Below are positions 1 through 64,000 of a stretch of 64,000 nucleotides of DNA, in pieces. Every line of letters starts with the position of its first letter. Within the stretch, counting starts at the first letter, position 1. A program made the position numbers and the translations under genes. The notes beneath the pieces are model-generated. The model made no database searches. It was given only the letters and a program-made list of their open reading frames with translations, and was not told where the DNA came from. Origin of the DNA: Gemmata palustris (GTDB lineage Bacteria > Planctomycetota > Planctomycetia > Gemmatales > Gemmataceae); NCBI RefSeq assembly GCF_017939745.1, contig NZ_JAGKQQ010000001.1, forward strand, positions 744,001-808,000, in the 5' to 3' direction.

Positions 1-841
1 TGATGTTCCGCACGCCGTGCTTGTTCACGAGTGTGTCGATCTGCGCCAGGACGTGGTCGACGCTCCAGAAGCGGTAGCTGTTCGGCGGCTGTTTTTCACC
101 GGGCGCGCCGACCTCGCCGTTCTTGAACGGCGCCTGGATGCAGCAGAACGAGCACTGGTAGGGGCAACCCAGAGTGGTGTAGATCGCCGCGTAGGGCTGG
201 CGTTCTTGTCCGCCGAGGCAGTGCCAGTTGTGCGCGCGGTACCGGCTCATCGGGAGCAAGTCCCACGCGATGCCCGGCATCTCCGCATCGAGCCGAGTGA
301 GCAGCGGGGCTTGCGCGGTCTTGCAGAGGCGCGTGCCGTCGCGGTACCAAAGTCCGGGGACCGCACTCAAATCGGGCGCGGGGGACTTCAGTGATTCCAC
401 GAGCCCGACGAGCGTGTAAAGCCCCTCGCCGGCCGCGACGAAGTCGGCTTCCTCTTCTCGGAGCGTTCGTTCGGGCAGGGCCGCGACGTGGCCGCCCAAC
501 AGCAACACCGGCTGGTCCGGTGCGGTCACTTTGATCGCGGAGCAGGCGCGGCCCACCGCGGTCATGATCTGCGTGGAAGCCGACGGCTGGTGCCCGTAGG
601 CCACCACCGCCGCGAGTACCGGCTTGAGGTACGCGACGCGGTCCGCGACTTCCGACGCGGACAGGCACTCGGCTTCCGCGTCGATGATTTCGACCGACAG
701 CCCGCGCTGGCGGCAGAACGTCGCCATCAGCCCGGCCCACACCGGGTTCTCCACGGCCGCGAGGTCGGTGCCGAGCGACTGGTACACCTGCGTTCGGCTG
801 CTCGGGTTGATCAGAACGATATCGAGTCGGTTCGCCGTCAT
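1..841 (-). CDS. B12-binding radical SAM protein (partial, C-terminus off window)
   Basis: The reading frame opens at an ATG at 841 (MTANRLDIVLINPSSRTQVY) and runs off the left edge without a stop, so only about 280 residues are seen. Residues 1-150 look like the Rossmann-type cobalamin-binding domain that precedes many radical SAM domains, with a glycine-rich LLLGGHVAALPERTL segment. The radical SAM CxxxCxxC motif (CPYQCSFC) begins near residue 226, after the typical TTLG strand, and would bind the [4Fe-4S] cluster that cleaves S-adenosylmethionine. Family members include methyltransferases and other radical enzymes acting on sugars, lipids or antibiotics. It starts 23 bases after the stop of the DegT-like gene and is probably the next gene of the same operon. 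The domain call is firm; the substrate is unknown and a link to sugar modification is only inferred from context. Confidence 0.85.
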   Translation of the reverse strand, partial: MTANRLDIVLINPSSRTQVYQSLGTDLAAVENPVWAGLMATFCRQRGLSVEIIDAEAECLSASEVADRVAYLKPVLAAVVAYGHQPSASTQIMTAVGRACSAIKVTAPDQPVLLLGGHVAALPERTLREEEADFVAAGEGLYTLVGLVESLKSPAPDLSAVPGLWYRDGTRLCKTAQAPLLTRLDAEMPGIAWDLLPMSRYRAHNWHCLGGQERQPYAAIYTTLGCPYQCSFCCIQAPFKNGEVGAPGEKQPPNSYRFWSVDHVLAQIDTLVNKHGVRNI

Positions 842-864
842 GGTGGTTCCGCGTTTGAGGGTGT

Positions 865-2076
865 TCAGCGCGCGAGGCCGTTCAGCAGGTCGCACAGCCG
901 GAGGATGCGGTCCGCTTCCAGGGTCGGGTAGTTGCCGATGTAGAAGCCGAAGAAGTGAACGTGGTCCGCCAGGGGGCACTGCTTCCAGGCGTCGTCACCC
1001 AGGAGCCGGCGCAGGTACGGCTGGCGGAGCTGGTTACCGCCCCCGGCCGTGCCGCGCCGGAACTCCACGCCGCTCGCGCGGAGCGCGGTCGTCACCCGGT
1101 CGCACAGGGCTTGGTCCGGTTCCCTAAGAACGAGCGTGAAGGCGTAGTTGCTGCTCCCCTCGGTGCGGAAGTCGGTGCGGTACAGCGTGGGGTCGAGGTT
1201 CCGCAGGAACAGCATGAAGTTCGCGGTGCGGCGCTGGTTGTTGTCGTCGAGCCGGCGCAACTGCGAGCGCCCGATGACCGCGTTGACTTCGGTGCTGCGA
1301 ACGTTATACGCGGGGAACGCGAAGATGAAGTCCGGGTTCAGGTCCGGGAACTGCTCCACAAAGTCCCGCTTCCGGCTGTCGCTGCTCAGCTCGCGGACCA
1401 TTCCGTGACCCCGGAACATCCGCACCGCTTCGTACAGGTTCTCGTCGTCCGTACAGACCATCCCGCCTTCGATGGTGCTGAGGTGGTGCGCGTAGTAGAA
1501 GGAGAAGTTGGACGCCCACCCGAAGGTGCCGAGCTTCTGGTCCTCGAACGTCGCCCCGTGCGACTCGCACACGTCTTCGATGAGCGGGACGCCGCGGGTC
1601 TTCAGTTGGTCCAGGAGCGGGCGCGTCAGCGCGTTGTACCCGAGCACGTGTGTGAGGAACACGGCCCGCGTGCGCGAGGTGATTTTTGCCAGGATCTGGT
1701 CGGGGTCCATGCCCAGGGTGCGGGGGTCAATGTCCGCGAACACCGGCGTGAACCCGCAGTGCAACACGGCCGCGATGTCCGACACCCAGGTAATCGCGGG
1801 GACGATCACCTCGCCCCCCTCGGGGTGAAGCTCTTTCAGCGCCGCGATCGTGACGAGGTTCGCCGACGACCCGGAGTTCACGAAGACGCTGTGCTTCACT
1901 CCGAGCCACTGGGACCACTCTTCCTCGAAGGCCCGCACGTTTTTCGATTGCGTGAGGATCGGATCGTCCTGCTGGAGCAGGTCGATGACCGCGTTCAGGT
2001 CTTCGCGGGCGATGTTGTTCTTCATCAACGGCCAGTTCAGTTTGGCCGGAGCGGTGGCGGATTTGGTCGTCGGCAC
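865..2076 (-). CDS. DegT/DnrJ-fold PLP enzyme, ColD/E1-like sugar 3-dehydrase type
   Basis: A 403-residue DegT/DnrJ/EryC1/StrS-fold protein. The start is taken as GTG at 2076, because a GGAGG box lies 6 bases upstream; the frame stays open to 2241 but that extra part only translates an intergenic repeat. Normal sugar aminotransferases hold PLP on a lysine in a segment followed by EGG. Here the segment is YYAHHLSTIEGG and the lysine position is His197. The same Lys-to-His change and nearly the same motif define ColD (GDP-4-keto-6-deoxymannose 3-dehydrase), and a related one defines E1 of the CDP-ascarylose pathway. These enzymes remove the C3 hydroxyl of a 4-keto sugar rather than install an amine. 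No ferredoxin partner is adjacent, which suits the ColD type. The family is certain; deoxygenation is a prediction from the motif, and the sugar is unknown. Confidence 0.88.
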   Translation of the reverse strand: MPTTKSATAPAKLNWPLMKNNIAREDLNAVIDLLQQDDPILTQSKNVRAFEEEWSQWLGVKHSVFVNSGSSANLVTIAALKELHPEGGEVIVPAITWVSDIAAVLHCGFTPVFADIDPRTLGMDPDQILAKITSRTRAVFLTHVLGYNALTRPLLDQLKTRGVPLIEDVCESHGATFEDQKLGTFGWASNFSFYYAHHLSTIEGGMVCTDDENLYEAVRMFRGHGMVRELSSDSRKRDFVEQFPDLNPDFIFAFPAYNVRSTEVNAVIGRSQLRRLDDNNQRRTANFMLFLRNLDPTLYRTDFRTEGSSNYAFTLVLREPDQALCDRVTTALRASGVEFRRGTAGGGNQLRQPYLRRLLGDDAWKQCPLADHVHFFGFYIGNYPTLEADRILRLCDLLNGLAR

Positions 2077-2164
2077 GCTGATCCTCCGTGATGTTCGACT
2101 ACATTCGGCTGCATGTGGCACGGACCTTCTTGCCCGTGCCGGGGATTGTTTTGTTTCTCGTAGC

Positions 2165-2267
2165 GAGCCGCGACCGCAAGGGAGCGGCAAGGCCATCAAC
2201 GCTCTGACGAGCCGCGACCGCAAGGGAGCGGGATGCGCCACCGCTCCCTTGCGGTCGCGGCTCGTCA
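2165..2267. repeat. Three-copy GC-rich repeat with 27-bp hairpin
   Basis: The 23-mer beginning GAGCCGCGACCGCAAGGG occurs directly at 2165-2187 and 2209-2231 and inverted at 2241-2263. Copies two and three extend to a perfect 27-bp inverted repeat (2205-2231 with 2241-2267) around a 9-base loop. The array fills most of the gap between the E1-beta stop (2287) and the GTG start of the DegT-like gene (2076). It could stabilise or attenuate the transcript between them. It looks like a dispersed REP-type intergenic element, which is inference. Confidence 0.85.
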
Positions 2268-2286
2268 GCTCGCTACGACAGGTCGG

Positions 2287-3393
2287 TTAGAACGGTCCCT
2301 TGAACTCGATGCTCCGCAGGTCCGCGCGCTCGGTCGGGAGCCAGTTGCACGCACGACCCTCGACCAGATCGCGGGCAGCAGCGGCGACGGTCCGGGCGTT
2401 CGGGTAGAACAGGTCTTCGAGTCCCGGCGTCGTCGGGCACGTTGTCGGAGCGAACCCCATACGTTTGAAACGGAAAGCGCGCTCGCCTTGCAACCGTTCG
2501 GCCACGCGGCTGACGATTTCTGCGGCCGCGCCGCAATTCGTCCACCCGGTGTCCACAACGAGGAGCCGCCCGGTGCGCCGCACCGACTCCGCGATGGTGT
2601 CGGTGTCTAACGGGTTCAGCCAAATCGGGTCAATGACTTCTGCCCGGATGCCCACGTCTTCCAGGTACTTCGCGGCACGCAGAGCTTCCACCTGCATGTA
2701 GGAGATGCCGACGATCGTCACGTCGTCGCCGGCCACCGCGATGCGGGCCTTGCCCGGCTCAACGGTGTACGACTCGGTCGGCACCGGTCCCTTTTGGAAG
2801 TGCAGCAGCCGGTGCTCGACGTACAGCACGGGGTCGTCGTCGCGGATCGCGGCCGTGAGGCAGCCCTTCGCGTCGTAGGGGGTGGACGGCGCCACAACCT
2901 TGATCCCCGGGACGTGCATGAAGAAGCTGTGCAGCCCCTGCGAGTGCTGCGCCCCCTGGCCCCAACTCTTGCCGATCATCGCCCGGACCACGAGCGGCAC
3001 GTTCACGCGCCCGCCGTAGGTGTACCGGCTCTTCGCGGCCACGTTGAGGAGCTGGTTCACCGCGAGCAACAGGAAGTCCATGCGGATGTGGACGTGGATC
3101 GGTCGCAGCCCGGCGAGGGCCATCCCGATGGCCGCGCCGGTCATCGCGTCTTCCGAGAGCGGCGTGCCGAAGACGCGCTCCGCGCCGTACTTCTCCACGA
3201 GCCCCTGGGTCGTCCCCTGAATGGCCTTCGGGTCGTCCACGTCCAGGCCGAACAGCACGACGTTCGGGTCGAGGCCCATTTCCTCGTCGGTCGCCTCGCG
3301 GACGGCTTCCACGAACGTCCGCGTGCGCTCGGTCGTCTTGATGCTCTCGCGGAGAGCCTGGGGCGATTTAGCTTTGGCAAGCGGCGAAATCAT
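2287..3393 (-). CDS. Thiamine-diphosphate dehydrogenase E1 beta subunit-like protein
   Basis: A 368-residue protein of the E1-beta family (transketolase pyrimidine-binding plus C-terminal domains), the partner of the alpha subunit encoded immediately upstream. Visible marks are TPLSED with the ThDP-activating Glu81, GAQHSQ, and the APSTPYDAKG segment typical of pyruvate or 2-oxoacid dehydrogenase beta chains. The start ATG at 3393 overlaps the end of the alpha gene by 26 bases and has a GGAGG box 6 bases upstream, so the pair is translationally coupled. No E2 acyltransferase or E3 lipoamide dehydrogenase is nearby, so a role in an ordinary oxidative complex is unlikely here. The sugar-gene context suggests it helps move a two-carbon unit onto a keto sugar, as proposed for the AviB1/AviB2 pair of avilamycin. 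That function is inference. Confidence 0.88.
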   Translation of the reverse strand: MISPLAKAKSPQALRESIKTTERTRTFVEAVREATDEEMGLDPNVVLFGLDVDDPKAIQGTTQGLVEKYGAERVFGTPLSEDAMTGAAIGMALAGLRPIHVHIRMDFLLLAVNQLLNVAAKSRYTYGGRVNVPLVVRAMIGKSWGQGAQHSQGLHSFFMHVPGIKVVAPSTPYDAKGCLTAAIRDDDPVLYVEHRLLHFQKGPVPTESYTVEPGKARIAVAGDDVTIVGISYMQVEALRAAKYLEDVGIRAEVIDPIWLNPLDTDTIAESVRRTGRLLVVDTGWTNCGAAAEIVSRVAERLQGERAFRFKRMGFAPTTCPTTPGLEDLFYPNARTVAAAARDLVEGRACNWLPTERADLRSIEFKGPF

Positions 3394-4333
3394 TGGCGTC
3401 CTCCGTGAAGATGTCGGTCATGAGTTCGGACGGGTGCGGGAACGGGCTGGTTTCCGCGAATTCAAACGCCGTTGTGATCTCGCGCTCCACCGCGGCCTCG
3501 ATTACGGCGCGCTGTTCGGTCGGGATCTGTTCGGCCAGTACGCGAACCGCATCATTCTCTTCCCACGGCGCGCATTCGCTCTTCTCTCGGTAGCCGAGGT
3601 GGTAGTCCGCGCCCGGGCCGACGTGCTCGCGCCACCGGTACGTCGTGGCTTCGATGAATTGCGGCCCTTCGCCGGCTCGCAGTTTGGCGATGGCACTTTC
3701 GGCTTTGTCGCGAAGAGTCAGTACATCGTTACCGTCGAGCCGTTCAGCCGGCATGCCGTAAGCCCGTGCGCGGGCGCAGATGTCGGGCAGCCCCTGGCGC
3801 TTGGCCTGGGACGTGTGAATCGCGTAGCCGTTGTTTTCGCACACGAACAGCAGCGGCAGGCGCTTCAGAACGGCGAAGTTCAGCGTTTCCGCGAACACGC
3901 CCTCTTCCGTGGCGCCGTCGCCGAAGAAGCACACCACGACCGCGTCCGATCGGCGGAGCTTCAGCGAGTAGGCGTACCCGGCGGCGTTCGCGATCGTCGT
4001 GCCGACCACCGCGGACGTGCCCATCACCCCGCACTCGGTGTCGATCAGGTGCATCGACCCGCCCTTACCGCGGGTGCAGCCGGTCACCTTGCCGTACAGT
4101 TCCGCGACCATCGCGTTCATGTCCCCGCCTTTGGCGAGGTACAGTGCGTGCCCGCGGTAGGTGCCGAACACCACGTCGTCCGCGCGAAGGGCGTCGCACA
4201 CGCCGACCGAAACGGCTTCCTGACCGATGGAGAGGTGGACCGGACTTTTGATCTTGTCCGTCGCGTAGACGCGCGCGACTTCCTCCTCGACCCGGCGAAT
4301 GCGGTACAGCGATCGAAATAGCCTGGCGTGCAT
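3368..4333 (-). CDS. Thiamine-diphosphate dehydrogenase E1 alpha subunit-like protein
   Basis: A 321-residue E1-alpha chain. The ThDP/Mg motif begins GDGATEEG at residue 138 and ends with CENN at 165-168, exactly as in pyruvate and acetoin dehydrogenase alpha subunits. RGHALYLAKG (60-69) and RGKGGSMH (88-95) are further family signatures. It decarboxylates a 2-oxoacid and holds the resulting C2 carbanion on ThDP together with the beta subunit encoded next. Its usual acceptor would be a lipoyl E2, but none is encoded in the window. Upstream lies a sugar epimerase/reductase and downstream a ColD-like enzyme, so a keto sugar is a plausible acceptor. A housekeeping acetoin or pyruvate role cannot be excluded. 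Family confidence is high and pathway confidence low. Confidence 0.9.
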   Translation of the reverse strand: MHARLFRSLYRIRRVEEEVARVYATDKIKSPVHLSIGQEAVSVGVCDALRADDVVFGTYRGHALYLAKGGDMNAMVAELYGKVTGCTRGKGGSMHLIDTECGVMGTSAVVGTTIANAAGYAYSLKLRRSDAVVVCFFGDGATEEGVFAETLNFAVLKRLPLLFVCENNGYAIHTSQAKRQGLPDICARARAYGMPAERLDGNDVLTLRDKAESAIAKLRAGEGPQFIEATTYRWREHVGPGADYHLGYREKSECAPWEENDAVRVLAEQIPTEQRAVIEAAVEREITTAFEFAETSPFPHPSELMTDIFTEDANDFAACQS

Positions 4334-4349
4334 GTCCGGTGTCCTCTCG

Positions 4350-4455
4350 TGAGTTCCAAGTTCCGTGTTCCAAGTTTCAAGTCAACTAATCACAGTTCAA
4401 GCAGACGTTCTCAGCGCCCTCTCGACACGGAACTTGAAACGTGGAACTTGGAACT
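4350..4455. repeat. Imperfect inverted repeat (GTTCCAAGTTC type)
   Basis: GTTCCAAGTTCCGTG with a following TTTCAAG tract (4350-4381) faces a complementary GAACTTGAAAC...GAACTTGGAAC block (about 4431-4455). The right arm encodes the last residues of the epimerase gene, so the C-terminal tail SKFHVSSS of that protein is partly repeat-derived. A similar GGTTCCGAGTTTCAAG string occurs between nuoL and nuoM (about 22210-22232), which suggests a dispersed element. Confidence 0.55.
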
Positions 4456-5391
4456 GATTTCCGTGGTGTGGTGGCGCAGGAACCAGGCGTAAGTTTCAGC
4501 GAGAGCGGCGCGGAACTCTGTTTCCGGTCGCCAGCCCATTTCCAGGAGCGGTGCCGAGTTCAGTGCTTTGAGCGGGGCGCCGTCCGGTTGCGTCGCGTCG
4601 AACCGGAGTTGCCCGCGGAACCCGACCACGTCCGCGACCGCTCGGGCCACGTCCGCGATGCTCACGTCCGTGCCGCCGCCGAGGTTGATCGGCTCCACGC
4701 CCTCATAGTTCTCCGTGACAAAGAGGCATGCTCGGGCGAGGTCACGCGAATACACGAACTCCCGGCGCGGGGTTCCGCTCCCCCACACCACGAGTTCCGG
4801 CGCGTTTTGCTTCTTCGCGTCGTGTGCCCGGCGAATGAGGGCCGGGATGACGTGTCCACCGTCCGCGCTGAAATCGTCGTTCGGCCCGAAGGCGTTCGCC
4901 GGGAACCCGGTGATGAACCGGCACCCGTACTCCCGGCGGTACGCTTCGCACAGCTTCCAGCCGGCGAATTTGGCGGTCGAATAGGCTTCGCTCGTTGGCT
5001 CCATCGGTCCCGTGCCGAGTGACTCCACCGCGAGCGGTTGCGGCGCGTGTTTCGGGTACGCACACGAACTCGCGAGGTACAGGAGCTTCGACACGCCGTA
5101 CCGGTGCGCGGCATCGAGGACGGTTGTGGTCGTGAGCAGGTTGTCGCGCATCAGTTCGACGGGATGCGAGCGGTTCAGCCCGATCCCGCCGGACTTGCCG
5201 GCACAGAGGAACACGACCTCCGGCTTCGCAGCGGCGAAGAACGATTCAACGGCCGCGGGCCGCGTCGGGTTCGGCTCGTCCGCCCCGGCGCCGACCAGAT
5301 TCGTGAACCCCTCCGCACGCAGCAGATCAATCAGCGCGCGTCCCGGGAGCGTGTCGCCACCGGCGACGAAAATACGAGCGTCGCGGTTCAT
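4411..5391 (-). CDS. GDP-L-fucose synthase-like NAD(P)-dependent epimerase/reductase
   Basis: A 326-residue extended SDR protein resembling GDP-L-fucose synthase (Fcl/WcaG) and the related GDP-colitose synthase ColC. It keeps the catalytic set: Ser109 and Cys110 in SSCAYPK, Tyr137 and Lys141 in YSTAK, and His180 in GGHVIPALI. Fcl uses these Cys and His residues for 3,5-epimerisation before 4-keto reduction. The cofactor loop is FVAGGDTLPG, a diverged form of GxxGxxG. The start ATG (5391) forms an ATGA overlap with the kinase stop and has a GGAGG box. The expected product is a reduced, epimerised GDP-linked deoxy or heptose-type sugar. The last dozen residues are encoded by a repeat and may not matter for function. 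Confidence 0.85.
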   Translation of the reverse strand: MNRDARIFVAGGDTLPGRALIDLLRAEGFTNLVGAGADEPNPTRPAAVESFFAAAKPEVVFLCAGKSGGIGLNRSHPVELMRDNLLTTTTVLDAAHRYGVSKLLYLASSCAYPKHAPQPLAVESLGTGPMEPTSEAYSTAKFAGWKLCEAYRREYGCRFITGFPANAFGPNDDFSADGGHVIPALIRRAHDAKKQNAPELVVWGSGTPRREFVYSRDLARACLFVTENYEGVEPINLGGGTDVSIADVARAVADVVGFRGQLRFDATQPDGAPLKALNSAPLLEMGWRPETEFRAALAETYAWFLRHHTTEISSKFHVSSSVSRGR

Positions 5392-6464
5392 TGTGCCTCC
5401 GCGCTGAGTGCGGGGCGGGTCAGTTCTTTGAACGTGCGCCGGCGCTGGCCGCGTGCACGGTCGGCGGCTTCGTAGTCCGTGCCGGGTTCGTAAAAGATGA
5501 TCTGGCTACCGGCCGACTCGAACTCGAACGGGACGTGAACGCAGCCGTTCAGCGCTTCGAGTACATCGGCTTGGCGTTCCGGAGGGACGAACAACAACAG
5601 GAACCCGCCGCCGCCCGCCCCCGTGAGTTTCCCGCCGATGGCCCCGGCCTCGAGTGCCGCGGAGTACAGTCCGTCCACCTCGGCGTTCGAGACTTCCGCG
5701 CTGAGGCTGCGCTTGGCGAGCCACGCTTCGTGCAGCAGTTCGCCGAACGCGATCAGGTTCACCCCGCCGGTCAGGATCTCGATGGCCTCGTCCACCATCT
5801 CCTTCATGATCCGCAACTGGCGCCGGCGGCTCTCCAGCCCCGGGACGTAGCTCCGGGCGACGTCGGCCGCGGTGCGGGCGATGCCGGTGTAGACGAGCAT
5901 CAGGTTCGACTTCAGTTCCGCGATGCGCCCGGCCGGGAGCACCACCGGCGACACTTCGATTTCGCCGTCGGTCTGGAACCGGATGTGGCGCAGCCCGCCG
6001 TAGGCGGCGATGGTCTGGTCCTGCGACCCGACCGTTTCGCCCAGAACGTTCTGTTCGAGGTGGATCGCTTCCTTGGTGAGCTGGTGCTTGGTCGGCATCT
6101 CCCCGCGGAGCGCGTGGAGCGCGTGGAGCAGGCCCACGGTGAACGCGGAACTCGACCCCATTCCGCTGCGCGCGGGCAGGTCGCCGTCGTGGTGGATCTC
6201 GACGCCGCGATCGATTTCGAGGAACTTGAGCGCTTCGCGGACCACCGGGTGGTTGATCTCGTCCACCGCGGAGCACGTTTCGATTTGCCGGTAAACGATG
6301 CGGATGCGGTGCTCGAAGAACGGCGGCAGGTGCCGGCACGTGAGGTAACAGTATTTGTCGATGCCGGTAGCGAGCACGGTACCGCCGTGCTGACGGTACC
6401 AGCCCGGGTAGTCGGTCCCGCCGCCGAAGAAGGAAATGCGGTATGGCGTCCGGCAGATGATCAT
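5388..6464 (-). CDS. GHMP-family sugar-1-phosphate kinase (heptokinase/fucokinase-like)
   Basis: A 358-residue GHMP kinase. The first motif is TPYRISFFGGGTDYP (residues 6-20), the ATP-binding loop is ARSGMGSSSAF (98-108), and the third motif KLTGAGGGGF lies near residue 300. Sequence style resembles D-glycero-D-manno-heptose 7-phosphate kinase (HddA) and related fucose or galactose kinases, which make the sugar 1-phosphate for nucleotidyl transfer. The start is set at the ATG at 6464, preceded by AAGGA; an in-frame start at 6506 would add 14 atypical residues. It is the first gene of the minus-strand sugar operon and its TGA overlaps the epimerase ATG. If it is HddA-like, the pathway would be GDP-linked, matching the Fcl and ColD relatives downstream. 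No 4,6-dehydratase or guanylyltransferase is visible in the window. Confidence 0.87.
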   Translation of the reverse strand: MIICRTPYRISFFGGGTDYPGWYRQHGGTVLATGIDKYCYLTCRHLPPFFEHRIRIVYRQIETCSAVDEINHPVVREALKFLEIDRGVEIHHDGDLPARSGMGSSSAFTVGLLHALHALRGEMPTKHQLTKEAIHLEQNVLGETVGSQDQTIAAYGGLRHIRFQTDGEIEVSPVVLPAGRIAELKSNLMLVYTGIARTAADVARSYVPGLESRRRQLRIMKEMVDEAIEILTGGVNLIAFGELLHEAWLAKRSLSAEVSNAEVDGLYSAALEAGAIGGKLTGAGGGGFLLLFVPPERQADVLEALNGCVHVPFEFESAGSQIIFYEPGTDYEAADRARGQRRRTFKELTRPALSAEAQ

Positions 6465-6676
6465 TCCATGATCCTTGCGCGGTAAATGCGCGGCCCTCGG
6501 TCCCAAGAGCCGTTCTCGTCAGCGCGAATTTTGGAGCTAACGGGCACAGGTTCCCATACTCGGAGTGACAATGTCAACCCCAGGGCGCCGGCGCGATTTT
6601 TTGCGATCATTAGAGTCGTTCCGCGGTCACGTGTGGCTATTTCCGTAGCACGATAGACGCCCCCTCGACTCACCGG

Positions 6677-6683
6677 TGATAAT
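6677..6683 (+). promoter_or_regulatory. Possible -10 element giving a leaderless mRNA
   Basis: TGATAAT lies 8 bases before the sensor-kinase ATG (6692). No Shine-Dalgarno box is present. An extended -10 here would place transcription start almost at the ATG, giving a leaderless message. No convincing -35 box is seen. Confidence 0.3.
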
Positions 6684-6691
6684 TCTTCAAA

Positions 6692-8653
6692 ATGCTCGCT
6701 AACACCAAAGAGGGCTGGCAGTTGTCGCGTGAAGTGGGGCGGGTAGATATTCTGGTCGTTGATGACGAACCAGCGAACTTGCTTGCGCTCGAAGCGGTGC
6801 TCGCCGATTTGGGCCAGAACATCATCCGGGCCGGGTCCGGGGACGAAGCCTTACGTCGGGTTCTGGAAACCGACTTCGCGGTCATCATCATGGACCTGCG
6901 GATGCCGGGGCTGAGCGGCTTCGAGGCCGCGCAGCTCATCCGCACACGTGCGCGGTCCCGGACCACCCCCATTATCTTCCTCACAGCCGCGGACGGGGAC
7001 GGGTTCTCGGCCACCGAAGCCTACGCGCTCGGGGCCGTCGACTACCTGACTAAGCCGCTCGTCCCGATGATTCTTCGGGCGAAGGTCGCCGTTTTCGTCG
7101 AACTGTACCAGAAGACCGAGGCCCTCAAAGCGGCCGAGCGCGAGCGGGCGGCAGTGGCCGTTCAGGAGAGCGAGGAGCGGCTCAAACTGGCCGTGGATAT
7201 TGCCCGGATGGGCACGTTCGACATCGAGCTCCTGACCGATGTCGTGGTGATGAACGAACCGGGGCGCGTGCTGCTCGGGTTCGCGAGCACGCGAACCACG
7301 TTCGCCCGAGTTCAGGAACACTTCCACCCGGACGACCGGGATGGGGTGATGAGCCGGGTGTTGGCCGCGTTCGAGCCGACCGGGGCGGGAACGTTTGAAC
7401 TCGAACACCGCATTATTCGACCCAACGGCGAGGAACGCTGGCTCCGGGTTCGGGGGCAAACGTTCTTCACAGGTGTGGGTTCCGCGCGGAAGGCAATGCG
7501 GTGCTTGGGCGCCTTTCTTGATGTGACGGAGGCGAAGCAGTCTGAGGAAGCGCTGCGTGCGAGTGAGGAAGAATTTCGCACGAATTTTGAGCGAGCGGGC
7601 GTGGGAAAGGCGCATGCCGATCCGACTACCGGCCAACTGGTGCGTGTGAATCCCGCGTTTTGTGCGCTCATGGGGTACACAACCGACGAGCTTCTCAAAT
7701 TGACCATTCGCGACGTAACCCACCCAGATGAGCGGGACGCGAGCGACGAGCGATTCGGGGCGCTAATGCGCGGAGTCGTACCGCAATATGCGGTCGAGAA
7801 GCGGTACGTGCGCAAGGACGGGGCTACCATTTGGGTTCGGGTGACGGCGACCGTCGTGCGGACCCCGGCCGGTGTGCCGATTCGGGCGTGCGCCATCATC
7901 GAAGACATCACGGCCCGGAAACGGGCCGAAGCTGCTCTCGCGGAAGAGAGCCGGCGCAAGGACGAGTTCCTGGCGATCCTGGCCCACGAACTTCGGAACC
8001 CGCTCGCTCCGATCAGTAACGGCCTGGAACTTTTGAAGATGTACCCGGCCGGCGGCCCTGCGGCCGAGAAAGCCCGCACGCGGATGGACCGGCAGCTCGC
8101 GCACCTGATTCGACTCATCGACGACCTGATGGACATTTCGCGCGTGAGTCGCGGGAAACTCGAACTTCGCAAGGACCGCGTTACCGTCCGGATGGTGATC
8201 GAGAACGCTCTGGACGCCGGTGCGCCGCTGCTGGAATCGGCCGGCCACCAAATCAGCGTGACCATCCCGAGCGAGCCACTCGTTCTTCACGCCGACGCGG
8301 TCCGGATCACTCAGATCGTGTCGAACCTGTTGAACAACGCGGCCAAATACACGCCCCCCGGTGGGCGCGTCGAGTTGGTAGTCGAACGGGAGGGGGACAC
8401 GGCCGTTATCCGAATTTCTGACACAGGTGTGGGCCTTGAGGCCGAAATGCTGCCCAAAGTGTTCGAGATGTTCACCCAAGCCGGCAAAACGCTCGACCGC
8501 GCGCAGGGCGGACTCGGCATTGGGCTTGCGCTGGTCAAACGCTTAGTCGAGATGCACGGTGGGACCATTACGGCTGAAAGCCCCGGACTCGGGCACGGGA
8601 GCACGTTCACTGTAAAGCTGCCTCTTGCAGAGAGCACGCGAACGCTTCCGTAG
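6692..8653 (+). CDS. Hybrid sensor: receiver-PAS-PAS-histidine kinase
   Basis: A 653-residue soluble two-component protein with reversed hybrid order. Residues 17-130 are a receiver domain (acidic VVDDEP, phospho-acceptor Asp68 in IIMDLRMPG, Lys in YLTKPL). Two PAS/PAC domains follow at roughly 165-285 and 290-405 (RNP-type ends FLDVTEAK and IEDITARK). The HisKA box FLAILAHELRNPL carries His432, and the HATPase domain has SNLLNNAAKYTP (N box), DTGVGL and GGLGIGLAL (G boxes) at about 535-650. There is no membrane segment, so it senses an internal signal through its PAS domains and is itself a phosphorylation target. It is divergent from the sugar operon and upstream of nuo, but a regulatory link to either is not shown. 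The ATG has no clear ribosome-binding site. Confidence 0.93.
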   Translation: MLANTKEGWQLSREVGRVDILVVDDEPANLLALEAVLADLGQNIIRAGSGDEALRRVLETDFAVIIMDLRMPGLSGFEAAQLIRTRARSRTTPIIFLTAADGDGFSATEAYALGAVDYLTKPLVPMILRAKVAVFVELYQKTEALKAAERERAAVAVQESEERLKLAVDIARMGTFDIELLTDVVVMNEPGRVLLGFASTRTTFARVQEHFHPDDRDGVMSRVLAAFEPTGAGTFELEHRIIRPNGEERWLRVRGQTFFTGVGSARKAMRCLGAFLDVTEAKQSEEALRASEEEFRTNFERAGVGKAHADPTTGQLVRVNPAFCALMGYTTDELLKLTIRDVTHPDERDASDERFGALMRGVVPQYAVEKRYVRKDGATIWVRVTATVVRTPAGVPIRACAIIEDITARKRAEAALAEESRRKDEFLAILAHELRNPLAPISNGLELLKMYPAGGPAAEKARTRMDRQLAHLIRLIDDLMDISRVSRGKLELRKDRVTVRMVIENALDAGAPLLESAGHQISVTIPSEPLVLHADAVRITQIVSNLLNNAAKYTPPGGRVELVVEREGDTAVIRISDTGVGLEAEMLPKVFEMFTQAGKTLDRAQGGLGIGLALVKRLVEMHGGTITAESPGLGHGSTFTVKLPLAESTRTLP

Positions 8654-8811
8654 ATTCTCGCGGTCCGGTTCGGGTGAGTTTGCCGCCTACGAACGCCCAA
8701 CGCGGGCACCCAACCGCGCGCCTTTCTTGACGGCGCAACCCGTCTCCGTACTATCACAAGGAACGAAATGCACGCCTCGACCGCCCCGTCGAGGTTGTTT
8801 TTTGGTCACCC

Positions 8812-8829
8812 TTGTGAAATCCTTCACAA
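8812..8829 (+). promoter_or_regulatory. CRP/FNR-like palindrome upstream of nuoA
   Basis: TTGTGAAATCCTTCACAA is a perfect TTGTGA-N6-TCACAA palindrome, centred 43-44 bases before the nuoA ATG. TGTGA-N6-TCACA is the classical half-site arrangement of the CRP/FNR family. It lies in the leader of the complex I operon and could be an operator. That it binds such a regulator is inference. Confidence 0.5.
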
Positions 8830-8863
8830 AGAAGCCATAGTTGCCCGCACGACAGGGGAAGGC

Positions 8864-9304
8864 ATGTCAGTCACCCCCGTTCAAACCCCCGGCGGCATCG
8901 AACCGGCGTTCGACCTCACCGCGTATTATCCGATCCTGATTTACGCGATCGTGTGCATCCTGTTCGCGGTCGGCGCGATTGCCGGAACTCACCTGTTCCC
9001 GTTCAAGCCGCGCAAACCGACGAAGATCAAGCAGATGCCCTACGAATCGGGCATGGACCCGATCGGGTCGGCGCGGATGCAGTTCGACATCAAGTTCTAC
9101 CTGATCGCGATCCTGTTCCTCGTGTTCGACGTGGAACTGCTGTTCCTCTACCCGTGGGCGGTGATCGCCTACGGCGAGGGCGGCGACCAGACGTGGCGGG
9201 CCGTGTTCGGCACCGTGGTGTTCCTCGAAATCATGGTGTTTCTGGTCACGTTTGTGATTGCCTACGTCTATGCGTGGAAGAAGGGGGTGTTCCAGTGGCG
9301 CTAA
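8864..9304 (+). CDS. nuoA: NADH-quinone oxidoreductase subunit A
   Basis: A 146-residue membrane subunit of complex I with three predicted membrane helices (about 20-42, 78-102, 112-136). The loop [20 protein letters not shown] is the conserved family signature, which helps line the quinone-site region together with NuoH, and [12 protein letters not shown] is the hallmark of helix 2. The ATG at 8864 is preferred over an upstream in-frame ATG (8768) because it follows AGGGGAAGG and gives the normal family length. It is the first gene of the 14-subunit operon and its end overlaps the nuoB start by 10 bases. Confidence 0.96.
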
Positions 9305-9900
9305 CGAACCTGCTGCCGGACTTCATGATCGCCCCGCTCGACTACCTCGCGAACATGGCCCGCAAGCACAGCCTGTGGCCCATGCCGTTCGCGACCGCGT
9401 GCTGCGGGATCGAGCTGATGGCGACCGCGAGCAGTCGCTACGACATCGCCCGGTTCGGCTCCGAAGCCATGCGGTTCAGCCCGCGCCAGTGTGACGTGAT
9501 GATCGTCGCGGGTCGCGTGGCGATGAAGATGGTGCCGGTGATGCAGCGCATCTGGCTGCAAATGCCGGAGCCGAAGTGGTGTATCAGTATGGGGGCCTGT
9601 GCCTCTAGTGGCGGCGTGTTCGATACTTACGCGGTGGTTCAGGGGATCGACCGGTTCATTCCCGTGGACGTGTACGTGCCGGGGTGCCCGCCGCGGCCCG
9701 AACAGTTGATCCGCTCGATCATCGACCTGCAAGAGAAGATCCAGCGCACCGGCACCATTGACGCGCGCGAGTTCGCGTCGCGCACCGCCTACGAAGGGCC
9801 GACCGCGCTCGCCCGCGAACTCGGAGCGGAAGAGGCCATTGTCGCCCCGGGTGATTACAACACCGCGACGCGACTGCGCTCGCTCCCACTGGTGAACTGA
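9295..9900 (+). CDS. nuoB: NADH-quinone oxidoreductase subunit B
   Basis: A 201-residue peripheral subunit that carries iron-sulfur cluster N2, the last electron carrier before quinone. The four ligands are visible as the tandem Cys36-Cys37 ([10 protein letters not shown]), Cys102 (GACASSGG) and Cys131 (PGCPPRP). The start is GTG at 9295, preceded by AAGGGGG with a 7-base spacer, and it overlaps the end of nuoA; translation is therefore probably coupled. Length is normal for the family, with a C-terminal tail of about 45 residues beyond the conserved core. It sits between nuoA and nuoC as in other bacteria. Confidence 0.96.
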
Positions 9901-9969
9901 GAACACGAACATCTCTCCTCAATTCCTCCCTCCGCAGGGAAGATTGGGGGGAGGTCGGGAAACGCGATC

Positions 9970-10473
9970 ATGCCGGTCCTCGACACACTCAACGCGAAGT
10001 TCGCCGGGGCGTTCACCACGTCCGCGTTCCGCGACAATCATCGCGTACTCGTGAGCGCCGAGAAAACGCCCGTGGTGCTGTTCCCGCTCCTGAAGTGCCT
10101 GAAAGACGAGCTGGGATTCGATTTCCTTGCGGAACTCGGCGGCATCGACTACCTGGGCTACCCCGACGCGACCGACCGGTTCTGCGTCGTGTACGGTCTG
10201 ACGAACACGACAACCGGCGAGCGCCTCTTCGTGAAGGCGTTCGCCAACGACCCGGGCCCGGAGTTGCCGTCGGTGGTGGAGTTGTGGCGCGGCGCCGACT
10301 GGATGGAGCGCGAGGTCTACGACATGTACGGCGTGCGGTTCCCGGGGCACCCGGACCTGCGCCGGATTCTGATGCCGTCGGAGTACACCGCGCACCCGCT
10401 CCGTAAGGATTACCCGCTCCGCGGGCACGGCGAGCGACACAACTTTCCGACCGTGACCCGGGCGGACAGTTAG
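9970..10473 (+). CDS. nuoC: NADH-quinone oxidoreductase subunit C
   Basis: A 167-residue peripheral-arm subunit (30 kDa family). The signature is [24 protein letters not shown] split here as [11 protein letters not shown] (about 111-121) and [11 protein letters not shown], followed by [11 protein letters not shown] near the end. It packs against NuoD and supports the quinone chamber; it binds no cofactor. NuoC and NuoD are separate proteins here, unlike the fused NuoCD of Escherichia coli. The gene follows nuoB by 69 bases and its stop codon is the first base of a long hairpin that precedes nuoD. Confidence 0.95.
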
Positions 10474-10565
10474 GCGAACGGCCGGTGTTAGCCGGCCGGT
10501 ATCAGTCAGTGTGCGAAGTATGAGGCGTGGGCGAGTCACCGGCCGGCTAACACCGGCCGTTCGCC
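10473..10565. repeat. 28-bp perfect inverted repeat between nuoC and nuoD
   Basis: The arm 10473-10500 (starts GGCGAACGGCCGGTGTTAGC) is exactly complementary to 10538-10565, around a 37-base loop. The hairpin starts at the nuoC stop and ends 12 bases before the nuoD ATG. It has no T-tract, so it looks like an mRNA-stabilising or translation-tuning element rather than a terminator. A close relative lies between nuoE and nuoF. Confidence 0.9.
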
Positions 10566-10577
10566 ACGAGGTGCGTG

Positions 10578-11807
10578 ATGCCGATCGAAGCCGCCGCTCC
10601 CGTTGAAGACCTCGCTGGTGCGGACCAGGAGTTCCTCTACACCCTAAACTTCGGGCCGCAGCACCCGGCCACGCACACTACACTGCGCCTCATTCTCACG
10701 CTCGACGGCGAGACCATCGTTAAGGCCGTGCCCGACATCGGGTACCTGCATAGTGGCTTCGAGAAACTCGGCGAAGACCTCGACTTCAACCAGTACGTGA
10801 CCATCGTCGACCGGATGAACTACATCTCCCCGGTCGCGAATGAGGTCGCGTGGCACCACACGATCGAAAAGCTGATCGGGATCGAGATCACGCCGCGGTG
10901 CAAGTACATCCGCACCATTCTGGCGGAACTGGCTCGCATCAGCGATCACCTGCTGTGCGTGGGCGCGGCCGCTCTCGACCTCGGGGCGCTGACCGCGTTC
11001 CTGTACGCCTTCAACGCCCGCGAGAAGGTCTACAACATCATCGAGTCGACCGCCGGGCAGCGGTTCCACCCGAGCTATACGCGCGTCGGTGGGTTGATGG
11101 CCGACATCTCCGACGACGTCGTTGACCTGATCCGCGACTTCGTGAAGACGTTCCCCAAAGTCCACGCGGACATCGTCCGGCTCCTGAACCGCAACCGCAT
11201 CTTCATCGACCGCACGAAGGGTATTGGCGTACTATCGAAGGAAGACGCGATCAACACGAGTTGCTCCGGCCCCGTGGCCCGGGCTAGTGGCGTGGTGCGA
11301 GACTTACGCAAAGACGAGCCGTACCTCGCGTACAAGGAGCTCGCGGGTTCGTTCAAGATCGTGTGCGGGAAGGGCGGGGACTGCTACAACCGCTACCTGG
11401 TGCGCATGGGCGAAATGCTGGAGTCGTGGAAGATCATCCACGCGGCCGTCGAGAACCTCCCGACCGGTCCCGTGAACGTCGATCTCAACGACAAGCTCAC
11501 GATCCCGGACAAGAGCGCGACCTACCGCAGCATTGAGGGGCTGATCCAGCACTTCGAGCTGTTCATGTGGAACCGCCGGTGGGAGACCCCGACGGAAGAG
11601 GTATACGGGGCACACGAAACCGCGAACGGTGAACTCGGGTTCTACGTGGTTGCGGATGGGGGAGGGAAGGCGTTCCGTGCGCGGACGCGCCCGCCGTCGT
11701 TCATCCACTTCGCGGTGTTCCCGATGATGATGGAGGGGCACCAGATTTCGGACGTGCCCGCTGTGCTCGGCAGCCTGAACATCATCGCGGCCGAGTTGGA
11801 TCGGTAA
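10578..11807 (+). CDS. nuoD: NADH-quinone oxidoreductase subunit D
   Basis: A 409-residue subunit of the 49-kDa family, related to the large subunit of NiFe hydrogenases but without metal ligands. FGPQHPATH near residue 30 is the family signature and lies next to the quinone head group; DIGYLHSGFEKL and YISPVANEVAW follow, and the C-terminus has the usual DVPAVLGSLNIIAAELDR form. The ATG at 10578 is chosen because a GAGG box lies 6 bases upstream; an adjacent in-frame GTG at 10575 would add one residue. It follows the nuoC hairpin directly. Confidence 0.95.
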   Translation: MPIEAAAPVEDLAGADQEFLYTLNFGPQHPATHTTLRLILTLDGETIVKAVPDIGYLHSGFEKLGEDLDFNQYVTIVDRMNYISPVANEVAWHHTIEKLIGIEITPRCKYIRTILAELARISDHLLCVGAAALDLGALTAFLYAFNAREKVYNIIESTAGQRFHPSYTRVGGLMADISDDVVDLIRDFVKTFPKVHADIVRLLNRNRIFIDRTKGIGVLSKEDAINTSCSGPVARASGVVRDLRKDEPYLAYKELAGSFKIVCGKGGDCYNRYLVRMGEMLESWKIIHAAVENLPTGPVNVDLNDKLTIPDKSATYRSIEGLIQHFELFMWNRRWETPTEEVYGAHETANGELGFYVVADGGGKAFRARTRPPSFIHFAVFPMMMEGHQISDVPAVLGSLNIIAAELDR

Positions 11808-11824
11808 GAGGAATACAGAAGAGG

Positions 11825-11909
11825 AGCCGCAGATCGGCGCAGAGAACGCAGATTAAGAACAGAATGCAATTATTTTCTCTGATCTGTGTTATCCGCGTTA
11901 TCTGCGGCT
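11825..11909. repeat. Imperfect intergenic hairpin, CCGCAGAT family
   Basis: AGCCGCAGAT (11825-11834) pairs with ATCTGCGGCT (11900-11909), and inner segments pair partly (GCAGATTAAG with an ATCTGTGTTAT block). The centre is unusually AT-rich for this window. It fills the nuoD-nuoE gap. A related string, ACCGCAGATTACGCGGACAG, occurs after the Ser/Thr kinase gene at about 46465, so this is probably a dispersed element. Confidence 0.6.
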
Positions 11910-11940
11910 GATTTCACTGCTTGATTTCCGGGGCCTTACA

Positions 11941-12423
11941 ATGCCGGCGCTGAGTCCTGAGCTTCGCGAGAAGATCAAGGCGTACATTCCGAAGTACCCG
12001 CGAAAGCAGGCGGTGACGCTGCCGGCGCTGCACCTCGTTCACGACGAGATGCGCACGGTGTCGAACGAGGCCATCGTCGAGATCGCTGAGATCCTCGAGC
12101 TGCACCCGTCGGAAGTTCACGACGCGATGACCTTCTACGAGTTCTTCAAGGGCGAGGGCCAGAAGCTCGGTACGACGCGGTTGTGGGTGTGTCGCGGGCT
12201 GGCGTGCATGCTCCGCGGGGCTTACGAACTCATCGAGCACTGCGAACACAAGCTCGGCGTGTCGTGCGGTCACGCGACGGCCGACGGCAAGATCACGCTG
12301 GAGTTCGCGGAGTGCATCGGGGCGTGCGACGGTGCCCCGGCCTGCCTGGTGAACGACGTCCACGCCATGAATCTGACGCCCGAAAAGGCCGACCAGTTGA
12401 TTACGGAGCTGAAGCTCAAATAG
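11941..12423 (+). CDS. nuoE: NADH-quinone oxidoreductase subunit E
   Basis: A 160-residue thioredoxin-fold subunit that binds the [2Fe-2S] cluster N1a. All four ligands are present with family spacing: Cys84 and Cys89 (CRGLAC) and Cys125 and Cys129 (ECIGAC). It forms the NADH-dehydrogenase tip with NuoF and NuoG. It is encoded between nuoD and nuoF, and its TAG overlaps the first base of a 30-bp inverted repeat that separates it from nuoF. Length is typical. Confidence 0.95.
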   Translation: MPALSPELREKIKAYIPKYPRKQAVTLPALHLVHDEMRTVSNEAIVEIAEILELHPSEVHDAMTFYEFFKGEGQKLGTTRLWVCRGLACMLRGAYELIEHCEHKLGVSCGHATADGKITLEFAECIGACDGAPACLVNDVHAMNLTPEKADQLITELKLK

Positions 12424-12511
12424 GCGAACGGCCGGCGTGAGCCGGCTGGTGAGAGGTGCGAGCCTCTTAAACTCATTGGTTTCACCAGCCGGCTCACGCC
12501 GGCCGTTCGCC
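12423..12511. repeat. 30-bp perfect inverted repeat between nuoE and nuoF
   Basis: The arm 12423-12452 (starts GGCGAACGGCCGGCGTGAGC) is perfectly complementary to 12482-12511 around a 29-base loop. It shares the frame GGCGAACGGCCGGYGTKAGCC with the nuoC-nuoD repeat but carries paired compensatory changes, so the stem has been kept while the sequence drifted. It ends 11 bases before the nuoF ATG. Confidence 0.9.
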
Positions 12512-12522
12512 CGGAACTTGCT

Positions 12523-13890
12523 ATGCCATACGAACCCGTACTCCTGGCCCGCATTAACAAGCCCAACAGCGGCAAGCTGGAGGGGTACCGCGCCGACGGC
12601 GGGTACGCCACCATCGAACGCGCCCTGAAGGAAAAGCAGCCGATCGATGTCACCACGCAGGTGAAGGACTCCGGGCTGCGCGGGCGCGGCGGCGCGGGCT
12701 TCCCCTGTGGGCTCAAGTGGACCTTCTTGCCGAAGGACCACCCGGGACCGATCTACCTGTGCGTCAACGCGGATGAGTCCGAGCCGTGTACGTACAACAA
12801 CCGCATCCTGATGGAGAAAGACCCCCACCAGGTACTCGAAGGGATCATGCTGGCGTGCTACGCCATCCGGTCCCAGAAGGCGTTCTACTACGTCCGCTAC
12901 GAGTACGGGGACTCGTTCCGCTCGCTCCAGGCTGCCATCGACGAACTGTACGCGGCCAAACTGCTCGGCCAGAACATTCTGGGCAGCGGGTTCAACCTCG
13001 ACATCGTGCTGCACCGCGGCGCCGGGGCGTACATCTGCGGGGAAGAGACCGGGCTCATCGAGAGTCTGGAAGGAAAACGCGCGTGGCCGCGTATCAAGCC
13101 GCCCTTCCCGGCGATCGAGGGCGCGTTCCGCAAGCCGACGATCGTGAACAACGTCGAAACGCTCGCGTGCGTCACGCAGATCATGAAGCGCGGGATCGAT
13201 TGGTTCAAGTCGTTCGGCGTGCCGCCCGACCCGAAGAACCCGCGCGACGCCGGGAGCTACGGTCCCAAGCTGTACACGCTCGCGGGCCACGTTGAGAAGC
13301 CGGTGTGCGTCGAGGTGCCAATGGGCATCACGCTCCGCGATCTCGTGGAGAAGCACGGCGGTGGCGTGTGGAAGGGCCGCAAGGCGAAGGCCGTGAACCC
13401 CGGCGGGTTGAGCATGGGGTTCGTGGACGTGAACGCGCCGCTCAAGGGCGAAGATGGGAAGACCGAGTACGACATTCCCCTCGACTTCAACGGTCCCGGG
13501 CGCGTCGGGTGCCTCGGGCTCGGTACCGCCGCGGTCACCGTCATCGATGACCAGACCAGCATGATCGACGTGTTGCACAACGTCTGCCAGTTCTTCAGCC
13601 ACGAGAGCTGCGGGCAGTGTACCCCGTGCCGCGAGGGGACCGGCTGGATGCTGAAGATCACCGACCGGCTCCGGCGCGGGCTCGGGCGCAAGGAAGATCT
13701 GGACATCCTGATTGACGTCGGCGACCGAATCGGCATCATGCCCGGTACGACGATTTGCGGGCTCTCCGACGGCGCCGGGTGGCCCGTGAAGACCGCGATC
13801 CGTAAGTTCCGCGCGGAGTTCGAGGCCGCGATCAAGAGCGGCGCGAAGAGCAAGTACGCGAAGTCGCTCGCCCTAGCCGGTTCACACTGA
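12523..13890 (+). CDS. nuoF: NADH-quinone oxidoreductase subunit F
   Basis: A 455-residue flavoprotein that oxidises NADH. The FMN/NADH region contains GLRGRGGAGFPCGLKW (about 50-65), NADESEPCTYNNR, and GAGAYICGEETGLIESLEG. Cluster N3 is bound by Cys363, Cys366 and Cys369 (SCGQCTPCREGTGWM) and a fourth cysteine in TTICGLSDG near the C-terminus. Length and order of motifs match the family. The ATG at 12523 has only a weak ribosome-binding site and begins just after a long hairpin, which may modulate translation. Confidence 0.96.
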   Translation: MPYEPVLLARINKPNSGKLEGYRADGGYATIERALKEKQPIDVTTQVKDSGLRGRGGAGFPCGLKWTFLPKDHPGPIYLCVNADESEPCTYNNRILMEKDPHQVLEGIMLACYAIRSQKAFYYVRYEYGDSFRSLQAAIDELYAAKLLGQNILGSGFNLDIVLHRGAGAYICGEETGLIESLEGKRAWPRIKPPFPAIEGAFRKPTIVNNVETLACVTQIMKRGIDWFKSFGVPPDPKNPRDAGSYGPKLYTLAGHVEKPVCVEVPMGITLRDLVEKHGGGVWKGRKAKAVNPGGLSMGFVDVNAPLKGEDGKTEYDIPLDFNGPGRVGCLGLGTAAVTVIDDQTSMIDVLHNVCQFFSHESCGQCTPCREGTGWMLKITDRLRRGLGRKEDLDILIDVGDRIGIMPGTTICGLSDGAGWPVKTAIRKFRAEFEAAIKSGAKSKYAKSLALAGSH

Positions 13891-13987
13891 ATTGATGGCG
13901 GGACCGGTTGACCGGCTGTGTTGGGTCGTAATCGCCCATTTGTTCCCGTCGGGAACCACAACCTCGGTTAACCGTGAGGTTTCGCCA

Positions 13988-14716
13988 ATGGGTACGCGAA
14001 TCCTGGTCGCCGGACTGTGTTTGCTGCTCATGATTGGTTGCGCGAAGCGGGGCGCGAAGAACACGGCCCCTGCGAACAACAACAGCAACAACGAACAGGC
14101 CCGCGCGAGTGCATCGCCGGCCGCGAAGAACGACAAGAAGGCCGAGAAAACTGACAAAGAGGACGAGCCGAACTGGTTGAAGGACGACCGGTTCCAGAAC
14201 AAGAAGAATGACCAGCAGCTCCCAGTTGAAAATGGGCCGGTCGCTTCAAAGCCGCCGTCCCCGGTAAACGTCGGAGCCGCGCCGCCGGGCGGGTTCGCGG
14301 CCCCGGTGCCCGGGGTTCAACCGATCGGAGGGGGCAAGCCGCCGGCCGCGGGCGTGCTCCAGCCTGTGCCTGTGAACCCGCCGCCGATTGCGGTCGGTGG
14401 TGGGACTCCGATCGGCGCCGCGAACAAGCTCGTCGCGATGGCCGACATGCGGGAAGTTTGGGTCTTCATCGAGAACGCTTCGGGCGCGAGCGGAAAGATG
14501 CCCGCCGCCGCCACGACCTTCGCGGCGCTCGTTGAAGCGAAATCGCCCGCGGCGGCACTGGTGAAGGATGGGGCGATCATCCTCACCGGCGCCAACCAGC
14601 GCGAGAGCGTGTGGGCGTTCGAGGCGCGGGCGTACCTGAACGGCGGACTGGTCGTGAGCCAGAACGGGGTCGAAACGCTCACTGCTGTGGAACTGAAAGC
14701 GCGATTGGGGAAGTAA
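13988..14716 (+). CDS. Putative lipoprotein inserted in the nuo operon
   Basis: A 242-residue protein of unknown function encoded between nuoF and nuoG. The start at 13988 gives MGTRILVAGLCLLLMIGCAKRG, a lipoprotein signal with Cys18 as the likely lipidated residue. The next 60 residues are rich in Asn, Ala, Lys and Asp (KKAEKTDKEDEPNW), followed by a Pro/Gly-rich linker and a globular C-terminal segment of about 90 residues beginning NKLVAMADMREVWVFIENAS. The linker plus compact end suggest a surface- or periplasm-exposed domain tethered to a membrane. Co-transcription with complex I genes is likely because there is about 100 bases or less on each side and no terminator. No known complex I subunit matches it; an assembly or envelope role is only a guess. 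Confidence 0.8.
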   Translation: MGTRILVAGLCLLLMIGCAKRGAKNTAPANNNSNNEQARASASPAAKNDKKAEKTDKEDEPNWLKDDRFQNKKNDQQLPVENGPVASKPPSPVNVGAAPPGGFAAPVPGVQPIGGGKPPAAGVLQPVPVNPPPIAVGGGTPIGAANKLVAMADMREVWVFIENASGASGKMPAAATTFAALVEAKSPAAALVKDGAIILTGANQRESVWAFEARAYLNGGLVVSQNGVETLTAVELKARLGK

Positions 14717-14811
14717 CGATCCCGGGACCGCGGGCGCCCGCCCGCTCTTTTTCCGGCTCGAGACCGGTCGGGCTGGCACCCGCGGTTCTGGGAACATACG
14801 GACGACTTGCA

Positions 14812-16509
14812 ATGCCGACGGTTTACGTGAACGACAAGCCGGTCGAGATCGGCACCAAGCGGCTCAACTGCGTGCAGGCGGCGGAACTCGCCGGCGTGTT
14901 CGTGCCGCACTACTGCTGGCACGAGGCGCTGTCGGTCGTGGCGTCGTGCCGCATGTGTTTGGTCGAGGTCGGCGACCTGAAGGACGGCAAGGTGACGATG
15001 CAGCCGAAGGTGCTGCCCGGGTGCCAAACTCCGGTCAAAGACGGCACCGTCATCGTCACCGGCGAGTACGACAAGCGCGACAAGGGGTTGTCGGCTCTGC
15101 CCTACGACCCGGGCTACACGAAGGCCGCGGCGCTCGGCGACCGCGCGAAGAAGAGCCAAGCGGACACGCTCGAAGGCCTGCTCATCAACCACCCGCTCGA
15201 CTGCCCGGTGTGCGACAAGGCCGGCGAGTGCAAGCTCCAGGACTTCTCGTACAAGTACGGTCGGTCCGAGTCTCGCATGGTGGACGTGAAGAACACTCCC
15301 GCGAACAAGCCGCACCTGTCGAGCAAGATCACGCTGTTCACCGACCGCTGCATCATGTGTACGCGGTGCGTGCGGTTCACGCGCGAGATCTCGGGCACCG
15401 CGGAACTCCAAATCGTCGGGCGCGGGCACCACGAAGAGATCGACGTGTTCCCCGGGCGGCCGCTCGAGAACAAACTCGCCGGCAACGTCGTCGACCTGTG
15501 CCCGGTCGGGGCGCTCGGCAGCAAGGACTTCCTCTACAAGCAGCGCGTTTGGTACCTGAAGACGACTGACGGCGTGTGCAACCGGTGCTCGACCGGGTGC
15601 AGCACGTATGTGGACGCGAACAAGGACATCGTGTACCGCGTTCGGGCGCGGAACAACCCCCAGGCGCAGGGGCACTTCATCTGCGACGAGGGGCGCTACG
15701 GGTACCACCACGCCAACTCGGGCGAGCGCTTCGTCCGCCCCGTGGCGAAGGTCGATGGTAAGTTCAAGCCGGTCGTGTGGAACGCGCTGATCCCGGAACT
15801 CAAGCAAGCGTTCTCGGCGGCCGTGCAAGCGAACGCGGCGAGCGTGGTCGCGGTGCTGTCGCCGTTCCTTACGGTGGAAGAAGCGTACTTGCTCGGGAGC
15901 TACTTCAAGTCGCTCTCCAAGAACGTCCGGCTGGTGCTCGGCCCGGTTCCGGTCGTGGGTGTGGACGATACTTATCCCAAGAACGCGAAGGGCGAACCCG
16001 TCGAACCGGTGAAGTTCACCATCCGTGCGGAGAAGGCTCCGAATCGTCTCGGCGTCGAAGAAGTGCTGAAGCAACTCCAGGGCGAAGTCATCCCGTTCGC
16101 GAGCGTCTCGAAGGAATCGCTCGCGGCGATGTGGTTCAGCGGCGGCTACCCCGACAAGTCTCAGCTCGATGCGATCGTCCCGACCGACTGGAAGGCGCCC
16201 GCGCTGCTCGTGGCGCAGGACATCCTGCCGACGGTCGTCACCGCGTCGGCCAAGTACATTCTCCCCGGCACGACCGGCTTCGAGAAGGACGGCACGTTCG
16301 TGAACCACGCGAACTACGTTCAGACGTTCGGCCGCGCCGCCCGTCCGCCGCAAGAGGCCCGGACCGAGTTGCAACTGGCGTTCGACCTGTTGGGGCGTAA
16401 GGGGCTCGTGCAGCCCGACGCGGTGCGGAAGGAACTCGCGAAGGCGGTGCCGTTCTTCGGAGGGCTGGCCCCGGAAACGCGCATCGCCCTGGAAACCGCA
16501 ACGGCTTGA
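14812..16509 (+). CDS. nuoG: NADH-quinone oxidoreductase subunit G (short form)
   Basis: A 565-residue chain of the 75-kDa family. The N-terminal plant-ferredoxin-type domain holds a [2Fe-2S] site (HYCWHEALSVVASCRMC and PGCQTP). The His-ligated N5 site reads HPLDCPVCDKAGEC, N4 lies in RCIMCTRCVRF with a later LCPVGAL, and an N7-type site CNRCSTGC is followed by an ICDEGR cysteine. The molybdopterin-oxidoreductase-like C-terminal domain is strongly shortened compared with the roughly 780-900-residue chains of Thermus and E. coli. The ATG at 14812 (MPTVYVNDKPVEIG) gives the correct ferredoxin-domain N-terminus. It follows the lipoprotein gene by 95 bases. Confidence 0.94.
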   Translation: MPTVYVNDKPVEIGTKRLNCVQAAELAGVFVPHYCWHEALSVVASCRMCLVEVGDLKDGKVTMQPKVLPGCQTPVKDGTVIVTGEYDKRDKGLSALPYDPGYTKAAALGDRAKKSQADTLEGLLINHPLDCPVCDKAGECKLQDFSYKYGRSESRMVDVKNTPANKPHLSSKITLFTDRCIMCTRCVRFTREISGTAELQIVGRGHHEEIDVFPGRPLENKLAGNVVDLCPVGALGSKDFLYKQRVWYLKTTDGVCNRCSTGCSTYVDANKDIVYRVRARNNPQAQGHFICDEGRYGYHHANSGERFVRPVAKVDGKFKPVVWNALIPELKQAFSAAVQANAASVVAVLSPFLTVEEAYLLGSYFKSLSKNVRLVLGPVPVVGVDDTYPKNAKGEPVEPVKFTIRAEKAPNRLGVEEVLKQLQGEVIPFASVSKESLAAMWFSGGYPDKSQLDAIVPTDWKAPALLVAQDILPTVVTASAKYILPGTTGFEKDGTFVNHANYVQTFGRAARPPQEARTELQLAFDLLGRKGLVQPDAVRKELAKAVPFFGGLAPETRIALETATA

Positions 16510-16559
16510 GCCGCGCCGCCCGCGAAAGACATTGCCGACGAACCCACACGACGAGACCC

Positions 16560-17801
16560 ATGCCGACCTTCGACCCCATTATCACCGCGATCGTCATCGT
16601 CGGCCTCATCGCCGGCGTGCTGAGCGTGTGCGGTTACCTCACGCTCGGCGAGCGCAAGATCTCGGCCTGGATGCAGGACCGCGTGGGGCCGAACCGCGTC
16701 GGTCCCGGCGGGCTGCTCCAGCCGCTCGCGGACGGCGGGAAGTTCTTCCTCAAAGAAGAAGTGATCCCGGACCACGTCGATCGGGTCTTTTATCTGCTCG
16801 CGCCGGCCGTCGCGGTGGGCACCGCGCTCTTGGCACTCGCGATCGTGCCGTTCGGCGCGACTACGCCCGTCCCGGACCCGGTCGCCGTGACCCAACCGGG
16901 TGCCGTCGAGACGTTCGAGACGCAGCAGAAGGCCTACGCGGACACTTTCAACTTCGTGCTCGCGCCGGGGTTGGACATTGGCGTCCTGTACATCTTCGCG
17001 CTCGGCTCGCTGGCGGTGTACGGTGTGATCCTCGCCGGCTGGAGTGCGAACAACAAATACTCGCTGCTCGGCTCGCTGCGCTCCTCGGCGCAGATCGTGA
17101 GTTACGAGATCCCGCTCGGAATGTCGGTACTCGGCGTGTTCATCGTGGTCGGGTCACTGAACCCCGAAAAGATCATCGCGTGGCAACTGTCGCACGGGTG
17201 GTTCATTCTGTTCCAGCCGCTCGCGCTCCTGCTGTTCATGGTGAGCACCTACGCAGAGAGCAGCCGGTTGCCCTTTGACTTGCCGGAAGCGGAACAGGAA
17301 CTCGTCGGCGGGTACCACACCGAGTACAGCTCGCTGAAGCTCGGTCTGATGCTCCTCACCGAGTACATCCACCTCGTCACCGCGAGCTTCATGTTGTCGG
17401 TGCTGTTCCTCGGCGGGTGGAGCCTGTTCGGGCTGGAGTCACTGATTGAAAACCCGATCCTCGGCGCGGTCGTGAAGTTACTCGTGCTGAGCGGGAAAAT
17501 GGTCGCGCTGTGCATCTTCGCCCAGTTCGTGCGCTGGACGATCCCCCGGTTCCGCTTCGACCAACTGATGAACCTCGCGTGGAAGGTGATGATCCCGCTC
17601 GCGCTGCTGAACCTGCTCGCGGTAATGATCGTGAAGCAGTTCGGCGTCACGCTGATCGTCCTGACCGGGGTGAGTGCGTTGTTGTTCTTCGGCGCGGGGG
17701 TGCTCGGGGCGCGGACCCGCGGCACAATCACGAACCCCAAGCGCGCGGTCAAGAAGCTCCCGCCGGGCCTGCCCGCGGGCGTCACATACGCTGGAAAATA
17801 G
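16560..17801 (+). CDS. nuoH: NADH-quinone oxidoreductase subunit H
   Basis: A 413-residue polytopic membrane subunit (ND1 family) that links the peripheral arm to the membrane arm and forms the quinone entry channel. Signatures include LGERKISAWMQDRVGPNRVGP near residue 30 (read in two parts, ERKISAWMQ and RVGPNRVGPGG), and SSRLPFDLPEAEQELVGGY-type acidic loop residues around 240-260. About eight membrane helices are visible. The start at 16560 follows nuoG by 50 bases. The C-terminal basic tail (NPKRAVKKLPPGLP) is slightly longer than usual. Confidence 0.95.
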   Translation: MPTFDPIITAIVIVGLIAGVLSVCGYLTLGERKISAWMQDRVGPNRVGPGGLLQPLADGGKFFLKEEVIPDHVDRVFYLLAPAVAVGTALLALAIVPFGATTPVPDPVAVTQPGAVETFETQQKAYADTFNFVLAPGLDIGVLYIFALGSLAVYGVILAGWSANNKYSLLGSLRSSAQIVSYEIPLGMSVLGVFIVVGSLNPEKIIAWQLSHGWFILFQPLALLLFMVSTYAESSRLPFDLPEAEQELVGGYHTEYSSLKLGLMLLTEYIHLVTASFMLSVLFLGGWSLFGLESLIENPILGAVVKLLVLSGKMVALCIFAQFVRWTIPRFRFDQLMNLAWKVMIPLALLNLLAVMIVKQFGVTLIVLTGVSALLFFGAGVLGARTRGTITNPKRAVKKLPPGLPAGVTYAGK

Positions 17802-17875
17802 GTACGTGCGTGGCGCCGGGCGTGCGTGCCTGTGTCACCACAAACGCGGAAACAGTAAGCACGGGTGGGTGGTTC

Positions 17876-18445
17876 ATGCCGATTACCGAATCCGAAGTGT
17901 CGTGGGTGGAAGAAACCAAGTTGGGGCTGTGGGAGCAGCTCTACATCCCCGCGCTCATCGACGGGTTGAAGACCACGCTCGGTCACATGGTCAGCCGGAA
18001 GATCACCGAGCAGTACCCGGAACAAGAACCGAAGATGCCGCTGAACTACCGCGGCGTCCACCGGCTCAACCGGGACGAAGCGGGGCGCGTGAAGTGCGTC
18101 GCGTGCTACATGTGTGCGACCGCGTGCCCGGCCCACTGCATCGACATCGTGGCCGCGCCCGCCCCGACCGAGTGGCAAAAGGACGGCCGCGAGAAGTACC
18201 CGGAAACGTTCGTCATCGACGAACTGCGCTGCATTTATTGCGGCATGTGCGAAGAGGCGTGCCCGGTGGACGCGATCGAACTGACGACACTCTACGACCT
18301 CACCGGATTAAGCCGCGAACAAATGGTGTTCGACAAGGAAAAGCTCCTGAGCGTGTTCGACACCACCACAAAAGCCGGCACCGATCCGGTTCGCACGCAG
18401 TCCGGCAAACTCGGACCCGCGAGCGAAGCGCCGCCGGCGCACTAA
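17876..18445 (+). CDS. nuoI: NADH-quinone oxidoreductase subunit I
   Basis: A 189-residue 8Fe ferredoxin-like subunit that binds clusters N6a and N6b. Both motifs are intact: CVACYMCATACPAHC and CIYCGMCEEACPVDA. The N-terminal helices dock on NuoH, and the acidic tail after residue 150 is not conserved. The ATG at 17876 is preferred because it gives the typical N-terminus and follows a GGGTGGG stretch. It lies 74 bases after nuoH. About 145 bases separate it from nuoJ, room for a secondary promoter. Confidence 0.95.
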   Translation: MPITESEVSWVEETKLGLWEQLYIPALIDGLKTTLGHMVSRKITEQYPEQEPKMPLNYRGVHRLNRDEAGRVKCVACYMCATACPAHCIDIVAAPAPTEWQKDGREKYPETFVIDELRCIYCGMCEEACPVDAIELTTLYDLTGLSREQMVFDKEKLLSVFDTTTKAGTDPVRTQSGKLGPASEAPPAH

Positions 18446-18565
18446 TTTTGCCGCCGCGTGTCGGTGCGCGCCGCCCGTAAGGGTGTGTGGGGAAGAAAAA
18501 GGCCTTGCCGTTCGGGGGCGGGGTTCGCCGATCACAGTCCGCCTTATATACCATCGTCGTCTCGC

Positions 18566-18583
18566 TTGTGACAACCTTCACGA
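18566..18583 (+). promoter_or_regulatory. CRP/FNR-like half-conserved palindrome upstream of nuoJ
   Basis: TTGTGACAACCTTCACGA matches TGTGA-N6-TCAC(A) with one deviation in the right arm. It resembles the site before nuoA in sequence and in its CCTTCAC right half. It ends 7 bases before the nuoJ ATG, so a bound protein would also cover the ribosome-binding region, and no Shine-Dalgarno box is visible. Function is inferred. Confidence 0.35.
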
Positions 18584-18590
18584 AGTCCGC

Positions 18591-19823
18591 ATGAACCTGT
18601 TCGCGCTCTCACCGACGCAGGAAGCCGGCGGGCAAATCGCCCTGGCCGCCGTGCTCGGCGCCGTCGGGTTCTTTTTCCTCCTCCCGCGCCCGCGCGGGCG
18701 GTTCGTACCGGGCGGAATCGCGGCCCTCGTCGCGTCCGCCGCGGTCTTCGGGGCGTGGGTGTGTACCACGTTCGGTCGCCCGCTCCCCGACATCATTGGG
18801 ACCGCGCTGTTCGGGCTGTTCTCGACCGGGGCACTGGTTTTTGGTGCGGTCCTGGTGGCCCAGAAGAACCCCGCACGCGGTGCGATCGCGTTCGCGTTCG
18901 TCGTCCTCAGCACGTGCGGGCTGTTCCTGCTGCTCGCCGCCCCGTTCCTGATGGCCGCGACCATCATCATTTACGCCGGCGCGATCATCGTGACGTTCCT
19001 TTTCGTGCTGATGCTGTCGCACGCGGACGGGGCGTCGAACGAGAACGACCGGAGCCGCGAGCCGCTCTACGGCGCGTTCGCCGGATTCGCGTTCGTCGGC
19101 TTGGTGCTGTTCACGCTCTACCAAACGGCCCAGACCTCGAGGGCGGCCGATACGAGCGCCCCCGGTGCTCAAACACATTTGCTCGCACAGGTCGTCACCG
19201 CGGAGGAGCGGACGTCGCTCGCCGGCATCGCGACGCGGCTCGAGGACGCGGAAAAGCTGCTCGACGGCGACGCGAGCACGCACACCGCGCGGGCCGAGCG
19301 ATTGGTGGCGTTCGAGGACGCTTACCGACCCATTAAGAACGATCTGGCTCAAGTCGTGGGCGGCGCGTACTCGCGCGACAGTGCCCCGGTTCGCGACTTT
19401 TCGGAACTCGACGCGATCGCGGACCAGCACACGAACGGTTCGATTCACGCCCGGCTCGTGCGGCTCTCGGGCCATCCGAACGGCGACGGTGCGTCGCTGT
19501 TCCGCGAGGACGAACAGGCGCGGGCGGGCGTCAAGCGGGCCGCCGGTGTTCGCGAAACCAGCGCGAAGACTTTCAAAACCGTTCGCCAACTGATGAACAA
19601 CGAGAAGCCGGACCCCGCCGCCGCGAAAGCCGCGGTGCGGGAACTTCGGGACGAAGTCGTGCTCCTCCGCGGCAGCGGCGACCTGCCCGCGAGCAACGTG
19701 CGGGGGTTGGGATTCGTGCTCTACTCGGAACACCTGCTGGCGATCGAACTGGCGGGTACACTGTTGCTCGTCGCCGTCATCGGCGCGGTCGCGGTCACAC
19801 ACCGGAAGGGGGGCGCCAAGTGA
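18591..19823 (+). CDS. nuoJ: NADH-quinone oxidoreductase subunit J with large insertion
   Basis: A 410-residue protein, more than twice the roughly 170-200 residues usual for NuoJ. The recognisable core is NPARGAIAFAFVVLSTCG, the pi-bulge-type helix IIIYAGAIIVTFLFVLML (about 126-142), and the last helix YSEHLLAIELAGTLLLVAVIGAV (378-400). Two additional hydrophobic segments precede the core (about 18-32 and 42-58). Residues about 182-368 form a hydrophilic, charged, mostly helical insertion placed between the penultimate and final helices. The reading frame is continuous and of normal codon style, so the insertion is real protein. Its stop overlaps the nuoK GTG (GTGA). Confidence 0.9.
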   Translation: MNLFALSPTQEAGGQIALAAVLGAVGFFFLLPRPRGRFVPGGIAALVASAAVFGAWVCTTFGRPLPDIIGTALFGLFSTGALVFGAVLVAQKNPARGAIAFAFVVLSTCGLFLLLAAPFLMAATIIIYAGAIIVTFLFVLMLSHADGASNENDRSREPLYGAFAGFAFVGLVLFTLYQTAQTSRAADTSAPGAQTHLLAQVVTAEERTSLAGIATRLEDAEKLLDGDASTHTARAERLVAFEDAYRPIKNDLAQVVGGAYSRDSAPVRDFSELDAIADQHTNGSIHARLVRLSGHPNGDGASLFREDEQARAGVKRAAGVRETSAKTFKTVRQLMNNEKPDPAAAKAAVRELRDEVVLLRGSGDLPASNVRGLGFVLYSEHLLAIELAGTLLLVAVIGAVAVTHRKGGAK

Positions 19824-20237
19824 TCCTCACGCTCTGGCACTTCCTCGCGGTCGCCGCGGCGCTCTTCGGCATCGGGCTGGTCGGGTTCCTGACCCGGCGC
19901 AACCTCATCACGATGTTCCTGTGCGCCGAGATGATGCTCCAGGGCGTCGCGATCAACTTCGTCGCGTTCGCCCGGTTCCACGGCAACTTGCAGGGGCAGG
20001 TGTTCGTGCTGTTCATCCTGGCGGTCGCCGCGTGCGAGGCCGGGATCGCGCTGGCGCTGTTCCTGAGCCTGTACCGGCGCCGGCGCTCGCTCGACGTGTC
20101 CGACTGGCAAGAGTTGCGGGAACTCGGTGTCCCGGCGGCCGTGGACGAAGACCCGCTCGTACAGGTCACGGCGGAACCGGAACCGACGCTCACGCCGGCC
20201 GGGGCGCGGCCCCAACCGATCGCGGAGGAGGCCGTCC

Positions 20238-20245
<8 letters not shown>
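19820..20245 (+). CDS. nuoK: NADH-quinone oxidoreductase subunit K
   Basis: A 141-residue MrpC/NuoK-type membrane protein with three helices in the first 90 residues. The proton-channel glutamate of helix 2 is in LCAEMMLQGVAINF and a second acidic residue in AACEAGIALAL of helix 3. The family is usually about 100 residues; here a hydrophilic, acidic and proline-rich tail of about 45 residues (SDWQELRELGVP onward) is added. The GTG start overlaps the nuoJ stop and lies behind GGAAGGGGGG. Confidence 0.93.
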
Positions 20246-22199
<1,954 letters not shown>

Positions 22200-22311
22200 G
22201 AAATTACCGGGTTCCGGGTTCCGAGTTTCAAGTGGAAGATTGATGGGTCCGGCCCGTGGGCGGCTCGCTCTCTTGACTTGGCACCGGAACCGGGGATCTG
22301 GGACTAACGAG

Positions 22312-24219
22312 ATGTCCACTTACGCCGTCATCCGCGTGCTGGTTCTGCTGCTGGTGGTGCTGCCGCTCGCGTCGGCGGTGATCGTGCCGGCGTTCGGGCG
22401 GTTCGCGCGCCGGGTTGCACTCGTGCTCGCGCTGGTCCACCTCGGTTTGACCGCGGCCGTGGTCACGATCGCGATCCCGTTCCTCGACGAGCACGCCAAA
22501 CGCGAGAGCTCGCAGCGGGGCGACGTGTTCGCGCCGCAGTTCCATCCCGAGTTCGTACCCGGCGACCCCGGGGCCAAAAACGATAGCGCGGAAGCTCGCA
22601 CGACGTGGACGCTGTTCAGCCTTTCAAACAAGAAACTCGCGCCCGGTAAACCCGGCCCGAACGTGCAGCTCTACATCGGCATCGACGGGCTCAACTTGTG
22701 GCTCGTGGTGCTCGCCAGCCTCATGCTGATCCCGGTCATCCTGGTGTCGTGGGAGTCCGTAAAGGAGAAACCGGGGGCCTTCTTCGGGTGGCTCTTCTTG
22801 CTCCAGGCGGGCGTGATCGGCGCGTTCCTCTCGTTCGACGTGGTGCTCTTCTACATCTTCTTCGAGTTGACGCTGATTCCGTCGTTCTTCCTCATCGGGA
22901 AGTGGGGCGTGGGGTCCGGGCGGCGCGACGCGGCCCGCAAGTTCTTCCTGTACACCCTCGCCGGGAGCTTGCTCACACTCGTCGGGGTGATCGGCGTCGT
23001 TCTTACGAACCCGAGCCCGGACGGGACCATCACGTTCTCGATCCCGCAACTGATGCTGAACGTCCAGCACGGGTTGCACGACGCGCACCAGAAGGCGCTC
23101 GCCGGTGACGGCGCGGATCTGGCCGCGAAGCAGGGCACGCAGTTCTGGCTCTTTATTGCGCTGATGGCCGGGTTCATGGTGAAGGTTCCGATCTGGCCGT
23201 TCCACACGTGGCTGCCCTCGGCCTACGGCGAGGCCCCGATCGGCGTGACGGTGATGCTCTCGGCGCTCATGGCGAAGCTCGGCACGTTCGGCATCCTGCG
23301 GCTCGTGCTGCCCCTCGTGCCGGACGCGGCGATCGCCTACGGGTTGCCCGCGATCGGCGGGTTCGCGGCGTTCGGTATTGTGTACGCGGCGCTGTGCGCC
23401 TACGCCTCCAAAGACATCAAGATGGTGATCGCGTACAGCTCCGTGTCGCACCTGGGGTTCCTGGTGCTGGGACTGTTCGCGTTCAACAAAGAGGGGCTGT
23501 CGGGAGCGGTGCTGCACATGGTGAACCACGGGCTGAGCACGGGGGCACTGTTCGCCGCGCTCGCGTTCCTGGTCGACCGCTACAAGACGACTGAGATCGC
23601 GAAGTTCGGTGGGCTCATGGGCCGGTACCCGAACTACGCGGTCCTCGTGTTCGTGCTCTGCCTAGCGAGCGTCGGGCTCCCAGGCTTGAACAACTTCGTG
23701 AGCGAAATGCTGATGCTCGGCGGGCTGTTCGACGCCCGCAACCCGGGCGTTCACCGCCTCGGGCTCGCCGTCATCGCGGCGTTCGGCGTCTTCCTGAGCG
23801 CGTGGTACACGTTCACGATGCTCCAGAAGGTGTTCTTCAACCCGTCGAAGGAGCCGGAACTGGTGCCCGGCGCGGCCGCGCACGATGTGAGCCGGCGCGA
23901 GTTCTTCGCGTTCGGCTCGCTCGCCGGGCTGTGTTTGGTCCTCGGGCTGTTCCCGCTCCCGCTCCTCGACACGATGAAACAGGACGTCCGCGTGCTGTCG
24001 ATCATCGGCGACACCGCCCGTGCCCGTGTTCAAGGTGTGCCCTACGTGTACATTGACGAGCAACCGCCGCTCCCTCCCGCACCAATCGCCCCCATTGACA
24101 TTGATAAAGGTGGGAAAGGCGCTCCGCCGCTCGGTGGGGGGAAAGGTGCGATCCCGCCCGGCGGTGGAGCTAAAGGCGGTGGGAAGGGTGGCAAAGGCAA
24201 AGGTGCTTCCCTCGAATAG
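22312..24219 (+). CDS. nuoM: NADH-quinone oxidoreductase subunit M with Gly/Lys-rich tail
   Basis: A 635-residue antiporter-like subunit (ND4 family). FFELTLIPSFFLIGKWG holds the channel glutamate, and KVPIWPFHTWLPSAYGEAP contains the functional lysine and the HTWLP signature. The family usually ends near 500-550 residues. Here the last 40 residues form an unusual low-complexity tail made of GGK, GGGAK and KGGKGKG units that ends in ASLE, preceded by a proline-rich spacer (EQPPLPPAPIAP). An inserted loop near residues 60-110 is also longer than usual. The start at 22312 gives a normal first membrane helix. Confidence 0.93.
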   Translation: MSTYAVIRVLVLLLVVLPLASAVIVPAFGRFARRVALVLALVHLGLTAAVVTIAIPFLDEHAKRESSQRGDVFAPQFHPEFVPGDPGAKNDSAEARTTWTLFSLSNKKLAPGKPGPNVQLYIGIDGLNLWLVVLASLMLIPVILVSWESVKEKPGAFFGWLFLLQAGVIGAFLSFDVVLFYIFFELTLIPSFFLIGKWGVGSGRRDAARKFFLYTLAGSLLTLVGVIGVVLTNPSPDGTITFSIPQLMLNVQHGLHDAHQKALAGDGADLAAKQGTQFWLFIALMAGFMVKVPIWPFHTWLPSAYGEAPIGVTVMLSALMAKLGTFGILRLVLPLVPDAAIAYGLPAIGGFAAFGIVYAALCAYASKDIKMVIAYSSVSHLGFLVLGLFAFNKEGLSGAVLHMVNHGLSTGALFAALAFLVDRYKTTEIAKFGGLMGRYPNYAVLVFVLCLASVGLPGLNNFVSEMLMLGGLFDARNPGVHRLGLAVIAAFGVFLSAWYTFTMLQKVFFNPSKEPELVPGAAAHDVSRREFFAFGSLAGLCLVLGLFPLPLLDTMKQDVRVLSIIGDTARARVQGVPYVYIDEQPPLPPAPIAPIDIDKGGKGAPPLGGGKGAIPPGGGAKGGGKGGKGKGASLE

Positions 24220-24357
24220 CGGACCGGTTCGGGGCGACATTGAGCCCCGGGCGCCCCGGATCAGCAGACACACCCGAGGACGAAAAGACAGGGACCAGAA
24301 GGCGGACACGCTCGGCGCGGACCCCTGATTTCTGCTCCCTGAACTGCGGTACCCCTC

Positions 24358-25932
24358 ATGACCGACCCGCTTCTGCAACAGACACTGAAGGGCGTGTTCC
24401 GACTCGCCGTGCCCGAGATCGCGCTCATCGGTACGGCGTGCGTCGTGTTCCTGTTCGGCTGCCTGCACAACCGGCGGTGGTTGTGGTTCACGGTGTCGCT
24501 GATCGGCGTCGTCGCGGCCGCGGTCCTCGCCGCGACAGTCCAGACGGAAGTACCGCCGCTCCTCACCGTCGCGCCCCTCGTCCCGGACGGGACCGCGGCG
24601 TTCGTTCGCTGGGTCACTCTGATTACGGTCGCGGTGCTCCTCTTCGTGTCGTGGGCGGAAGTGGACCGCACGAACGCGGCCGAATATTACGGCTGTCTGC
24701 TCGTCGCCGCGGCCGGGGTGTCGCTCGTCGGGCGCGCGAACGATCTCATTACGCTGTTCCTCTCGCTCGAACTGCTCTCGATCCCGACGTACATCCTGCT
24801 GTACCTCCCGGCGCGCAACAAACTGAACCAGGAAGCCGCCGCGAAGTATTTCCTCCTGAGCGTGATGTCGTCGGCCGTCATGCTGTTCGGCTTCAGCTAC
24901 CTCTACGGGCTGACCGGGAGCACGAACCTCACGGTAATTACTGACGCGCTGACCAAGGCGCACACCGACGCGCTGAACCCGATGGCGCTCGTCGGCGCGG
25001 TACTGGTGATCGCCGCGATCGGGTTCCGCATCACCGCGGTGCCGTTCCACTTCTACGCCCCGGACGTGTACGAGGGGGCGCCGGCGGGCGTGGTGGCGCA
25101 ACTCGCGTTCTTCCCGAAGCTGGCCGGGTTCATCGCCCTGGCCCGCCTCCTGGGGCTGGTCGGCGCTGACGTGCGGCACATCCCGTTCGATGCGAACACG
25201 CAACTGCCGCTACTGCTCTGGATTCTGGCCGCGATGACGATGTGCATCGGCAACGTGCTGGCCCTCTTGCAGGACAACGTGCGCCGGATGCTCGCGTACT
25301 CGAGCGTCGCGCACGGCGGGTACATGCTCATGGGCATCGTGATCGCGAGTTCGCTCCCGGACGCGACCGGGCAACCCGGTGTGGGCGGAATGGACGCGCT
25401 CCTCGTTTACCTCGTCGCCTACGGCATGATGACGATCGGGTCGTTCGCGGTGATTCTGTTCCTCGGCACCCCCGAGCGGCCGGTCGAATCCATCGACGAC
25501 CTCGCGGGCGCGGGGCAGTCGCACCCGGTCTCGGCCGGCGCGATGACCGTGTTCCTGTTCAGCCTAATCGGGTTGCCACTTACGGCCGGTTTTACTGGGA
25601 AGTTCCTGCTGTTCGTTGGTGCCTTCAGCGCTCCGACACACACACCGGCGATGCGGAACCTGTACCAGGTTATGGCCGTGATTGCCGCAATCAACGCGGC
25701 CGTCGGCGCGTATTACTACCTCCGCGTGGTGGGGGTGATGTACCTGCGGACGCCGCTCCGCCCCGCGACCCGGGCACGGGCGGTCCCCACGTTCGTGGCC
25801 GCGGTCACGCTCGCGGCCGCAACTCTCTTCTTCGGCATCTACCCCGAACCGATCGTGCGTGCGGCACGAAAGGCCGCGCCCGTTCCCGTCGCTCCGGCAC
25901 AAAAGGCGACCGCAGAACTCGGTACGAAGTAG
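24358..25932 (+). CDS. nuoN: NADH-quinone oxidoreductase subunit N
   Basis: A 524-residue antiporter-like subunit (ND2 family), the last gene of the operon. Evidence is LFLSLELLSIPTYILLYLP with its channel glutamate, the FRITAVPFHFYAPDVYEGAP signature (as RITAVPFHFYAPD and VYEGAPAG), and LAYSSVAHGGYMLMG. About 14 membrane helices are visible and length is typical. It follows nuoM by 138 bases and is followed after 67 bases by a strong hairpin that probably ends the operon. Confidence 0.95.
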   Translation: MTDPLLQQTLKGVFRLAVPEIALIGTACVVFLFGCLHNRRWLWFTVSLIGVVAAAVLAATVQTEVPPLLTVAPLVPDGTAAFVRWVTLITVAVLLFVSWAEVDRTNAAEYYGCLLVAAAGVSLVGRANDLITLFLSLELLSIPTYILLYLPARNKLNQEAAAKYFLLSVMSSAVMLFGFSYLYGLTGSTNLTVITDALTKAHTDALNPMALVGAVLVIAAIGFRITAVPFHFYAPDVYEGAPAGVVAQLAFFPKLAGFIALARLLGLVGADVRHIPFDANTQLPLLLWILAAMTMCIGNVLALLQDNVRRMLAYSSVAHGGYMLMGIVIASSLPDATGQPGVGGMDALLVYLVAYGMMTIGSFAVILFLGTPERPVESIDDLAGAGQSHPVSAGAMTVFLFSLIGLPLTAGFTGKFLLFVGAFSAPTHTPAMRNLYQVMAVIAAINAAVGAYYYLRVVGVMYLRTPLRPATRARAVPTFVAAVTLAAATLFFGIYPEPIVRAARKAAPVPVAPAQKATAELGTK

Positions 25933-25999
25933 CATTCAGCGGTTCCGAAAGCGCTTGCTCGGGCCGCGCTGTAACAGCCCGGAGCTTTCCCGACCGCAG

Positions 26000-26040
26000 A
26001 GCAACGCCCGTCAACACATTGTTGACGGGCGTTGCTGTTT
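26000..26040 (+). terminator. Rho-independent terminator of the nuo operon
   Basis: A perfect 17-bp stem (AGCAACGCCCGTCAACA at 26000-26016 with its complement at 26020-26036) closes a CAT loop and is followed by GTTTTG. It lies 67 bases after the nuoN stop. Confidence 0.85.
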
Positions 26041-26223
26041 TGCGGCCCCAATTCTCCCACTACCCGCACCGAAGCATTTCTCAGCGACGCGGATCGGTGT
26101 TTCTTCAATCGCGGAGATATTAGTTCCATTATTGTTTGACGCGAGGGACCAATTGGCAAACCATATGGTCGGGGGGATCGGAACCGACCTCGAACCGAAA
26201 CGGGATGCCAGGGGACCGACGCG

Positions 26224-27549
26224 ATGAACGTCGAACACGGGTTCACTCGGCGGCGATTGCTGGAACTCGGCGCGCTGGGCACCCGCTTCGCGGGTTTGGC
26301 GCGCGTGCGGGCCGCGGACCCGCCCGTTGCGATTGCGCCGAAACGCACCATCCGCTCGTGCATCCTGGTTTTCTTCTACGGCGGTCCGAGCCACCTCGAC
26401 ACGTTCGACCCGAAACCCAACGCCCCGGCGGAGGTGCGCGGCGAGTACCGCACGATCGGTACCGCCGTTCCCGGCGTCCGGGTGAGCGAGCACTTGCCGC
26501 GCATGGCGCGCGTTCTGGACCGCGTCGCCCTGGTTCGCGGGTTGCACCACCCGATGCGGAACCACAACTCCGCGGCGGCCGAAGCGCTCACCGGGCGCAC
26601 CCCGGCGGGCGGCGACCAGGAACTACTCGCCGACGACCCGCGCGGCATCCCGACGCTCGGCTCGGCCGTGAGTTTCGCACTCGGCGCGCGGGCCGGTAGC
26701 CTGCCTTACGTCGCGCTCCCCTACACGATTTACAACGTCGTGCAACTGCCGGGGCAGACGCCCGGGCTGCTCGGCGGGGCGTTCGACCGGTTCCAGGTGA
26801 CCGGCGACCCGAACGCGCCCGACTTTCGCATCGCCGCCTTCGAGAACGCGACCGAACTGGGTGCCCGCGCCGAACTGTTGCGCGGGCTCGACCGGTCCGC
26901 GCTGCCCGGTCCCGTCGCGCAGGCCGCGGTCAGCCGCGACCGCGCCGTGCGCCTACTCGCGAACCCGGACGTTCGGCGCCTGTTCGACATCCACAAAGAA
27001 CCCCAGCGCGTGCGCGACCGCTACGGGCGGCACCTGTTGGGGCAAAGTCTCCTGCTCGCGCGCCGACTGGTCGAGGGCGGGGTGAACTTCGTCACGGCGT
27101 TCGACGGGCGGACCAACGGCCAGGACGCGAACTGGGACAGCCACGAGAAACTGTTCCCGCGGCACCGTCAGTTGATTCCGCCGGCCGATCAAGCGCTGTC
27201 GGCTTTAATCGAGGACCTGGGAGCGCGCGGGCTGCTCGACTCGACGCTGGTGCTGGCGCTGAGCGAGTTCGGGCGCACGCCGAAGATCAACGGCAGTGCC
27301 GGGCGCGACCACTGGCCCGACTGCTACACCGCGCTCGTGGCCGGCGGCGGGGTGACCGGCGGCGCGGTGCTCGGTTCGAGCGACAAGATCGGAGCGTACC
27401 CGGCGACCGATCCGGTGACGCCCGCCGATCTCGCTGCGACGGTCTTCTGGCGGTTCGGGATCGACCCCGCGACCGAGGTGCGCGACCAGACCGCGCGCCC
27501 GTTCCGCTTGAGCGAAGGGGAACCGGTCCGGACCCTGTTCGGAGGGTAG
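26224..27549 (+). CDS. DUF1501 family Tat-exported protein
   Basis: A 441-residue protein of the DUF1501 family, which is greatly expanded in planctomycetes and has an alkaline-phosphatase/sulfatase-like fold. The N-terminus FTRRRLLELGALG is a twin-arginine-type export signal. Family features include LVFFYGGPSHLDTFDPKP near residue 50, VRGLHHPMRNHNSAAAEALTG, WDSHEKLFPRH and LVLALSEFGRTPKING followed by GRDHWPDCY. DUF1501 genes usually pair with DUF1549/DUF1553 cytochrome-like proteins, but no such partner is adjacent here. The Asp and His residues are consistent with metal binding, though activity is uncharacterised. The gene stands alone between the nuo terminator and a DUF2252 gene. Confidence 0.9.
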   Translation: MNVEHGFTRRRLLELGALGTRFAGLARVRAADPPVAIAPKRTIRSCILVFFYGGPSHLDTFDPKPNAPAEVRGEYRTIGTAVPGVRVSEHLPRMARVLDRVALVRGLHHPMRNHNSAAAEALTGRTPAGGDQELLADDPRGIPTLGSAVSFALGARAGSLPYVALPYTIYNVVQLPGQTPGLLGGAFDRFQVTGDPNAPDFRIAAFENATELGARAELLRGLDRSALPGPVAQAAVSRDRAVRLLANPDVRRLFDIHKEPQRVRDRYGRHLLGQSLLLARRLVEGGVNFVTAFDGRTNGQDANWDSHEKLFPRHRQLIPPADQALSALIEDLGARGLLDSTLVLALSEFGRTPKINGSAGRDHWPDCYTALVAGGGVTGGAVLGSSDKIGAYPATDPVTPADLAATVFWRFGIDPATEVRDQTARPFRLSEGEPVRTLFGG

Positions 27550-27628
27550 CGCGGGGCGCGGTGCAATCGTGTGCTCCCCAGCGCCCGGGGTACCGTGAGC
27601 GCGTCGCACCAGGGAAAGTGAGGCCCCG

Positions 27629-28732
27629 TTGATTAACATCGTCACCGCGACGCAGGATTACGAAGCCTGGCTCGCCCGGTTCTTTCCGCTCTTCGCCCCG
27701 GACCTCGCGTACAAGCGCGAGCGGATGGCCGATCCCGACGACCCGTTCCCATTTTTCCGCGGCACTTATTACCGCTGGCCCGTGGTGTGGGCCGCGACGT
27801 GTCCGGAACTAGTGAGCGCCCCGCGCGTCCCCGCCGCGGGCGACCTCCACGTCGAGAACTTCGGCACCTGGCGGGACGTGGACGGGCGGTTGTGTTGGGG
27901 AGTGAACGATTTCGACGAGGCCGATACGTTGCCGTACACGAGCGACCTCGTTCGGCTCGCGACCAGCGCCCGACTCGCGCGCCGGTCCGGCGCCCTCGAC
28001 ATGAAAACGAGTGACGCCTGTCGCGTAATTTTGGACGGGTACCGCGACGCGCTCGCGGCCGGCGGAACCCCGTTCGTACTCGAGGAACACCACCCGGCCA
28101 TCCGCACGATGGGGATGGCGAGCGAACGTGCCCCGGTTCGCTTCTGGGCCAAACTCACGAAGTTGCTCGATGAACCGGTCGTTGATCCCCCGGCCGCGGC
28201 CCGCGACGCGCTGGTTCGCGAGCTCCCGTCGGACGGCCGGGCGCCCGCGTTTCGCTTCCGTGCCCGCGCCGGGATGGGCAGTCTGGGGCGCCCGCGCTTC
28301 GTCGCACTTTTGGAGTGGCGCGGCGGGTGGATGTGTCGCGAGGCAAAAGCGCTCGCCCCGCCGGCGACCGAGTGGGCATCGGGGTCGCGGGGAACCGGTT
28401 CGTCCAAACTGGCCGAAGTTGTCGAGAAGGCGGTCCGCGCGCCGGACCCGTTCTACCGGGTCGAAGGGGGGTGGGTGATTCGCCGGCTCGCGCCCCGGTG
28501 CTCCCGGATCGAACTCGACCACTTGAAGAAGGTCGACGCGGGGCGCGTACTAGCGGCGATGGGAGCGGAGACGGCGAACGTCCACCTGGGCGCGCCCGGG
28601 GCCGGGGCCGAGGTGCTGCGGCACGTGGTACGGCTCCCGAGCGGGTGGTTCGAGAGGGCCGCGAAAGACATGGCGAGCGCGGTGGAGCGCGACTGGCAGG
28701 CGTGGCGGTCCGCCCGGCGCCCGAAAACGTAA
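27629..28732 (+). CDS. DUF2252 family protein
   Basis: A 367-residue protein with the DUF2252 core, a family distantly related to kinase-like phosphotransferases. The clearest motifs are AAGDLHVENFGTWRD (about 70-84) and VNDFDEADTLPYTSDLVRLA (about 91-110), resembling the HxDxxxxN and DxD elements of aminoglycoside-phosphotransferase-like folds. The start is taken as TTG at 27629, six bases after GTGAGG; no better ATG or GTG is nearby and the family N-terminus fits. It lies 79 bases after the DUF1501 gene in the same direction. No substrate is known. Confidence 0.8.
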   Translation: MINIVTATQDYEAWLARFFPLFAPDLAYKRERMADPDDPFPFFRGTYYRWPVVWAATCPELVSAPRVPAAGDLHVENFGTWRDVDGRLCWGVNDFDEADTLPYTSDLVRLATSARLARRSGALDMKTSDACRVILDGYRDALAAGGTPFVLEEHHPAIRTMGMASERAPVRFWAKLTKLLDEPVVDPPAAARDALVRELPSDGRAPAFRFRARAGMGSLGRPRFVALLEWRGGWMCREAKALAPPATEWASGSRGTGSSKLAEVVEKAVRAPDPFYRVEGGWVIRRLAPRCSRIELDHLKKVDAGRVLAAMGAETANVHLGAPGAGAEVLRHVVRLPSGWFERAAKDMASAVERDWQAWRSARRPKT

Positions 28733-28849
28733 CGGAACCACAACCATTTCCAACACGCTCTTGCTTCGCCGCGTTCCGCTTGTTCAAATACTCCTCGACT
28801 CGTCGCTCGTGCCCCGCGCCGAGCGATTCCCTTAATACGGTATCTCCTC

Positions 28850-29191
28850 ATGCCCCTTCTTCCCGTGAATCACTTCACTTGGCAGTGCCTCCGAACGGTC
28901 AAGCGGAGCAAGAAGCCCCTGACCGGGCGCGCGCTGCGGTTGGTCCCCAGCCGCCGAACCAAGGACGGAACGTTTTTGACCGAAATGGTTGAACTGGGGT
29001 TGTTGACGCGCGCGGCCGGGACCGCCGCCGCGCCCTTTGACGCGACCTATTTGCTCACGGAACAGGGCGAGTACGCGGCCGAGTACGGCGAGTGCGAGAT
29101 GCCCGTGAAGCCGAGGGCCGTGGAACCGGTCGCGGCCGAGCGGCCGAAGAAGACCAAGAAGGTCAAAAGCGCCGGGCGCGGGAGCAAGTAG
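28850..29191 (+). CDS. Small basic protein of unknown function
   Basis: A 113-residue protein not assigned to a family. Residues 1-75 look like a small winged-helix-like or compact alpha/beta fold: a basic start (RTVKRSKKPLTGRALRLVPS), a TEMVELGLLT helix and YLLTEQGEYAAEYGECE, the last being reminiscent of the wing region of MarR/PadR-type domains. The C-terminus is a lysine-rich tail (KKTKKVKSAGRGSK). The pattern suggests nucleic-acid binding, but this is weak inference. No Shine-Dalgarno box is visible. The codon style matches neighbours and there is no competing antisense gene. Confidence 0.6.
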   Translation: MPLLPVNHFTWQCLRTVKRSKKPLTGRALRLVPSRRTKDGTFLTEMVELGLLTRAAGTAAAPFDATYLLTEQGEYAAEYGECEMPVKPRAVEPVAAERPKKTKKVKSAGRGSK

Positions 29192-29263
29192 CACGGAGTT
29201 TCAATCCGGGGTGCCGGACCGACCTCGGCCACGGGCGCGAGGCGGTTCGGCTCCCCTCGACTC

Positions 29264-30094
29264 TCACGCGGTGACGCGGTCCGGGTTCGCGTAAATGTTC
29301 ATGCCCGAAGCGCGGAGAAAGCCGATCAGCGTGATGCCGAACTGTTCGGCGAGGTCCACCGCGAACGAGGACGGTGCCCCGACCGCGGCCACGATCGGAA
29401 TTCCCGCGGCGATCGCTTTCTGTACCAACTCGTAGCTGACGCGCCCCGACACGAGCAGCACGCGGTCCGCGAGCGGCACGTCCCCGCGGTCCAGCGCCCA
29501 GCCGACGAGCTTGTCCAGCGCGTTGTGCCGACCCACGTCTTCGCGCACCTCGATGAGCGCCCCGTCCGCCGTGAACAGCCCGGAAGCGTGAACGCCACCC
29601 GTGCGCGCGAACGCGGGCTGGGCGGCGCGCAAGCGATCCGGGAGGGCCGTCAGGGTAGCAGAGGAAACGGTGAGAGGCGAGTGCGTTGGGGTTCCGCGCA
29701 CTTCAATAGACGCGATCGATTTCTTCCCGCAGATGCCGCAACTGGAACTGCTGTAGAACAGGCGGTCGCCGTCGAACACGCGCCGCGAGACCATCAACTG
29801 CACTTCTACCACGTTCCCGCGCTCTCTGTCGCTCGCGACCGCCGGGCGCTGAATCGAGATGATGTCGTCCGCGTCGGCGATCACGCCTTCGCCGAACAGG
29901 AAGCCTGTGACCAGTTCCTCGTCGTGCCCGGGGGTGCGCATCAGCACGGTCACCGGCTTGCCACCGATGCGCACTTCGAGGGGCGCTTCAACCGCGACCG
30001 CGTCGGCGCGCTCGGTCCCCGCGCTGTCGCTGCGCAGCGTGAGAACGCGAACGGGCGCGCACGCTGCGCGGATGTCTGCGTCCCGCGTTTGCAT
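29264..30094 (-). CDS. fdhD: Formate dehydrogenase accessory sulfurtransferase FdhD
   Basis: A 276-residue FdhD. The sulfur-carrying CxxC is at Cys119 and Cys122 (SSSSCGICGKKS), matching the position in E. coli FdhD. Other signs are RTPGHDEELVTGFLFGEG (about 53-70), REDVGRHNALDKLVGWAL and VSGRVSYELVQKA. FdhD moves sulfur from a cysteine desulfurase to the molybdenum bis-MGD cofactor and is needed for active formate dehydrogenase. The start ATG at 30094 has GAGGG upstream; an adjacent TTG would add one residue. It lies downstream of the molybdopterin oxidoreductase gene on the same strand, as expected for its client. Confidence 0.95.
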   Translation of the reverse strand: MQTRDADIRAACAPVRVLTLRSDSAGTERADAVAVEAPLEVRIGGKPVTVLMRTPGHDEELVTGFLFGEGVIADADDIISIQRPAVASDRERGNVVEVQLMVSRRVFDGDRLFYSSSSCGICGKKSIASIEVRGTPTHSPLTVSSATLTALPDRLRAAQPAFARTGGVHASGLFTADGALIEVREDVGRHNALDKLVGWALDRGDVPLADRVLLVSGRVSYELVQKAIAAGIPIVAAVGAPSSFAVDLAEQFGITLIGFLRASGMNIYANPDRVTA

Positions 30095-30150
30095 CAAATC
30101 GCCCTCGCTCCCAGGCGCGTCGGGGTGCGCTTGTGTTACTTATTTGTCTT

Positions 30151-30218
30151 CTGTAGCCGGCCTCTGTGGGGCCAGCCCTGCCGGTTGTGGCGCCCGGCCC
30201 CACAGAGGCCGGCTACAG
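30151..30218. repeat. 23-bp perfect inverted repeat between FDH and fdhD
   Basis: CTGTAGCCGGCCTCTGTGGG plus GCC (30151-30173) is perfectly complementary to 30196-30218 around a 22-base loop. It sits in the gap between the oxidoreductase stop (30250) and the fdhD start (30094). There is no clear T-tract on the minus strand, so it is probably a partial terminator or mRNA-processing hairpin that lowers fdhD expression relative to the enzyme. Confidence 0.8.
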
Positions 30219-30249
30219 ACGGAAATAACAAGTGCGGCCTCGCCCGGAA

Positions 30250-32598
30250 TCAATTCGCGCTGCGGGCGACTGTAACCGCGACGAACTTCGAGGTCGGGGT
30301 GTTGCTGATGTCGGCGGTGCTGTTGAGTGGCACCAGTACGTTCGTTTCGGGGAAGTACGTCGCGCAGCAGCCCGGCGGTATGTCGTACTCCACCACGATG
30401 AAGTGTCGGGCGACCCGCTGGTCGCCGTGGAAGTGACTGGTCAGGTCCACCACGGCGCCCGCGGTGAGATCGGCTGCACGAATATCAGCCGTGTTCATGA
30501 GTACGACCCGGCGCTCGTTTTTGATACCGCGGTACCGGTCATCAAGCCCGTAAACCGTCGTGTTGAACTGATCGTGCGTGCGGATCGTCATCATCACCAG
30601 TTGGCCCGGTTCGACGCCCACCTCGTGCAACGGGTGCGAGGTGAACCGCGCCTTGCCCGTATCCGTGGGGAACGAACCTTCGCGGGGGCTGTTCGGCAGA
30701 TAGAACCCGCCCGGTTGCCGCGCACGGGCGTTGTAGTCCTGGAACCCGGGAATCACGCGCTCGATCCGCTCCCGGATCAGGTCGTAATCGGCCGCGAGTT
30801 CGCGCCACGGTACGGACGAGTGCTCCCCGAGGGTCGCTTCCGCGAGCCGGGCGATGACCGCTACTTCGCTGAGTAAGTGGGGCGATGCCGGCACGAGCGA
30901 CCCGCGCGACATCTGCACCACGCCCATCGAGTTCTCGGTGGTGACGAACTGCTCTTTACCGTTCTGCGTGTCGCGCTCGGTGCGTCCCAGACACGGCAGG
31001 ATGAGGGCCGTGCGTCCGGTGACGAGGTGCGAACGGTTCAGTTTGATCGAGACGTGAACCGTCAGCCGGCAGTTCTTCAGCGCCGCGCCGGTCACTTCGG
31101 TGTCGGGCGTGGCCGAGAGGAAGTTCCCGCCCATCGCGAAGAACACCTTCGCGCGCCCGTCGCGCATCGCGTGGATCGCTTCGACGGTGTCGAAGCCGTG
31201 CTTCGGTGGCGGCGTGAAGTTGAATTCCTGGCCGAGTGCGTCGAGAAACCACACGGCCGGTTTCTCGAAAATACCCATCGTGCGGTCGCCCTGCACGTTC
31301 GAGTGCCCGCGCACGGGACACAACCCGGCGCCCGGCTTGCCGATGCTCCCGCGCATCAGCAGCAGATTGACGACCTCCTGAATCGTTGCGACCGCGTGCT
31401 TGTGCTGGGTCAGACCCATCGCCCAGCACGCGATGATCCGTTCGTTCGCCGCGACTAGGTCCGCGAACTGCTCGATTGCATCGCGCGCGATGCCACTCTG
31501 CGCGGTGATCTGCTCCCACGACGCTTCGGTGAGGGTCGCGGCGAAGGCATCGAAGCCGTCCGTCTTTTCTGCGATGAACACCCGGTCGAGTGCCGTTCCG
31601 CGCTCGACGAGGGCCTTCATCACTCCCTTGAGTAGCGCCTGGTCGCCGCCGATGCGGACTTGGAGGTAGAGATCGGCGAGCGGGGTGCCGAACCCGAGCA
31701 TCCCTCGGACTTCTTGCGGGTTCCTGAACGCCAGGAGCCCGGCTTCTTTTAGAGGGTTAATCGCGACGATCTTCGAGCCCGCGCGCTTCGCGGCTTGGAG
31801 CGCGGTGAGCATCCGCGGGTGATTCGTGCCCGGGTTCTGGCCCAGGATGAGAATGAGTTGCGACTTCTCGAAGTCTTCGAGTTTCACCGTGCCCTTACCA
31901 ATGCCGACCGAGGGCACGAGCGCGCTGCCCGACGACTCGTGGCACATGTTCGAGCAGTCGGGCAGGTTGTTCGTGCCGAACTGCCGGACGAAGAGCTGGT
32001 ACAGGAACGCGGCCTCGTTGGACGTGCGGCCCGACGTGTAGAAGAGGGCTTCGTCCGGCGACGCGAGCGCGTTGAGTTCCTCCGCGACGAGCTTGAACGC
32101 CTCGTCCCAACTGATCGGTTCGTAGTGTCGAGTGCCGGGGCGCAGTACGAGCGGTTCGGTGAGCCGCCCCTGTTGCCCGTGCCAGTAGTCGGACTCCTTC
32201 GCCAGTTCATCAATGGAGTGCGTGCGGAAGAACTCGGAAGTCAGGCGCCGAGTGTCCGCTTCCCACGCGACGGCTTTCGCGCCATTCTCGCAGAACTCGG
32301 TGAACGAGCGGTGGGCGTCCGGGTCCGGCCACGCGCAACTCGGGCAATCCAGGCCCTGCGCTTGGTTCAGAGTGGTGAGCGCGCGTAGCCCTTGCCGAAT
32401 GCCGGCGGTTCCGAAGACGTGCCCGAGCGACACGACCACAGCCGTGGCCCCGGCCGCCGCCGTTTTCGGCTTCGAGAGTTTGAGTCCGGTAAACTCTTCG
32501 GGGCACAGGGCCTCCGGTGCGGGCTGCGGCGGCTGGTCCGCGGGGCCGCCACTTGCGGAGGGGTTCGGTTCGTGGTCCATGTCGGTCCCTTCGGGCAT
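30250..32598 (-). CDS. Molybdopterin oxidoreductase, FdhF/YdeP-like (formate dehydrogenase alpha type)
   Basis: A 782-residue cytoplasmic molybdopterin enzyme of the 'oxidoreductase alpha subunit' group that includes YdeP. Cys85 and Cys88 (CPSCAWPDPD) and Cys103 form the family's modified N-terminal cysteine cluster. Cys219 in DCSNMCHESSG occupies the position of the metal-liganding selenocysteine of FdhF. LILGQNPGTNHPRML and the C-terminal molydop-binding domain (HFHGDQRVARHF) follow. There is no Tat signal. The start is either ATG 32598 (AAAGG upstream) or ATG 32580 (GAAGGGA upstream). fdhD downstream supports a formate-dehydrogenase-like enzyme, yet no beta subunit or NAD-reducing partner is encoded nearby, so the electron acceptor is unknown. 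Confidence 0.88.
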   Translation of the reverse strand: MPEGTDMDHEPNPSASGGPADQPPQPAPEALCPEEFTGLKLSKPKTAAAGATAVVVSLGHVFGTAGIRQGLRALTTLNQAQGLDCPSCAWPDPDAHRSFTEFCENGAKAVAWEADTRRLTSEFFRTHSIDELAKESDYWHGQQGRLTEPLVLRPGTRHYEPISWDEAFKLVAEELNALASPDEALFYTSGRTSNEAAFLYQLFVRQFGTNNLPDCSNMCHESSGSALVPSVGIGKGTVKLEDFEKSQLILILGQNPGTNHPRMLTALQAAKRAGSKIVAINPLKEAGLLAFRNPQEVRGMLGFGTPLADLYLQVRIGGDQALLKGVMKALVERGTALDRVFIAEKTDGFDAFAATLTEASWEQITAQSGIARDAIEQFADLVAANERIIACWAMGLTQHKHAVATIQEVVNLLLMRGSIGKPGAGLCPVRGHSNVQGDRTMGIFEKPAVWFLDALGQEFNFTPPPKHGFDTVEAIHAMRDGRAKVFFAMGGNFLSATPDTEVTGAALKNCRLTVHVSIKLNRSHLVTGRTALILPCLGRTERDTQNGKEQFVTTENSMGVVQMSRGSLVPASPHLLSEVAVIARLAEATLGEHSSVPWRELAADYDLIRERIERVIPGFQDYNARARQPGGFYLPNSPREGSFPTDTGKARFTSHPLHEVGVEPGQLVMMTIRTHDQFNTTVYGLDDRYRGIKNERRVVLMNTADIRAADLTAGAVVDLTSHFHGDQRVARHFIVVEYDIPPGCCATYFPETNVLVPLNSTADISNTPTSKFVAVTVARSAN

Positions 32599-32730
32599 GG
32601 AGAGCTACCTTTCTTTGTAACCGGTCCGCGCGCCGATGGGAATGCGCGGGGACTCGGTAGTTCGGGTTGACGCGCTTATGGTGGGGCGGGTATCCCCCGC
32701 GCATTCGGAACGCGAGCAAGGATGCCGCAC

Positions 32731-33282
32731 ATGTCGCGAACGCTGTTTTCCACCCCCATCGTCCTGGTTCTCGTGCCGGTCGCATGCCTCTTCGGTTCGT
32801 GTGGTACAGCGTCCGCGCAGGACGTGAAATGGCGCACCGATTACACGGCGGCGCGGAAGGAAGCGACCGAAACCGGGCGCGCCCTGTTGCTCGATTTCGG
32901 CACCGAAGCCTGTTTCTGGTGCAAGAAACTTGACGCGACCACGTTCCGCGATCCGAAGGTGGCCAAACTGCTCAACGAGCGATTCATCCCGGTGAAAGTT
33001 GATGCCCAGAAGCACCGACAATTGACCGACGCACTCGGAATCGAGAGCTACCCGACGCTGGTTCTTGCGTCCGCCGAGGGAAAGGTGATCGGTCGGCACG
33101 TCGGCTACGCGGACGTGGCGCAACTCACCGCGCTGTTGAACAAGGCGCCGGCTCCGGCCCCTGTTCCCGTTGCGGCTATGGCACCGTTGACCGACGCGGA
33201 CAAACAACGGCGGACGAAAGAGGAAATCGACACGGGTCTAGCCGCAATTCTTCCGGGGATCACTGCGGCCCTCGATCGCTGA
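32731..33282 (+). CDS. Exported thioredoxin-like protein
   Basis: A 183-residue protein with a cleavable signal (hydrophobic 9-23, likely cleavage after TASA) followed by a thioredoxin fold of the thioredoxin_7/DUF255-like group. The redox motif is Cys61-Phe-Trp-Cys64 in FGTEACFWCKKLDATTF, the cis-proline is in IESYPTLVLAS, and the C-terminal 45 residues are a proline/alanine-rich linker plus a basic helix. The start at 32731 is preferred over ATG 32722 because AAGGA then has an 8-base spacer. It is divergent from the molybdoenzyme gene. The expected role is disulfide reduction or protein quality control in the periplasm. Confidence 0.85.
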   Translation: MSRTLFSTPIVLVLVPVACLFGSCGTASAQDVKWRTDYTAARKEATETGRALLLDFGTEACFWCKKLDATTFRDPKVAKLLNERFIPVKVDAQKHRQLTDALGIESYPTLVLASAEGKVIGRHVGYADVAQLTALLNKAPAPAPVPVAAMAPLTDADKQRRTKEEIDTGLAAILPGITAALDR

Positions 33283-33382
33283 ATGTTCCGGTTCGTTATT
33301 GCTCCGCACATTACTTTCTTGCGTCTCACTCCGCGCGCGGATATCACTCTCCCATCTCTCCCGCGCGCACTGATGATGCACC

Positions 33383-35259
33383 ATGAAGACCGCGGCCTGC
33401 CGCACACTTCGCAACGCGCTCGCTTCCGACCGACCCACGTTCGGGTTGTGGGTCACGCTCGATTCACCCGCAGTCACCGAGATGGCCGTTGCGCTCGGAA
33501 TGGATTGGGTCGTCATTGATGCGGAACACGGGCACCTCGACTGGAAAGAGATCGCAGAACACGTCCGCGCGACCGTGCGGAGCGAAACCGTCGCGCTCGT
33601 GCGCCTCGCGGAACTCAATGGCGGGCTCATCAAGCGCGCCCTCGATATCGGTGCCGATGGCGTCGTGATTCCGTGGGTTGAAAGTGCGGAGCAACTGACC
33701 GAGGCCGTGCGTTTCGCGCGGTACCCGCTCGACGGGGTACGCGGGATCGGTGCGGAACGCGCGACCGCGTGGGGACAGGCGCTCGCCGAACACGCGGGCG
33801 AGGCGAACGAGCACGTCTTCGTTGTGCCCATTATCGAGACGGTGAGAGGGGGACAGAACGTTCAGGCCATGAGTGCGGTTGATGGTGTTGATCTCTTCTG
33901 GTTCGGCCCCGCGGACTATTCGGCATCGGCGGGGCACCGCGGGCAGTGGGAAGGGCCAGGGGTCGCCGACGAAATCCTTCGCATGAAGGACGTGCTCCGT
34001 GCTGCGGGGAAGCACTGCGGGGTGGTCGGCACCAGTGATGAGAATGTTCAACTGCGCGTGCAACAGGGCTTTCGCGCGGTCGGCCTCGGTATGGACGCGG
34101 GACTATTGCTGCGTTCGCTGCGCGCGTCACTTGCGGCCGTGGGGCGCGACCGCGCGATACGTGCGGACCTTTCGTGTGACGCGCATACCCCCGAACCCGT
34201 CCGAGGAGCGCTTGGTCCGCACTCAAACGCGAAGCCGTTCCGCGTGGCGCTCACGGGCGACTTCTTCAATGCGGACGGCAGCACGAAGTACCGTGACATC
34301 GGGCTCGATCGGTTCCGCGGAACGGCCGTTGAAGTCGAATCGTTCGCGGAACACCGCGCGGAGGTCGGGGCGAATCAACTCGCCGGCGCGAACGGCGTGA
34401 TCGTGCTGACCCCGCGCGTGACCGTTGCGAGCTTACTCAATACGCCCGACTTGCTTGCGGTGGGGCGGTTCGGGGTCGGCTACGACAGCGTGGATGTGGG
34501 TGCTTGCACTGCGGCCGACGTGCTGCTGTTCATCGCGACCGGCGCGGTCGATCGCCCCGTGGCCGAGGCGACCGTCGGCTGGATGCTGGCCCTTTGTCAC
34601 CACGTCCGCACGAAGGACCGATTGGTTCGCGAAGCGTCGTGGGACGCCCGTAGCGGGTACATGGGGAGCGAACTCCGCGACCGCACGGTCGGCATAATCG
34701 GCTTCGGCGGCATTGGCCGGGCGCTGGTGAAGTTGCTCGCGGGCTTCGGGATGAACGCGCCGCTCGTGTTCGACCCGTTCGTGAACCCCGTGGACGCGGC
34801 GAAACACGGCGCGCGGTCGGTCGGCCTGGACGAACTCCTCGCGGAAGCCGATTTCGTTTCGGTTCACTGCCCGCTCACCGACGGCACGCGGAACTTGATC
34901 GGCGCACGCGAACTCGCGCTCATGAAGCCGACCGCGTACCTGCTCAACACCGCGCGCGGCGGAATCGTAGACGAATCGGCGCTTGAAGCCGCTCTCCGCG
35001 AGAACCGAATTGCGGGCGCTGCCCTCGATTGCTTCGTCAACGAACCGCTCACCGCACCCCCCCGTTCGCACATCTCGATAACGTGCTACTCGCGCCGCAC
35101 AGCATCGCGTGGACGGATGAGCTCTTTCGCGACATCGGGCGCGTGGTCTGTGACGGTATGCGCGCGCTGGCCGAGGGGCGCGTGCCGCGCGGTGTGGTCA
35201 ACCGCGAGGTGCTCGAGCGCCCCAGTTTTCAAGCGAAGTGGAAGCGGATCATCAGTTAG
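33383..35259 (+). pseudogene. HpaI-type aldolase fused to 2-hydroxyacid dehydrogenase, frameshifted
   Basis: Residues 1-255 form an HpcH/HpaI class II aldolase (DWVVIDAEHGHLDW, RALDIGADGVVIPWVES, VPIIETVRGG, WFGPADYS). From about residue 285 a D-2-hydroxyacid/phosphoglycerate dehydrogenase follows: GRFGVGYDSVDV, nucleotide loop GIIGFGGIGRAL, LNTARGG with the catalytic Arg, and the catalytic Glu in VNEPL. The frame then breaks at a run of seven C (35057-35063). The sister frame continues the family exactly (FAHLDNVLLAPHSIAW with the catalytic His) to a TAG at 35259. One extra C would give an intact 625-residue fusion. In the unshifted frame translation runs by chance into the next gene and would mimic a 973-residue fusion. 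This may be a sequencing error, a true mutation or slippage. Confidence 0.85.
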
Positions 35260-35287
35260 TTCGGCCCTCTCCCATCGGAGCCTCCCC

Positions 35288-36304
35288 ATGCGACGAACCG
35301 TTTTGCTGCTCCTGCTCCTAGCGAACCCTGCAAGCGCGGCCGATCCGATCGTGCCGCCGGACGCGAAACTGGAGAAGGTTTTCGACGGTGGGTTTGTTCT
35401 TGCGGAGGGCGTCGCGGTCGCGCCCGACGGGATGGTGTACTTCAGCGACATCACGTTCACGCCCGTCGCGAAGGCGGCCAAGCAGCCGCTCGAAGCCGGA
35501 CACATCTGGAAGTACAACCCCAAGACCGGCAAAACGGAAATCTTCCGGTCGCCGAGCGGCATGTCGAACGGGCTGAAGTTCGATGCGGAGGGCCACTTGC
35601 TCGCGGCCGAGGGCGCGGACTTCGGCGGGCGCCGACTGACGCGCACCGATATGAAGACCGGAAAGGCATACATCGTCGCGGGGGAGTTCGACGACAAGCC
35701 GCTGAACTCGCCGAACGACATCACGATCGACGAGAAGGGCCGCATCTACTTCAGTGACCCGCGGTACGTCGGTAACGAGCCCGTGGACCAGCCGATTCAG
35801 GCCGTTTACCGCGTCGATACCGATGGCACGATTCACCGCATCATCACGGACGCGGGCAAGCCGAACGGTGTGGCGATTTCGCCCGATCAGAAGACGCTGT
35901 ACGTCGTGAGCAACGACAACGGCACCACTGGCATCGGCCGGCTGGACGAGAAGAAGGAGCCGGCGAAGAAGGGCGCGATGGCGCTGATGGCATACGATCT
36001 CGCTTCTGACGGCACCGCCAAGTTCCGCAAAACACTGGTTGACTACGCCCCACAAGACGGCCCGGACGGGTTGATTTGCGATAAGGCCGGTAACCTTTTC
36101 GTGGCAGTGCGCGACGTGACGCGACCCGGTATTTACGTGTACTCGCCCGAGGGTAAAGAGATCGGGTACATCAAGACCGAGGTGCCCACGAACGTCGGTT
36201 TCGCACGCGGGGCCGATGCGAACGTGCTGTACATCACGGCCGGAAAGAGCGTGTACCGCATGAAACTGAACACGGAGGGCTATCACCTTCCGCCGAAGAA
36301 GTAA
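35288..36304 (+). CDS. Secreted SMP-30/gluconolactonase-like beta-propeller protein
   Basis: A 338-residue protein starting MRRTVLLLLLLANPASAADP, a cleavable signal peptide. The mature part is a six-bladed SMP-30/gluconolactonase/LRE-like propeller: AEGVAVAPDGMVYFSD, GMSNGLKFDAEGHLLAAEG, LNSPNDITIDEKGRIYFSDP, GKPNGVAISPDQKTLYVVS and DGPDGLICDKAGNLFVAV. The Glu, Asn and Asp residues in these blades match the divalent-metal ligands of the family, so lactone hydrolysis is plausible. The start at 35288 is clear because the signal peptide begins there, although the frame is open upstream by the frameshift of the preceding gene. It lies 28 bases after that gene's restored stop and may be co-transcribed. 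Confidence 0.88.
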   Translation: MRRTVLLLLLLANPASAADPIVPPDAKLEKVFDGGFVLAEGVAVAPDGMVYFSDITFTPVAKAAKQPLEAGHIWKYNPKTGKTEIFRSPSGMSNGLKFDAEGHLLAAEGADFGGRRLTRTDMKTGKAYIVAGEFDDKPLNSPNDITIDEKGRIYFSDPRYVGNEPVDQPIQAVYRVDTDGTIHRIITDAGKPNGVAISPDQKTLYVVSNDNGTTGIGRLDEKKEPAKKGAMALMAYDLASDGTAKFRKTLVDYAPQDGPDGLICDKAGNLFVAVRDVTRPGIYVYSPEGKEIGYIKTEVPTNVGFARGADANVLYITAGKSVYRMKLNTEGYHLPPKK

Positions 36305-36677
36305 CTCAGCGTGTGGCGCTCCGCGTGCCACTCGCACCAGGAAACGGGAACGCCGCGGGGCTTCAGACCGCGGCGCTTCGTGCTCGGCGCAACTTCCGAA
36401 CTATCAGCTTGGGTGGGGGTAGTATGTGCCCCCGAGTGTCCGAGGTCAAGCGGACTCAAACGTGTCCACGCCACCCCTCGTCTGTCTATTATTCGTCACC
36501 CGTCCGAACTTGACGGTAAGCGCAAAACAACGCGGTCCGGGAGTGATCCCGGACCGTTCGCGTTCCCTCTGAACCTGGGGCGCCGAACGCGCCCGGCAAC
36601 CCGAACGTGAAGTGTTGGCCCCACCAGTGCGAAAGGGGTATGCTTGTCTTCGCTGCACGGAGCCGCGAGGAGAGCCC
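36305..36677. other. Intergenic region before deoA with one hairpin
   Basis: This 373-base gap holds no credible gene. Its main structure is the hairpin at 36533-36556. Short open frames here lack ribosome-binding sites and family features. Confidence 0.6.
36533..36556 (+). other. GNRA-capped hairpin in the deoA leader
   Basis: CGGTCCGGGA pairs perfectly with TCCCGGACCG around a GTGA tetraloop; an outer AACGC/GCGTT helix extends it across a small bulge. It lies about 120 bases upstream of the deoA ATG. GNRA loops are typical of structured RNA. No T-tract follows, so it is not a standard terminator. Confidence 0.45.
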
Positions 36678-37991
36678 ATGCGACCCGGCGATGTAATTCA
36701 AACGAAGCGCGACGGCGGTACACTGTCGCCGGAGCAAATCGACGCATTCGTGAGCGCGGCCGCCCGGCTCGAAGGGAGCGGGTGGGAGAAGTACCACCTC
36801 ACCGCACTCCTGATGGCGATCTACTTGAACGACATGACGCCCGGTGAGGCGGCTCACCTCACGCGGGCGATGGCCGATTCGGGCAAGCGCCTCGATCTTT
36901 CCGACATTGAGGGGCCGAAGGTCGATAAGCACAGTACGGGCGGGGTCGGCGATAAAACGTCGCTGATACTCGGTCCGCTCGCGGCGGCGTGCGGGGTGAT
37001 CGTGCCGATGATGTCCGGGCGCGGATTGGGGCACTCCGGCGGTACGCTCGACAAGCTCGAATCGATCCCCGGTTTCAACGTCCACCTGAGTGAAACTGAG
37101 TTCCGCGCCGCGCTCAAGAACGTGGGCCTGGGCATGATCGGGCAGACCGCGGACGTCGCGCCGGCCGACAAAACGCTGTACGCGCTGCGCGACGTGACCG
37201 CGACCGTGGAGAGCATTCCCCTAATTACCGCGTCCATCCTGAGTAAGAAGCTGTCGGAAGGCATTTCGGGCTTGGTGATGGATGTGAAGAGCGGGCGCGG
37301 AGCGTTCATGAAGACCCGCGCTCGGGCACGAGCGCTCGCCGATTCCATCGTGAAGGTCGGCACCGCGAACGGACTGAAGGTGAGCGCCTTTATCACCGCA
37401 ATGGACGCCCCGTTGGGCAGGTTCGTGGGCAACGCGCTCGAAGTGGTCGAATCCATCGAAACACTGAAGGGCAACGGCCCGAAGGACTTGACCGAACTCT
37501 CGGTGAAACTCGCCGCGCGCATGGTGCGGATCGCTTTTGGTGCGCCCGACGACACAAAGCCGGAAGCGCTGGTGCGCGAGGCGCTCGCGACCGGTACGGG
37601 ACTCGACGTGTTCCGCAAGTGCATCGAGCAACAGGGCGGCGATCCTCGGGTGATCGATGACTATTCGCGCCTCCCTTCGACCGATGCGACCGTTCACGTG
37701 AACACGGCCCGGACCGGTTACATCACCGCCATCGATGCGGAGAAGGTCGGGATCGCGGCGCGGGTGCTCGGCGGCGGACGCAGCCGCGCGGAAGACGCCA
37801 TCGACCCTGCGGTCGGAATCATCGTGCGAGCGAAGCTCGGCGAGCGCGTCACGTCCCGAGACGCGGTGTTCGATGTCCACTATCGTGACGACGCGAAGCT
37901 CGCTCTCTCGCTCCCGCTCCTGGCAGAAGCGTTCCAAGTGGGTGATGCGCCACCGGCGGACGAGCCGCTGATTTTAGAGGAACTCGCGTGA
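36678..37991 (+). CDS. deoA: Thymidine/pyrimidine-nucleoside phosphorylase
   Basis: A 437-residue phosphorylase that splits thymidine or uridine with phosphate to give the base and (deoxy)ribose 1-phosphate. The signature KVDKHSTGGVGDKTSL is intact (about 90-105), followed by MSGRGLGHSGGTLDKLESI and KSGRGAFM. The C-terminal PYNP domain contains GGGRSRAEDAIDPAVG. The start at 36678 follows GAGGAGA by six bases; the frame is open to 36612 but without a ribosome-binding site. It leads a salvage operon: its TGA overlaps the cdd GTG. Specificity for thymidine versus both pyrimidine nucleosides (Pdp) cannot be told from sequence. Confidence 0.93.
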   Translation: MRPGDVIQTKRDGGTLSPEQIDAFVSAAARLEGSGWEKYHLTALLMAIYLNDMTPGEAAHLTRAMADSGKRLDLSDIEGPKVDKHSTGGVGDKTSLILGPLAAACGVIVPMMSGRGLGHSGGTLDKLESIPGFNVHLSETEFRAALKNVGLGMIGQTADVAPADKTLYALRDVTATVESIPLITASILSKKLSEGISGLVMDVKSGRGAFMKTRARARALADSIVKVGTANGLKVSAFITAMDAPLGRFVGNALEVVESIETLKGNGPKDLTELSVKLAARMVRIAFGAPDDTKPEALVREALATGTGLDVFRKCIEQQGGDPRVIDDYSRLPSTDATVHVNTARTGYITAIDAEKVGIAARVLGGGRSRAEDAIDPAVGIIVRAKLGERVTSRDAVFDVHYRDDAKLALSLPLLAEAFQVGDAPPADEPLILEELA

Positions 37992-38389
37992 CCGATCCGC
38001 TGGTCGCGGCCGCAACTGCCGCGCGCGAAAAAGCGTTCGCGCCGTTCTCGAAGTTCCGGGTGGGTGCCGCACTCGAAACTCCAGACGGTACGATCGTTCG
38101 CGGGTGCAACGTCGAGAGCGCGAGCTACGGGCTCACGATGTGCGCGGAACGGGTCGCGATCTTCCGCGGCGTGGCCGACGGCTTTCAGTGCTTCACGCGC
38201 GTGGCCGTCGTCACCGACACCGCGACACCGACGCCCCCGTGCGGCGCGTGCCGCCAGTTACTTTGGGAGTTCGCGCCGGGCGCCGAGGTGCTCCTGGCCA
38301 ACCTCAAGGGCGACGTCGTGACGTGGACCGTGCGCGACCTGATCCCCGGCGCGTTTGATGCAAAGCAACTCGGCGAACCCGGAGCTTGA
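37988..38389 (+). CDS. cdd: Cytidine deaminase
   Basis: A 133-residue tetrameric-type cytidine deaminase. Zinc is bound by Cys52 (MCAERVAIFRG), Cys85 and Cys88 (PPCGACRQLLWEF), and Glu54 is the proton shuttle. KFRVGAALETPDG and GCNVESASYGLT are the substrate-binding signatures. It converts cytidine and deoxycytidine to uridine forms. The GTG start overlaps the deoA stop in a GTGA and follows GAGGAAC, so the two are translationally coupled. Confidence 0.95.
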   Translation: MTDPLVAAATAAREKAFAPFSKFRVGAALETPDGTIVRGCNVESASYGLTMCAERVAIFRGVADGFQCFTRVAVVTDTATPTPPCGACRQLLWEFAPGAEVLLANLKGDVVTWTVRDLIPGAFDAKQLGEPGA

Positions 38390-38398
38390 GGCGTTCTG

Positions 38399-39028
38399 AT
38401 GCCCGCACCCGTTTATGTTTCGACGCACCCGCTGATCCAACACAAACTCGCGCGCCTCCGGGACGCGGACACGCGGCCGCCGGAGTTCCGCGAGCTGGTC
38501 GCGTCGATCTCGCGCGGGCTGCTCTTCGAGGCGACGCGCGACCTGCGCCTCGCGCCGGTGAGCGTACAAACGCCGCTCACGGAAACGACGTGCCACCGGA
38601 TCGCGGACCGCGTGGGCTTCATTCCGGTTCTGCGGGCCGGGCTTGGAATGGCCGAAGCGATGCTCGAAGCGCTCCCGGAAGCGGCCGTGTGGCACCTGGG
38701 CCTTTACCGCGACCACGCGACACTCAAGCCGGTGACGTACTACAACAAGCTGCCGCCGAAGCCGGACATGGACGTCGGCATCGTGCTCGACCCGATGCTC
38801 GCGACCGGTGGGAGCGCGATCGCGGCGCTCGATATTTTGAGGAAGACCGGTACCCCACGCCTGATGTTCGTTGGACTTATTGCTGCGCCCGAGGGCGTGG
38901 CCGCGTTGCAAGCCGCGCACCCCGATGTCCCCCTCTTTCTCGCCGCCCTCGATTCCAGACTGAACGAAGTTGGTTACATCGTGCCCGGCCTCGGCGACGC
39001 GGGCGATCGACAGTTCGGGACCGCTTGA
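38399..39028 (+). CDS. upp: Uracil phosphoribosyltransferase
   Basis: A 209-residue type I-like PRTase that turns uracil and PRPP into UMP. The PRPP loop is LDPMLATGGSAIAALDIL (about 131-148), the N-terminal region has HPLIQHKLARLRD and FRELVASISRGLLFEA, and the C-terminal uracil-binding segment is GYIVPGLGDAGDRQFGT. It begins 9 bases after the cdd stop, completing a compact pathway: nucleoside phosphorylase, cytidine deaminase, uracil capture. Confidence 0.96.
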   Translation: MPAPVYVSTHPLIQHKLARLRDADTRPPEFRELVASISRGLLFEATRDLRLAPVSVQTPLTETTCHRIADRVGFIPVLRAGLGMAEAMLEALPEAAVWHLGLYRDHATLKPVTYYNKLPPKPDMDVGIVLDPMLATGGSAIAALDILRKTGTPRLMFVGLIAAPEGVAALQAAHPDVPLFLAALDSRLNEVGYIVPGLGDAGDRQFGTA

Positions 39029-39475
39029 ATCATTCAAACAGATAGCTGGGCTAGTGAAGGGACACCCCGGAAATCAAACGCTTTCCGGCATCCCCAAGCG
39101 GTTCATTGGGTCTTCGTGTGACCGCCCGGCTAACAGATGCTAACATTTTGGGAGCTTCCGCGATCCGCGCGGGGCGGCACCGGGCAATCAACGCACAAGT
39201 TGTTGATGTTTCTGGACTTCCGGGGAACACGCTGTTCCTCCCGGCCACTCGGATAGCCACACGCGGCTAACAATTTGCCGTTCTAGTGTGGTTCCGAACG
39301 GCACCCAAGGTCTCCAACCACTACTCGGTCCAAAAACACAAAGTGCTCCACGGTTTGTTTAGCTCAATAGCCACCCCAATTATACGCAAGTGAACAAGCG
39401 GATACAAATGATTTGATCCGCGTCGCCAAGAAGTTACAGAAGCCCGGCACCACGGTGCATGTTGGGGGCAGCCGA
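39029..39475. other. Intergenic region between convergent upp and the 39476 gene
   Basis: About 450 bases with no supported gene. Weak repeats such as GGCTAACA appear, but no terminator hairpin with a T-tract was found. A 69-codon minus-strand frame (39051-39260) has no supporting features. Confidence 0.5.
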
Positions 39476-40144
39476 TCAGCGCGGCTTGGAGAGCATGCGC
39501 TGAAGTTCCTTCAGGTTTTTCAGCCGGTCGGCACGGTCCTCGTCCTTGCCGCCGGGCACCTGCGTGGGCAGTTGCTCGGCCACCAGTTCGGCTTCCACAA
39601 GGGCCAGCGCCCGACTCCGGTTCGGCACCAGTTTGTCGCTGTAACGACCGTGCCCGAGTGAGCCTTCGAGAACGGTCGCGAAGGCTACTAATTCGCTCTC
39701 GGTCCGCGGCTTCCCGACCGCTCGAAGGACTGCCTGGGCCAGGTTCCAGTCGTCGCCGTCCACATCCCGCCCTGGCTGGTACGTCCTCAGTGCCCAGTAG
39801 CACGGCTCGTCCAAACCGAGAACTTCGCTCTGGAACGGGTTGGGATTTCTCAGTCGCAGCCGAATATGTTCAATCAGGTATTCGTTGGCAGTCCGCCCGC
39901 CCACATCGCCCAGGGTCACGGCGGCCTGCCACCGCTTCCCCTCGGGCAGCGACACGTCTTCAATGACAACAATGAGTCGCTCGGCCAACTGGCGCCGATC
40001 CTTACGAAGTTCCTGAGCGACCTTGGCGAAGTCCGGCTCGGCGCGAGCCGGAACGGGGGCCGGAGTTGCGGTTCCAACTATGAACCAACCCACCGCGAAA
40101 AGGGCGACCGAACCGACCGCCGAGTACCACACAACCCGACTCAT
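39476..40144 (-). CDS. Membrane-anchored protein of unknown function
   Basis: A 222-residue protein with an N-terminal membrane anchor (VVWYSAVGSVALFAVGWFIVG, residues 4-24) that lacks a clear cleavage site. The rest is predicted to be helical and outside the cytoplasm, with paired helices suggestive of HEAT-like repeats (LRKDRRQLAERLIVVIED, WQAAVTLGDVGG, NEYLIEHIRLRL) and a basic coiled C-terminus ending LKNLKELQRMLSKPR. No catalytic motif is seen. The ATG at 40144 has GAGGGG six bases upstream. It is monocistronic; the next gene on this strand is upstream beyond a terminator at about 40345. Confidence 0.7.
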   Translation of the reverse strand: MSRVVWYSAVGSVALFAVGWFIVGTATPAPVPARAEPDFAKVAQELRKDRRQLAERLIVVIEDVSLPEGKRWQAAVTLGDVGGRTANEYLIEHIRLRLRNPNPFQSEVLGLDEPCYWALRTYQPGRDVDGDDWNLAQAVLRAVGKPRTESELVAFATVLEGSLGHGRYSDKLVPNRSRALALVEAELVAEQLPTQVPGGKDEDRADRLKNLKELQRMLSKPR

Positions 40145-40342
40145 TGAAGTCCCCTCGTTCCTGGAACTGTGCCCTCAAAGTGCGGTCGACCGCGCCTCTT
40201 GATTTCAGGGCGGACCAATCTTGTACCGCTCGATGTGGGATTATCCACAGCGACCGCCCGGCAATCGGTCACATTCTGCGAATCTTCTTCATTTCTTTTC
40301 GATCGCAACAGTACCGCCACGAAGACCTCAACTCGATCCCAC

Positions 40343-40374
40343 AAAAACAAAAAAGCAGGCACATATGCCTGCTT
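40343..40374 (-). terminator. Rho-independent terminator (minus strand)
   Basis: On the minus strand a 9-bp stem AAGCAGGCA/TGCCTGCTT with a TATG loop is followed by a long T-tract (TTTTTTGTTTTT). It ends transcription of the gene at 40411-40947. Confidence 0.9.
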
Positions 40375-40410
40375 GCAATACCGGACTGGAACCGGCCCAA
40401 CAGCTACCCA

Positions 40411-40947
40411 CTAGCGCAGCGACTTCACCCACTTCTCGAGCGCCTTCGCGTGCTCTGCCACCGTGACGGCCGGTCCGTTGAGGCGGATGTGGTGCGTTTC
40501 GTCCTTCTCCTCGACGATCACCCAGATCACGCGCCAGTCTTCGAGTAGCGTCTCCTTCTTGTCTAGCGGGCGCTCCTTGAACTTCCACGTACCGGTCACG
40601 TCGAGCACGTTCACGGTCGCGCCGGGTACCTCCCACTTCGCGGTCTTGCTGAGGTCATCGACCGTCTTGCCCTCCGGGGCCACGAACGTGTTTTTCCACT
40701 TGGGAAAGTTCTTATCGGTGCCCGGCAAGCTCTCGTTCATAATGCTCAGTTCCGCTGCCGGGTGGTCCTTCGCTCCCGGTAACTTGAACTGGTAGGTGCG
40801 GAGCCGGTTTGATGGCTTTTCGCTCTTCCAGTCGGCCGGAGCGGGCGCGGAGAGCTTGTTGAGTTTCACCACAACGGGCTTGTCTTCGGCGCGGGCGCCT
40901 CCGGCGAGCGCGAATATGGCAGCGAGACTGTATGTGGCACAGCGCAT
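40411..40947 (-). CDS. Secreted protein of unknown function
   Basis: A 178-residue exported protein. The signal peptide MRCATYSLAAIFALAGGARA is followed by a mature domain containing APADWKSEKPSNRLRTYQFKLPG, SIMNESLPGTDKNFPKWKN and a C-terminal VAEHAKALEKWVKSLR helix. The pattern, a membrane-bound 'will this fit the data' type of lipoprotein-like fold around WKSEKPSN and the closing amphipathic helix, recurs in planctomycete secreted proteins, but no family with a known role is recognised. It follows the large dehydrogenase gene by 89 bases in the same direction and is closed by a strong terminator. Confidence 0.75.
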   Translation of the reverse strand: MRCATYSLAAIFALAGGARAEDKPVVVKLNKLSAPAPADWKSEKPSNRLRTYQFKLPGAKDHPAAELSIMNESLPGTDKNFPKWKNTFVAPEGKTVDDLSKTAKWEVPGATVNVLDVTGTWKFKERPLDKKETLLEDWRVIWVIVEEKDETHHIRLNGPAVTVAEHAKALEKWVKSLR

Positions 40948-41036
40948 GATGAGCCTCTAGGGTGTGATTGCGTATTTGAACCATCCCACAGGCCCGCGGG
41001 CCTGTGGGACGGACCAGAAAGATTGGTGGTCGCGTT

Positions 41037-44000
41037 TTACTTCCTCGGCACGACCTTCGTTTCTTCCGCCGAGGTGAGGCTGAAATAGAATCCGTGTGGG
41101 TTGTTGCCGTTAGCGACCTTCAGCAACACAGTGTTCTTGCCTTTCACGAGCTTCACGGAAACCTTCTGCGATTCCGGCGCCGCAGCTTTTGATTCGCGTG
41201 AAGAAAACACGTCCTTGCCGTTCACCCAGAGTCGCGCACCGTCGTCCGGCCCGAGCAGGATCTCGGCGGCCTGGTCGCTCGGTGATTCGATCTCCACGTG
41301 CATGTACGAGGCCGAATTGGTCGAGCGGTTCCCGTGGTACGCGGCGAGGTCGAAGTATCCCTTCCCGTCCGGGCGGATGGTCTTCCACTCGCCGGTGACG
41401 GCCTCGCCGATCGTCTTCGGGAGTTGCAGCCGGAACACAGCTTTCGCGTCGAATTCGCTCTTCTCTGGGCCGTACTCCGCATCGAGCGCCTCGTCCATGT
41501 TCTTCGCCGGGAACGGACCGACGATCTGGAAACTGTCCGGCGTAAGTGCCGCAGTCTTCAGCGTTTCGAGGTACGCGACGAGGTCCACCAACTCGTCTTC
41601 GTTTAGTGCCGCGATGATGTCATCGGGCATGATGGACGTCTTCAGCTTGCGCACTTGTCCTTCGACGTCTTTCTTGAGAACGGTCGTGTCCTTGCCGTTC
41701 GCGTCGCGGAGCGTGATCGCGGTGGGCGTATCCGAAACGAGCAGCCCACTGACGGTAACGTCCGCGTTGGTGGTGACGGAATGCTGAATGTACTGGTCCG
41801 CGATCGCCTTCGATGGCGTCAGCAGCGATTCGTACAGGTTCTCGCGGCTCACCTTCTTGCCGATCATCGACAGGTCCGGGCCGACTTGCCCGCCGATCCC
41901 GCGAACCATGTGGCACTTCGCGCACTGGGCGGCTCCCGTAAGGGTCGCGTTCCAGACGGCTTTACCGCGCGCCACATCACCGGCGCGCCGAGCCAGTTCC
42001 GCGACCGCGGGGAGGCTCTTGGGGTTCAATTTGCCCGGCGCCGGGAACGCGAGTTTCGCGCGATTCGCGAGGTCCGCGTAGGGCGAGTTCCGCAATAGGC
42101 GCCCGGCTTCGGCGAGCAGTTCCTTCGGGAGATCGCCCTTCGCGTGTGCGTCGAGCAACCACGTTGTGCCGGCGCGGTTGCCGGCCAGCGTCGTCAGGCA
42201 CGCGGACTTGAGTTCGGGCGTTCCGCGGTCGCCCGCGTTGATGCCACGCACGAGCGAATCGAGAGCAACCGTCGCGTACTTCGGCGCCTTCTGACCCTTC
42301 GGGAGCAGCTCGCCGAGCGCCTGAATGCACGCGACCGAGAGAGGGTTCTCCGGGCTGCCGGCCTCGATGAGTGCGGACACGCTCTTATCGTCCGGTAGTT
42401 TACCGAGCGTGCGAACCGCTTCTTTGCGCAAGTCGAACGCGGCGTCCTTGTTCTTTGCGATCGCGGCCACCGCGTCGACGCGGTCCACGGCGTTCGCGGC
42501 AGCGATGAGTTGGAGACCGGTGGCGGTCGTTTTTTCGTTCGCGAGCAGTGCGTCGAGCGCCGAAGCGAGTTCCTTGCCGGTTTGCAGCGTCTTCCACTTT
42601 GTCGGCAGGAAGAGTTTCAGACTCTCAATGGCGCGGGCCTTCATCTCCGGGGCCGCGTCGCTCTTCAGCACGTCCAGCATCGTGACGCCGGCCGCGAGTT
42701 CGTCGCTCGTGGCGAGGATATCGACCACGCGGGCCTTCTGTGCGGCAGTTAGCTTGGGATCGGCGAGCAGTTTGCCGAGCCTCGGGAGAACAGACTTCGG
42801 CCGCAGTTCCCACACGAGGTCCGCGACCTTATCGTTCCACTCCGGGAAGTGCTTGTCGAAGTCCGCGAGGATCGCGTCGCGCCGATTCGGATCGGTTCCA
42901 CACGCGATGTTGAGGGCGGCGCGGTAGAAGTGGTCCTGGCCGTCGTAGGATTCAGCGAGAGTGTAGAAGAACGTAACAACTTTTTCGTTGGGCTTGAGAA
43001 ATCGCAGTTGTATCAGGCACTCACGATAGACGGCGGGGCTTTTCCAGCCCTGATTCTCTTCTTGGCCGGCCATTGCCACAAGCATTTCTCGAACGCGGTC
43101 CTCAAAATCGACCGTACCAGGTGCCGCATATTTGCCTGCAGCAAACGGAATGGTTCGAGTGTCACCCGCTCGGAATGTCGCGGAACTCTTGATGAACCCT
43201 TCTCCAATTCCAGTGAGTTTCTTCAGAAAATCATCGGCTTTTAGGTTCATTTCTTTCGCAACATCCTCGACTTCCACGATTCCACGCAAGTGCTTACCTG
43301 CGATCAAATATAAAGTGCTGTTGCTGTTTGAGTTGAGCATTGCAGAGGAGAGAATGGTATTCACTTGAAGCTGCGGCATGTTGCGAAGCTTCGCGAACGT
43401 CGTCGCTCGGACCGCGAGATTCGGCGAGCACAGTGCCGTGGCGATCTCTTCCGACGTGTCGAGTTTCACCTCCGGCACCTTGTACCCCGTGTGGCCCTTG
43501 GGGGTGATGCGATAAATGCGGCCGTCGGTGGGGTCCCCCATGCCGTGTCCGCCGACGCCGCGGTCGTACCAGTCGGCCACGAAGATGCTCCCGTCCGGGG
43601 CGACGCACACGTCCGAGGGTCGGAACCACGGGTCGCTGCTCGACAGGAGGAGTTCCTTGGTGAGCTCGTACCCCGCGCCCTTCGCCTTCGGGAAGAACCA
43701 CCGCACTTCCGCTGGCGCACAGTCACAGTGCAACAGCGCGCCCTGGTACTTCTTGGGGAACAGCGCGCCTTCGTAAAATGTGATCCCGGTCGGGCTGCCC
43801 TGTCCCACCCGGAGCGTCTTGTGAACGATCCCGGGTTGCTCCTCGTGCCAGTGCGACTGGCCGGGACCGCGCGGGCCGTAGCCGTAGTTACCGCCCGGCA
43901 TCACGAAGCAGATGCGCGTTTGCTGGTTGCCGTCGTCGTCATTGTCCGAGAGCCACACTTCGCCAAAACTGTTGACGCAGCACTCGTAGTTGTTGCGGAA

Positions 44001-44708
44001 GTTGTGCGCAATCAGTTCCAGGTTGGTACCGTCCGCGTCGCAGCGCCACACGGTCCCCTTCTGGCAGTCGGTGGTGTTGGTCACCCACTTTTTGCCCTTC
44101 CCGTCGCTGGCCTGCAACCCGGTCAGGCCGCCGTCGCCGACGGTGAAGTACAACTTGCCGTCCGGCCCGATGTTCAGCCCGTGAACGCCGTGGTCGTGGT
44201 CGAACCCACCGAAGCCGGTGAGGAACTTCTTCGGCGGGCCGTCGGCCTTCAGGTCGCCGTCCTTGTCCTCGAACACGAGGATGTCGGGTGACTGGCACAC
44301 GAACACGCGCTGCCCCTTGCCGTCCGCGTAGGGCGCGACGCACACACCGAGCGGGCCGTACAGCTCTTCGCCCTGGTAGAACGTCTTCGCCTCCGTCGCT
44401 TTGCCGCCGCCGTTCGCGTCGACCAACACAACGATCCGGTCGCCCTCCTTACGGATGATCGGCCGGCCGAAGTTTTTGCGCCGATAGTTCACCGCCTCCG
44501 CGACCCACACGCGGCCCTTGTGGTCAACGTCGATGCTCGTGGGGTTAATCAGCATCGGTTCCGCGGCGAACAGTTCCACCTGGAAACCGTCCGCGATCTT
44601 GAGCGCGGCAAGGGCCTTCTCGGGCGGGAGCGGCCCGCCGCCCTTCGGCTGCGCGAACGCGGGTGCAGCGAACGCGAGAAACGCGGCCAGCGAAATGAGG
44701 CGGGGCAT
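41037..44708 (-). CDS. PVC-type membrane-bound dehydrogenase with C-terminal cytochrome c
   Basis: A 1223-residue exported protein typical of planctomycetes and Verrucomicrobia. After a signal peptide (ending AFAQ), residues about 30-430 form a PQQ/glucose-dehydrogenase-like propeller (GFQVELFAAEPMLINPTS, FDHDHGVHGLNIGPDGKLY, GGNYGYGPRGPG, PSDVCVAPDGSIFVADWYDRG). Residues about 430-880 are helical repeats. A class I cytochrome c follows with heme motif CAKCH (929-933), GQVGPDLSMIG and axial Met probably in SIMPDDI. The last 190 residues (from SFQIVGPFP) resemble a beta-sandwich domain (WVNGKDVFSSRES). It probably oxidises a sugar or alcohol in the periplasm and passes electrons to its own heme. 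A short internal stretch (about 42990-43370) is clearly AT-richer than the rest. Confidence 0.88.
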   Translation of the reverse strand: MPRLISLAAFLAFAAPAFAQPKGGGPLPPEKALAALKIADGFQVELFAAEPMLINPTSIDVDHKGRVWVAEAVNYRRKNFGRPIIRKEGDRIVVLVDANGGGKATEAKTFYQGEELYGPLGVCVAPYADGKGQRVFVCQSPDILVFEDKDGDLKADGPPKKFLTGFGGFDHDHGVHGLNIGPDGKLYFTVGDGGLTGLQASDGKGKKWVTNTTDCQKGTVWRCDADGTNLELIAHNFRNNYECCVNSFGEVWLSDNDDDGNQQTRICFVMPGGNYGYGPRGPGQSHWHEEQPGIVHKTLRVGQGSPTGITFYEGALFPKKYQGALLHCDCAPAEVRWFFPKAKGAGYELTKELLLSSSDPWFRPSDVCVAPDGSIFVADWYDRGVGGHGMGDPTDGRIYRITPKGHTGYKVPEVKLDTSEEIATALCSPNLAVRATTFAKLRNMPQLQVNTILSSAMLNSNSNSTLYLIAGKHLRGIVEVEDVAKEMNLKADDFLKKLTGIGEGFIKSSATFRAGDTRTIPFAAGKYAAPGTVDFEDRVREMLVAMAGQEENQGWKSPAVYRECLIQLRFLKPNEKVVTFFYTLAESYDGQDHFYRAALNIACGTDPNRRDAILADFDKHFPEWNDKVADLVWELRPKSVLPRLGKLLADPKLTAAQKARVVDILATSDELAAGVTMLDVLKSDAAPEMKARAIESLKLFLPTKWKTLQTGKELASALDALLANEKTTATGLQLIAAANAVDRVDAVAAIAKNKDAAFDLRKEAVRTLGKLPDDKSVSALIEAGSPENPLSVACIQALGELLPKGQKAPKYATVALDSLVRGINAGDRGTPELKSACLTTLAGNRAGTTWLLDAHAKGDLPKELLAEAGRLLRNSPYADLANRAKLAFPAPGKLNPKSLPAVAELARRAGDVARGKAVWNATLTGAAQCAKCHMVRGIGGQVGPDLSMIGKKVSRENLYESLLTPSKAIADQYIQHSVTTNADVTVSGLLVSDTPTAITLRDANGKDTTVLKKDVEGQVRKLKTSIMPDDIIAALNEDELVDLVAYLETLKTAALTPDSFQIVGPFPAKNMDEALDAEYGPEKSEFDAKAVFRLQLPKTIGEAVTGEWKTIRPDGKGYFDLAAYHGNRSTNSASYMHVEIESPSDQAAEILLGPDDGARLWVNGKDVFSSRESKAAAPESQKVSVKLVKGKNTVLLKVANGNNPHGFYFSLTSAEETKVVPRK

Positions 44709-45024
44709 ACGCGGGGGGCTCCGGGAGCGAGGGAGAGTTCGAGGCAGGTGGGGACAGTGTACCGCGAACCGGGGGCGAGTGGAACGGCCTGCTGAATGCC
44801 TCGCACGCTGTGAATGCTCGTGCTACATTTGGAAGATCGGACGAATTTATAGTTGTGCGGAACCCGTGACCCGCCCTCAATTCTTCGCGCGTCCCCTCAC
44901 TTCCGCCCGTGCCTGAATCAGTCGATCGCGCGGATGTGACAACTGCGTTGGCCTGTACCGAGTTTTCGACCTAGAGTTCCGTGCCACACCCCGTCCCTGC
45001 CAGGACGTCGAGCGAGCGCAATCA
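44709..45024. other. Divergent promoter region
   Basis: This gap separates the minus-strand dehydrogenase from the plus-strand kinase and must hold both promoters. A candidate for the kinase is listed separately. Nothing else is recognised. Confidence 0.6.
44948..44977 (+). promoter_or_regulatory. Candidate sigma70-like promoter for the Ser/Thr kinase
   Basis: TTGGCC (44948-44953) and TAGAGT (44972-44977) are separated by 18 bases, giving a start about 40 bases before the ATG at 45025. Confidence 0.3.
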
Positions 45025-46440
45025 ATGATCGGCCGCGTATTCATGGGTCGCTACGAGACCAGGAGGCAGCTCGGCGAGGGCGGCATGGGGAAGGTGTACC
45101 TCGCGCGCCAGATCGATCTGGGCCGCGAGGTCGTCGTCAAGGTGATGCACGAGCAGATCGCTGCCGATCCCAAGTTTCGCGACCGGTTCCTGCGCGAAAC
45201 GCTCTTAATGGCTCGCTTCCAGCACCCCGGCGCGGTCACGCTCTACGACGCGACCCTCGAAGACCCGCTCGGCCCGTGCATCGTGATGGAATACGTGAAG
45301 GGCCTGAACCTCGAATCGCTGCTCGCGAAAAACAAGCGCATGAGCGCCCCGCGCGTCGGCCGGATCATCGGCGAACTGTGCGAGGTGCTCCAGGCCGCGC
45401 ACGAAGAGGGGATCATCCACCGCGACCTGAAGCCCGCGAACCTGATGATCGTGGACGCGGACACCCCGCGCGAGCGCATCAAGGTCATGGACTTCGGCCT
45501 CGCAAAGCTGGTCGAGGGCGAACCGACCGCGCGTAAGGTGACCGATACGAACGTGGACTTCGCCGTCGGCACGCCCGGCTACATCTGCCCGGAACAGGTG
45601 CGCGGCGAGGAGATGGACCACCGCGGCGACCTGTACAGCGTCGGCGTGATGATGTACGAACTGCTCACCGGGCGGCTCCCGTTCAACGGGCCGACGAGCA
45701 TGGACATCCTGCTCGCGCACGCGACCGAGTACGCGCCCACGTTCGCGGAACTGGGGCTGGGCGGGTGGGTTCCGAGCGAGATCGAGGAACTGGTTTTCGA
45801 CACGCTCGCCAAAGACCCCGACGACCGCCCGCAAACGGCCCGCGCCCTTGCAGAACGGTTCGATACGGCACTGAACCGGGCACAAGTGAAGGCGGAATCG
45901 CGCGGGTCGCGCCTCGTATCGATTCCGGCCCCCGGATCGGGCGTCAAGGCGCCCGGGGCGATGCCCGGTTCCACGCCCTCGCGCCCCGGGCTGCCGGCGT
46001 CCGCGATCACCACACCTCCACCTTCATCGTCCGCGTCACTGACTCAATCCGGTGGGTCGCGGGAACAGGCCGCGCTCCCGTTTCACATGGAAGCGTGGAT
46101 GCCGGAGGGGATCGCAATTGTGAAGCTCCGCGGGTTCGTCCACGACGCCGGCGGGGAAGTGGTGGAGAGCGTGCCGGGGCTCATCAAGGTCCGGCTCGGC
46201 GGGCAGAAGGCCCCGGCCGGCGGCGCGCTGTCGTGGCTCGGGCTGCGCCGCGCGTCCAACCCGATCGATGTGGAACTGCACCTGCACCACCTCGACCCGA
46301 CGAAGGACAACCAACTCACCGTTCACGTCCTGTTTCGCCCGTCGCACCCGGCGCTACTCACCGACCGCAACTGGCGCCAGCGATGCACGCAGGTGTTCAT
46401 CGAGCTCCGCTCGTACCTGATGGGCCGTTCCCCGGAGTGA
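45025..46440 (+). CDS. Serine/threonine protein kinase with extra C-terminal domain
   Basis: A 471-residue Hanks-type kinase. The glycine loop is LGEGGMGKVYLA (16-27), the ATP lysine is Lys39, the catalytic loop HRDLKPAN begins at 132, and DFG is at 156-158, followed by GTPGYICPEQV. The kinase domain ends near residue 285. A linker rich in Pro and Ser (about 290-345) leads to a conserved-looking domain of about 125 residues (from LPFHMEAWMPEGIAIVKLRGFV). There is no membrane helix, unlike PknB, so it acts in the cytosol. The C-terminal part is likely a regulatory or ligand-binding module, but I do not recognise it. Targets are unknown; the downstream neighbours are exported proteins. Confidence 0.92.
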   Translation: MIGRVFMGRYETRRQLGEGGMGKVYLARQIDLGREVVVKVMHEQIAADPKFRDRFLRETLLMARFQHPGAVTLYDATLEDPLGPCIVMEYVKGLNLESLLAKNKRMSAPRVGRIIGELCEVLQAAHEEGIIHRDLKPANLMIVDADTPRERIKVMDFGLAKLVEGEPTARKVTDTNVDFAVGTPGYICPEQVRGEEMDHRGDLYSVGVMMYELLTGRLPFNGPTSMDILLAHATEYAPTFAELGLGGWVPSEIEELVFDTLAKDPDDRPQTARALAERFDTALNRAQVKAESRGSRLVSIPAPGSGVKAPGAMPGSTPSRPGLPASAITTPPPSSSASLTQSGGSREQAALPFHMEAWMPEGIAIVKLRGFVHDAGGEVVESVPGLIKVRLGGQKAPAGGALSWLGLRRASNPIDVELHLHHLDPTKDNQLTVHVLFRPSHPALLTDRNWRQRCTQVFIELRSYLMGRSPE

Positions 46441-46810
46441 TCGGGGAACAGTAATAACGAAGAACCGCAGATTACGCGGACAGCGCAGATCGAGAATAAA
46501 CCGAGTAAACATCAATTGGTGAACGACTTGCATCGCCCCGTTGGGTACGTATCCCACGCGAACGAGCAGTCTAACGATCATCAAATCATAATCTCATAAA
46601 CCGCCAAAGAAGCTCGCGTCATTCAGGAGTGACGAAATGCCGACGCAAGGGTGTCGATTTCCCGACGCTTCGACACTTCGACAGTGAAGTTTAGCTGAAA
46701 AGCAGCCAGATTTTTGGGCCGTAATTGGATCAGAGGGCAGTGGCATCAGACTTGCTTTGAGTAGCCAACCGCCTCTCCAATTCAACCCATCATCTGGGGC
46801 TGTACGCACC
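46441..46810. other. Intergenic region with CCGCAGAT-type repeat
   Basis: A 370-base gap, AT-richer than its flanks. ACCGCAGATTACGCGGACAG and CGCAGATCGAGAATAAA (about 46463-46501) resemble the element between nuoD and nuoE. No hairpin terminator is clear. The promoter of the downstream pseudopilin gene is expected here but not identifiable. Confidence 0.5.
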
Positions 46811-47740
46811 ATGCGACCTCGCTCACCGCGATCCCGCTCGGGATTTACGCTGATTGAACTGCTCGTTGTTATTGCGATTATTGCGATCCTCATCGGGCTC
46901 CTGCTCCCCGCTGTGCAAAAGGTTCGTGAAGCGGCTGCCCGAATGAAGTGCAGTAACAACCTCAAACAGCTCGGGCTCGCGCTACACACCTACCACGATG
47001 CCAACGACCGCTTTCCGCCGTACTACTCGGCCGGGTTAGCGTCCACGGACCCGCGCCGGTACACCGAGAACTGGTCGTTCGTTCTGCTCCCCTACATCGA
47101 ACAGGGCAACATCTCTAACCAGACGATTCCCACTCGGGTCGTGTATGACGCACTCGTCCGCCCGCGGGTGATCTCGACGTACAATTGTCCGAGTAATCCG
47201 CTGCCTACGACCCTCACCAGTGGGGCCACTGTGACCGCACTCGGCAGCTACTTGGGCGTCACCGGGCGCCAGAGGAGCGACTGGAAGGCGTCACCAGCCG
47301 GGTTCAGCATGGACACCGGGATCGTGGCCGTGACGGACGTGACCGGGAAGCCGGTGAAGATCAACTTTTCGGCGGTGACCGACGGGCTGAGTAACACGAT
47401 CGCGTTCGCCGAGCGCCCCCCGACCGCGGACTTGCAGTGGGGGTGGGTGCTGCGCGGTTCGCCGAACCTCGACAGCATTGGTTGGGCGCAGTACACGTCG
47501 GCTGACACGGCCTCCCTCGGGACCAGCGACGCGGTCGGGCCGTGCCCGTTCCCGATGTACTTCCAGGCCCCGGCCTCGCCCCCGCGCCAGTGCGACGGGT
47601 ACCACTTCTGGTCGTACCACACCGGCGGGGGGAACTTCGCCCTCGCGGACGGCTCGGTCCGGTTCTTCCAGTACTCTGCCGGCCCGACGATCATCACCGC
47701 GATGTCCACCCGCGCGATGAGTGAGGTGATCTCCGAATGA
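46811..47740 (+). CDS. DUF1559 type II secretion-like pseudopilin
   Basis: A 309-residue DUF1559 protein. The prepilin-type leader ends at SRSG, followed by [20 protein letters not shown], the N-methylated hydrophobic helix with conserved Glu5 of type IV pilin-like proteins. [27 protein letters not shown] is the DUF1559 signature, and the C-terminal H-X9-DG module reads [17 protein letters not shown]. Planctomycetes have hundreds of such genes; their products are thought to be exported by a type II-like system, but functions are mostly unknown. The start at 46811 puts the basic leader in the usual position. Its stop overlaps the lipoprotein ATG (ATGA), so the two form an operon. Confidence 0.93.
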
Positions 47741-48189
47741 CTCGATTCATCCGACCCACTGTTCTGATGGCGGTACTACTCGCGCTGACCGGGTGCGGTG
47801 ACCCGACGACCGAGGTCTCCGGCAAGGTGACGTACCAGGGCAAACCGGTGGCCTACGGAACGGTTGTTGTTCTGGACGCCGCCGGGGCGCCGAAATCGGG
47901 CGCGATCCAGCCCGACGGAACGTACCGGGTCAGCGGGGTGCGCCCGGGGCCGGTCAAGGTGGCCGTGTCCAGTCCGCCGCCGCCCGGGTCCGAACCGACC
48001 CGCAAGTCCGCCGGCGGGCGGGACGGCCGGGACAGCGACGACGACAAGCCGCCGCCCAATATGCCCCCGGCCGCACCGGAGGTTCTCAAGAGCTGGTTCC
48101 CGATCCCGGACAAGTACGGCGACCCGAACAAATCGGCGCTCACCGCCGAGGCGAAATCCGGCCAGCCGATCGACATCGACCTGAAGTGA
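47737..48189 (+). CDS. Lipoprotein with carboxypeptidase-regulatory-like domain
   Basis: A 150-residue protein with lipobox LLALTGC (Cys20), followed by a transthyretin/carboxypeptidase-regulatory-like beta domain: [46 protein letters not shown]. Such small lipoproteins commonly follow DUF1559 genes in planctomycetes. The middle is a low-complexity charged and proline-rich loop ([17 protein letters not shown]). The expected site is the outer face of a membrane, perhaps as a partner of the pseudopilin; the ATGA overlap supports coupled translation. Confidence 0.85.
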
Positions 48190-48215
48190 CCGCGGTACGC
48201 GCGCGAGGACGTCGG

Positions 48216-48890
48216 ATGAGCAGAACGGGACTCGTACTCGCGTGGGCCGCCCTGGTGCTGGCGCCCGTTATTGGGCGCCCCGCCCCCGTGGACCCGGCGG
48301 CGGGCACCGTTCCCGACCCGATCGTCGACAGCAAGATGACCGCAGACGAGGCGCTCGAGGGCCTCGACCGCCGGTGCCCGAAGGAGCTCCGCGCGCGGCA
48401 AAAGGTCGTTGCCGTGACGTACTGGGGGTTCGATGATAAGGTCCACCGCGGGCAACTCGTCGTGGACAAGGAACTGGAAAAAGACGTTGTGGAGGTGTTC
48501 GAGGTCGCGCTGAAGGAGAAGTTCCCGATCCGATCCGTGGTCCCGGTCGCGCACGCGAAATTCCGCAAGAACGAGAAGTGGGACGACGACCTTTCGATGG
48601 CTGCGAACAACACGTCCGCGTTCAACTACCGCGAGGTGACCGGCGGCTCGTCACTGTCGAAGCACGCCCTCGGGCGCGCGATCGACATCAACCCGGTACA
48701 GAACCCGTACATCAAGGGCAAAATCACCCTCCCGCCCGACGCGAAATATGACCCCAAGGCCCCCGGCACACTCACCGCCGACCATCCGGTCACCAAGGCG
48801 TTCCTCGCACGCGGGTGGGAGTGGGGCGGGAACTGGAAATCGCTCAAGGACTATCAGCACTTCGAGAAGCCCGTCCCGCCCGCAAAGTGA
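48216..48890 (+). CDS. Exported M15-family D-Ala-D-Ala peptidase-like protein
   Basis: A 224-residue protein with an N-terminal signal (LVLAWAALVLAPVIG). Zinc-peptidase features are SKHALGRAIDINP with His150 and Asp157, and the distal WGGNWKSLKDYQHFE with His215; the spacing fits the M15 (VanY/peptidase M15_4) family. WDDDLSMAANNTSAFNYR precedes the first zinc ligand as in relatives. It would trim peptidoglycan cross-bridges or stems. The ATG at 48216 is chosen because GAGG lies 7 bases upstream; a GTG at 48186 overlapping the previous stop is possible. The following gene encodes another peptidoglycan peptidase. Confidence 0.87.
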   Translation: MSRTGLVLAWAALVLAPVIGRPAPVDPAAGTVPDPIVDSKMTADEALEGLDRRCPKELRARQKVVAVTYWGFDDKVHRGQLVVDKELEKDVVEVFEVALKEKFPIRSVVPVAHAKFRKNEKWDDDLSMAANNTSAFNYREVTGGSSLSKHALGRAIDINPVQNPYIKGKITLPPDAKYDPKAPGTLTADHPVTKAFLARGWEWGGNWKSLKDYQHFEKPVPPAK

Positions 48891-48925
48891 CGCGCCGGCT
48901 CACTGAAATCCGAGACCAAACAATC

Positions 48926-49993
48926 ATGATCGCCACCGTGATCCGCTCTCTGCCGGTTCTGGCGCTCGTTGCGCTCGCCGGTTCCCCGGCGCTCCCGCTT
49001 GCGCCCCAAAAAAACGCACCCGCGACGGAGCGCCCGGAGTGGCTCCGCCCGGCGGCCCTCCGCGCCGGCGACACGATCGCGTTCGTTGCGCCCGCGGGGC
49101 CGGCCGACGCCGAGAAGGTCGCGAAGGCGAAGGAGCGGTTCGAGAAAATGGGATTCAAGGTAAAAGTGCCCCCGACCCTGACCACGCGCAGGGATCGGTA
49201 TTTAGCAGGGTCCGACGAGGACCGGGCCGCCGAGTTCAACACCGCGATCAAGGACAAGACGGTACGAGCCGTGTTCGCGATCAAGGGTGGGTACGGGCTG
49301 ACGCGCATCCTGGACCGCATCGATTACCCCGCGATCCGCGAGAACCCGAAGATCATCGCCGGGTTCTCCGACCTCACCGCGCTCCACCTCGCGGTGGCCA
49401 AGAAGTGCCGGCTGGTCACGTTCCACGCCCCGATGCCGCAGTACGGTTTGTACCGCGACGACGACGGGTTCGGGTACTCGTCCGAGGTGTTCTGGCGGAC
49501 CGTGCGCGCGGACAAGTACCCGAAGGGGGATAGCGGGTTCACGGTCCCTCTGCCCCCGACCGGGCCGAAGCCCCAGGGCCTCGTGACCGGCAAAGCGAAG
49601 GGTCGGCTGGTGGGCGGGAACATGACCCTGGTCGGGGCGACGATGGGCACCCCCTACGAGATCGAAGCGGACGGGAACATCCTGCTCCTCGAGGACACCG
49701 GCGAGAAGGCGTACCGCATCGACCGGGTATTTTCTCAGTTGCAACTGGCCGGACTGTTGGACAAGTTCGCCGGGTTCGTGTTGGGCACGTTTGACGGGGC
49801 GGACGAGAAAGAACTCGATACCGTGATCCGCGAATACCTCGGGCACCGGAAGGTGCCCGTGATTACCAATTACCCGGTCGGGCACACGCCGTTCAACGCC
49901 ACGCTCCCGCACGGGGAAGTCGTCGAGATCGACGCGGACGCTCGAACGCTCCGGGTGCTCGAGGCCCCCGTTGCTCTGGGCGCGCGCCCGTGA
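48926..49993 (+). CDS. LD-carboxypeptidase (peptidase S66 family)
   Basis: A 355-residue S66 serine peptidase related to LdcA, which removes the terminal D-alanine from tetrapeptides of recycled or mature peptidoglycan. RAGDTIAFVAPAGPAD opens the domain, the nucleophile is Ser148 in IAGFSDLTALH, and the C-terminal domain contains LLLEDTGEKAYRIDR with the Glu and GHTPFNATLPHG with the His of the triad. A hydrophobic N-terminus (residues 1-25) suggests export, unlike cytoplasmic E. coli LdcA, so it probably acts in the periplasm. It starts 36 bases after the M15 gene and likely shares its transcript. Confidence 0.92.
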   Translation: MIATVIRSLPVLALVALAGSPALPLAPQKNAPATERPEWLRPAALRAGDTIAFVAPAGPADAEKVAKAKERFEKMGFKVKVPPTLTTRRDRYLAGSDEDRAAEFNTAIKDKTVRAVFAIKGGYGLTRILDRIDYPAIRENPKIIAGFSDLTALHLAVAKKCRLVTFHAPMPQYGLYRDDDGFGYSSEVFWRTVRADKYPKGDSGFTVPLPPTGPKPQGLVTGKAKGRLVGGNMTLVGATMGTPYEIEADGNILLLEDTGEKAYRIDRVFSQLQLAGLLDKFAGFVLGTFDGADEKELDTVIREYLGHRKVPVITNYPVGHTPFNATLPHGEVVEIDADARTLRVLEAPVALGARP

Positions 49994-50040
49994 GTCGCGG
50001 CCCGGTCGCCGGCGGGGGACGTGCCCGACGGCCGCACGGC

Positions 50041-51819
50041 TCACTTGTACGCCTTCATTTCCTTCAGACGCTTGCGGATGTCGGTGAGCACGGCGAGGAA
50101 CCGTGCGTCGCTGGAGTCGCCGTACAGTTCCTCGAACTTCTCCCTGGAGAGGCAGTCGCGTAGGCCCTTCATCGGCGGCACGTAATCGGCCGCAGCGAAC
50201 GCGCGGTGTACGTCGTGGACCATTTCCACGTCCTGTTGCGCGGCACGGGCAAAAGCGATCCCCGCGAACTCGGCCGCGAGTGCGGGGAAACACAGGTTCG
50301 CGGGCTTGTGGAAGTCGAACAGCGCCCGGCCGACCGCGGCGTCTTCGGCCGCGTCGCGCAGCAGTTCCCCGAGCGCGCAGCCGAGGAAGAATCGGCGGCA
50401 CAGGTCGCGGCGCCCCGCGAGCGTGGGGTTGCCCAGCACCGCGATCCGCTCCTTGCGCTCTTCGGGCGTTTCGGCGCCCGCCACGGCGCCGGCGGTCGCC
50501 GCGTCGTCCGCGAGGGCGCCGGTTTCGTCCAGCGCGGCCCCGAGCGCGATCAGGAACGCGGACACCATTTCCGGGCCGCGCGAACGGATCGCCGAATCCG
50601 CGGCCGCGTGTACGTAGGCGGCCGTGAGTTCGTCGCCCTTTAAAGCACTTGCGCCGGCCTCGGCGTTGAGCTTCGCGCGGGCCGTCACCGCCCTCACCAC
50701 CTTTCGCACGATCTCGTCGCGCACGTTCGATTTCACCGGCGGGCGGTCCGGGTTCTTGAGTGGCGGGTCCGGGATCTTCGCCACGTCGCGGTCGAGTTCG
50801 TTGAGGTACGCGAGCGCGAGCGCATCGCCCGGGGCGGCCTTCAGGAGCGCCTTGTAGAGCCGCGTCATGCGCGCGCGGTTCGAGACCGTGAGCGAACTCA
50901 GGTTAGCCCCGGGCTCGCGCCGGCGCTCGTCGGCCCACAGGTTGAGTAGGAGCGCGTTGAGTGGATCGAGCCGGACCACCGCGCCCGGGTAGAGCGCGTA
51001 GCCGTTGCCGAGTTTCTCCCGCAGCGCCGAACCGGGGTCCGGGGTGCCCACTCCGCCGAGCGCCTGTGCGAGAAAGTGAACCAGCACCTCGCCGCGCTCG
51101 GTCTCGCCGCGCGGCTTCCATTCGCGAATGAGAACGTGGCGCCCGTTCAGACCGCGACCGACCCCGAACGTGGGGTCGGCCTTTTCATCGATCTTGCGGC
51201 TCGAATAACCGACGACGAGCGTCCCCTCTTTCGCCGGTACTGCCTTTTCGAGTCCGTCAAGCAAGTCGGTCGTGCTCTGCGCGCCCGGGTCCGATTTCCA
51301 GGTGTCGAAGCCCGCCAACATGAACCGCACACTCGTCGCCTTCTCGATCACGCCCGCGGCCCCGTCGAAGCGCTTGCGCAGCTCGGCCTGCCAGAGCTTG
51401 TCCGCGCGCGGGTCCGCGTCGTCCACGAGCAGTGTTACGGGCACTTTTACCGGCGGGTCGCGCGGGACCGGGTTCGCTTCCGCGCGCGCGTCGCGCTCGA
51501 GCGCGGGGCCGGGCAGTTCCAGCCCTTCCAGCCGGACGGTCGTCACCGGGTCGGGCAGGAATAGGTAGGCGTTGTACACATCGAGGCGCAACTTCGTCTC
51601 GCGCCCCTTCGCGGTAAAGGTGATGTCGGCCGGTCCGGTGACGTACACGGGCGCGACCGTGTTGGATGGCAATTTGTGCGCGCGCGCTTTCTCGTTCGGC
51701 TCGGCGATGCGGAACGCGATTTCCGCGTCCGTGTAATTCCCGATCACGACCACCGCGGCGCGGGCCGGGTGCGGGGCAAACAACAAGACGACGAGCGGGG
51801 CGAAGAGTCGATGGCGCAT
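50041..51819 (-). CDS. Secreted protein with degenerate metallopeptidase motif
   Basis: A 592-residue exported protein (signal ending PARA). Residues 20-120 look like a beta domain. Residues 120-290 resemble a zincin: LVHFLAQALGGVGTPDPGSALREKLG matches the planctomycete form of HExxHxxGxxH followed by the Met-turn-like TPDPxSxMR, read here in two short parts VHFLAQALGGVGTPD and PGSALREKLG. The Glu is Phe249, the second His is Gln252 and the third is Gly258; only His248 and Gly255 remain. It is therefore probably a non-catalytic metallopeptidase homologue. The rest (300-592) is helical. It is convergent with the S66 gene and has no operon partner. Confidence 0.75.
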   Translation of the reverse strand: MRHRLFAPLVVLLFAPHPARAAVVVIGNYTDAEIAFRIAEPNEKARAHKLPSNTVAPVYVTGPADITFTAKGRETKLRLDVYNAYLFLPDPVTTVRLEGLELPGPALERDARAEANPVPRDPPVKVPVTLLVDDADPRADKLWQAELRKRFDGAAGVIEKATSVRFMLAGFDTWKSDPGAQSTTDLLDGLEKAVPAKEGTLVVGYSSRKIDEKADPTFGVGRGLNGRHVLIREWKPRGETERGEVLVHFLAQALGGVGTPDPGSALREKLGNGYALYPGAVVRLDPLNALLLNLWADERRREPGANLSSLTVSNRARMTRLYKALLKAAPGDALALAYLNELDRDVAKIPDPPLKNPDRPPVKSNVRDEIVRKVVRAVTARAKLNAEAGASALKGDELTAAYVHAAADSAIRSRGPEMVSAFLIALGAALDETGALADDAATAGAVAGAETPEERKERIAVLGNPTLAGRRDLCRRFFLGCALGELLRDAAEDAAVGRALFDFHKPANLCFPALAAEFAGIAFARAAQQDVEMVHDVHRAFAAADYVPPMKGLRDCLSREKFEELYGDSSDARFLAVLTDIRKRLKEMKAYK

Positions 51820-52248
51820 CTCGGCTCCAGGGTGTCACGGTCTTCAATGATAGCACCCGGCCCCGAGTGGGCGGAACCCCGAGCTTCCGCAGGGAACCCG
51901 CCACATTCGGTAAAAATCGTCGCGCGCGTTTAATTCGGCGCACGCGAAACGTCGGATTACCGTGTGGGACGGCGCTCGGTTTCGCGTCTGATTCATGGCA
52001 CACTTCGTTTTGCGCAGCGCAAGTTCCCCGTACCCGGGCATTATCTCAAACCGCAGCGACAGGTGTTTCGTACCGAGTTCCACCGGGAATTGTGATTAAT
52101 ACAATTTCGATCTTGTAATCGATCGGGAGTAAGGTGCCACAATTGGCGGATTTGAAAGTCGATGAACGCACTACTGATCTTGTGCTCGAATATGTCCGAA
52201 TCTACAGTAGTGTCTCTCTTAGTCACCAGTTAGCCAAGTGAGGTCGCC
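51820..52248. other. Divergent intergenic region with small palindrome
   Basis: A 429-base gap between two secreted-protein genes, AT-richer toward its right end. AATTGT-N7-ACAATT (52088-52106) is a palindrome in the region where the rightward promoter is expected. No gene is seen. Confidence 0.5.
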
Positions 52249-53418
52249 TTGTCTCGTTTCAACCCGTCACGGCCGAAGACGCGCCTCGGGATCGAGTCCC
52301 TCGAAAACCGCCTGACGCCCGCGAACCTAAGCATCGCCGTTCCGTATGACGACCCGTCGACTCTGTACCCTCCCCCCACTGAAATATCTCTTCTGGGCGA
52401 TACTCTACCGCCTTCTCTGATGGTCGCCCCGGGCATTGGGGCGCGAACGGTGATCGCGGTTGGCAGCCCCGCGGGTGCTCCGGCCCTGGCCCGGCTCATC
52501 GACTCGCGCACGGGTGCGGAGGTACTGCGTGTCGAACCGTTCGCCGGGTTTCGCGGGAGCATCTCGGTCGCGGCGGGCGATGTGAACGGTGACGGGATTG
52601 CGGATTTGGTGGTTGCCGCCGGCGCGGGTGGTAGCTCGAACGTGCGCGCGTTCGACGGGGCGACGGGCGCGGAGCGCGCGAACTTTTTGGCGTATGAGGG
52701 CTTTAACGGGGCCGTTTCGGTCGCGGTTGGCGACGTGAACGGGTTCGACGACGTTGTGACCGGAGCGGGGGAGGGTAGCGCCGGCGGGCACGTCAAGGTA
52801 TTTTATCTGGCCATGCGAGTACCTCCCGTGGCCCTTTATGTTGAAGGTACTGTTCCCCCCTACCCAGATCTCCCGGGAGCTTATCTTTCCCCGGGACAAG
52901 GGATCACATCGTTCTTGACCTACGACAGTGCGTTCCGTGGTGGCGTGTCGGTTGCCGTTGGGGACGTGGACCGCGACGGGTTCGCGGACATCATCACGGG
53001 GGCAGGGGCTGGGGCTCCGGGTGGGCACGTCAAGGCGTTCTCCGGTCGAACGCGGGAGCAGTTGGCGAGTTTCTCAGCGTACAACGGGTTCACCGGGGGC
53101 GTGCGAGTTTCGGCGGCAGATGTGAACGGGGACGGTGTGTCCGAGATCGTGACGCAAGCAGTGGGAACCTCGCACGTGAAAGTGTTCAGTGTGGATGGTT
53201 CGACCCGTGTGAGCTTCCAAGCGTACCCGTCGTCGGGATATTCGGGTTTCGGGCTCGCAACGGCGGATGTGAACCGGGACGGGATCGCGGACATCGTGAC
53301 GACCGGGCTGACCAATGGGGCGCCGCAACTGCGTGCGTTCCGTGGGATCGATGCGAGCCCGATCGAGCTCGCGTACGCGCTGCCCGGGGACATTCTGGGC
53401 GGGATCGCGGTCGGGTGA
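52249..53418 (+). CDS. Secreted FG-GAP/VCBS repeat protein
   Basis: A 389-residue protein with repeated Ca-binding propeller units of the form VAVGDVNGDGxxDxVTGAG, visible at least six times (SVAAGDVNGDGIADLVVAAG, SVAVGDVDRDGFADIITGAG, RVSAADVNGDGVSEIVTQA, GLATADVNRDGIADIVTTG). Each unit contributes about 60 residues, consistent with one six- to seven-bladed propeller. The N-terminus GIESLENRLTPA is the motif found at the start of many large secreted planctomycete proteins and probably directs export or sorting. The start is TTG at 52249, five to six bases after GTGAGG; no ATG or GTG gives the motif near the N-terminus. Ligand or adhesion role is unknown. Confidence 0.85.
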   Translation: MSRFNPSRPKTRLGIESLENRLTPANLSIAVPYDDPSTLYPPPTEISLLGDTLPPSLMVAPGIGARTVIAVGSPAGAPALARLIDSRTGAEVLRVEPFAGFRGSISVAAGDVNGDGIADLVVAAGAGGSSNVRAFDGATGAERANFLAYEGFNGAVSVAVGDVNGFDDVVTGAGEGSAGGHVKVFYLAMRVPPVALYVEGTVPPYPDLPGAYLSPGQGITSFLTYDSAFRGGVSVAVGDVDRDGFADIITGAGAGAPGGHVKAFSGRTREQLASFSAYNGFTGGVRVSAADVNGDGVSEIVTQAVGTSHVKVFSVDGSTRVSFQAYPSSGYSGFGLATADVNRDGIADIVTTGLTNGAPQLRAFRGIDASPIELAYALPGDILGGIAVG

Positions 53419-53461
53419 GTGATTCGGGTACCCGCTGCGGTGTGATGAGCGATAGAATGTC

Positions 53462-53519
53462 GAACGCCCGGCTGGTTCAGGGAGCAGCTAACGCTACTCC
53501 CTGAACCAGCCGGGCGTTC
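53462..53519. terminator. Bidirectional hairpin between convergent genes
   Basis: A perfect 23-bp stem (53462-53484 with 53497-53519, starting GAACGCCCGGCTGGTTCAGG) encloses a 12-base loop. It lies between the FG-GAP gene and the convergent aldolase gene, where a shared terminator is expected. T-tracts are weak on both sides. Confidence 0.65.
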
Positions 53520-53562
53520 TTACGCTATTACGATCGCGATCCCGCCACAAATGCAGTCGAGA

Positions 53563-54669
53563 TCAATAGACCGCGTTGGGGTCGGACGGGCCGCTCGCGC
53601 CCTTGGCGGCCGTGCCGCCGCCGTAGCGGGCGTGCCAGCCGTCCGTCGTGCGGATGCCGTGCAGGTCTTCCATCGTGAGACCGTACTTCGCGAACCACGG
53701 CGTGCCGCTCTTCACGATCGCGTCCGTTTCCTGAACCCGCTTCACGCACTCGGTTTCGGCGAACTTCTGGCGGTCGGCCGGCGACGCGTAGGTGAAGAAT
53801 TCCTTCCAGAACGCCCGGCCGCCGAGGATGCCGCTCGCCCCGGCCTTCATCGCCATGTCCACTTGCTTCTTGTACTTGTCGTAATCGACGCCGGCGGACA
53901 GCAGCACCCACGGCTTCACGCAGGCGTCGTTGAGCCGCTTCAGGTTGTCCACCAGTTGCGCGTCCGACTCGACGCCGAACGTGCCGGGGAACTCGGCCTT
54001 GTAGATGTCGCAGTAGCGGCTCAGGTACTTCGCGGTGTCGATGACGGTCTTGGCCTTCCGCGCCGCGACCTTGTCCTTCGCCTCCTCGACGCCGTTGATC
54101 TTGTACGCGAAGTGCAGCGGTTCCAGCAGGAACAGGATGTCGTGCTTGACGCACTCGTCGTAAACGTGCTGCGTGAACGCGAAGTTCCGCTCGGCCGAAT
54201 CGAGTTCGTCGGGCTCGAACTGCGCGAGCAGCTTCACCGCGTCGGCGCCGCAGCGCTTGATCTTCGCGACGCTCCAGCCCGGCTCGACCTCGCCGCACGG
54301 CGCGCCGGCCGCGTTCTTGTCGGCCCCGGACTTCTCGACGCGGATGAGCAGCCCCGTGCTGGGCGGCACCGCGAACGCCGAGACGGTGCTGGCGTAGCCG
54401 TAAAACCCGTCCACGAGCAGGCCCGAGCAGTGCGGGGCGAGCGCCCGCGACAGCATCACCTTCGCGTCCGCGATCTCGGCGTAGGTCGGCTCGCGGTCGG
54501 CGCCGGTGGCCTCTTTCGTCGCCTTCTTCATCATCGAGATCATGGAGCTGTTCTGGTCGGTGGCGACCATCGTTAGCGTGCCGTTCGCGTTGCTGATGCG
54601 CTGCAACCCGCGGAGTTTGCCGGGCGTGAGACCGAGTCCGTAGAGGCGCGTAATCGAAGTTGTGGCCAT
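53563..54669 (-). CDS. Class I aldolase of the LacD/tagatose-1,6-bisphosphate aldolase family
   Basis: A 368-residue TIM-barrel aldolase. The Schiff-base lysine is Lys224 in DIYKAEFPG, equivalent to the DVYKVExP strand of LacD. TMVATDQNSSM, LLEPLHFAYK, WVLLSAGVDYDKY and GASGILGGRAFWKEFF are further family blocks. LacD cleaves tagatose 1,6-bisphosphate to dihydroxyacetone phosphate and glyceraldehyde 3-phosphate; relatives act on sulfofructose or other phosphorylated ketoses, so exact substrate is open. The ATG at 54669 follows AGGAG; the longer frame to 54798 is not needed. No other sugar-catabolism genes are adjacent. The ATP-grasp gene lies 46 bases upstream on the same strand. Confidence 0.85.
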   Translation of the reverse strand: MATTSITRLYGLGLTPGKLRGLQRISNANGTLTMVATDQNSSMISMMKKATKEATGADREPTYAEIADAKVMLSRALAPHCSGLLVDGFYGYASTVSAFAVPPSTGLLIRVEKSGADKNAAGAPCGEVEPGWSVAKIKRCGADAVKLLAQFEPDELDSAERNFAFTQHVYDECVKHDILFLLEPLHFAYKINGVEEAKDKVAARKAKTVIDTAKYLSRYCDIYKAEFPGTFGVESDAQLVDNLKRLNDACVKPWVLLSAGVDYDKYKKQVDMAMKAGASGILGGRAFWKEFFTYASPADRQKFAETECVKRVQETDAIVKSGTPWFAKYGLTMEDLHGIRTTDGWHARYGGGTAAKGASGPSDPNAVY

Positions 54670-54715
54670 CGGAGCGATTCTCCTCTTTGCAAAATTTGAG
54701 TAATCGCTTGACATC

Positions 54716-55543
54716 TTAGGAGCGAGGCACCTTACGGACAGGTTGCGCGCGCGGGCTCTCGTTGATCCACTTCGCGGTAAAATCGAGATAAGCCGCACGA
54801 ATTTCCGGGAACTGCGTCACGTTGGGGACGTGGTTCAGTTCGAGAAGGTTTGGTGTGCCGTCGGGGGAAACGATGTAATCGGCCGCGCACACGGCGAGGT
54901 CGAAATGGTCGCGAAGGGCGCACACGTCCCCCGCGAGTGACTCGTCCAGTGGCATGTGCGCCGCGGTCGAATGGTGGATGGATTTCTTCCAGTCGTCCCC
55001 TCCGAGCCGCAGTTGAAACAGCGCATCGCCGATGGCCGTTACGCGCACGGCTTCGCCCCCCAGGAACGGCTCGATGAGTGACGGTTCGCTCGGGGTCCAT
55101 TTGTCGGCGAACCGTTCTTTCCCCTCGCCACAGTGCCACTCGCCCCACTTCGCGACCGACGGCACTTCCGTGGTGAATGCGGTTCCGGCATCGGTGTACG
55201 AGCGGGGCAGGGCGGCGAACCGCGACACCTTTCGGACGCGGGCCAGGTTCGCGATGCGCGGGCGGCAATCGAGCAACCCGGACGCGCTCGGCAAGCACGG
55301 CCCGCCCCACAGCGCGAGCGCGGCAATTCCGGGCAAATCGTTCTCGAAGATCCCGTGAAAGATGACTTTGTCCACCGGCCCGGTCCAGTCCCAGGCGCCG
55401 AAGCGCGCGAGGTAGAGCCGTTGGTCGCGGACCTGCACCTTCGGCATCATCTCGAAGGCGGCGAAGCGGCACGCGACCCGCGGCTCGAGTTCGTTCACTT
55501 CTGCGCGTTCCAGTCCGATCAGGCCGACGGTTTCGGTAGACAT
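54716..55543 (-). CDS. ATP-grasp domain protein
   Basis: A 275-residue protein with features of the ATP-grasp superfamily, which forms carboxylate-amine or carboxylate-thiol bonds. SLIEPFLGGEAVRVTAIGDALFQ gives the central nucleotide strand, and DYIVSPDGTPNLLELNHVPN (as YIVSPDGTPN and LLELNHVPN) gives the Mg-binding Glu/Asn pair of the final strand. The N-terminal third (LYLARFGAWDWTG, IFHGIFENDLPG) is the pre-ATP-grasp part. Length is short compared with ligases such as RimK. The start at 55543 (MSTETVGLIGLERAEVNE) follows AGGGA. The reaction partner is unknown. A near-identical 40-bp piece of a related gene is present at 62279-62318. Confidence 0.7.
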   Translation of the reverse strand: MSTETVGLIGLERAEVNELEPRVACRFAAFEMMPKVQVRDQRLYLARFGAWDWTGPVDKVIFHGIFENDLPGIAALALWGGPCLPSASGLLDCRPRIANLARVRKVSRFAALPRSYTDAGTAFTTEVPSVAKWGEWHCGEGKERFADKWTPSEPSLIEPFLGGEAVRVTAIGDALFQLRLGGDDWKKSIHHSTAAHMPLDESLAGDVCALRDHFDLAVCAADYIVSPDGTPNLLELNHVPNVTQFPEIRAAYLDFTAKWINESPRAQPVRKVPRS

Positions 55544-55968
55544 GAGGTGGTTCCCTGGTGCTCGCGGTTCCGGCGCTCGGTCGTGACCCGGACTCAAACC
55601 CAGCGCGCATTGCGCCGGGCACGTCCGCGTGCCGCCAGACGCTTGCGCCCGTAACGGGCGGCGACGGCTCTGACGACAGCAACAAGGAGGGACCGCGGGC
55701 GCACGAGTTCGCGCGGGCGGAGCCGTGGGCGTCCAGCAGGGCGGACTCACGCGCAATCCGCGGATCACGGTGAAGCCAAAGCAGAAGGCCCCGAAGCGAT
55801 TATTCGCCTCGGGGCCTTCTTGTTGTTTCTGGGGTACAAAAGAACCGGCCGCGAATCAGCGAGGCGTCGCCCAAAACACCTCAGTGACCGAGGCCGGTTC
55901 GGAGTGAGCGTACCTGCTGGCTGTTTGTCATCAAACGTTCACTGGCATTTTGGAGACATGCCGGCGAA
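55544..55968. other. Intergenic region with a terminator but no visible gene
   Basis: This 425-base gap contains a strong hairpin at 55783-55820 and a second possible stem (GAACCGGCC near 55840 with GGCCGGTTC near 55893). No convincing open reading frame is found on either strand, so the first hairpin may end an unannotated small RNA or be an end marker for the minus-strand island. Confidence 0.5.
55783..55829 (+). terminator. Rho-independent terminator-like hairpin
   Basis: A perfect 12-bp stem AGAAGGCCCCGA (55783-55794) with TCGGGGCCTTCT (55809-55820) is followed on the plus strand by TGTTGTTTCT. No plus-strand gene precedes it. Confidence 0.7.
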
Positions 55969-56868
55969 TCAGTCTGGAACGGCGACCATTTCGCCACCTG
56001 CACGGGTAGCGAGTGCGGGGATGATCGAATCGGCCTCGTAGCGGAGAAATCGGACCGCGCCGTCTGCGAGCAAAAAATGGCTCCCCCCGGAGTGGAGGCT
56101 CCAGAAATGAAGAAAATCGCATCGCGCATCTGGGTAACCGCGCACGAAGCGGTTATTCTCGGCGGGGCAGCTCAAATACCTAGAGGCGGTGAGGATTTCT
56201 CTCGCCCCCAGAAGCATATCGCACGAACCTTCTTTATCTTGTCCCCAACCCGCGTACCACCAGCCCATAGTCAGTCCCGAACTCGGCGGCCGCTCGCCCA
56301 CAAGCAGCGTATTACTCAGGCCGTCACGCACGTCGGTCGGCCGCACTCTCGAGTCGAGATACAGAATGCCATCCTGTAACCGTTGATTCGTTCCTTCGAC
56401 CCCGAGGTACGTGGTAAACGCCGCTTTAAAATCTCCAAAATCGTGGGGCTGAGAGCACCGAGAATCGGTCGGGCAGATGAAAGCGGGGACGACGTGTCCC
56501 AGTAGGGGCAAATGCGGGGGGGATTCAAAGAATTTCTGCTTCTCATATGCTTGAGTGCTCATCGCCCAGAGGTGATCTTGTTCGATGTAGGGCAGTAAGC
56601 GCGTCAGCCAGCTCATGTGCGGGTACGGCGCACGCCCAGACTCCCAACTTACGCCCGGGGGGAACTGTTTGTGGGTGTTCTCATACTGGTGGAGCGAAAG
56701 TCCGATCTGACGGAGATTGTTTTGGCATTTGGTCGCGGCCGCGCTCATGCGGATTTTTTGAACCGCCGGAATCAATAATCCAATTAGCGTCGCTATGATA
56801 AAAATGGTGACCAAAATCTCGACCAATGAAAATCCTACCCGTCGGCGCCTGGTAGATTGCATAAGCAT
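55969..56868 (-). CDS. DUF1559 pseudopilin of the AT-rich island
   Basis: A 299-residue DUF1559 protein. The leader RRRRVG is followed by FSLVEILVTIFIIATLIGLLIPAVQ, a diverged pilin-type helix that retains Glu5, read in parts FSLVEILVTIF and LIGLLIPAVQKIR. TKCQNNLRQIGLSLHQYENTH and SGGSHFLLADGAVRF are the family core and end. Translation may start at ATG 56868 or ATG 56862; neither has a clear ribosome-binding site. It is the last gene of the minus-strand island and lies 78 bases after the unknown bitopic protein gene, so it may be a structural or export partner of the Cys-rich peptide. Codon use is AT-richer than in the 46811 pseudopilin. Confidence 0.9.
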   Translation of the reverse strand: MLMQSTRRRRVGFSLVEILVTIFIIATLIGLLIPAVQKIRMSAAATKCQNNLRQIGLSLHQYENTHKQFPPGVSWESGRAPYPHMSWLTRLLPYIEQDHLWAMSTQAYEKQKFFESPPHLPLLGHVVPAFICPTDSRCSQPHDFGDFKAAFTTYLGVEGTNQRLQDGILYLDSRVRPTDVRDGLSNTLLVGERPPSSGLTMGWWYAGWGQDKEGSCDMLLGAREILTASRYLSCPAENNRFVRGYPDARCDFLHFWSLHSGGSHFLLADGAVRFLRYEADSIIPALATRAGGEMVAVPD

Positions 56869-56946
56869 AGTTTCAACACAAGTTAAAATCTATGTGGCCG
56901 TTTGCGTGCGATTAAGAGTCGTTGGAGGATCGCATGGCTGACGTTG

Positions 56947-58038
56947 TTAGCCGGGTTGCTCGATCTTGCTGTGCCGACTTCTCCAAACAATCGCGGCCCC
57001 CGACAGGAGCAGAATTCCCCCAGCGGAATAGGCAAGAATCATCCAAGTTGAACGGAAACGTGATGACTGACCGGGAGGAGTAGTCGGTAATCGGTCCATC
57101 GCCTCGGGTAATGAGGGCGAAGGCTTGCTGTCCTCGGATTGACGCCAGTAATAATCTTTTTGCTTGGCATCAGGGCGGCGATCTTGAATCCTTGATCCAG
57201 GTAGCAAACCGGCTTCATCCGGGGAGAAGCGATTTAGTGGGACCATACCGAAGTCGACTTTTTTGTAAGTTAGTCGCTCTTGAACGGTTCCAATCGGCTT
57301 TCCGTCGCGCAACTTTTTGTGAACCCGCGTTATTTCAGTCGGGAACCAAGTTGAATCGTGTTTCTTCCATTGGAGCGATTCTGAATCAACTACTATTCCA
57401 TTAAATCCGCCCCTATAACATTCGACGAGTGAAACATTGAATTCGTATTTTCTAGAACATATTATTTTACAATCTTTTGAAAATAATATTTCAATATCTC
57501 CATTTTCTAGTGTTGATATTTTGTCAATGTCTCCATCTTTCATTTTTTCAATATTTATTGCTTTTATAAATCTAATTGAATTAATAGTAAACGCAGTGAA
57601 TGGTGGCAGAATAAGTGGATGATCCTCTTTAAGTATGAATCCTCTGGTTACTATTTTTTGTTGCGCGCCTGCTCTAAGAGCGTCTCGTATAAACAGCGTG
57701 CCTGGCTCGCGAATAATTGCTTGGCTGGTAATTGCGTCATCATGATTTTTTGTATAATCTAAATCAATTCGATATTTTTCTTCTGACATTTCAACACGAA
57801 ATCCCGCTGCAACAATCGACTTTCCGTCTGCTTGTACCGTAAATTCGCCCGAACCTATTACGCCCTTGGGCGAGGAAAAACTGGCCATCCATGCCTCGCG
57901 GCACATTTTAATTAGATCTCGCTTCTCGATCGGTTTATTTAATTCTTGGCCATTTGAGGAATTTACCGAGATGATCATAGCTAGAGAGGAAATGATGGTA
58001 TTGCGTATGAGTGTGCGGCCAGTGCGGAAATGGCTCAT
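56947..58038 (-). CDS. Exported bitopic protein of unknown function
   Basis: A 363-residue protein with an N-terminal signal (NTIISSLAMIISVNSSNGQ) and a C-terminal membrane helix (WMILAYSAGGILLLSGAAIVW, about 333-353) followed by a basic tail, so most of it faces outside the cytoplasm. The mature part alternates beta-like strands (GVIGSGEFTVQADGK, EKYRIDLDYTKN) and might have a LolA/LolB-like half-barrel, a low-confidence suggestion. Two cysteines occur close together in KDCKIICSRKYE. The gene is markedly AT-rich, with codon use unlike the rest of the window, which suggests transfer or relaxed selection. It lies between the Cys-rich peptide gene (147 bases upstream, across a terminator-like hairpin) and the pseudopilin gene. 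Confidence 0.75.
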   Translation of the reverse strand: MSHFRTGRTLIRNTIISSLAMIISVNSSNGQELNKPIEKRDLIKMCREAWMASFSSPKGVIGSGEFTVQADGKSIVAAGFRVEMSEEKYRIDLDYTKNHDDAITSQAIIREPGTLFIRDALRAGAQQKIVTRGFILKEDHPLILPPFTAFTINSIRFIKAINIEKMKDGDIDKISTLENGDIEILFSKDCKIICSRKYEFNVSLVECYRGGFNGIVVDSESLQWKKHDSTWFPTEITRVHKKLRDGKPIGTVQERLTYKKVDFGMVPLNRFSPDEAGLLPGSRIQDRRPDAKQKDYYWRQSEDSKPSPSLPEAMDRLPTTPPGQSSRFRSTWMILAYSAGGILLLSGAAIVWRSRHSKIEQPG

Positions 58039-58089
58039 TTCGCCTTGCTCCCCAAGGTGGTTTACTCGTGCCGGACATTTGACTCGAAA

Positions 58090-58126
58090 ATTAATGCCCG
58101 TGCAGCCAAGTTGGGCCGCACGGGCT
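58090..58126 (-). terminator. Terminator-like hairpin after the Cys-rich peptide gene
   Basis: On the minus strand, GCCCGTGCGGCC pairs with GGCTGCACGGGC (one mismatch) and is followed by ATTAATTTT. It lies 59 bases beyond the stop of the 58185-58682 gene. It could let the small peptide be made in excess over the downstream proteins. Confidence 0.65.
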
Positions 58127-58184
58127 CCTAAGCCTAGGCTGAGATTCCAAAAAATAAGAAAATATCTTGACGACCCGGCATCTG

Positions 58185-58682
58185 TCAGTAGCAGGTTAAA
58201 GAGATTAAGCCTGTTTTCTTAATTTTGGAGGTTGCCGGCTGTACTATAAAACAGAAGTTCACGTTCTCGGCTTTTTGCACTATGCAATCGTGTGTCCAAT
58301 AGTAGAGGCGATCCTCATAGAGGGTTTGTGGGCTATCGCAAACAGGATATGATCCCGAGATACTGTCGCAGTGCATCAAATTATAGTATGTAATCATGGT
58401 TCCGCAGGAGTCGCCGGGTTGCTTTCCGGCGACCGGGTTATCGACGCATAAGGTGCTGACTCCAATGCAGTCTGAGTAGGGGACGCACCAGCTATTCCCC
58501 CCAGGTGTACCAGGTGTGGCTGGCTCGCCACCCCTTAGGCCGGACAGCTGTGCATCATCAAGGAACCCGGTGGATGCGGTACTAACCTCTTTTTGAGTCA
58601 GAAGATACGCGCCACAGAATACGAGTAGCGCCAGAGCCGTTCGCGTAAATCCACGTGACAGTCCGCGTCGCCATGCAGGCAT
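58185..58682 (-). CDS. Membrane-anchored Cys-rich peptide with double-glycine leader motif
   Basis: A 165-residue protein of no recognised family. A basic start (RRGLSRGFTR) and hydrophobic helix 14-28 form a signal anchor. Residues 41-52 read LDDAQLSGLRGG, which fits the double-glycine leader pattern: hydrophobic at -12, -7 and -4 (Leu41, Leu46, Leu49), Gln at -8, and Gly51-Gly52 at -2/-1. A Pro/Gly spacer (EPATPGTPGG) leads to a core with nine cysteines (66, 72, 79, 93, 105, 115, 133, 144, 164), likely disulfide-bonded. The start has GGAG upstream. It begins 48 bases after a gene for a C39-peptidase-like protein, the class that cleaves double-glycine leaders. A processed secreted peptide (effector, signal or structural) is the best inference; the function is unknown. 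Confidence 0.75.
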   Translation of the reverse strand: MPAWRRGLSRGFTRTALALLVFCGAYLLTQKEVSTASTGFLDDAQLSGLRGGEPATPGTPGGNSWCVPYSDCIGVSTLCVDNPVAGKQPGDSCGTMITYYNLMHCDSISGSYPVCDSPQTLYEDRLYYWTHDCIVQKAENVNFCFIVQPATSKIKKTGLISLTCY

Positions 58683-59485
58683 CGTCGCATCTCCAAAAAA
58701 AAGTTGGCAGCTTTTCGGCCGCCTCGTGCCTCACGGCTCGCCCCGTAGCAAACCAGTGATTGGGATGGTGTGCACAATCGGTGCTCCGCCTTTTGTTGAC
58801 AGGTGCAAAGTAATACTCCCGTCTACGGTCAGGCCTTTTATTGGACCGTGGCACTCTATTGTTGCTGATAGAATTCCATCATTTATTCTTTTGAATTCGG
58901 ATACTGTGAGAAAGTCCGGAAATTCGATCTTGCTTACTTCGATCGAATCTGCGCGATTGCCAGAAATCGTTAACGGCGGGAGGCGGCGTGATTGCACCTC
59001 TTTTCTTGAAGCCACTCCGAATCGAATCGACGGCGGTTCAATCTTTAGTGGATCGAGTGGTAAAATATCAATCGGTAATTCGATTAGCGATTCGCGAATA
59101 TGTGTTGTTCTAATTTTTATAACTTCCCGGGCATTCGATGCCCATTTAGGCCCAGCCGTCAGTGTCAGGTTGCACGTGCCCCCCGGGGGCAATTGAGAGC
59201 GATCGAACGCAGCTTCAATGTTCTTGGCCGACTCTTCGATCAGCATCGCGACAGTTTCGCTTGATAGATTGCTTATTTTAATTGTTGTGGATGCGGCCTT
59301 GTTGGTTTTCCAGTCCGGGGACACGGATGCGGTTCTTGGCTCCACTTGTATTGACGCGGCTACGGTGCCGGAGATTTCAAACGAGGTGGCCGCATGTGGG
59401 GGGGCCATGTTAATTTGGATGCGCTTTCGGAACGTGCCGGCATTATCCCCGGCGCGAAATGTGCCAGAAATTACTGTGGACTGCC

Positions 59486-59491
59486 GTGATC
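59486..59491. repeat. Target-site duplication, left copy
   Basis: GTGATC directly precedes the left inverted repeat. The same hexamer follows the right inverted repeat at 60959-60964. Confidence 0.85.
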
Positions 59492-60958
59492 CTGTACTTT
59501 CCGCGAAGTTATAGGCGGTTGGCGTAAGTTGTGGGGCCGGGAGTAGACGAGTGCCGGCCCGTCCGGGAGGATGGCGTTACACACGACCTCCCGACCCGAA
59601 CGGACGCGGCCATGCCATCTTCGCATACTCCGGCCCCTCGGTGCCACTGGTTTTCAACCCTGGCCAAGGCTCTGGACCCGCGGTCCGGGCGGCGGCTCGC
59701 GGTCCTGTTCCTCGGGATCATCCTGACCGCGGGCGCCGCACCCTCGCGGGTTGGATCCGGGCCGCCGGGCTGTCGCCCCAGTACCGCCGGTGCTACGCCA
59801 CGGCCGCGGCCGTGGGGCCGCACCGAGCGTATCGCCATGCGGTTGTTGGTCGAGGTTCTCAAGCCCATGGTGGCCGTTGCCTCGGGTGGTGCTGGCCCTC
59901 GACGACACCCCGACGGAGCGGTACGGGCCCAAGGTTCGAGGGGCCGGGGCGCACCACAACCCGACACCCGGGCCGGCCGGGGCCCGTTCGTGTACGGGCA
60001 CGTGGGTGGTCCTCGGGTTGTTGGTGGGACACCCCCTCGGGGGATTGTGGCCCTCCCCTGTTGGCCCGCCTGTACATCCGCCGCAAAGATCTCAGGGCCA
60101 TCCCGGGCCGGACCGGCCCGAGTTCGCAACCAAGTTGGTGATGGCCGTGGACCTGGTCCGGTGGGCCCACGGGTGGCTGAAGACGTGGGGCCGGGCCGTG
60201 TGGGTGGTGGCCGACGGGGCGCACGCCAAGGCCCCGGTGCTCAAGGCCCTACTCGCGCTCCGGGTGACCATGGTGAGCCGGCTCCGCAAGGACGCGGCCC
60301 TGTGGACGGTGCCCCCGGCCCGCGATCCGAGCGCCCGCGGGCGGCCCCGCGTGTACGGGGAGCAGCGGGTGTCGCTCGCCAAGCGGGCCCGCACAAGGGC
60401 GGGTGGACCACGGGCACGTTCACCCTGTATGGGAAGCCCGTGGAGAAGCGGTACAAGACGTTCGAGGCCACGTGGCGGCCGGCCGGGGGCACGATCCGGG
60501 TCGTCCTGGTGGACGAACCCAAGGGGTGGGTCGCGTTCTTCTGCACGGACCCCACGGCCTCCGTGGCCGACATCCTGGGCCTGATCGCGGACCGGTTCTC
60601 GTTGGAAACCTGTTTCGAGATCTCAAACAGGTCGCGGGCGCCGGTCACCAGCAGGTACGCGGGGTCGCGTCGAACGTGGGATGCTTCCACCTGTGTGCGT
60701 GGTCCCTCACGCTCACCGAGGTGTGGGCCTGGAACCAGAAGGCGGATGAACTGGTGGCCCATCGGGCGGCCTCCCGTGGGACGATCCGAACCGGCGCCCG
60801 AGCCACGCGGACAAGCGCCGGGCCTGGCAACGGGAGCTGCTGGCCGAGGAAATTCAGGCCGTTGTGGGCGAGCACCACGACCCCGCGAGAATCCGCGCCC
60901 TCGCGCACCGGTGCCTGGATCTGGCTGCTTAAACGCTATAAGTTCGCGGAAAGTACAG
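59492..60958 (+). mobile_element. 1467-bp insertion sequence with 23-bp terminal inverted repeats
   Basis: The left end (59492-59514) begins CTGTACTTTCCGCGAAGTTA and the right end (complement of 60936-60958) begins CTGTACTTTCCGCGAACTTA; 22 of 23 bases match. A 6-bp duplication GTGATC flanks the element. It carries one DDE-type transposase gene that is broken by several frameshifts. The element is far more GC-rich than the island it entered. The IS family is not assigned with certainty; the transposase resembles the DDE_5/IS4-IS701-like group common in Gemmata. Confidence 0.9.
59612..60932 (+). pseudogene. DDE transposase with multiple frameshifts
   Basis: The transposase runs from ATG 59612 (PSSHTPAPRCHWFSTLAKALDP) to TAA 60932 (HRCLDLAA), but homologous blocks are scattered over three frames: LAVLFLGIILTAG; RRTLAGWIRAAGLSPQYRR; RIAMRLLVEVLKPMV; RVVLALDDTPTERYGPKV; WVVLGLLVGHPLGG; FATKLVMAVDLVRWAHGW with VWVVADGAHAKAPVLKAL; GGWTTGTFTLYGKPVEKR with IRVVLVDEPKGW; RDLKQVAGAGHQQVRGVASN; and the AWQRELLAEEIQAVVGEHHD end. 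The DDE residues are likely in LALDDTP, VADGA and a SLET-Glu. At least seven single-base shifts are implied, with few substitutions. No active enzyme could be made from this copy as read. Confidence 0.85.
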
Positions 60959-60964
60959 GTGATC
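60959..60964. repeat. Target-site duplication, right copy
   Basis: GTGATC follows the right inverted repeat and matches 59486-59491. Confidence 0.85.
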
Positions 60965-61625
60965 CAATGGCGGGGTTTTTTGCCCCAATATTTATACAGC
61001 CACATCCCGCCTCAATTGACTCGATTCTTGCTTCGCGATCACCATTATTATGCACTTGGACCTGAAACGCCTTTTCCTCGCCAATTCGCAATTTGCCAAG
61101 ATCGAGGTGATCTGATTCAAGCTTCAATGTGCTTTTGTCATCTGGCTTTGGATTGAGCAACAAGGCATACCCGGACCACCCACGGTCTCGTAGCTCTAGT
61201 TCGCTAAAGAATTGTGACCCTTCCGGCGCGTCCGTTAGGTTTAATCGACCGTCTTCCGCAACGCCTATGGCGGCAACAAAGTGCCCTCTGTTTAGGTGAA
61301 GGATCGCGTAGCTCCTTTTTTTTCCTAAACATTGGACGAGGTCCTCGTGCGCGATTTTCACCCCTCTGGCCTCGAATCCTAAGGACTCGGCGGCGTTCTT
61401 GATTTCAAGTAGCGTCGTGCCTTCCGATGTCGTTTTGGTTAATTGACGAAGTGTATCGAGATCGACCGGCCGCTCATCGGCCTCGCACACACGGGCGAGT
61501 GATCTGGCCCCACAGTCTGCCGGTGCGTTTGCGGCTCGGCCATTGCGGTTAAAGGCGAGCGAGCATGCGACAATTATTCCGGCGCCACTTAATAGGGCGA
61601 ACAAGCCAATTTTCTGATTACGCAT

Positions 61626-62269
61626 TAGTGCAGTTGCATTGGTGGGTTGGTCGATTGATTAGACTACCGATCATCCTCGCCAGCATCTTGTTCATGCGAG
61701 CTTGTGCTGTCAAGGGTTTTCCTACGCTTTTTCACGGAATCGATTTTTTACCACGCGCCGCAGCATATTTGTCGCGCAAAATGTGCTGGCAACGTGTGCA
61801 GTAAAGTGCAGGCGCACCGAATTCAGCCCGCCGGAATGGCTGTGGTGTCTCAATACCTGCTGGTACACTTTCAACTCGGGCTGCACCGGATGATTTCCCC
61901 AAAACTTTGTCAGGAACGCCGGTGTGGATTCGGCTCTCGCACCTCCGCACCGGACGTTAAAATCTCGGCCACCAATTTCAACTGCTTAAGGATCGCGGTG
62001 TTTCCACTGCGAGCACCGTTGCGCGATCCTGCGGGAAAGGGATGTGCGGCCCGTTTCTGGGCAGATCTTGGCAGAGAAGACGGACACAAAGAAACCGCTG
62101 GCGTCGGGCTCGAATCTGCACTCGTGTCGCCGGGTGATTCCGGCTGCGTTGCTGTCACGGAATCCGTCACGGAAAAGGGTGTGAAACGGGCCATTCCGTG
62201 ACAAATGTGCGATCCGTGCGATGACGCAAGTGCCTGCTGATTCAATAGCTTAGGGGAATTGAATTTTCG
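61626..62269. other. Intergenic region upstream of the island
   Basis: About 640 bases with no supported gene; a 165-codon plus-strand frame at 61704-62201 has no ribosome-binding site or family feature. The promoter of the minus-strand C39/DUF1573 gene should lie in the first 150 bases but is not evident. GTCACGGAAT near 62155 with ATTCCGTGAC near 62193 forms a possible stem. Confidence 0.5.
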
Positions 62270-62330
62270 GCGGTGACATTGGGGACGTGGTTCAGTTCGA
62301 GAAGGTTTAGTGTGCCGTTCGCGCGGTCTA
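62270..62330 (-). pseudogene. Fragment of an ATP-grasp gene
   Basis: On the minus strand this piece encodes NGTLNLLELNHVPNVT, matching the Mg-binding end (DGTPNLLELNHVPNVT) of the ATP-grasp protein at 54716-55543. At DNA level 62279-62318 matches 54822-54861 in 39 of 40 bases, while sequence on either side is unrelated. It directly abuts the stop of the patatin gene. It is a leftover of a duplicated or rearranged gene. Confidence 0.8.
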
Positions 62331-63593
62331 TCGGTCCACGGGGGCTGGGGGCTTTTCGTGCGGGGCGCGCGTCAGCCGCGTGCCCGCCCGTTGGGCCAGG
62401 GTCTCGCCGTCGGCGGTTCCGGGCGGACCCGGGCGCCACGCGGTCCCCGCGAGCACTTGTCGGCGCCCCTCCTTGAACATCCGCGTCATCTCGGACGGAT
62501 CGAACTCGGTGCTCGACGAGGGGGCGGGAAAATCTGCCGGGAGTGCCGCCAAATGGTAGTTCATCCCGGCTACCATCGCAGTCATGTACAGCTTGGTTAA
62601 TTCGGCACGCGTTTCGGCGTAAATCAGGGTGGACACGCTTCCGGCGGCGATCTTCAGCACCCGCGGCCGGACCACTTCTGCGTCGGCAAACAACTTACCG
62701 GCCACAATCACATACAGGTCCGATCCATACAGGAACTCGGCCGGGGGCCGGAGCCGCAGTTCGGGAGGCACCTGTGGCGGGCGGAAGAACACGTTCTGCG
62801 TCACCCCGCCGTCCACGTGGCGCTCGACCAGGCGCCGGCCGTCCACGTCCACCGGGACTTCGACCGGCGGGAAGAAGGCGGGAATTGCGGCCGACGCCAG
62901 GAGCAGTTTGGCGATCAAATCCCGGCACCACGGTTCGCCCCGCGCGGCGATGGCCCCGAGATCCCAGACGACGGGTCGGCGCCCCTCCAGATCGGTCGTG
63001 CCGATGTAGAGTCGGCGCCCCTTTTGGTGCTCGGCGGCCAACCGGGACACCGCTTCGGGGGTGAGCACGCGGTCGATCTGCCGGGCCAACGGCGCGTTGT
63101 CGGCGAGCGCATCGGACCAAAGGCTCCGCACCCCGCGCCGGCGGGTGTAGATGTCCTCGGTGCGGAGGCTCGTGTAGACGCGCCGCAGTTCGCCGTCGAA
63201 CTCCGGACCCAGGAACGCCAGGACCGCGACCAGCGCGCCGGTACTCACGCCCGTCACCGCATCGAACGCGGGGCGCGTGCCGCCCTCGCTCCAACCGACC
63301 AGGAGCCCCGCCTGGTACGCCCCGTATGCCCCACCCCCGGACAGGGCCAGGCAGGTCTTGCGCCCCGGCAGTTTGGTCGGGCGTTGGGCCGCGCGGATGC
63401 GCTCGCCCACGCGAAAAATGTCACGGTCCACGGGCAGAGAGGGGCTGTCGCCGTACCCGGTTGGGTCGATCAATTCGGCCGGCGGGATTCCGGCGCTCGT
63501 TGGTGTGGGTCCGCCGGACGGGGACTGGCACCCGACCAACGCAATAACGGCGGCGAGTGCCACGATTGTGGTCCGGGCTGCGAAAAACGGCAT
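62328..63593 (-). CDS. Patatin-like phospholipase lipoprotein
   Basis: A 421-residue protein with a lipoprotein signal (VIALVGC, Cys about 22). The patatin domain follows: oxyanion loop LALSGGGAYGAYQAGLL, nucleophile Ser in the GxSxG box GVSTGAL, and catalytic Asp in the HVDGGVTQN segment. The catalytic dyad is therefore complete and an acyl-hydrolase activity on membrane lipids is expected, from an outer-membrane or periplasmic location. ATG 63593 is used; a GTG at 63602 would add three residues. The C-terminus (RAPHEKPPAPVDR) ends next to an ATP-grasp gene fragment, so the last residues could be altered by a rearrangement. Confidence 0.9.
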   Translation of the reverse strand: MPFFAARTTIVALAAVIALVGCQSPSGGPTPTSAGIPPAELIDPTGYGDSPSLPVDRDIFRVGERIRAAQRPTKLPGRKTCLALSGGGAYGAYQAGLLVGWSEGGTRPAFDAVTGVSTGALVAVLAFLGPEFDGELRRVYTSLRTEDIYTRRRGVRSLWSDALADNAPLARQIDRVLTPEAVSRLAAEHQKGRRLYIGTTDLEGRRPVVWDLGAIAARGEPWCRDLIAKLLLASAAIPAFFPPVEVPVDVDGRRLVERHVDGGVTQNVFFRPPQVPPELRLRPPAEFLYGSDLYVIVAGKLFADAEVVRPRVLKIAAGSVSTLIYAETRAELTKLYMTAMVAGMNYHLAALPADFPAPSSSTEFDPSEMTRMFKEGRRQVLAGTAWRPGPPGTADGETLAQRAGTRLTRAPHEKPPAPVDR

Positions 63594-63719
63594 TGCACTC
63601 ACTTCACGGGGCGGTGGTCGCGCGGCAGTTCGACGGGGAGTGATCGACCGGCCCGTAACGCTACTTATCGGCCCCCTGGCGCCATTTCTTCACGCACGTG
63701 TTCCCCACCGATTTTGCAC

Positions 63720-63900
63720 CCCTTCACCAATCTCACAGCCGTCGAGCGTTTCGCCGGGCCGTGGCCGAGCACGCGATCGGTCGGTTGCGCCGGTTCCGGG
63801 CCGTGATACACGTCAACCGGCACGCGCGGATGAGGGAGCGAGATCCGGTTCCGGGCCACCGCCGAATTGGTCAACCGGATGCTCGACCGCCGAACTGCCT
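63720..63900 (+). pseudogene. Remnant of an IS5-like transposase C-terminus
   Basis: SRRAFRRAVAEHAIGRLRRF followed by RAVIHVNRHARMRER, and after a frameshift ATAELVNRMLDRR, matches the C-terminal helix region of DDE_Tnp_4/IS5-like transposases (VEHAIGRLKRF...VAGLVNR). No N-terminal part or terminal repeat is present. It is a decayed fragment. Confidence 0.6.
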
Positions 63901-63973
63901 CCGTGACGGATGTGCGGAAGGGCACTGCTGAGACGTCTTGCCCGATTTGCTTCCCCGATTCCGCTCGGCGCGC

Positions 63974-64000
63974 TAGAATAACAGCTATGTCTGCAACGCT
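63974..64000 (+). other. Possible promoter and start of a gene cut by the right edge
   Basis: TAGAAT (63974-63979) lies 7 bases before an ATG at 63987 (MSAT...), with no Shine-Dalgarno box. Only four codons are visible, so a gene cannot be confirmed. Confidence 0.2.

Follow-up and report, generated by a model that had tools for sequence, protein, structure and literature searches.

Templated, or filler, insertions at double-strand-break junctions are a described source of short duplicated DNA. A direct repeat can also come about by other means: when a tandem duplication is trimmed by a later deletion, the start of the duplicated unit would recur at its far end in direct orientation. Touzain et al. 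2010 (PMC2884548) argue that much of the short-scale diversity of bacterial genomes stems from illegitimate recombination, and 10 to 18% of their variable segments have repeats of 5 bp or more on their flanks. An excerpt from a comparison of 121 species (PMC12863080) gives transposases as enriched in rearranged blocks. Among the matches listed in a literature search, the titles and abstract openings contained no bacterial report of exactly the kind of scar that we describe here.

The window is a stretch of 64,000 nt from the genome of Gemmata palustris (G000:C1:744001–808000; G006, G008, G010, G014 and G016 are relatives, G008 being the nearest). It contains two copies of a short sequence at a distance of 7.4 kb. 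The features of the locus are as follows.

52228–55731, no strand: conserved block common to G010 and G008, with an FG-GAP gene, a DeoC/LacD-type aldolase gene and the ATP-grasp gene
54716–55543, minus strand: ATP-grasp-like gene, intact, 275 aa, with relatives over nearly the whole length in G008 and G010
54816–54861, minus strand: copy 1 (source), the part of the ATP-grasp gene encoding GTPNLLELNHVPNVT
55732–62272, no strand: unrelated segment, mostly of lower G+C, to which nothing corresponds at the ATP-grasp loci of G008 and G010
62273–62318, minus strand: copy 2, a 46-nt ATP-grasp gene fragment (core 62279–62318), non-coding, downstream of patatin
62319–62327, no strand: spacer of 9 nt separating the fragment from the patatin stop, with no clear alignment to either source
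62328–63672, minus strand: patatin segment (gene 62328–63602 and ~70 nt upstream), homologous to G008:C1 ~3174260–3175600, where it has other neighbours
63752–63922, no strand: piece 71–77% identical to three other places in the same genome among the matches listed, between the patatin segment and the next block

Of the 40 positions in the core of the pair (62279–62318 and 54822–54861), 39 are identical, as are 43 of 46 in the wider pair (62273–62318 and 54816–54861), and the orientation is the same; the first six bases of the wider pair fit less well (GTGACA versus GTCACG). Both ends are abrupt, with the flanking 20 nt matching at 5/20 positions on the left and 6/20 on the right, which is the level of chance. 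If a match rate of 0.27 is assumed, a simple binomial model gives a chance expectation of ~8e-12 for such a pair in a 64-kb sequence, and the pair has E = 4e-12 in a whole-genome search. The original prediction, which had described a 40-bp fragment of the ATP-grasp gene with abrupt ends, is borne out in these respects. It had also proposed a search for further copies: a 40-mer pattern allowing up to three mismatches occurs at exactly two places in the 9,228,281-base (~9.2 Mb) genome, both already known, and the reversed control at none. Contrary to the original prediction, copy 2 and the patatin stop codon (62328–62330) are not in contact, being separated by 9 nt (62319–62327). The two copies do enclose the AT-rich stretch, although the bracket is not the island, because it also takes in ~5/6 of the ATP-grasp gene, on its N-terminal side.

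Copy 1 corresponds to the conserved C-terminal LLELNH segment of the ATP-grasp-like protein, and residues L233, L234, E235, N237 and P240 of the copied motif are invariant in an alignment of 15 proteins. The counterparts in G008 and G010 (Gemmata sp. IIL30) end ~12 residues earlier. A Pfam scan of the 275-aa protein gave no match, and when the 15 aligned relatives were scanned singly, few matched ATP-grasp families, and these weakly (best RimK, 0.00037, in 1 of 15). A profile of the 15 proteins weakly matched ATP-grasp structures in the PDB, with eight distinct sequences at E ≤ 1, the best being synapsin (0.0013) and an ATP-grasp protein (0.0023). NCBIfam TIGR04187 (ATP-grasp ribosomal peptide maturase) was hit at 3.3e-5, yet with 23.3 bits against a curated cut-off of 350. 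The comparisons support an ATP-grasp-like assignment for gene 54716–55543 and lend no support to a finer name. With the gene as query (E ≤ 0.001, best 12 candidates per genome), 10 of 41 genomes, the own one included, match among the matches listed; long matches are found in G008 (85%), G010 (85%), G006 (79%), G016 (78%) and G014 (74%).

The block common to the relatives begins at 52228 with G010 and at ~52442 with G008. Since it runs through the ATP-grasp gene to 55731, the unrelated segment starts at 55731/55732, 870 bp from copy 1. Copy 1 is therefore situated 870 bp inside the conserved block, and the repeat copies are not the two edges of the segment. The DNA beyond the ATP-grasp gene of G008 has its G000 counterparts at C1:2148592–2156966 and 2408842–2415972.

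On the other side, copy 2 lies on a breakpoint, within 9 nt, because the homology to the G008 patatin ends at the stop codon. The default alignment covers G008:C1:3174292–3175600; with laxer scoring the homology reaches the stop codon at 62328, or ~62320 if a gap is allowed. The neighbours of patatin in G008 have G000 counterparts at C1:1832138–1837152 and 2094201–2098222, the block from 63942 to 68071 matches G008:C1:4549912–4554066 and G010:C3, and the ATP-grasp gene and patatin are 405 kb apart in G008. As the left, patatin and right blocks map apart in G008, they are joined only in G000 among the compared G008, G010, G016 and G006. At the loci of these four genomes, of which G006 is a draft in many contigs, the ATP-grasp gene was seen neither beside patatin nor beside the right-hand block; in G010, the position matching that of patatin lies between the ends of contigs. 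Gemmata gene order is kept only in short blocks within the stretch compared. Judged from its translated residues, the piece at 63752–63922 is presumably a decayed transposase remnant. A second patatin-like gene (G000:C1:812629–813510, 66% DNA identity) is present ~5 kb to the right of the window in the opposite orientation.

Patatin and its flank match 21 of 41 genomes, the own one included, among the matches listed (best 9 per genome). Of these matches, only those in G008 (85%) and G006 (73%) exceed 70% identity along more than 1.1 kb, and the other long matches (65–69% over up to ~0.96 kb) we take, on their sequence, for paralogues. In G008 and G006, the fragment is absent from the 20-kb patatin loci, where the best ungapped match is 25/46; the same scan recovers the G008 ATP-grasp gene at 44/46 as a positive control. 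Its absence beside patatin rests on two genomes, since only these two have a close patatin relative. A fragment occurring in relatives independently of the island, which would have spoken against the original prediction, was thus not seen in these 20-kb loci. Searches with the copy-2 stretch (E ≤ 0.001) in 40 relatives (best 9 candidates per genome) and in 20 relatives (best 18) returned, among the matches listed, only the ATP-grasp genes of G008, G010 and G006.

The segment 55732–62272 carries genes for a DUF1559 pilin-like protein, a 363-aa protein with no family match, a small GG-motif protein and a C39/DUF1573 protein, the last split by an insertion sequence (IS). This IS (59491–60959) has 24-nt terminal repeats matching at 23/24 positions, with TGAT on both sides, and is internal to the island, away from the breakpoints. 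At least 12 further near-full-length copies, 98–99% identical, are present in the genome, with small length differences (six of 1482–1484 nt, six of 1463–1474 nt and ~1467 nt for the copy in the window). A first search scored the best 14 candidates per genome, in G000 nearly all of them IS copies, and is the one that covers the left part (55732–59480). A second search, of the right part with the IS left out, gave no match for 60960–62272 in any of 20 relatives at E ≤ 0.001 among the matches listed (best 18 per genome). A plasmid search with 61600–62330 gave no match.

The small orphan protein at 58188–58682 has a signal-like start and, by eye, an LSGLRGG double-glycine-like motif; a search of 118 other genomes gave no relative at E ≤ 1e-4. 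The C39 peptidase/DUF1573 protein (60939–61625) is encoded near it, and the two may represent a peptide with its protease, in a context other than the usual one of an ABC exporter. An element of ~60 nt at 55838–55898 has an 84% match elsewhere in G008 and G010 among the matches listed, and its ends, AACCGGCC and GGCCGGTT, suggest a hairpin repeat. Inverted arms, GTCACGGAAT (62154–62163) and ATTCCGTGAC (62193–62202), occur in the unique intergenic stretch at 62154–62202.

The copies had been taken for the edges of an inserted segment, with duplication or recombination at an ATP-grasp gene accompanying the arrival of the island. A duplicate of the local gene does lie at a gene-order breakpoint, and on the right-hand side the proposal is partly borne out, with a breakpoint at the patatin stop; on the left-hand side it fails, as the edge at 55731 is 870 bp beyond copy 1, and with it the notion of insert edges. 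Direct repeats of an inserted island, produced by target duplication or as att sites, would account for the direct orientation and for the position of the copies around a segment of mostly lower G+C, but the conserved block continues for 870 bp past copy 1, which is part of an intact gene. Target duplication upon insertion would split the gene across both sides; both of its parts are at copy 1, on the left, with patatin beyond copy 2, and this reading is therefore rejected. The repeats are not found at both ends of the segment (left end 55731/55732 versus copy 1 at 54816–54861), and removal of the DNA between the repeats, by recombination between them, would not restore an intact target: the ATP-grasp gene is already intact in the window, which answers the proposed check for one intact copy at a joined site, and 54862–55543 of 54716–55543, ~5/6 of the gene, would be lost. 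No integrase was detected in the island proteins scanned (Pfam, NCBIfam) and no tRNA gene in the window; as for mobile elements near the edges, the IS at 59491–60959 is internal with its TGAT on both sides, and the putative transposase piece lies beyond patatin. The anatomy of the locus speaks against island edge, target duplication and att sites alike, and we consider direct repeats of an insert very improbable. The corrected edges of the island are 55731/55732 on the left and 62272–62328 on the right, and a striking direct repeat need not signal an insertion.

The fragment could instead be all that is left of a second, once complete ATP-grasp gene beside patatin, eroded from both sides by rearrangement. 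The same sequence relations would be expected, and the poorer first six bases (GTGACA versus GTCACG) could reflect decay. This origin is nevertheless unlikely, as it needs two independent cuts that spare just the conserved piece almost unchanged, while 60960–62360 shows no further ATP-grasp similarity (E ≤ 0.001, among the matches listed) and no ATP-grasp match is found near patatin in G008 or G006. Copy 2 is without evident function. Retention for some role, such as a regulatory or coding one in the 3' region of patatin, would agree with the preservation of the core at 39/40 and with an ATP-grasp frame that is open through copy 2, within a stop-to-stop frame of 150 codons; this frame is, however, not the patatin frame, Rfam gives no match at gathering scores over 54700–64000, and if read together with patatin the fragment would be sense, not antisense, to ATP-grasp. 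We give hardly any credence to such a role.

We favour, at a probability of about 0.7, the view that illegitimate recombination left the 46-nt fragment as a scar where the patatin segment joined the island side. What mainly ties the fragment to the rearrangement is the closeness of copy 2 to a breakpoint, at most 9 nt away. Such a scar could have formed as a templated patch: a broken end at the future junction would have copied 46 nt from the ATP-grasp gene 7.4 kb away, by template switching and in the manner of filler DNA, and would then have been joined. Alternatively, 54816–62272 would have been duplicated in tandem, the fragment being the first 46 nt of the second unit, and the rest of the duplicate would have been deleted up to the patatin stop. 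The direct orientation and the closeness of the copies fit both routes. The patch is slightly ahead because it takes one event instead of two, although the data do not decide between them; a short copy of nearby DNA does sit at a junction of unrelated sequences. None of the genomes searched shows the arrangement that preceded this junction. No second filler piece, which would have strengthened the patch reading, was found in 61626–62272. Apart from copy 1, a filler search within 464 kb with 61626–62330 and 63660–63960 turned up nothing but matches of 15 nt (two and one); among 40 randomly placed control stretches of 705 nt, 13 gave one or more exact matches at least 18 nt long. In the left-edge stretch 55700–55968, the search returned one 20-nt and one 18-nt inverted match.

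Ku (PF02735) has no match in G000 at E ≤ 0.001, in a genome that is 99.1% complete; the same model matches 1 of 14 control genomes, Bacillus subtilis. As no Ku gene was found, a Ku-independent route of joining is more likely than Ku-dependent end joining. A bolder proposal is that the bacterium repairs some breaks with filler, tens of bases long, copied from a gene close by, the fragment being one product. We regard it as speculative and rather improbable; if true, it would represent a bacterial counterpart of templated end joining in a genome where no Ku gene was found.

Copies 1 and 2 differ at 3/46 positions, G008 and copy 1 at 2/46, and G008 and copy 2 at 5/46; in a conserved segment, these differences do not give a firm sequence date. 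Bases common to both copies against G008 were considered as a sign of recent origin, which we rejected: compared with outgroups, they are probably ancestral, G008 being derived at these positions. The absence of the fragment near patatin in G008 and G006, together with a junction confined to G000, suggests that it arose in the lineage of G000 once this had diverged from that of G008.

Under the settings applied, an 864-kb region of G000 around the window yields 223 repeat pairs, 34 of them isolated two-copy pairs, of which 13 are 28–150 nt long with at least 90% identity (79, 15 and 7, respectively, for the first 464 kb alone). By our own reading of the unannotated sequence, the ATP-grasp pair is the only one among the 13 in which a piece of a conserved gene has been copied into non-coding DNA within 10 kb; the rest include several hairpins or inverted elements, one tRNA-like pair and some paralogue segments. 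One pair (559736/685190), not assigned to any of these classes, is 30 nt long, identical and 125 kb apart. Another, 603487–603527 and 621908–621948 (G000:C1), is direct, with 41 nt, 93% identity and a distance of 18.4 kb; it was dropped as a further gene fragment, since reading of the frames indicates that both copies are apparently non-coding beside genes. The inverted pair 1395799/1396817 contains hairpin arms (11 and 6 nt) and was set aside as a repeat element. If junction scars of the ATP-grasp kind were collected and dated across Gemmata, they could reveal how breaks are joined in these genomes.

The locus resembles several described systems in part. As in templated insertions, a short copy of nearby DNA stands between unrelated sequences, whereas the filler-insertion papers listed concern, judging by titles and abstract openings, eukaryotic repair or genome editing, and the present case is a bacterium in which no Ku was found. 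A trimmed tandem duplication would match in direct orientation, but here no longer second copy remains. Like the variable segments of Touzain et al. 2010 (PMC2884548), the sequences would have been joined without site-specific recombination or transposition; the repeats described there are mostly shorter than 30 bp and flank the segment, whereas here one copy is inside a conserved gene, off the edge. The fragment is real and unique in G000, a junction scar is an ordinary trace of genome reshuffling, and both candidate routes to it are ordinary as well.
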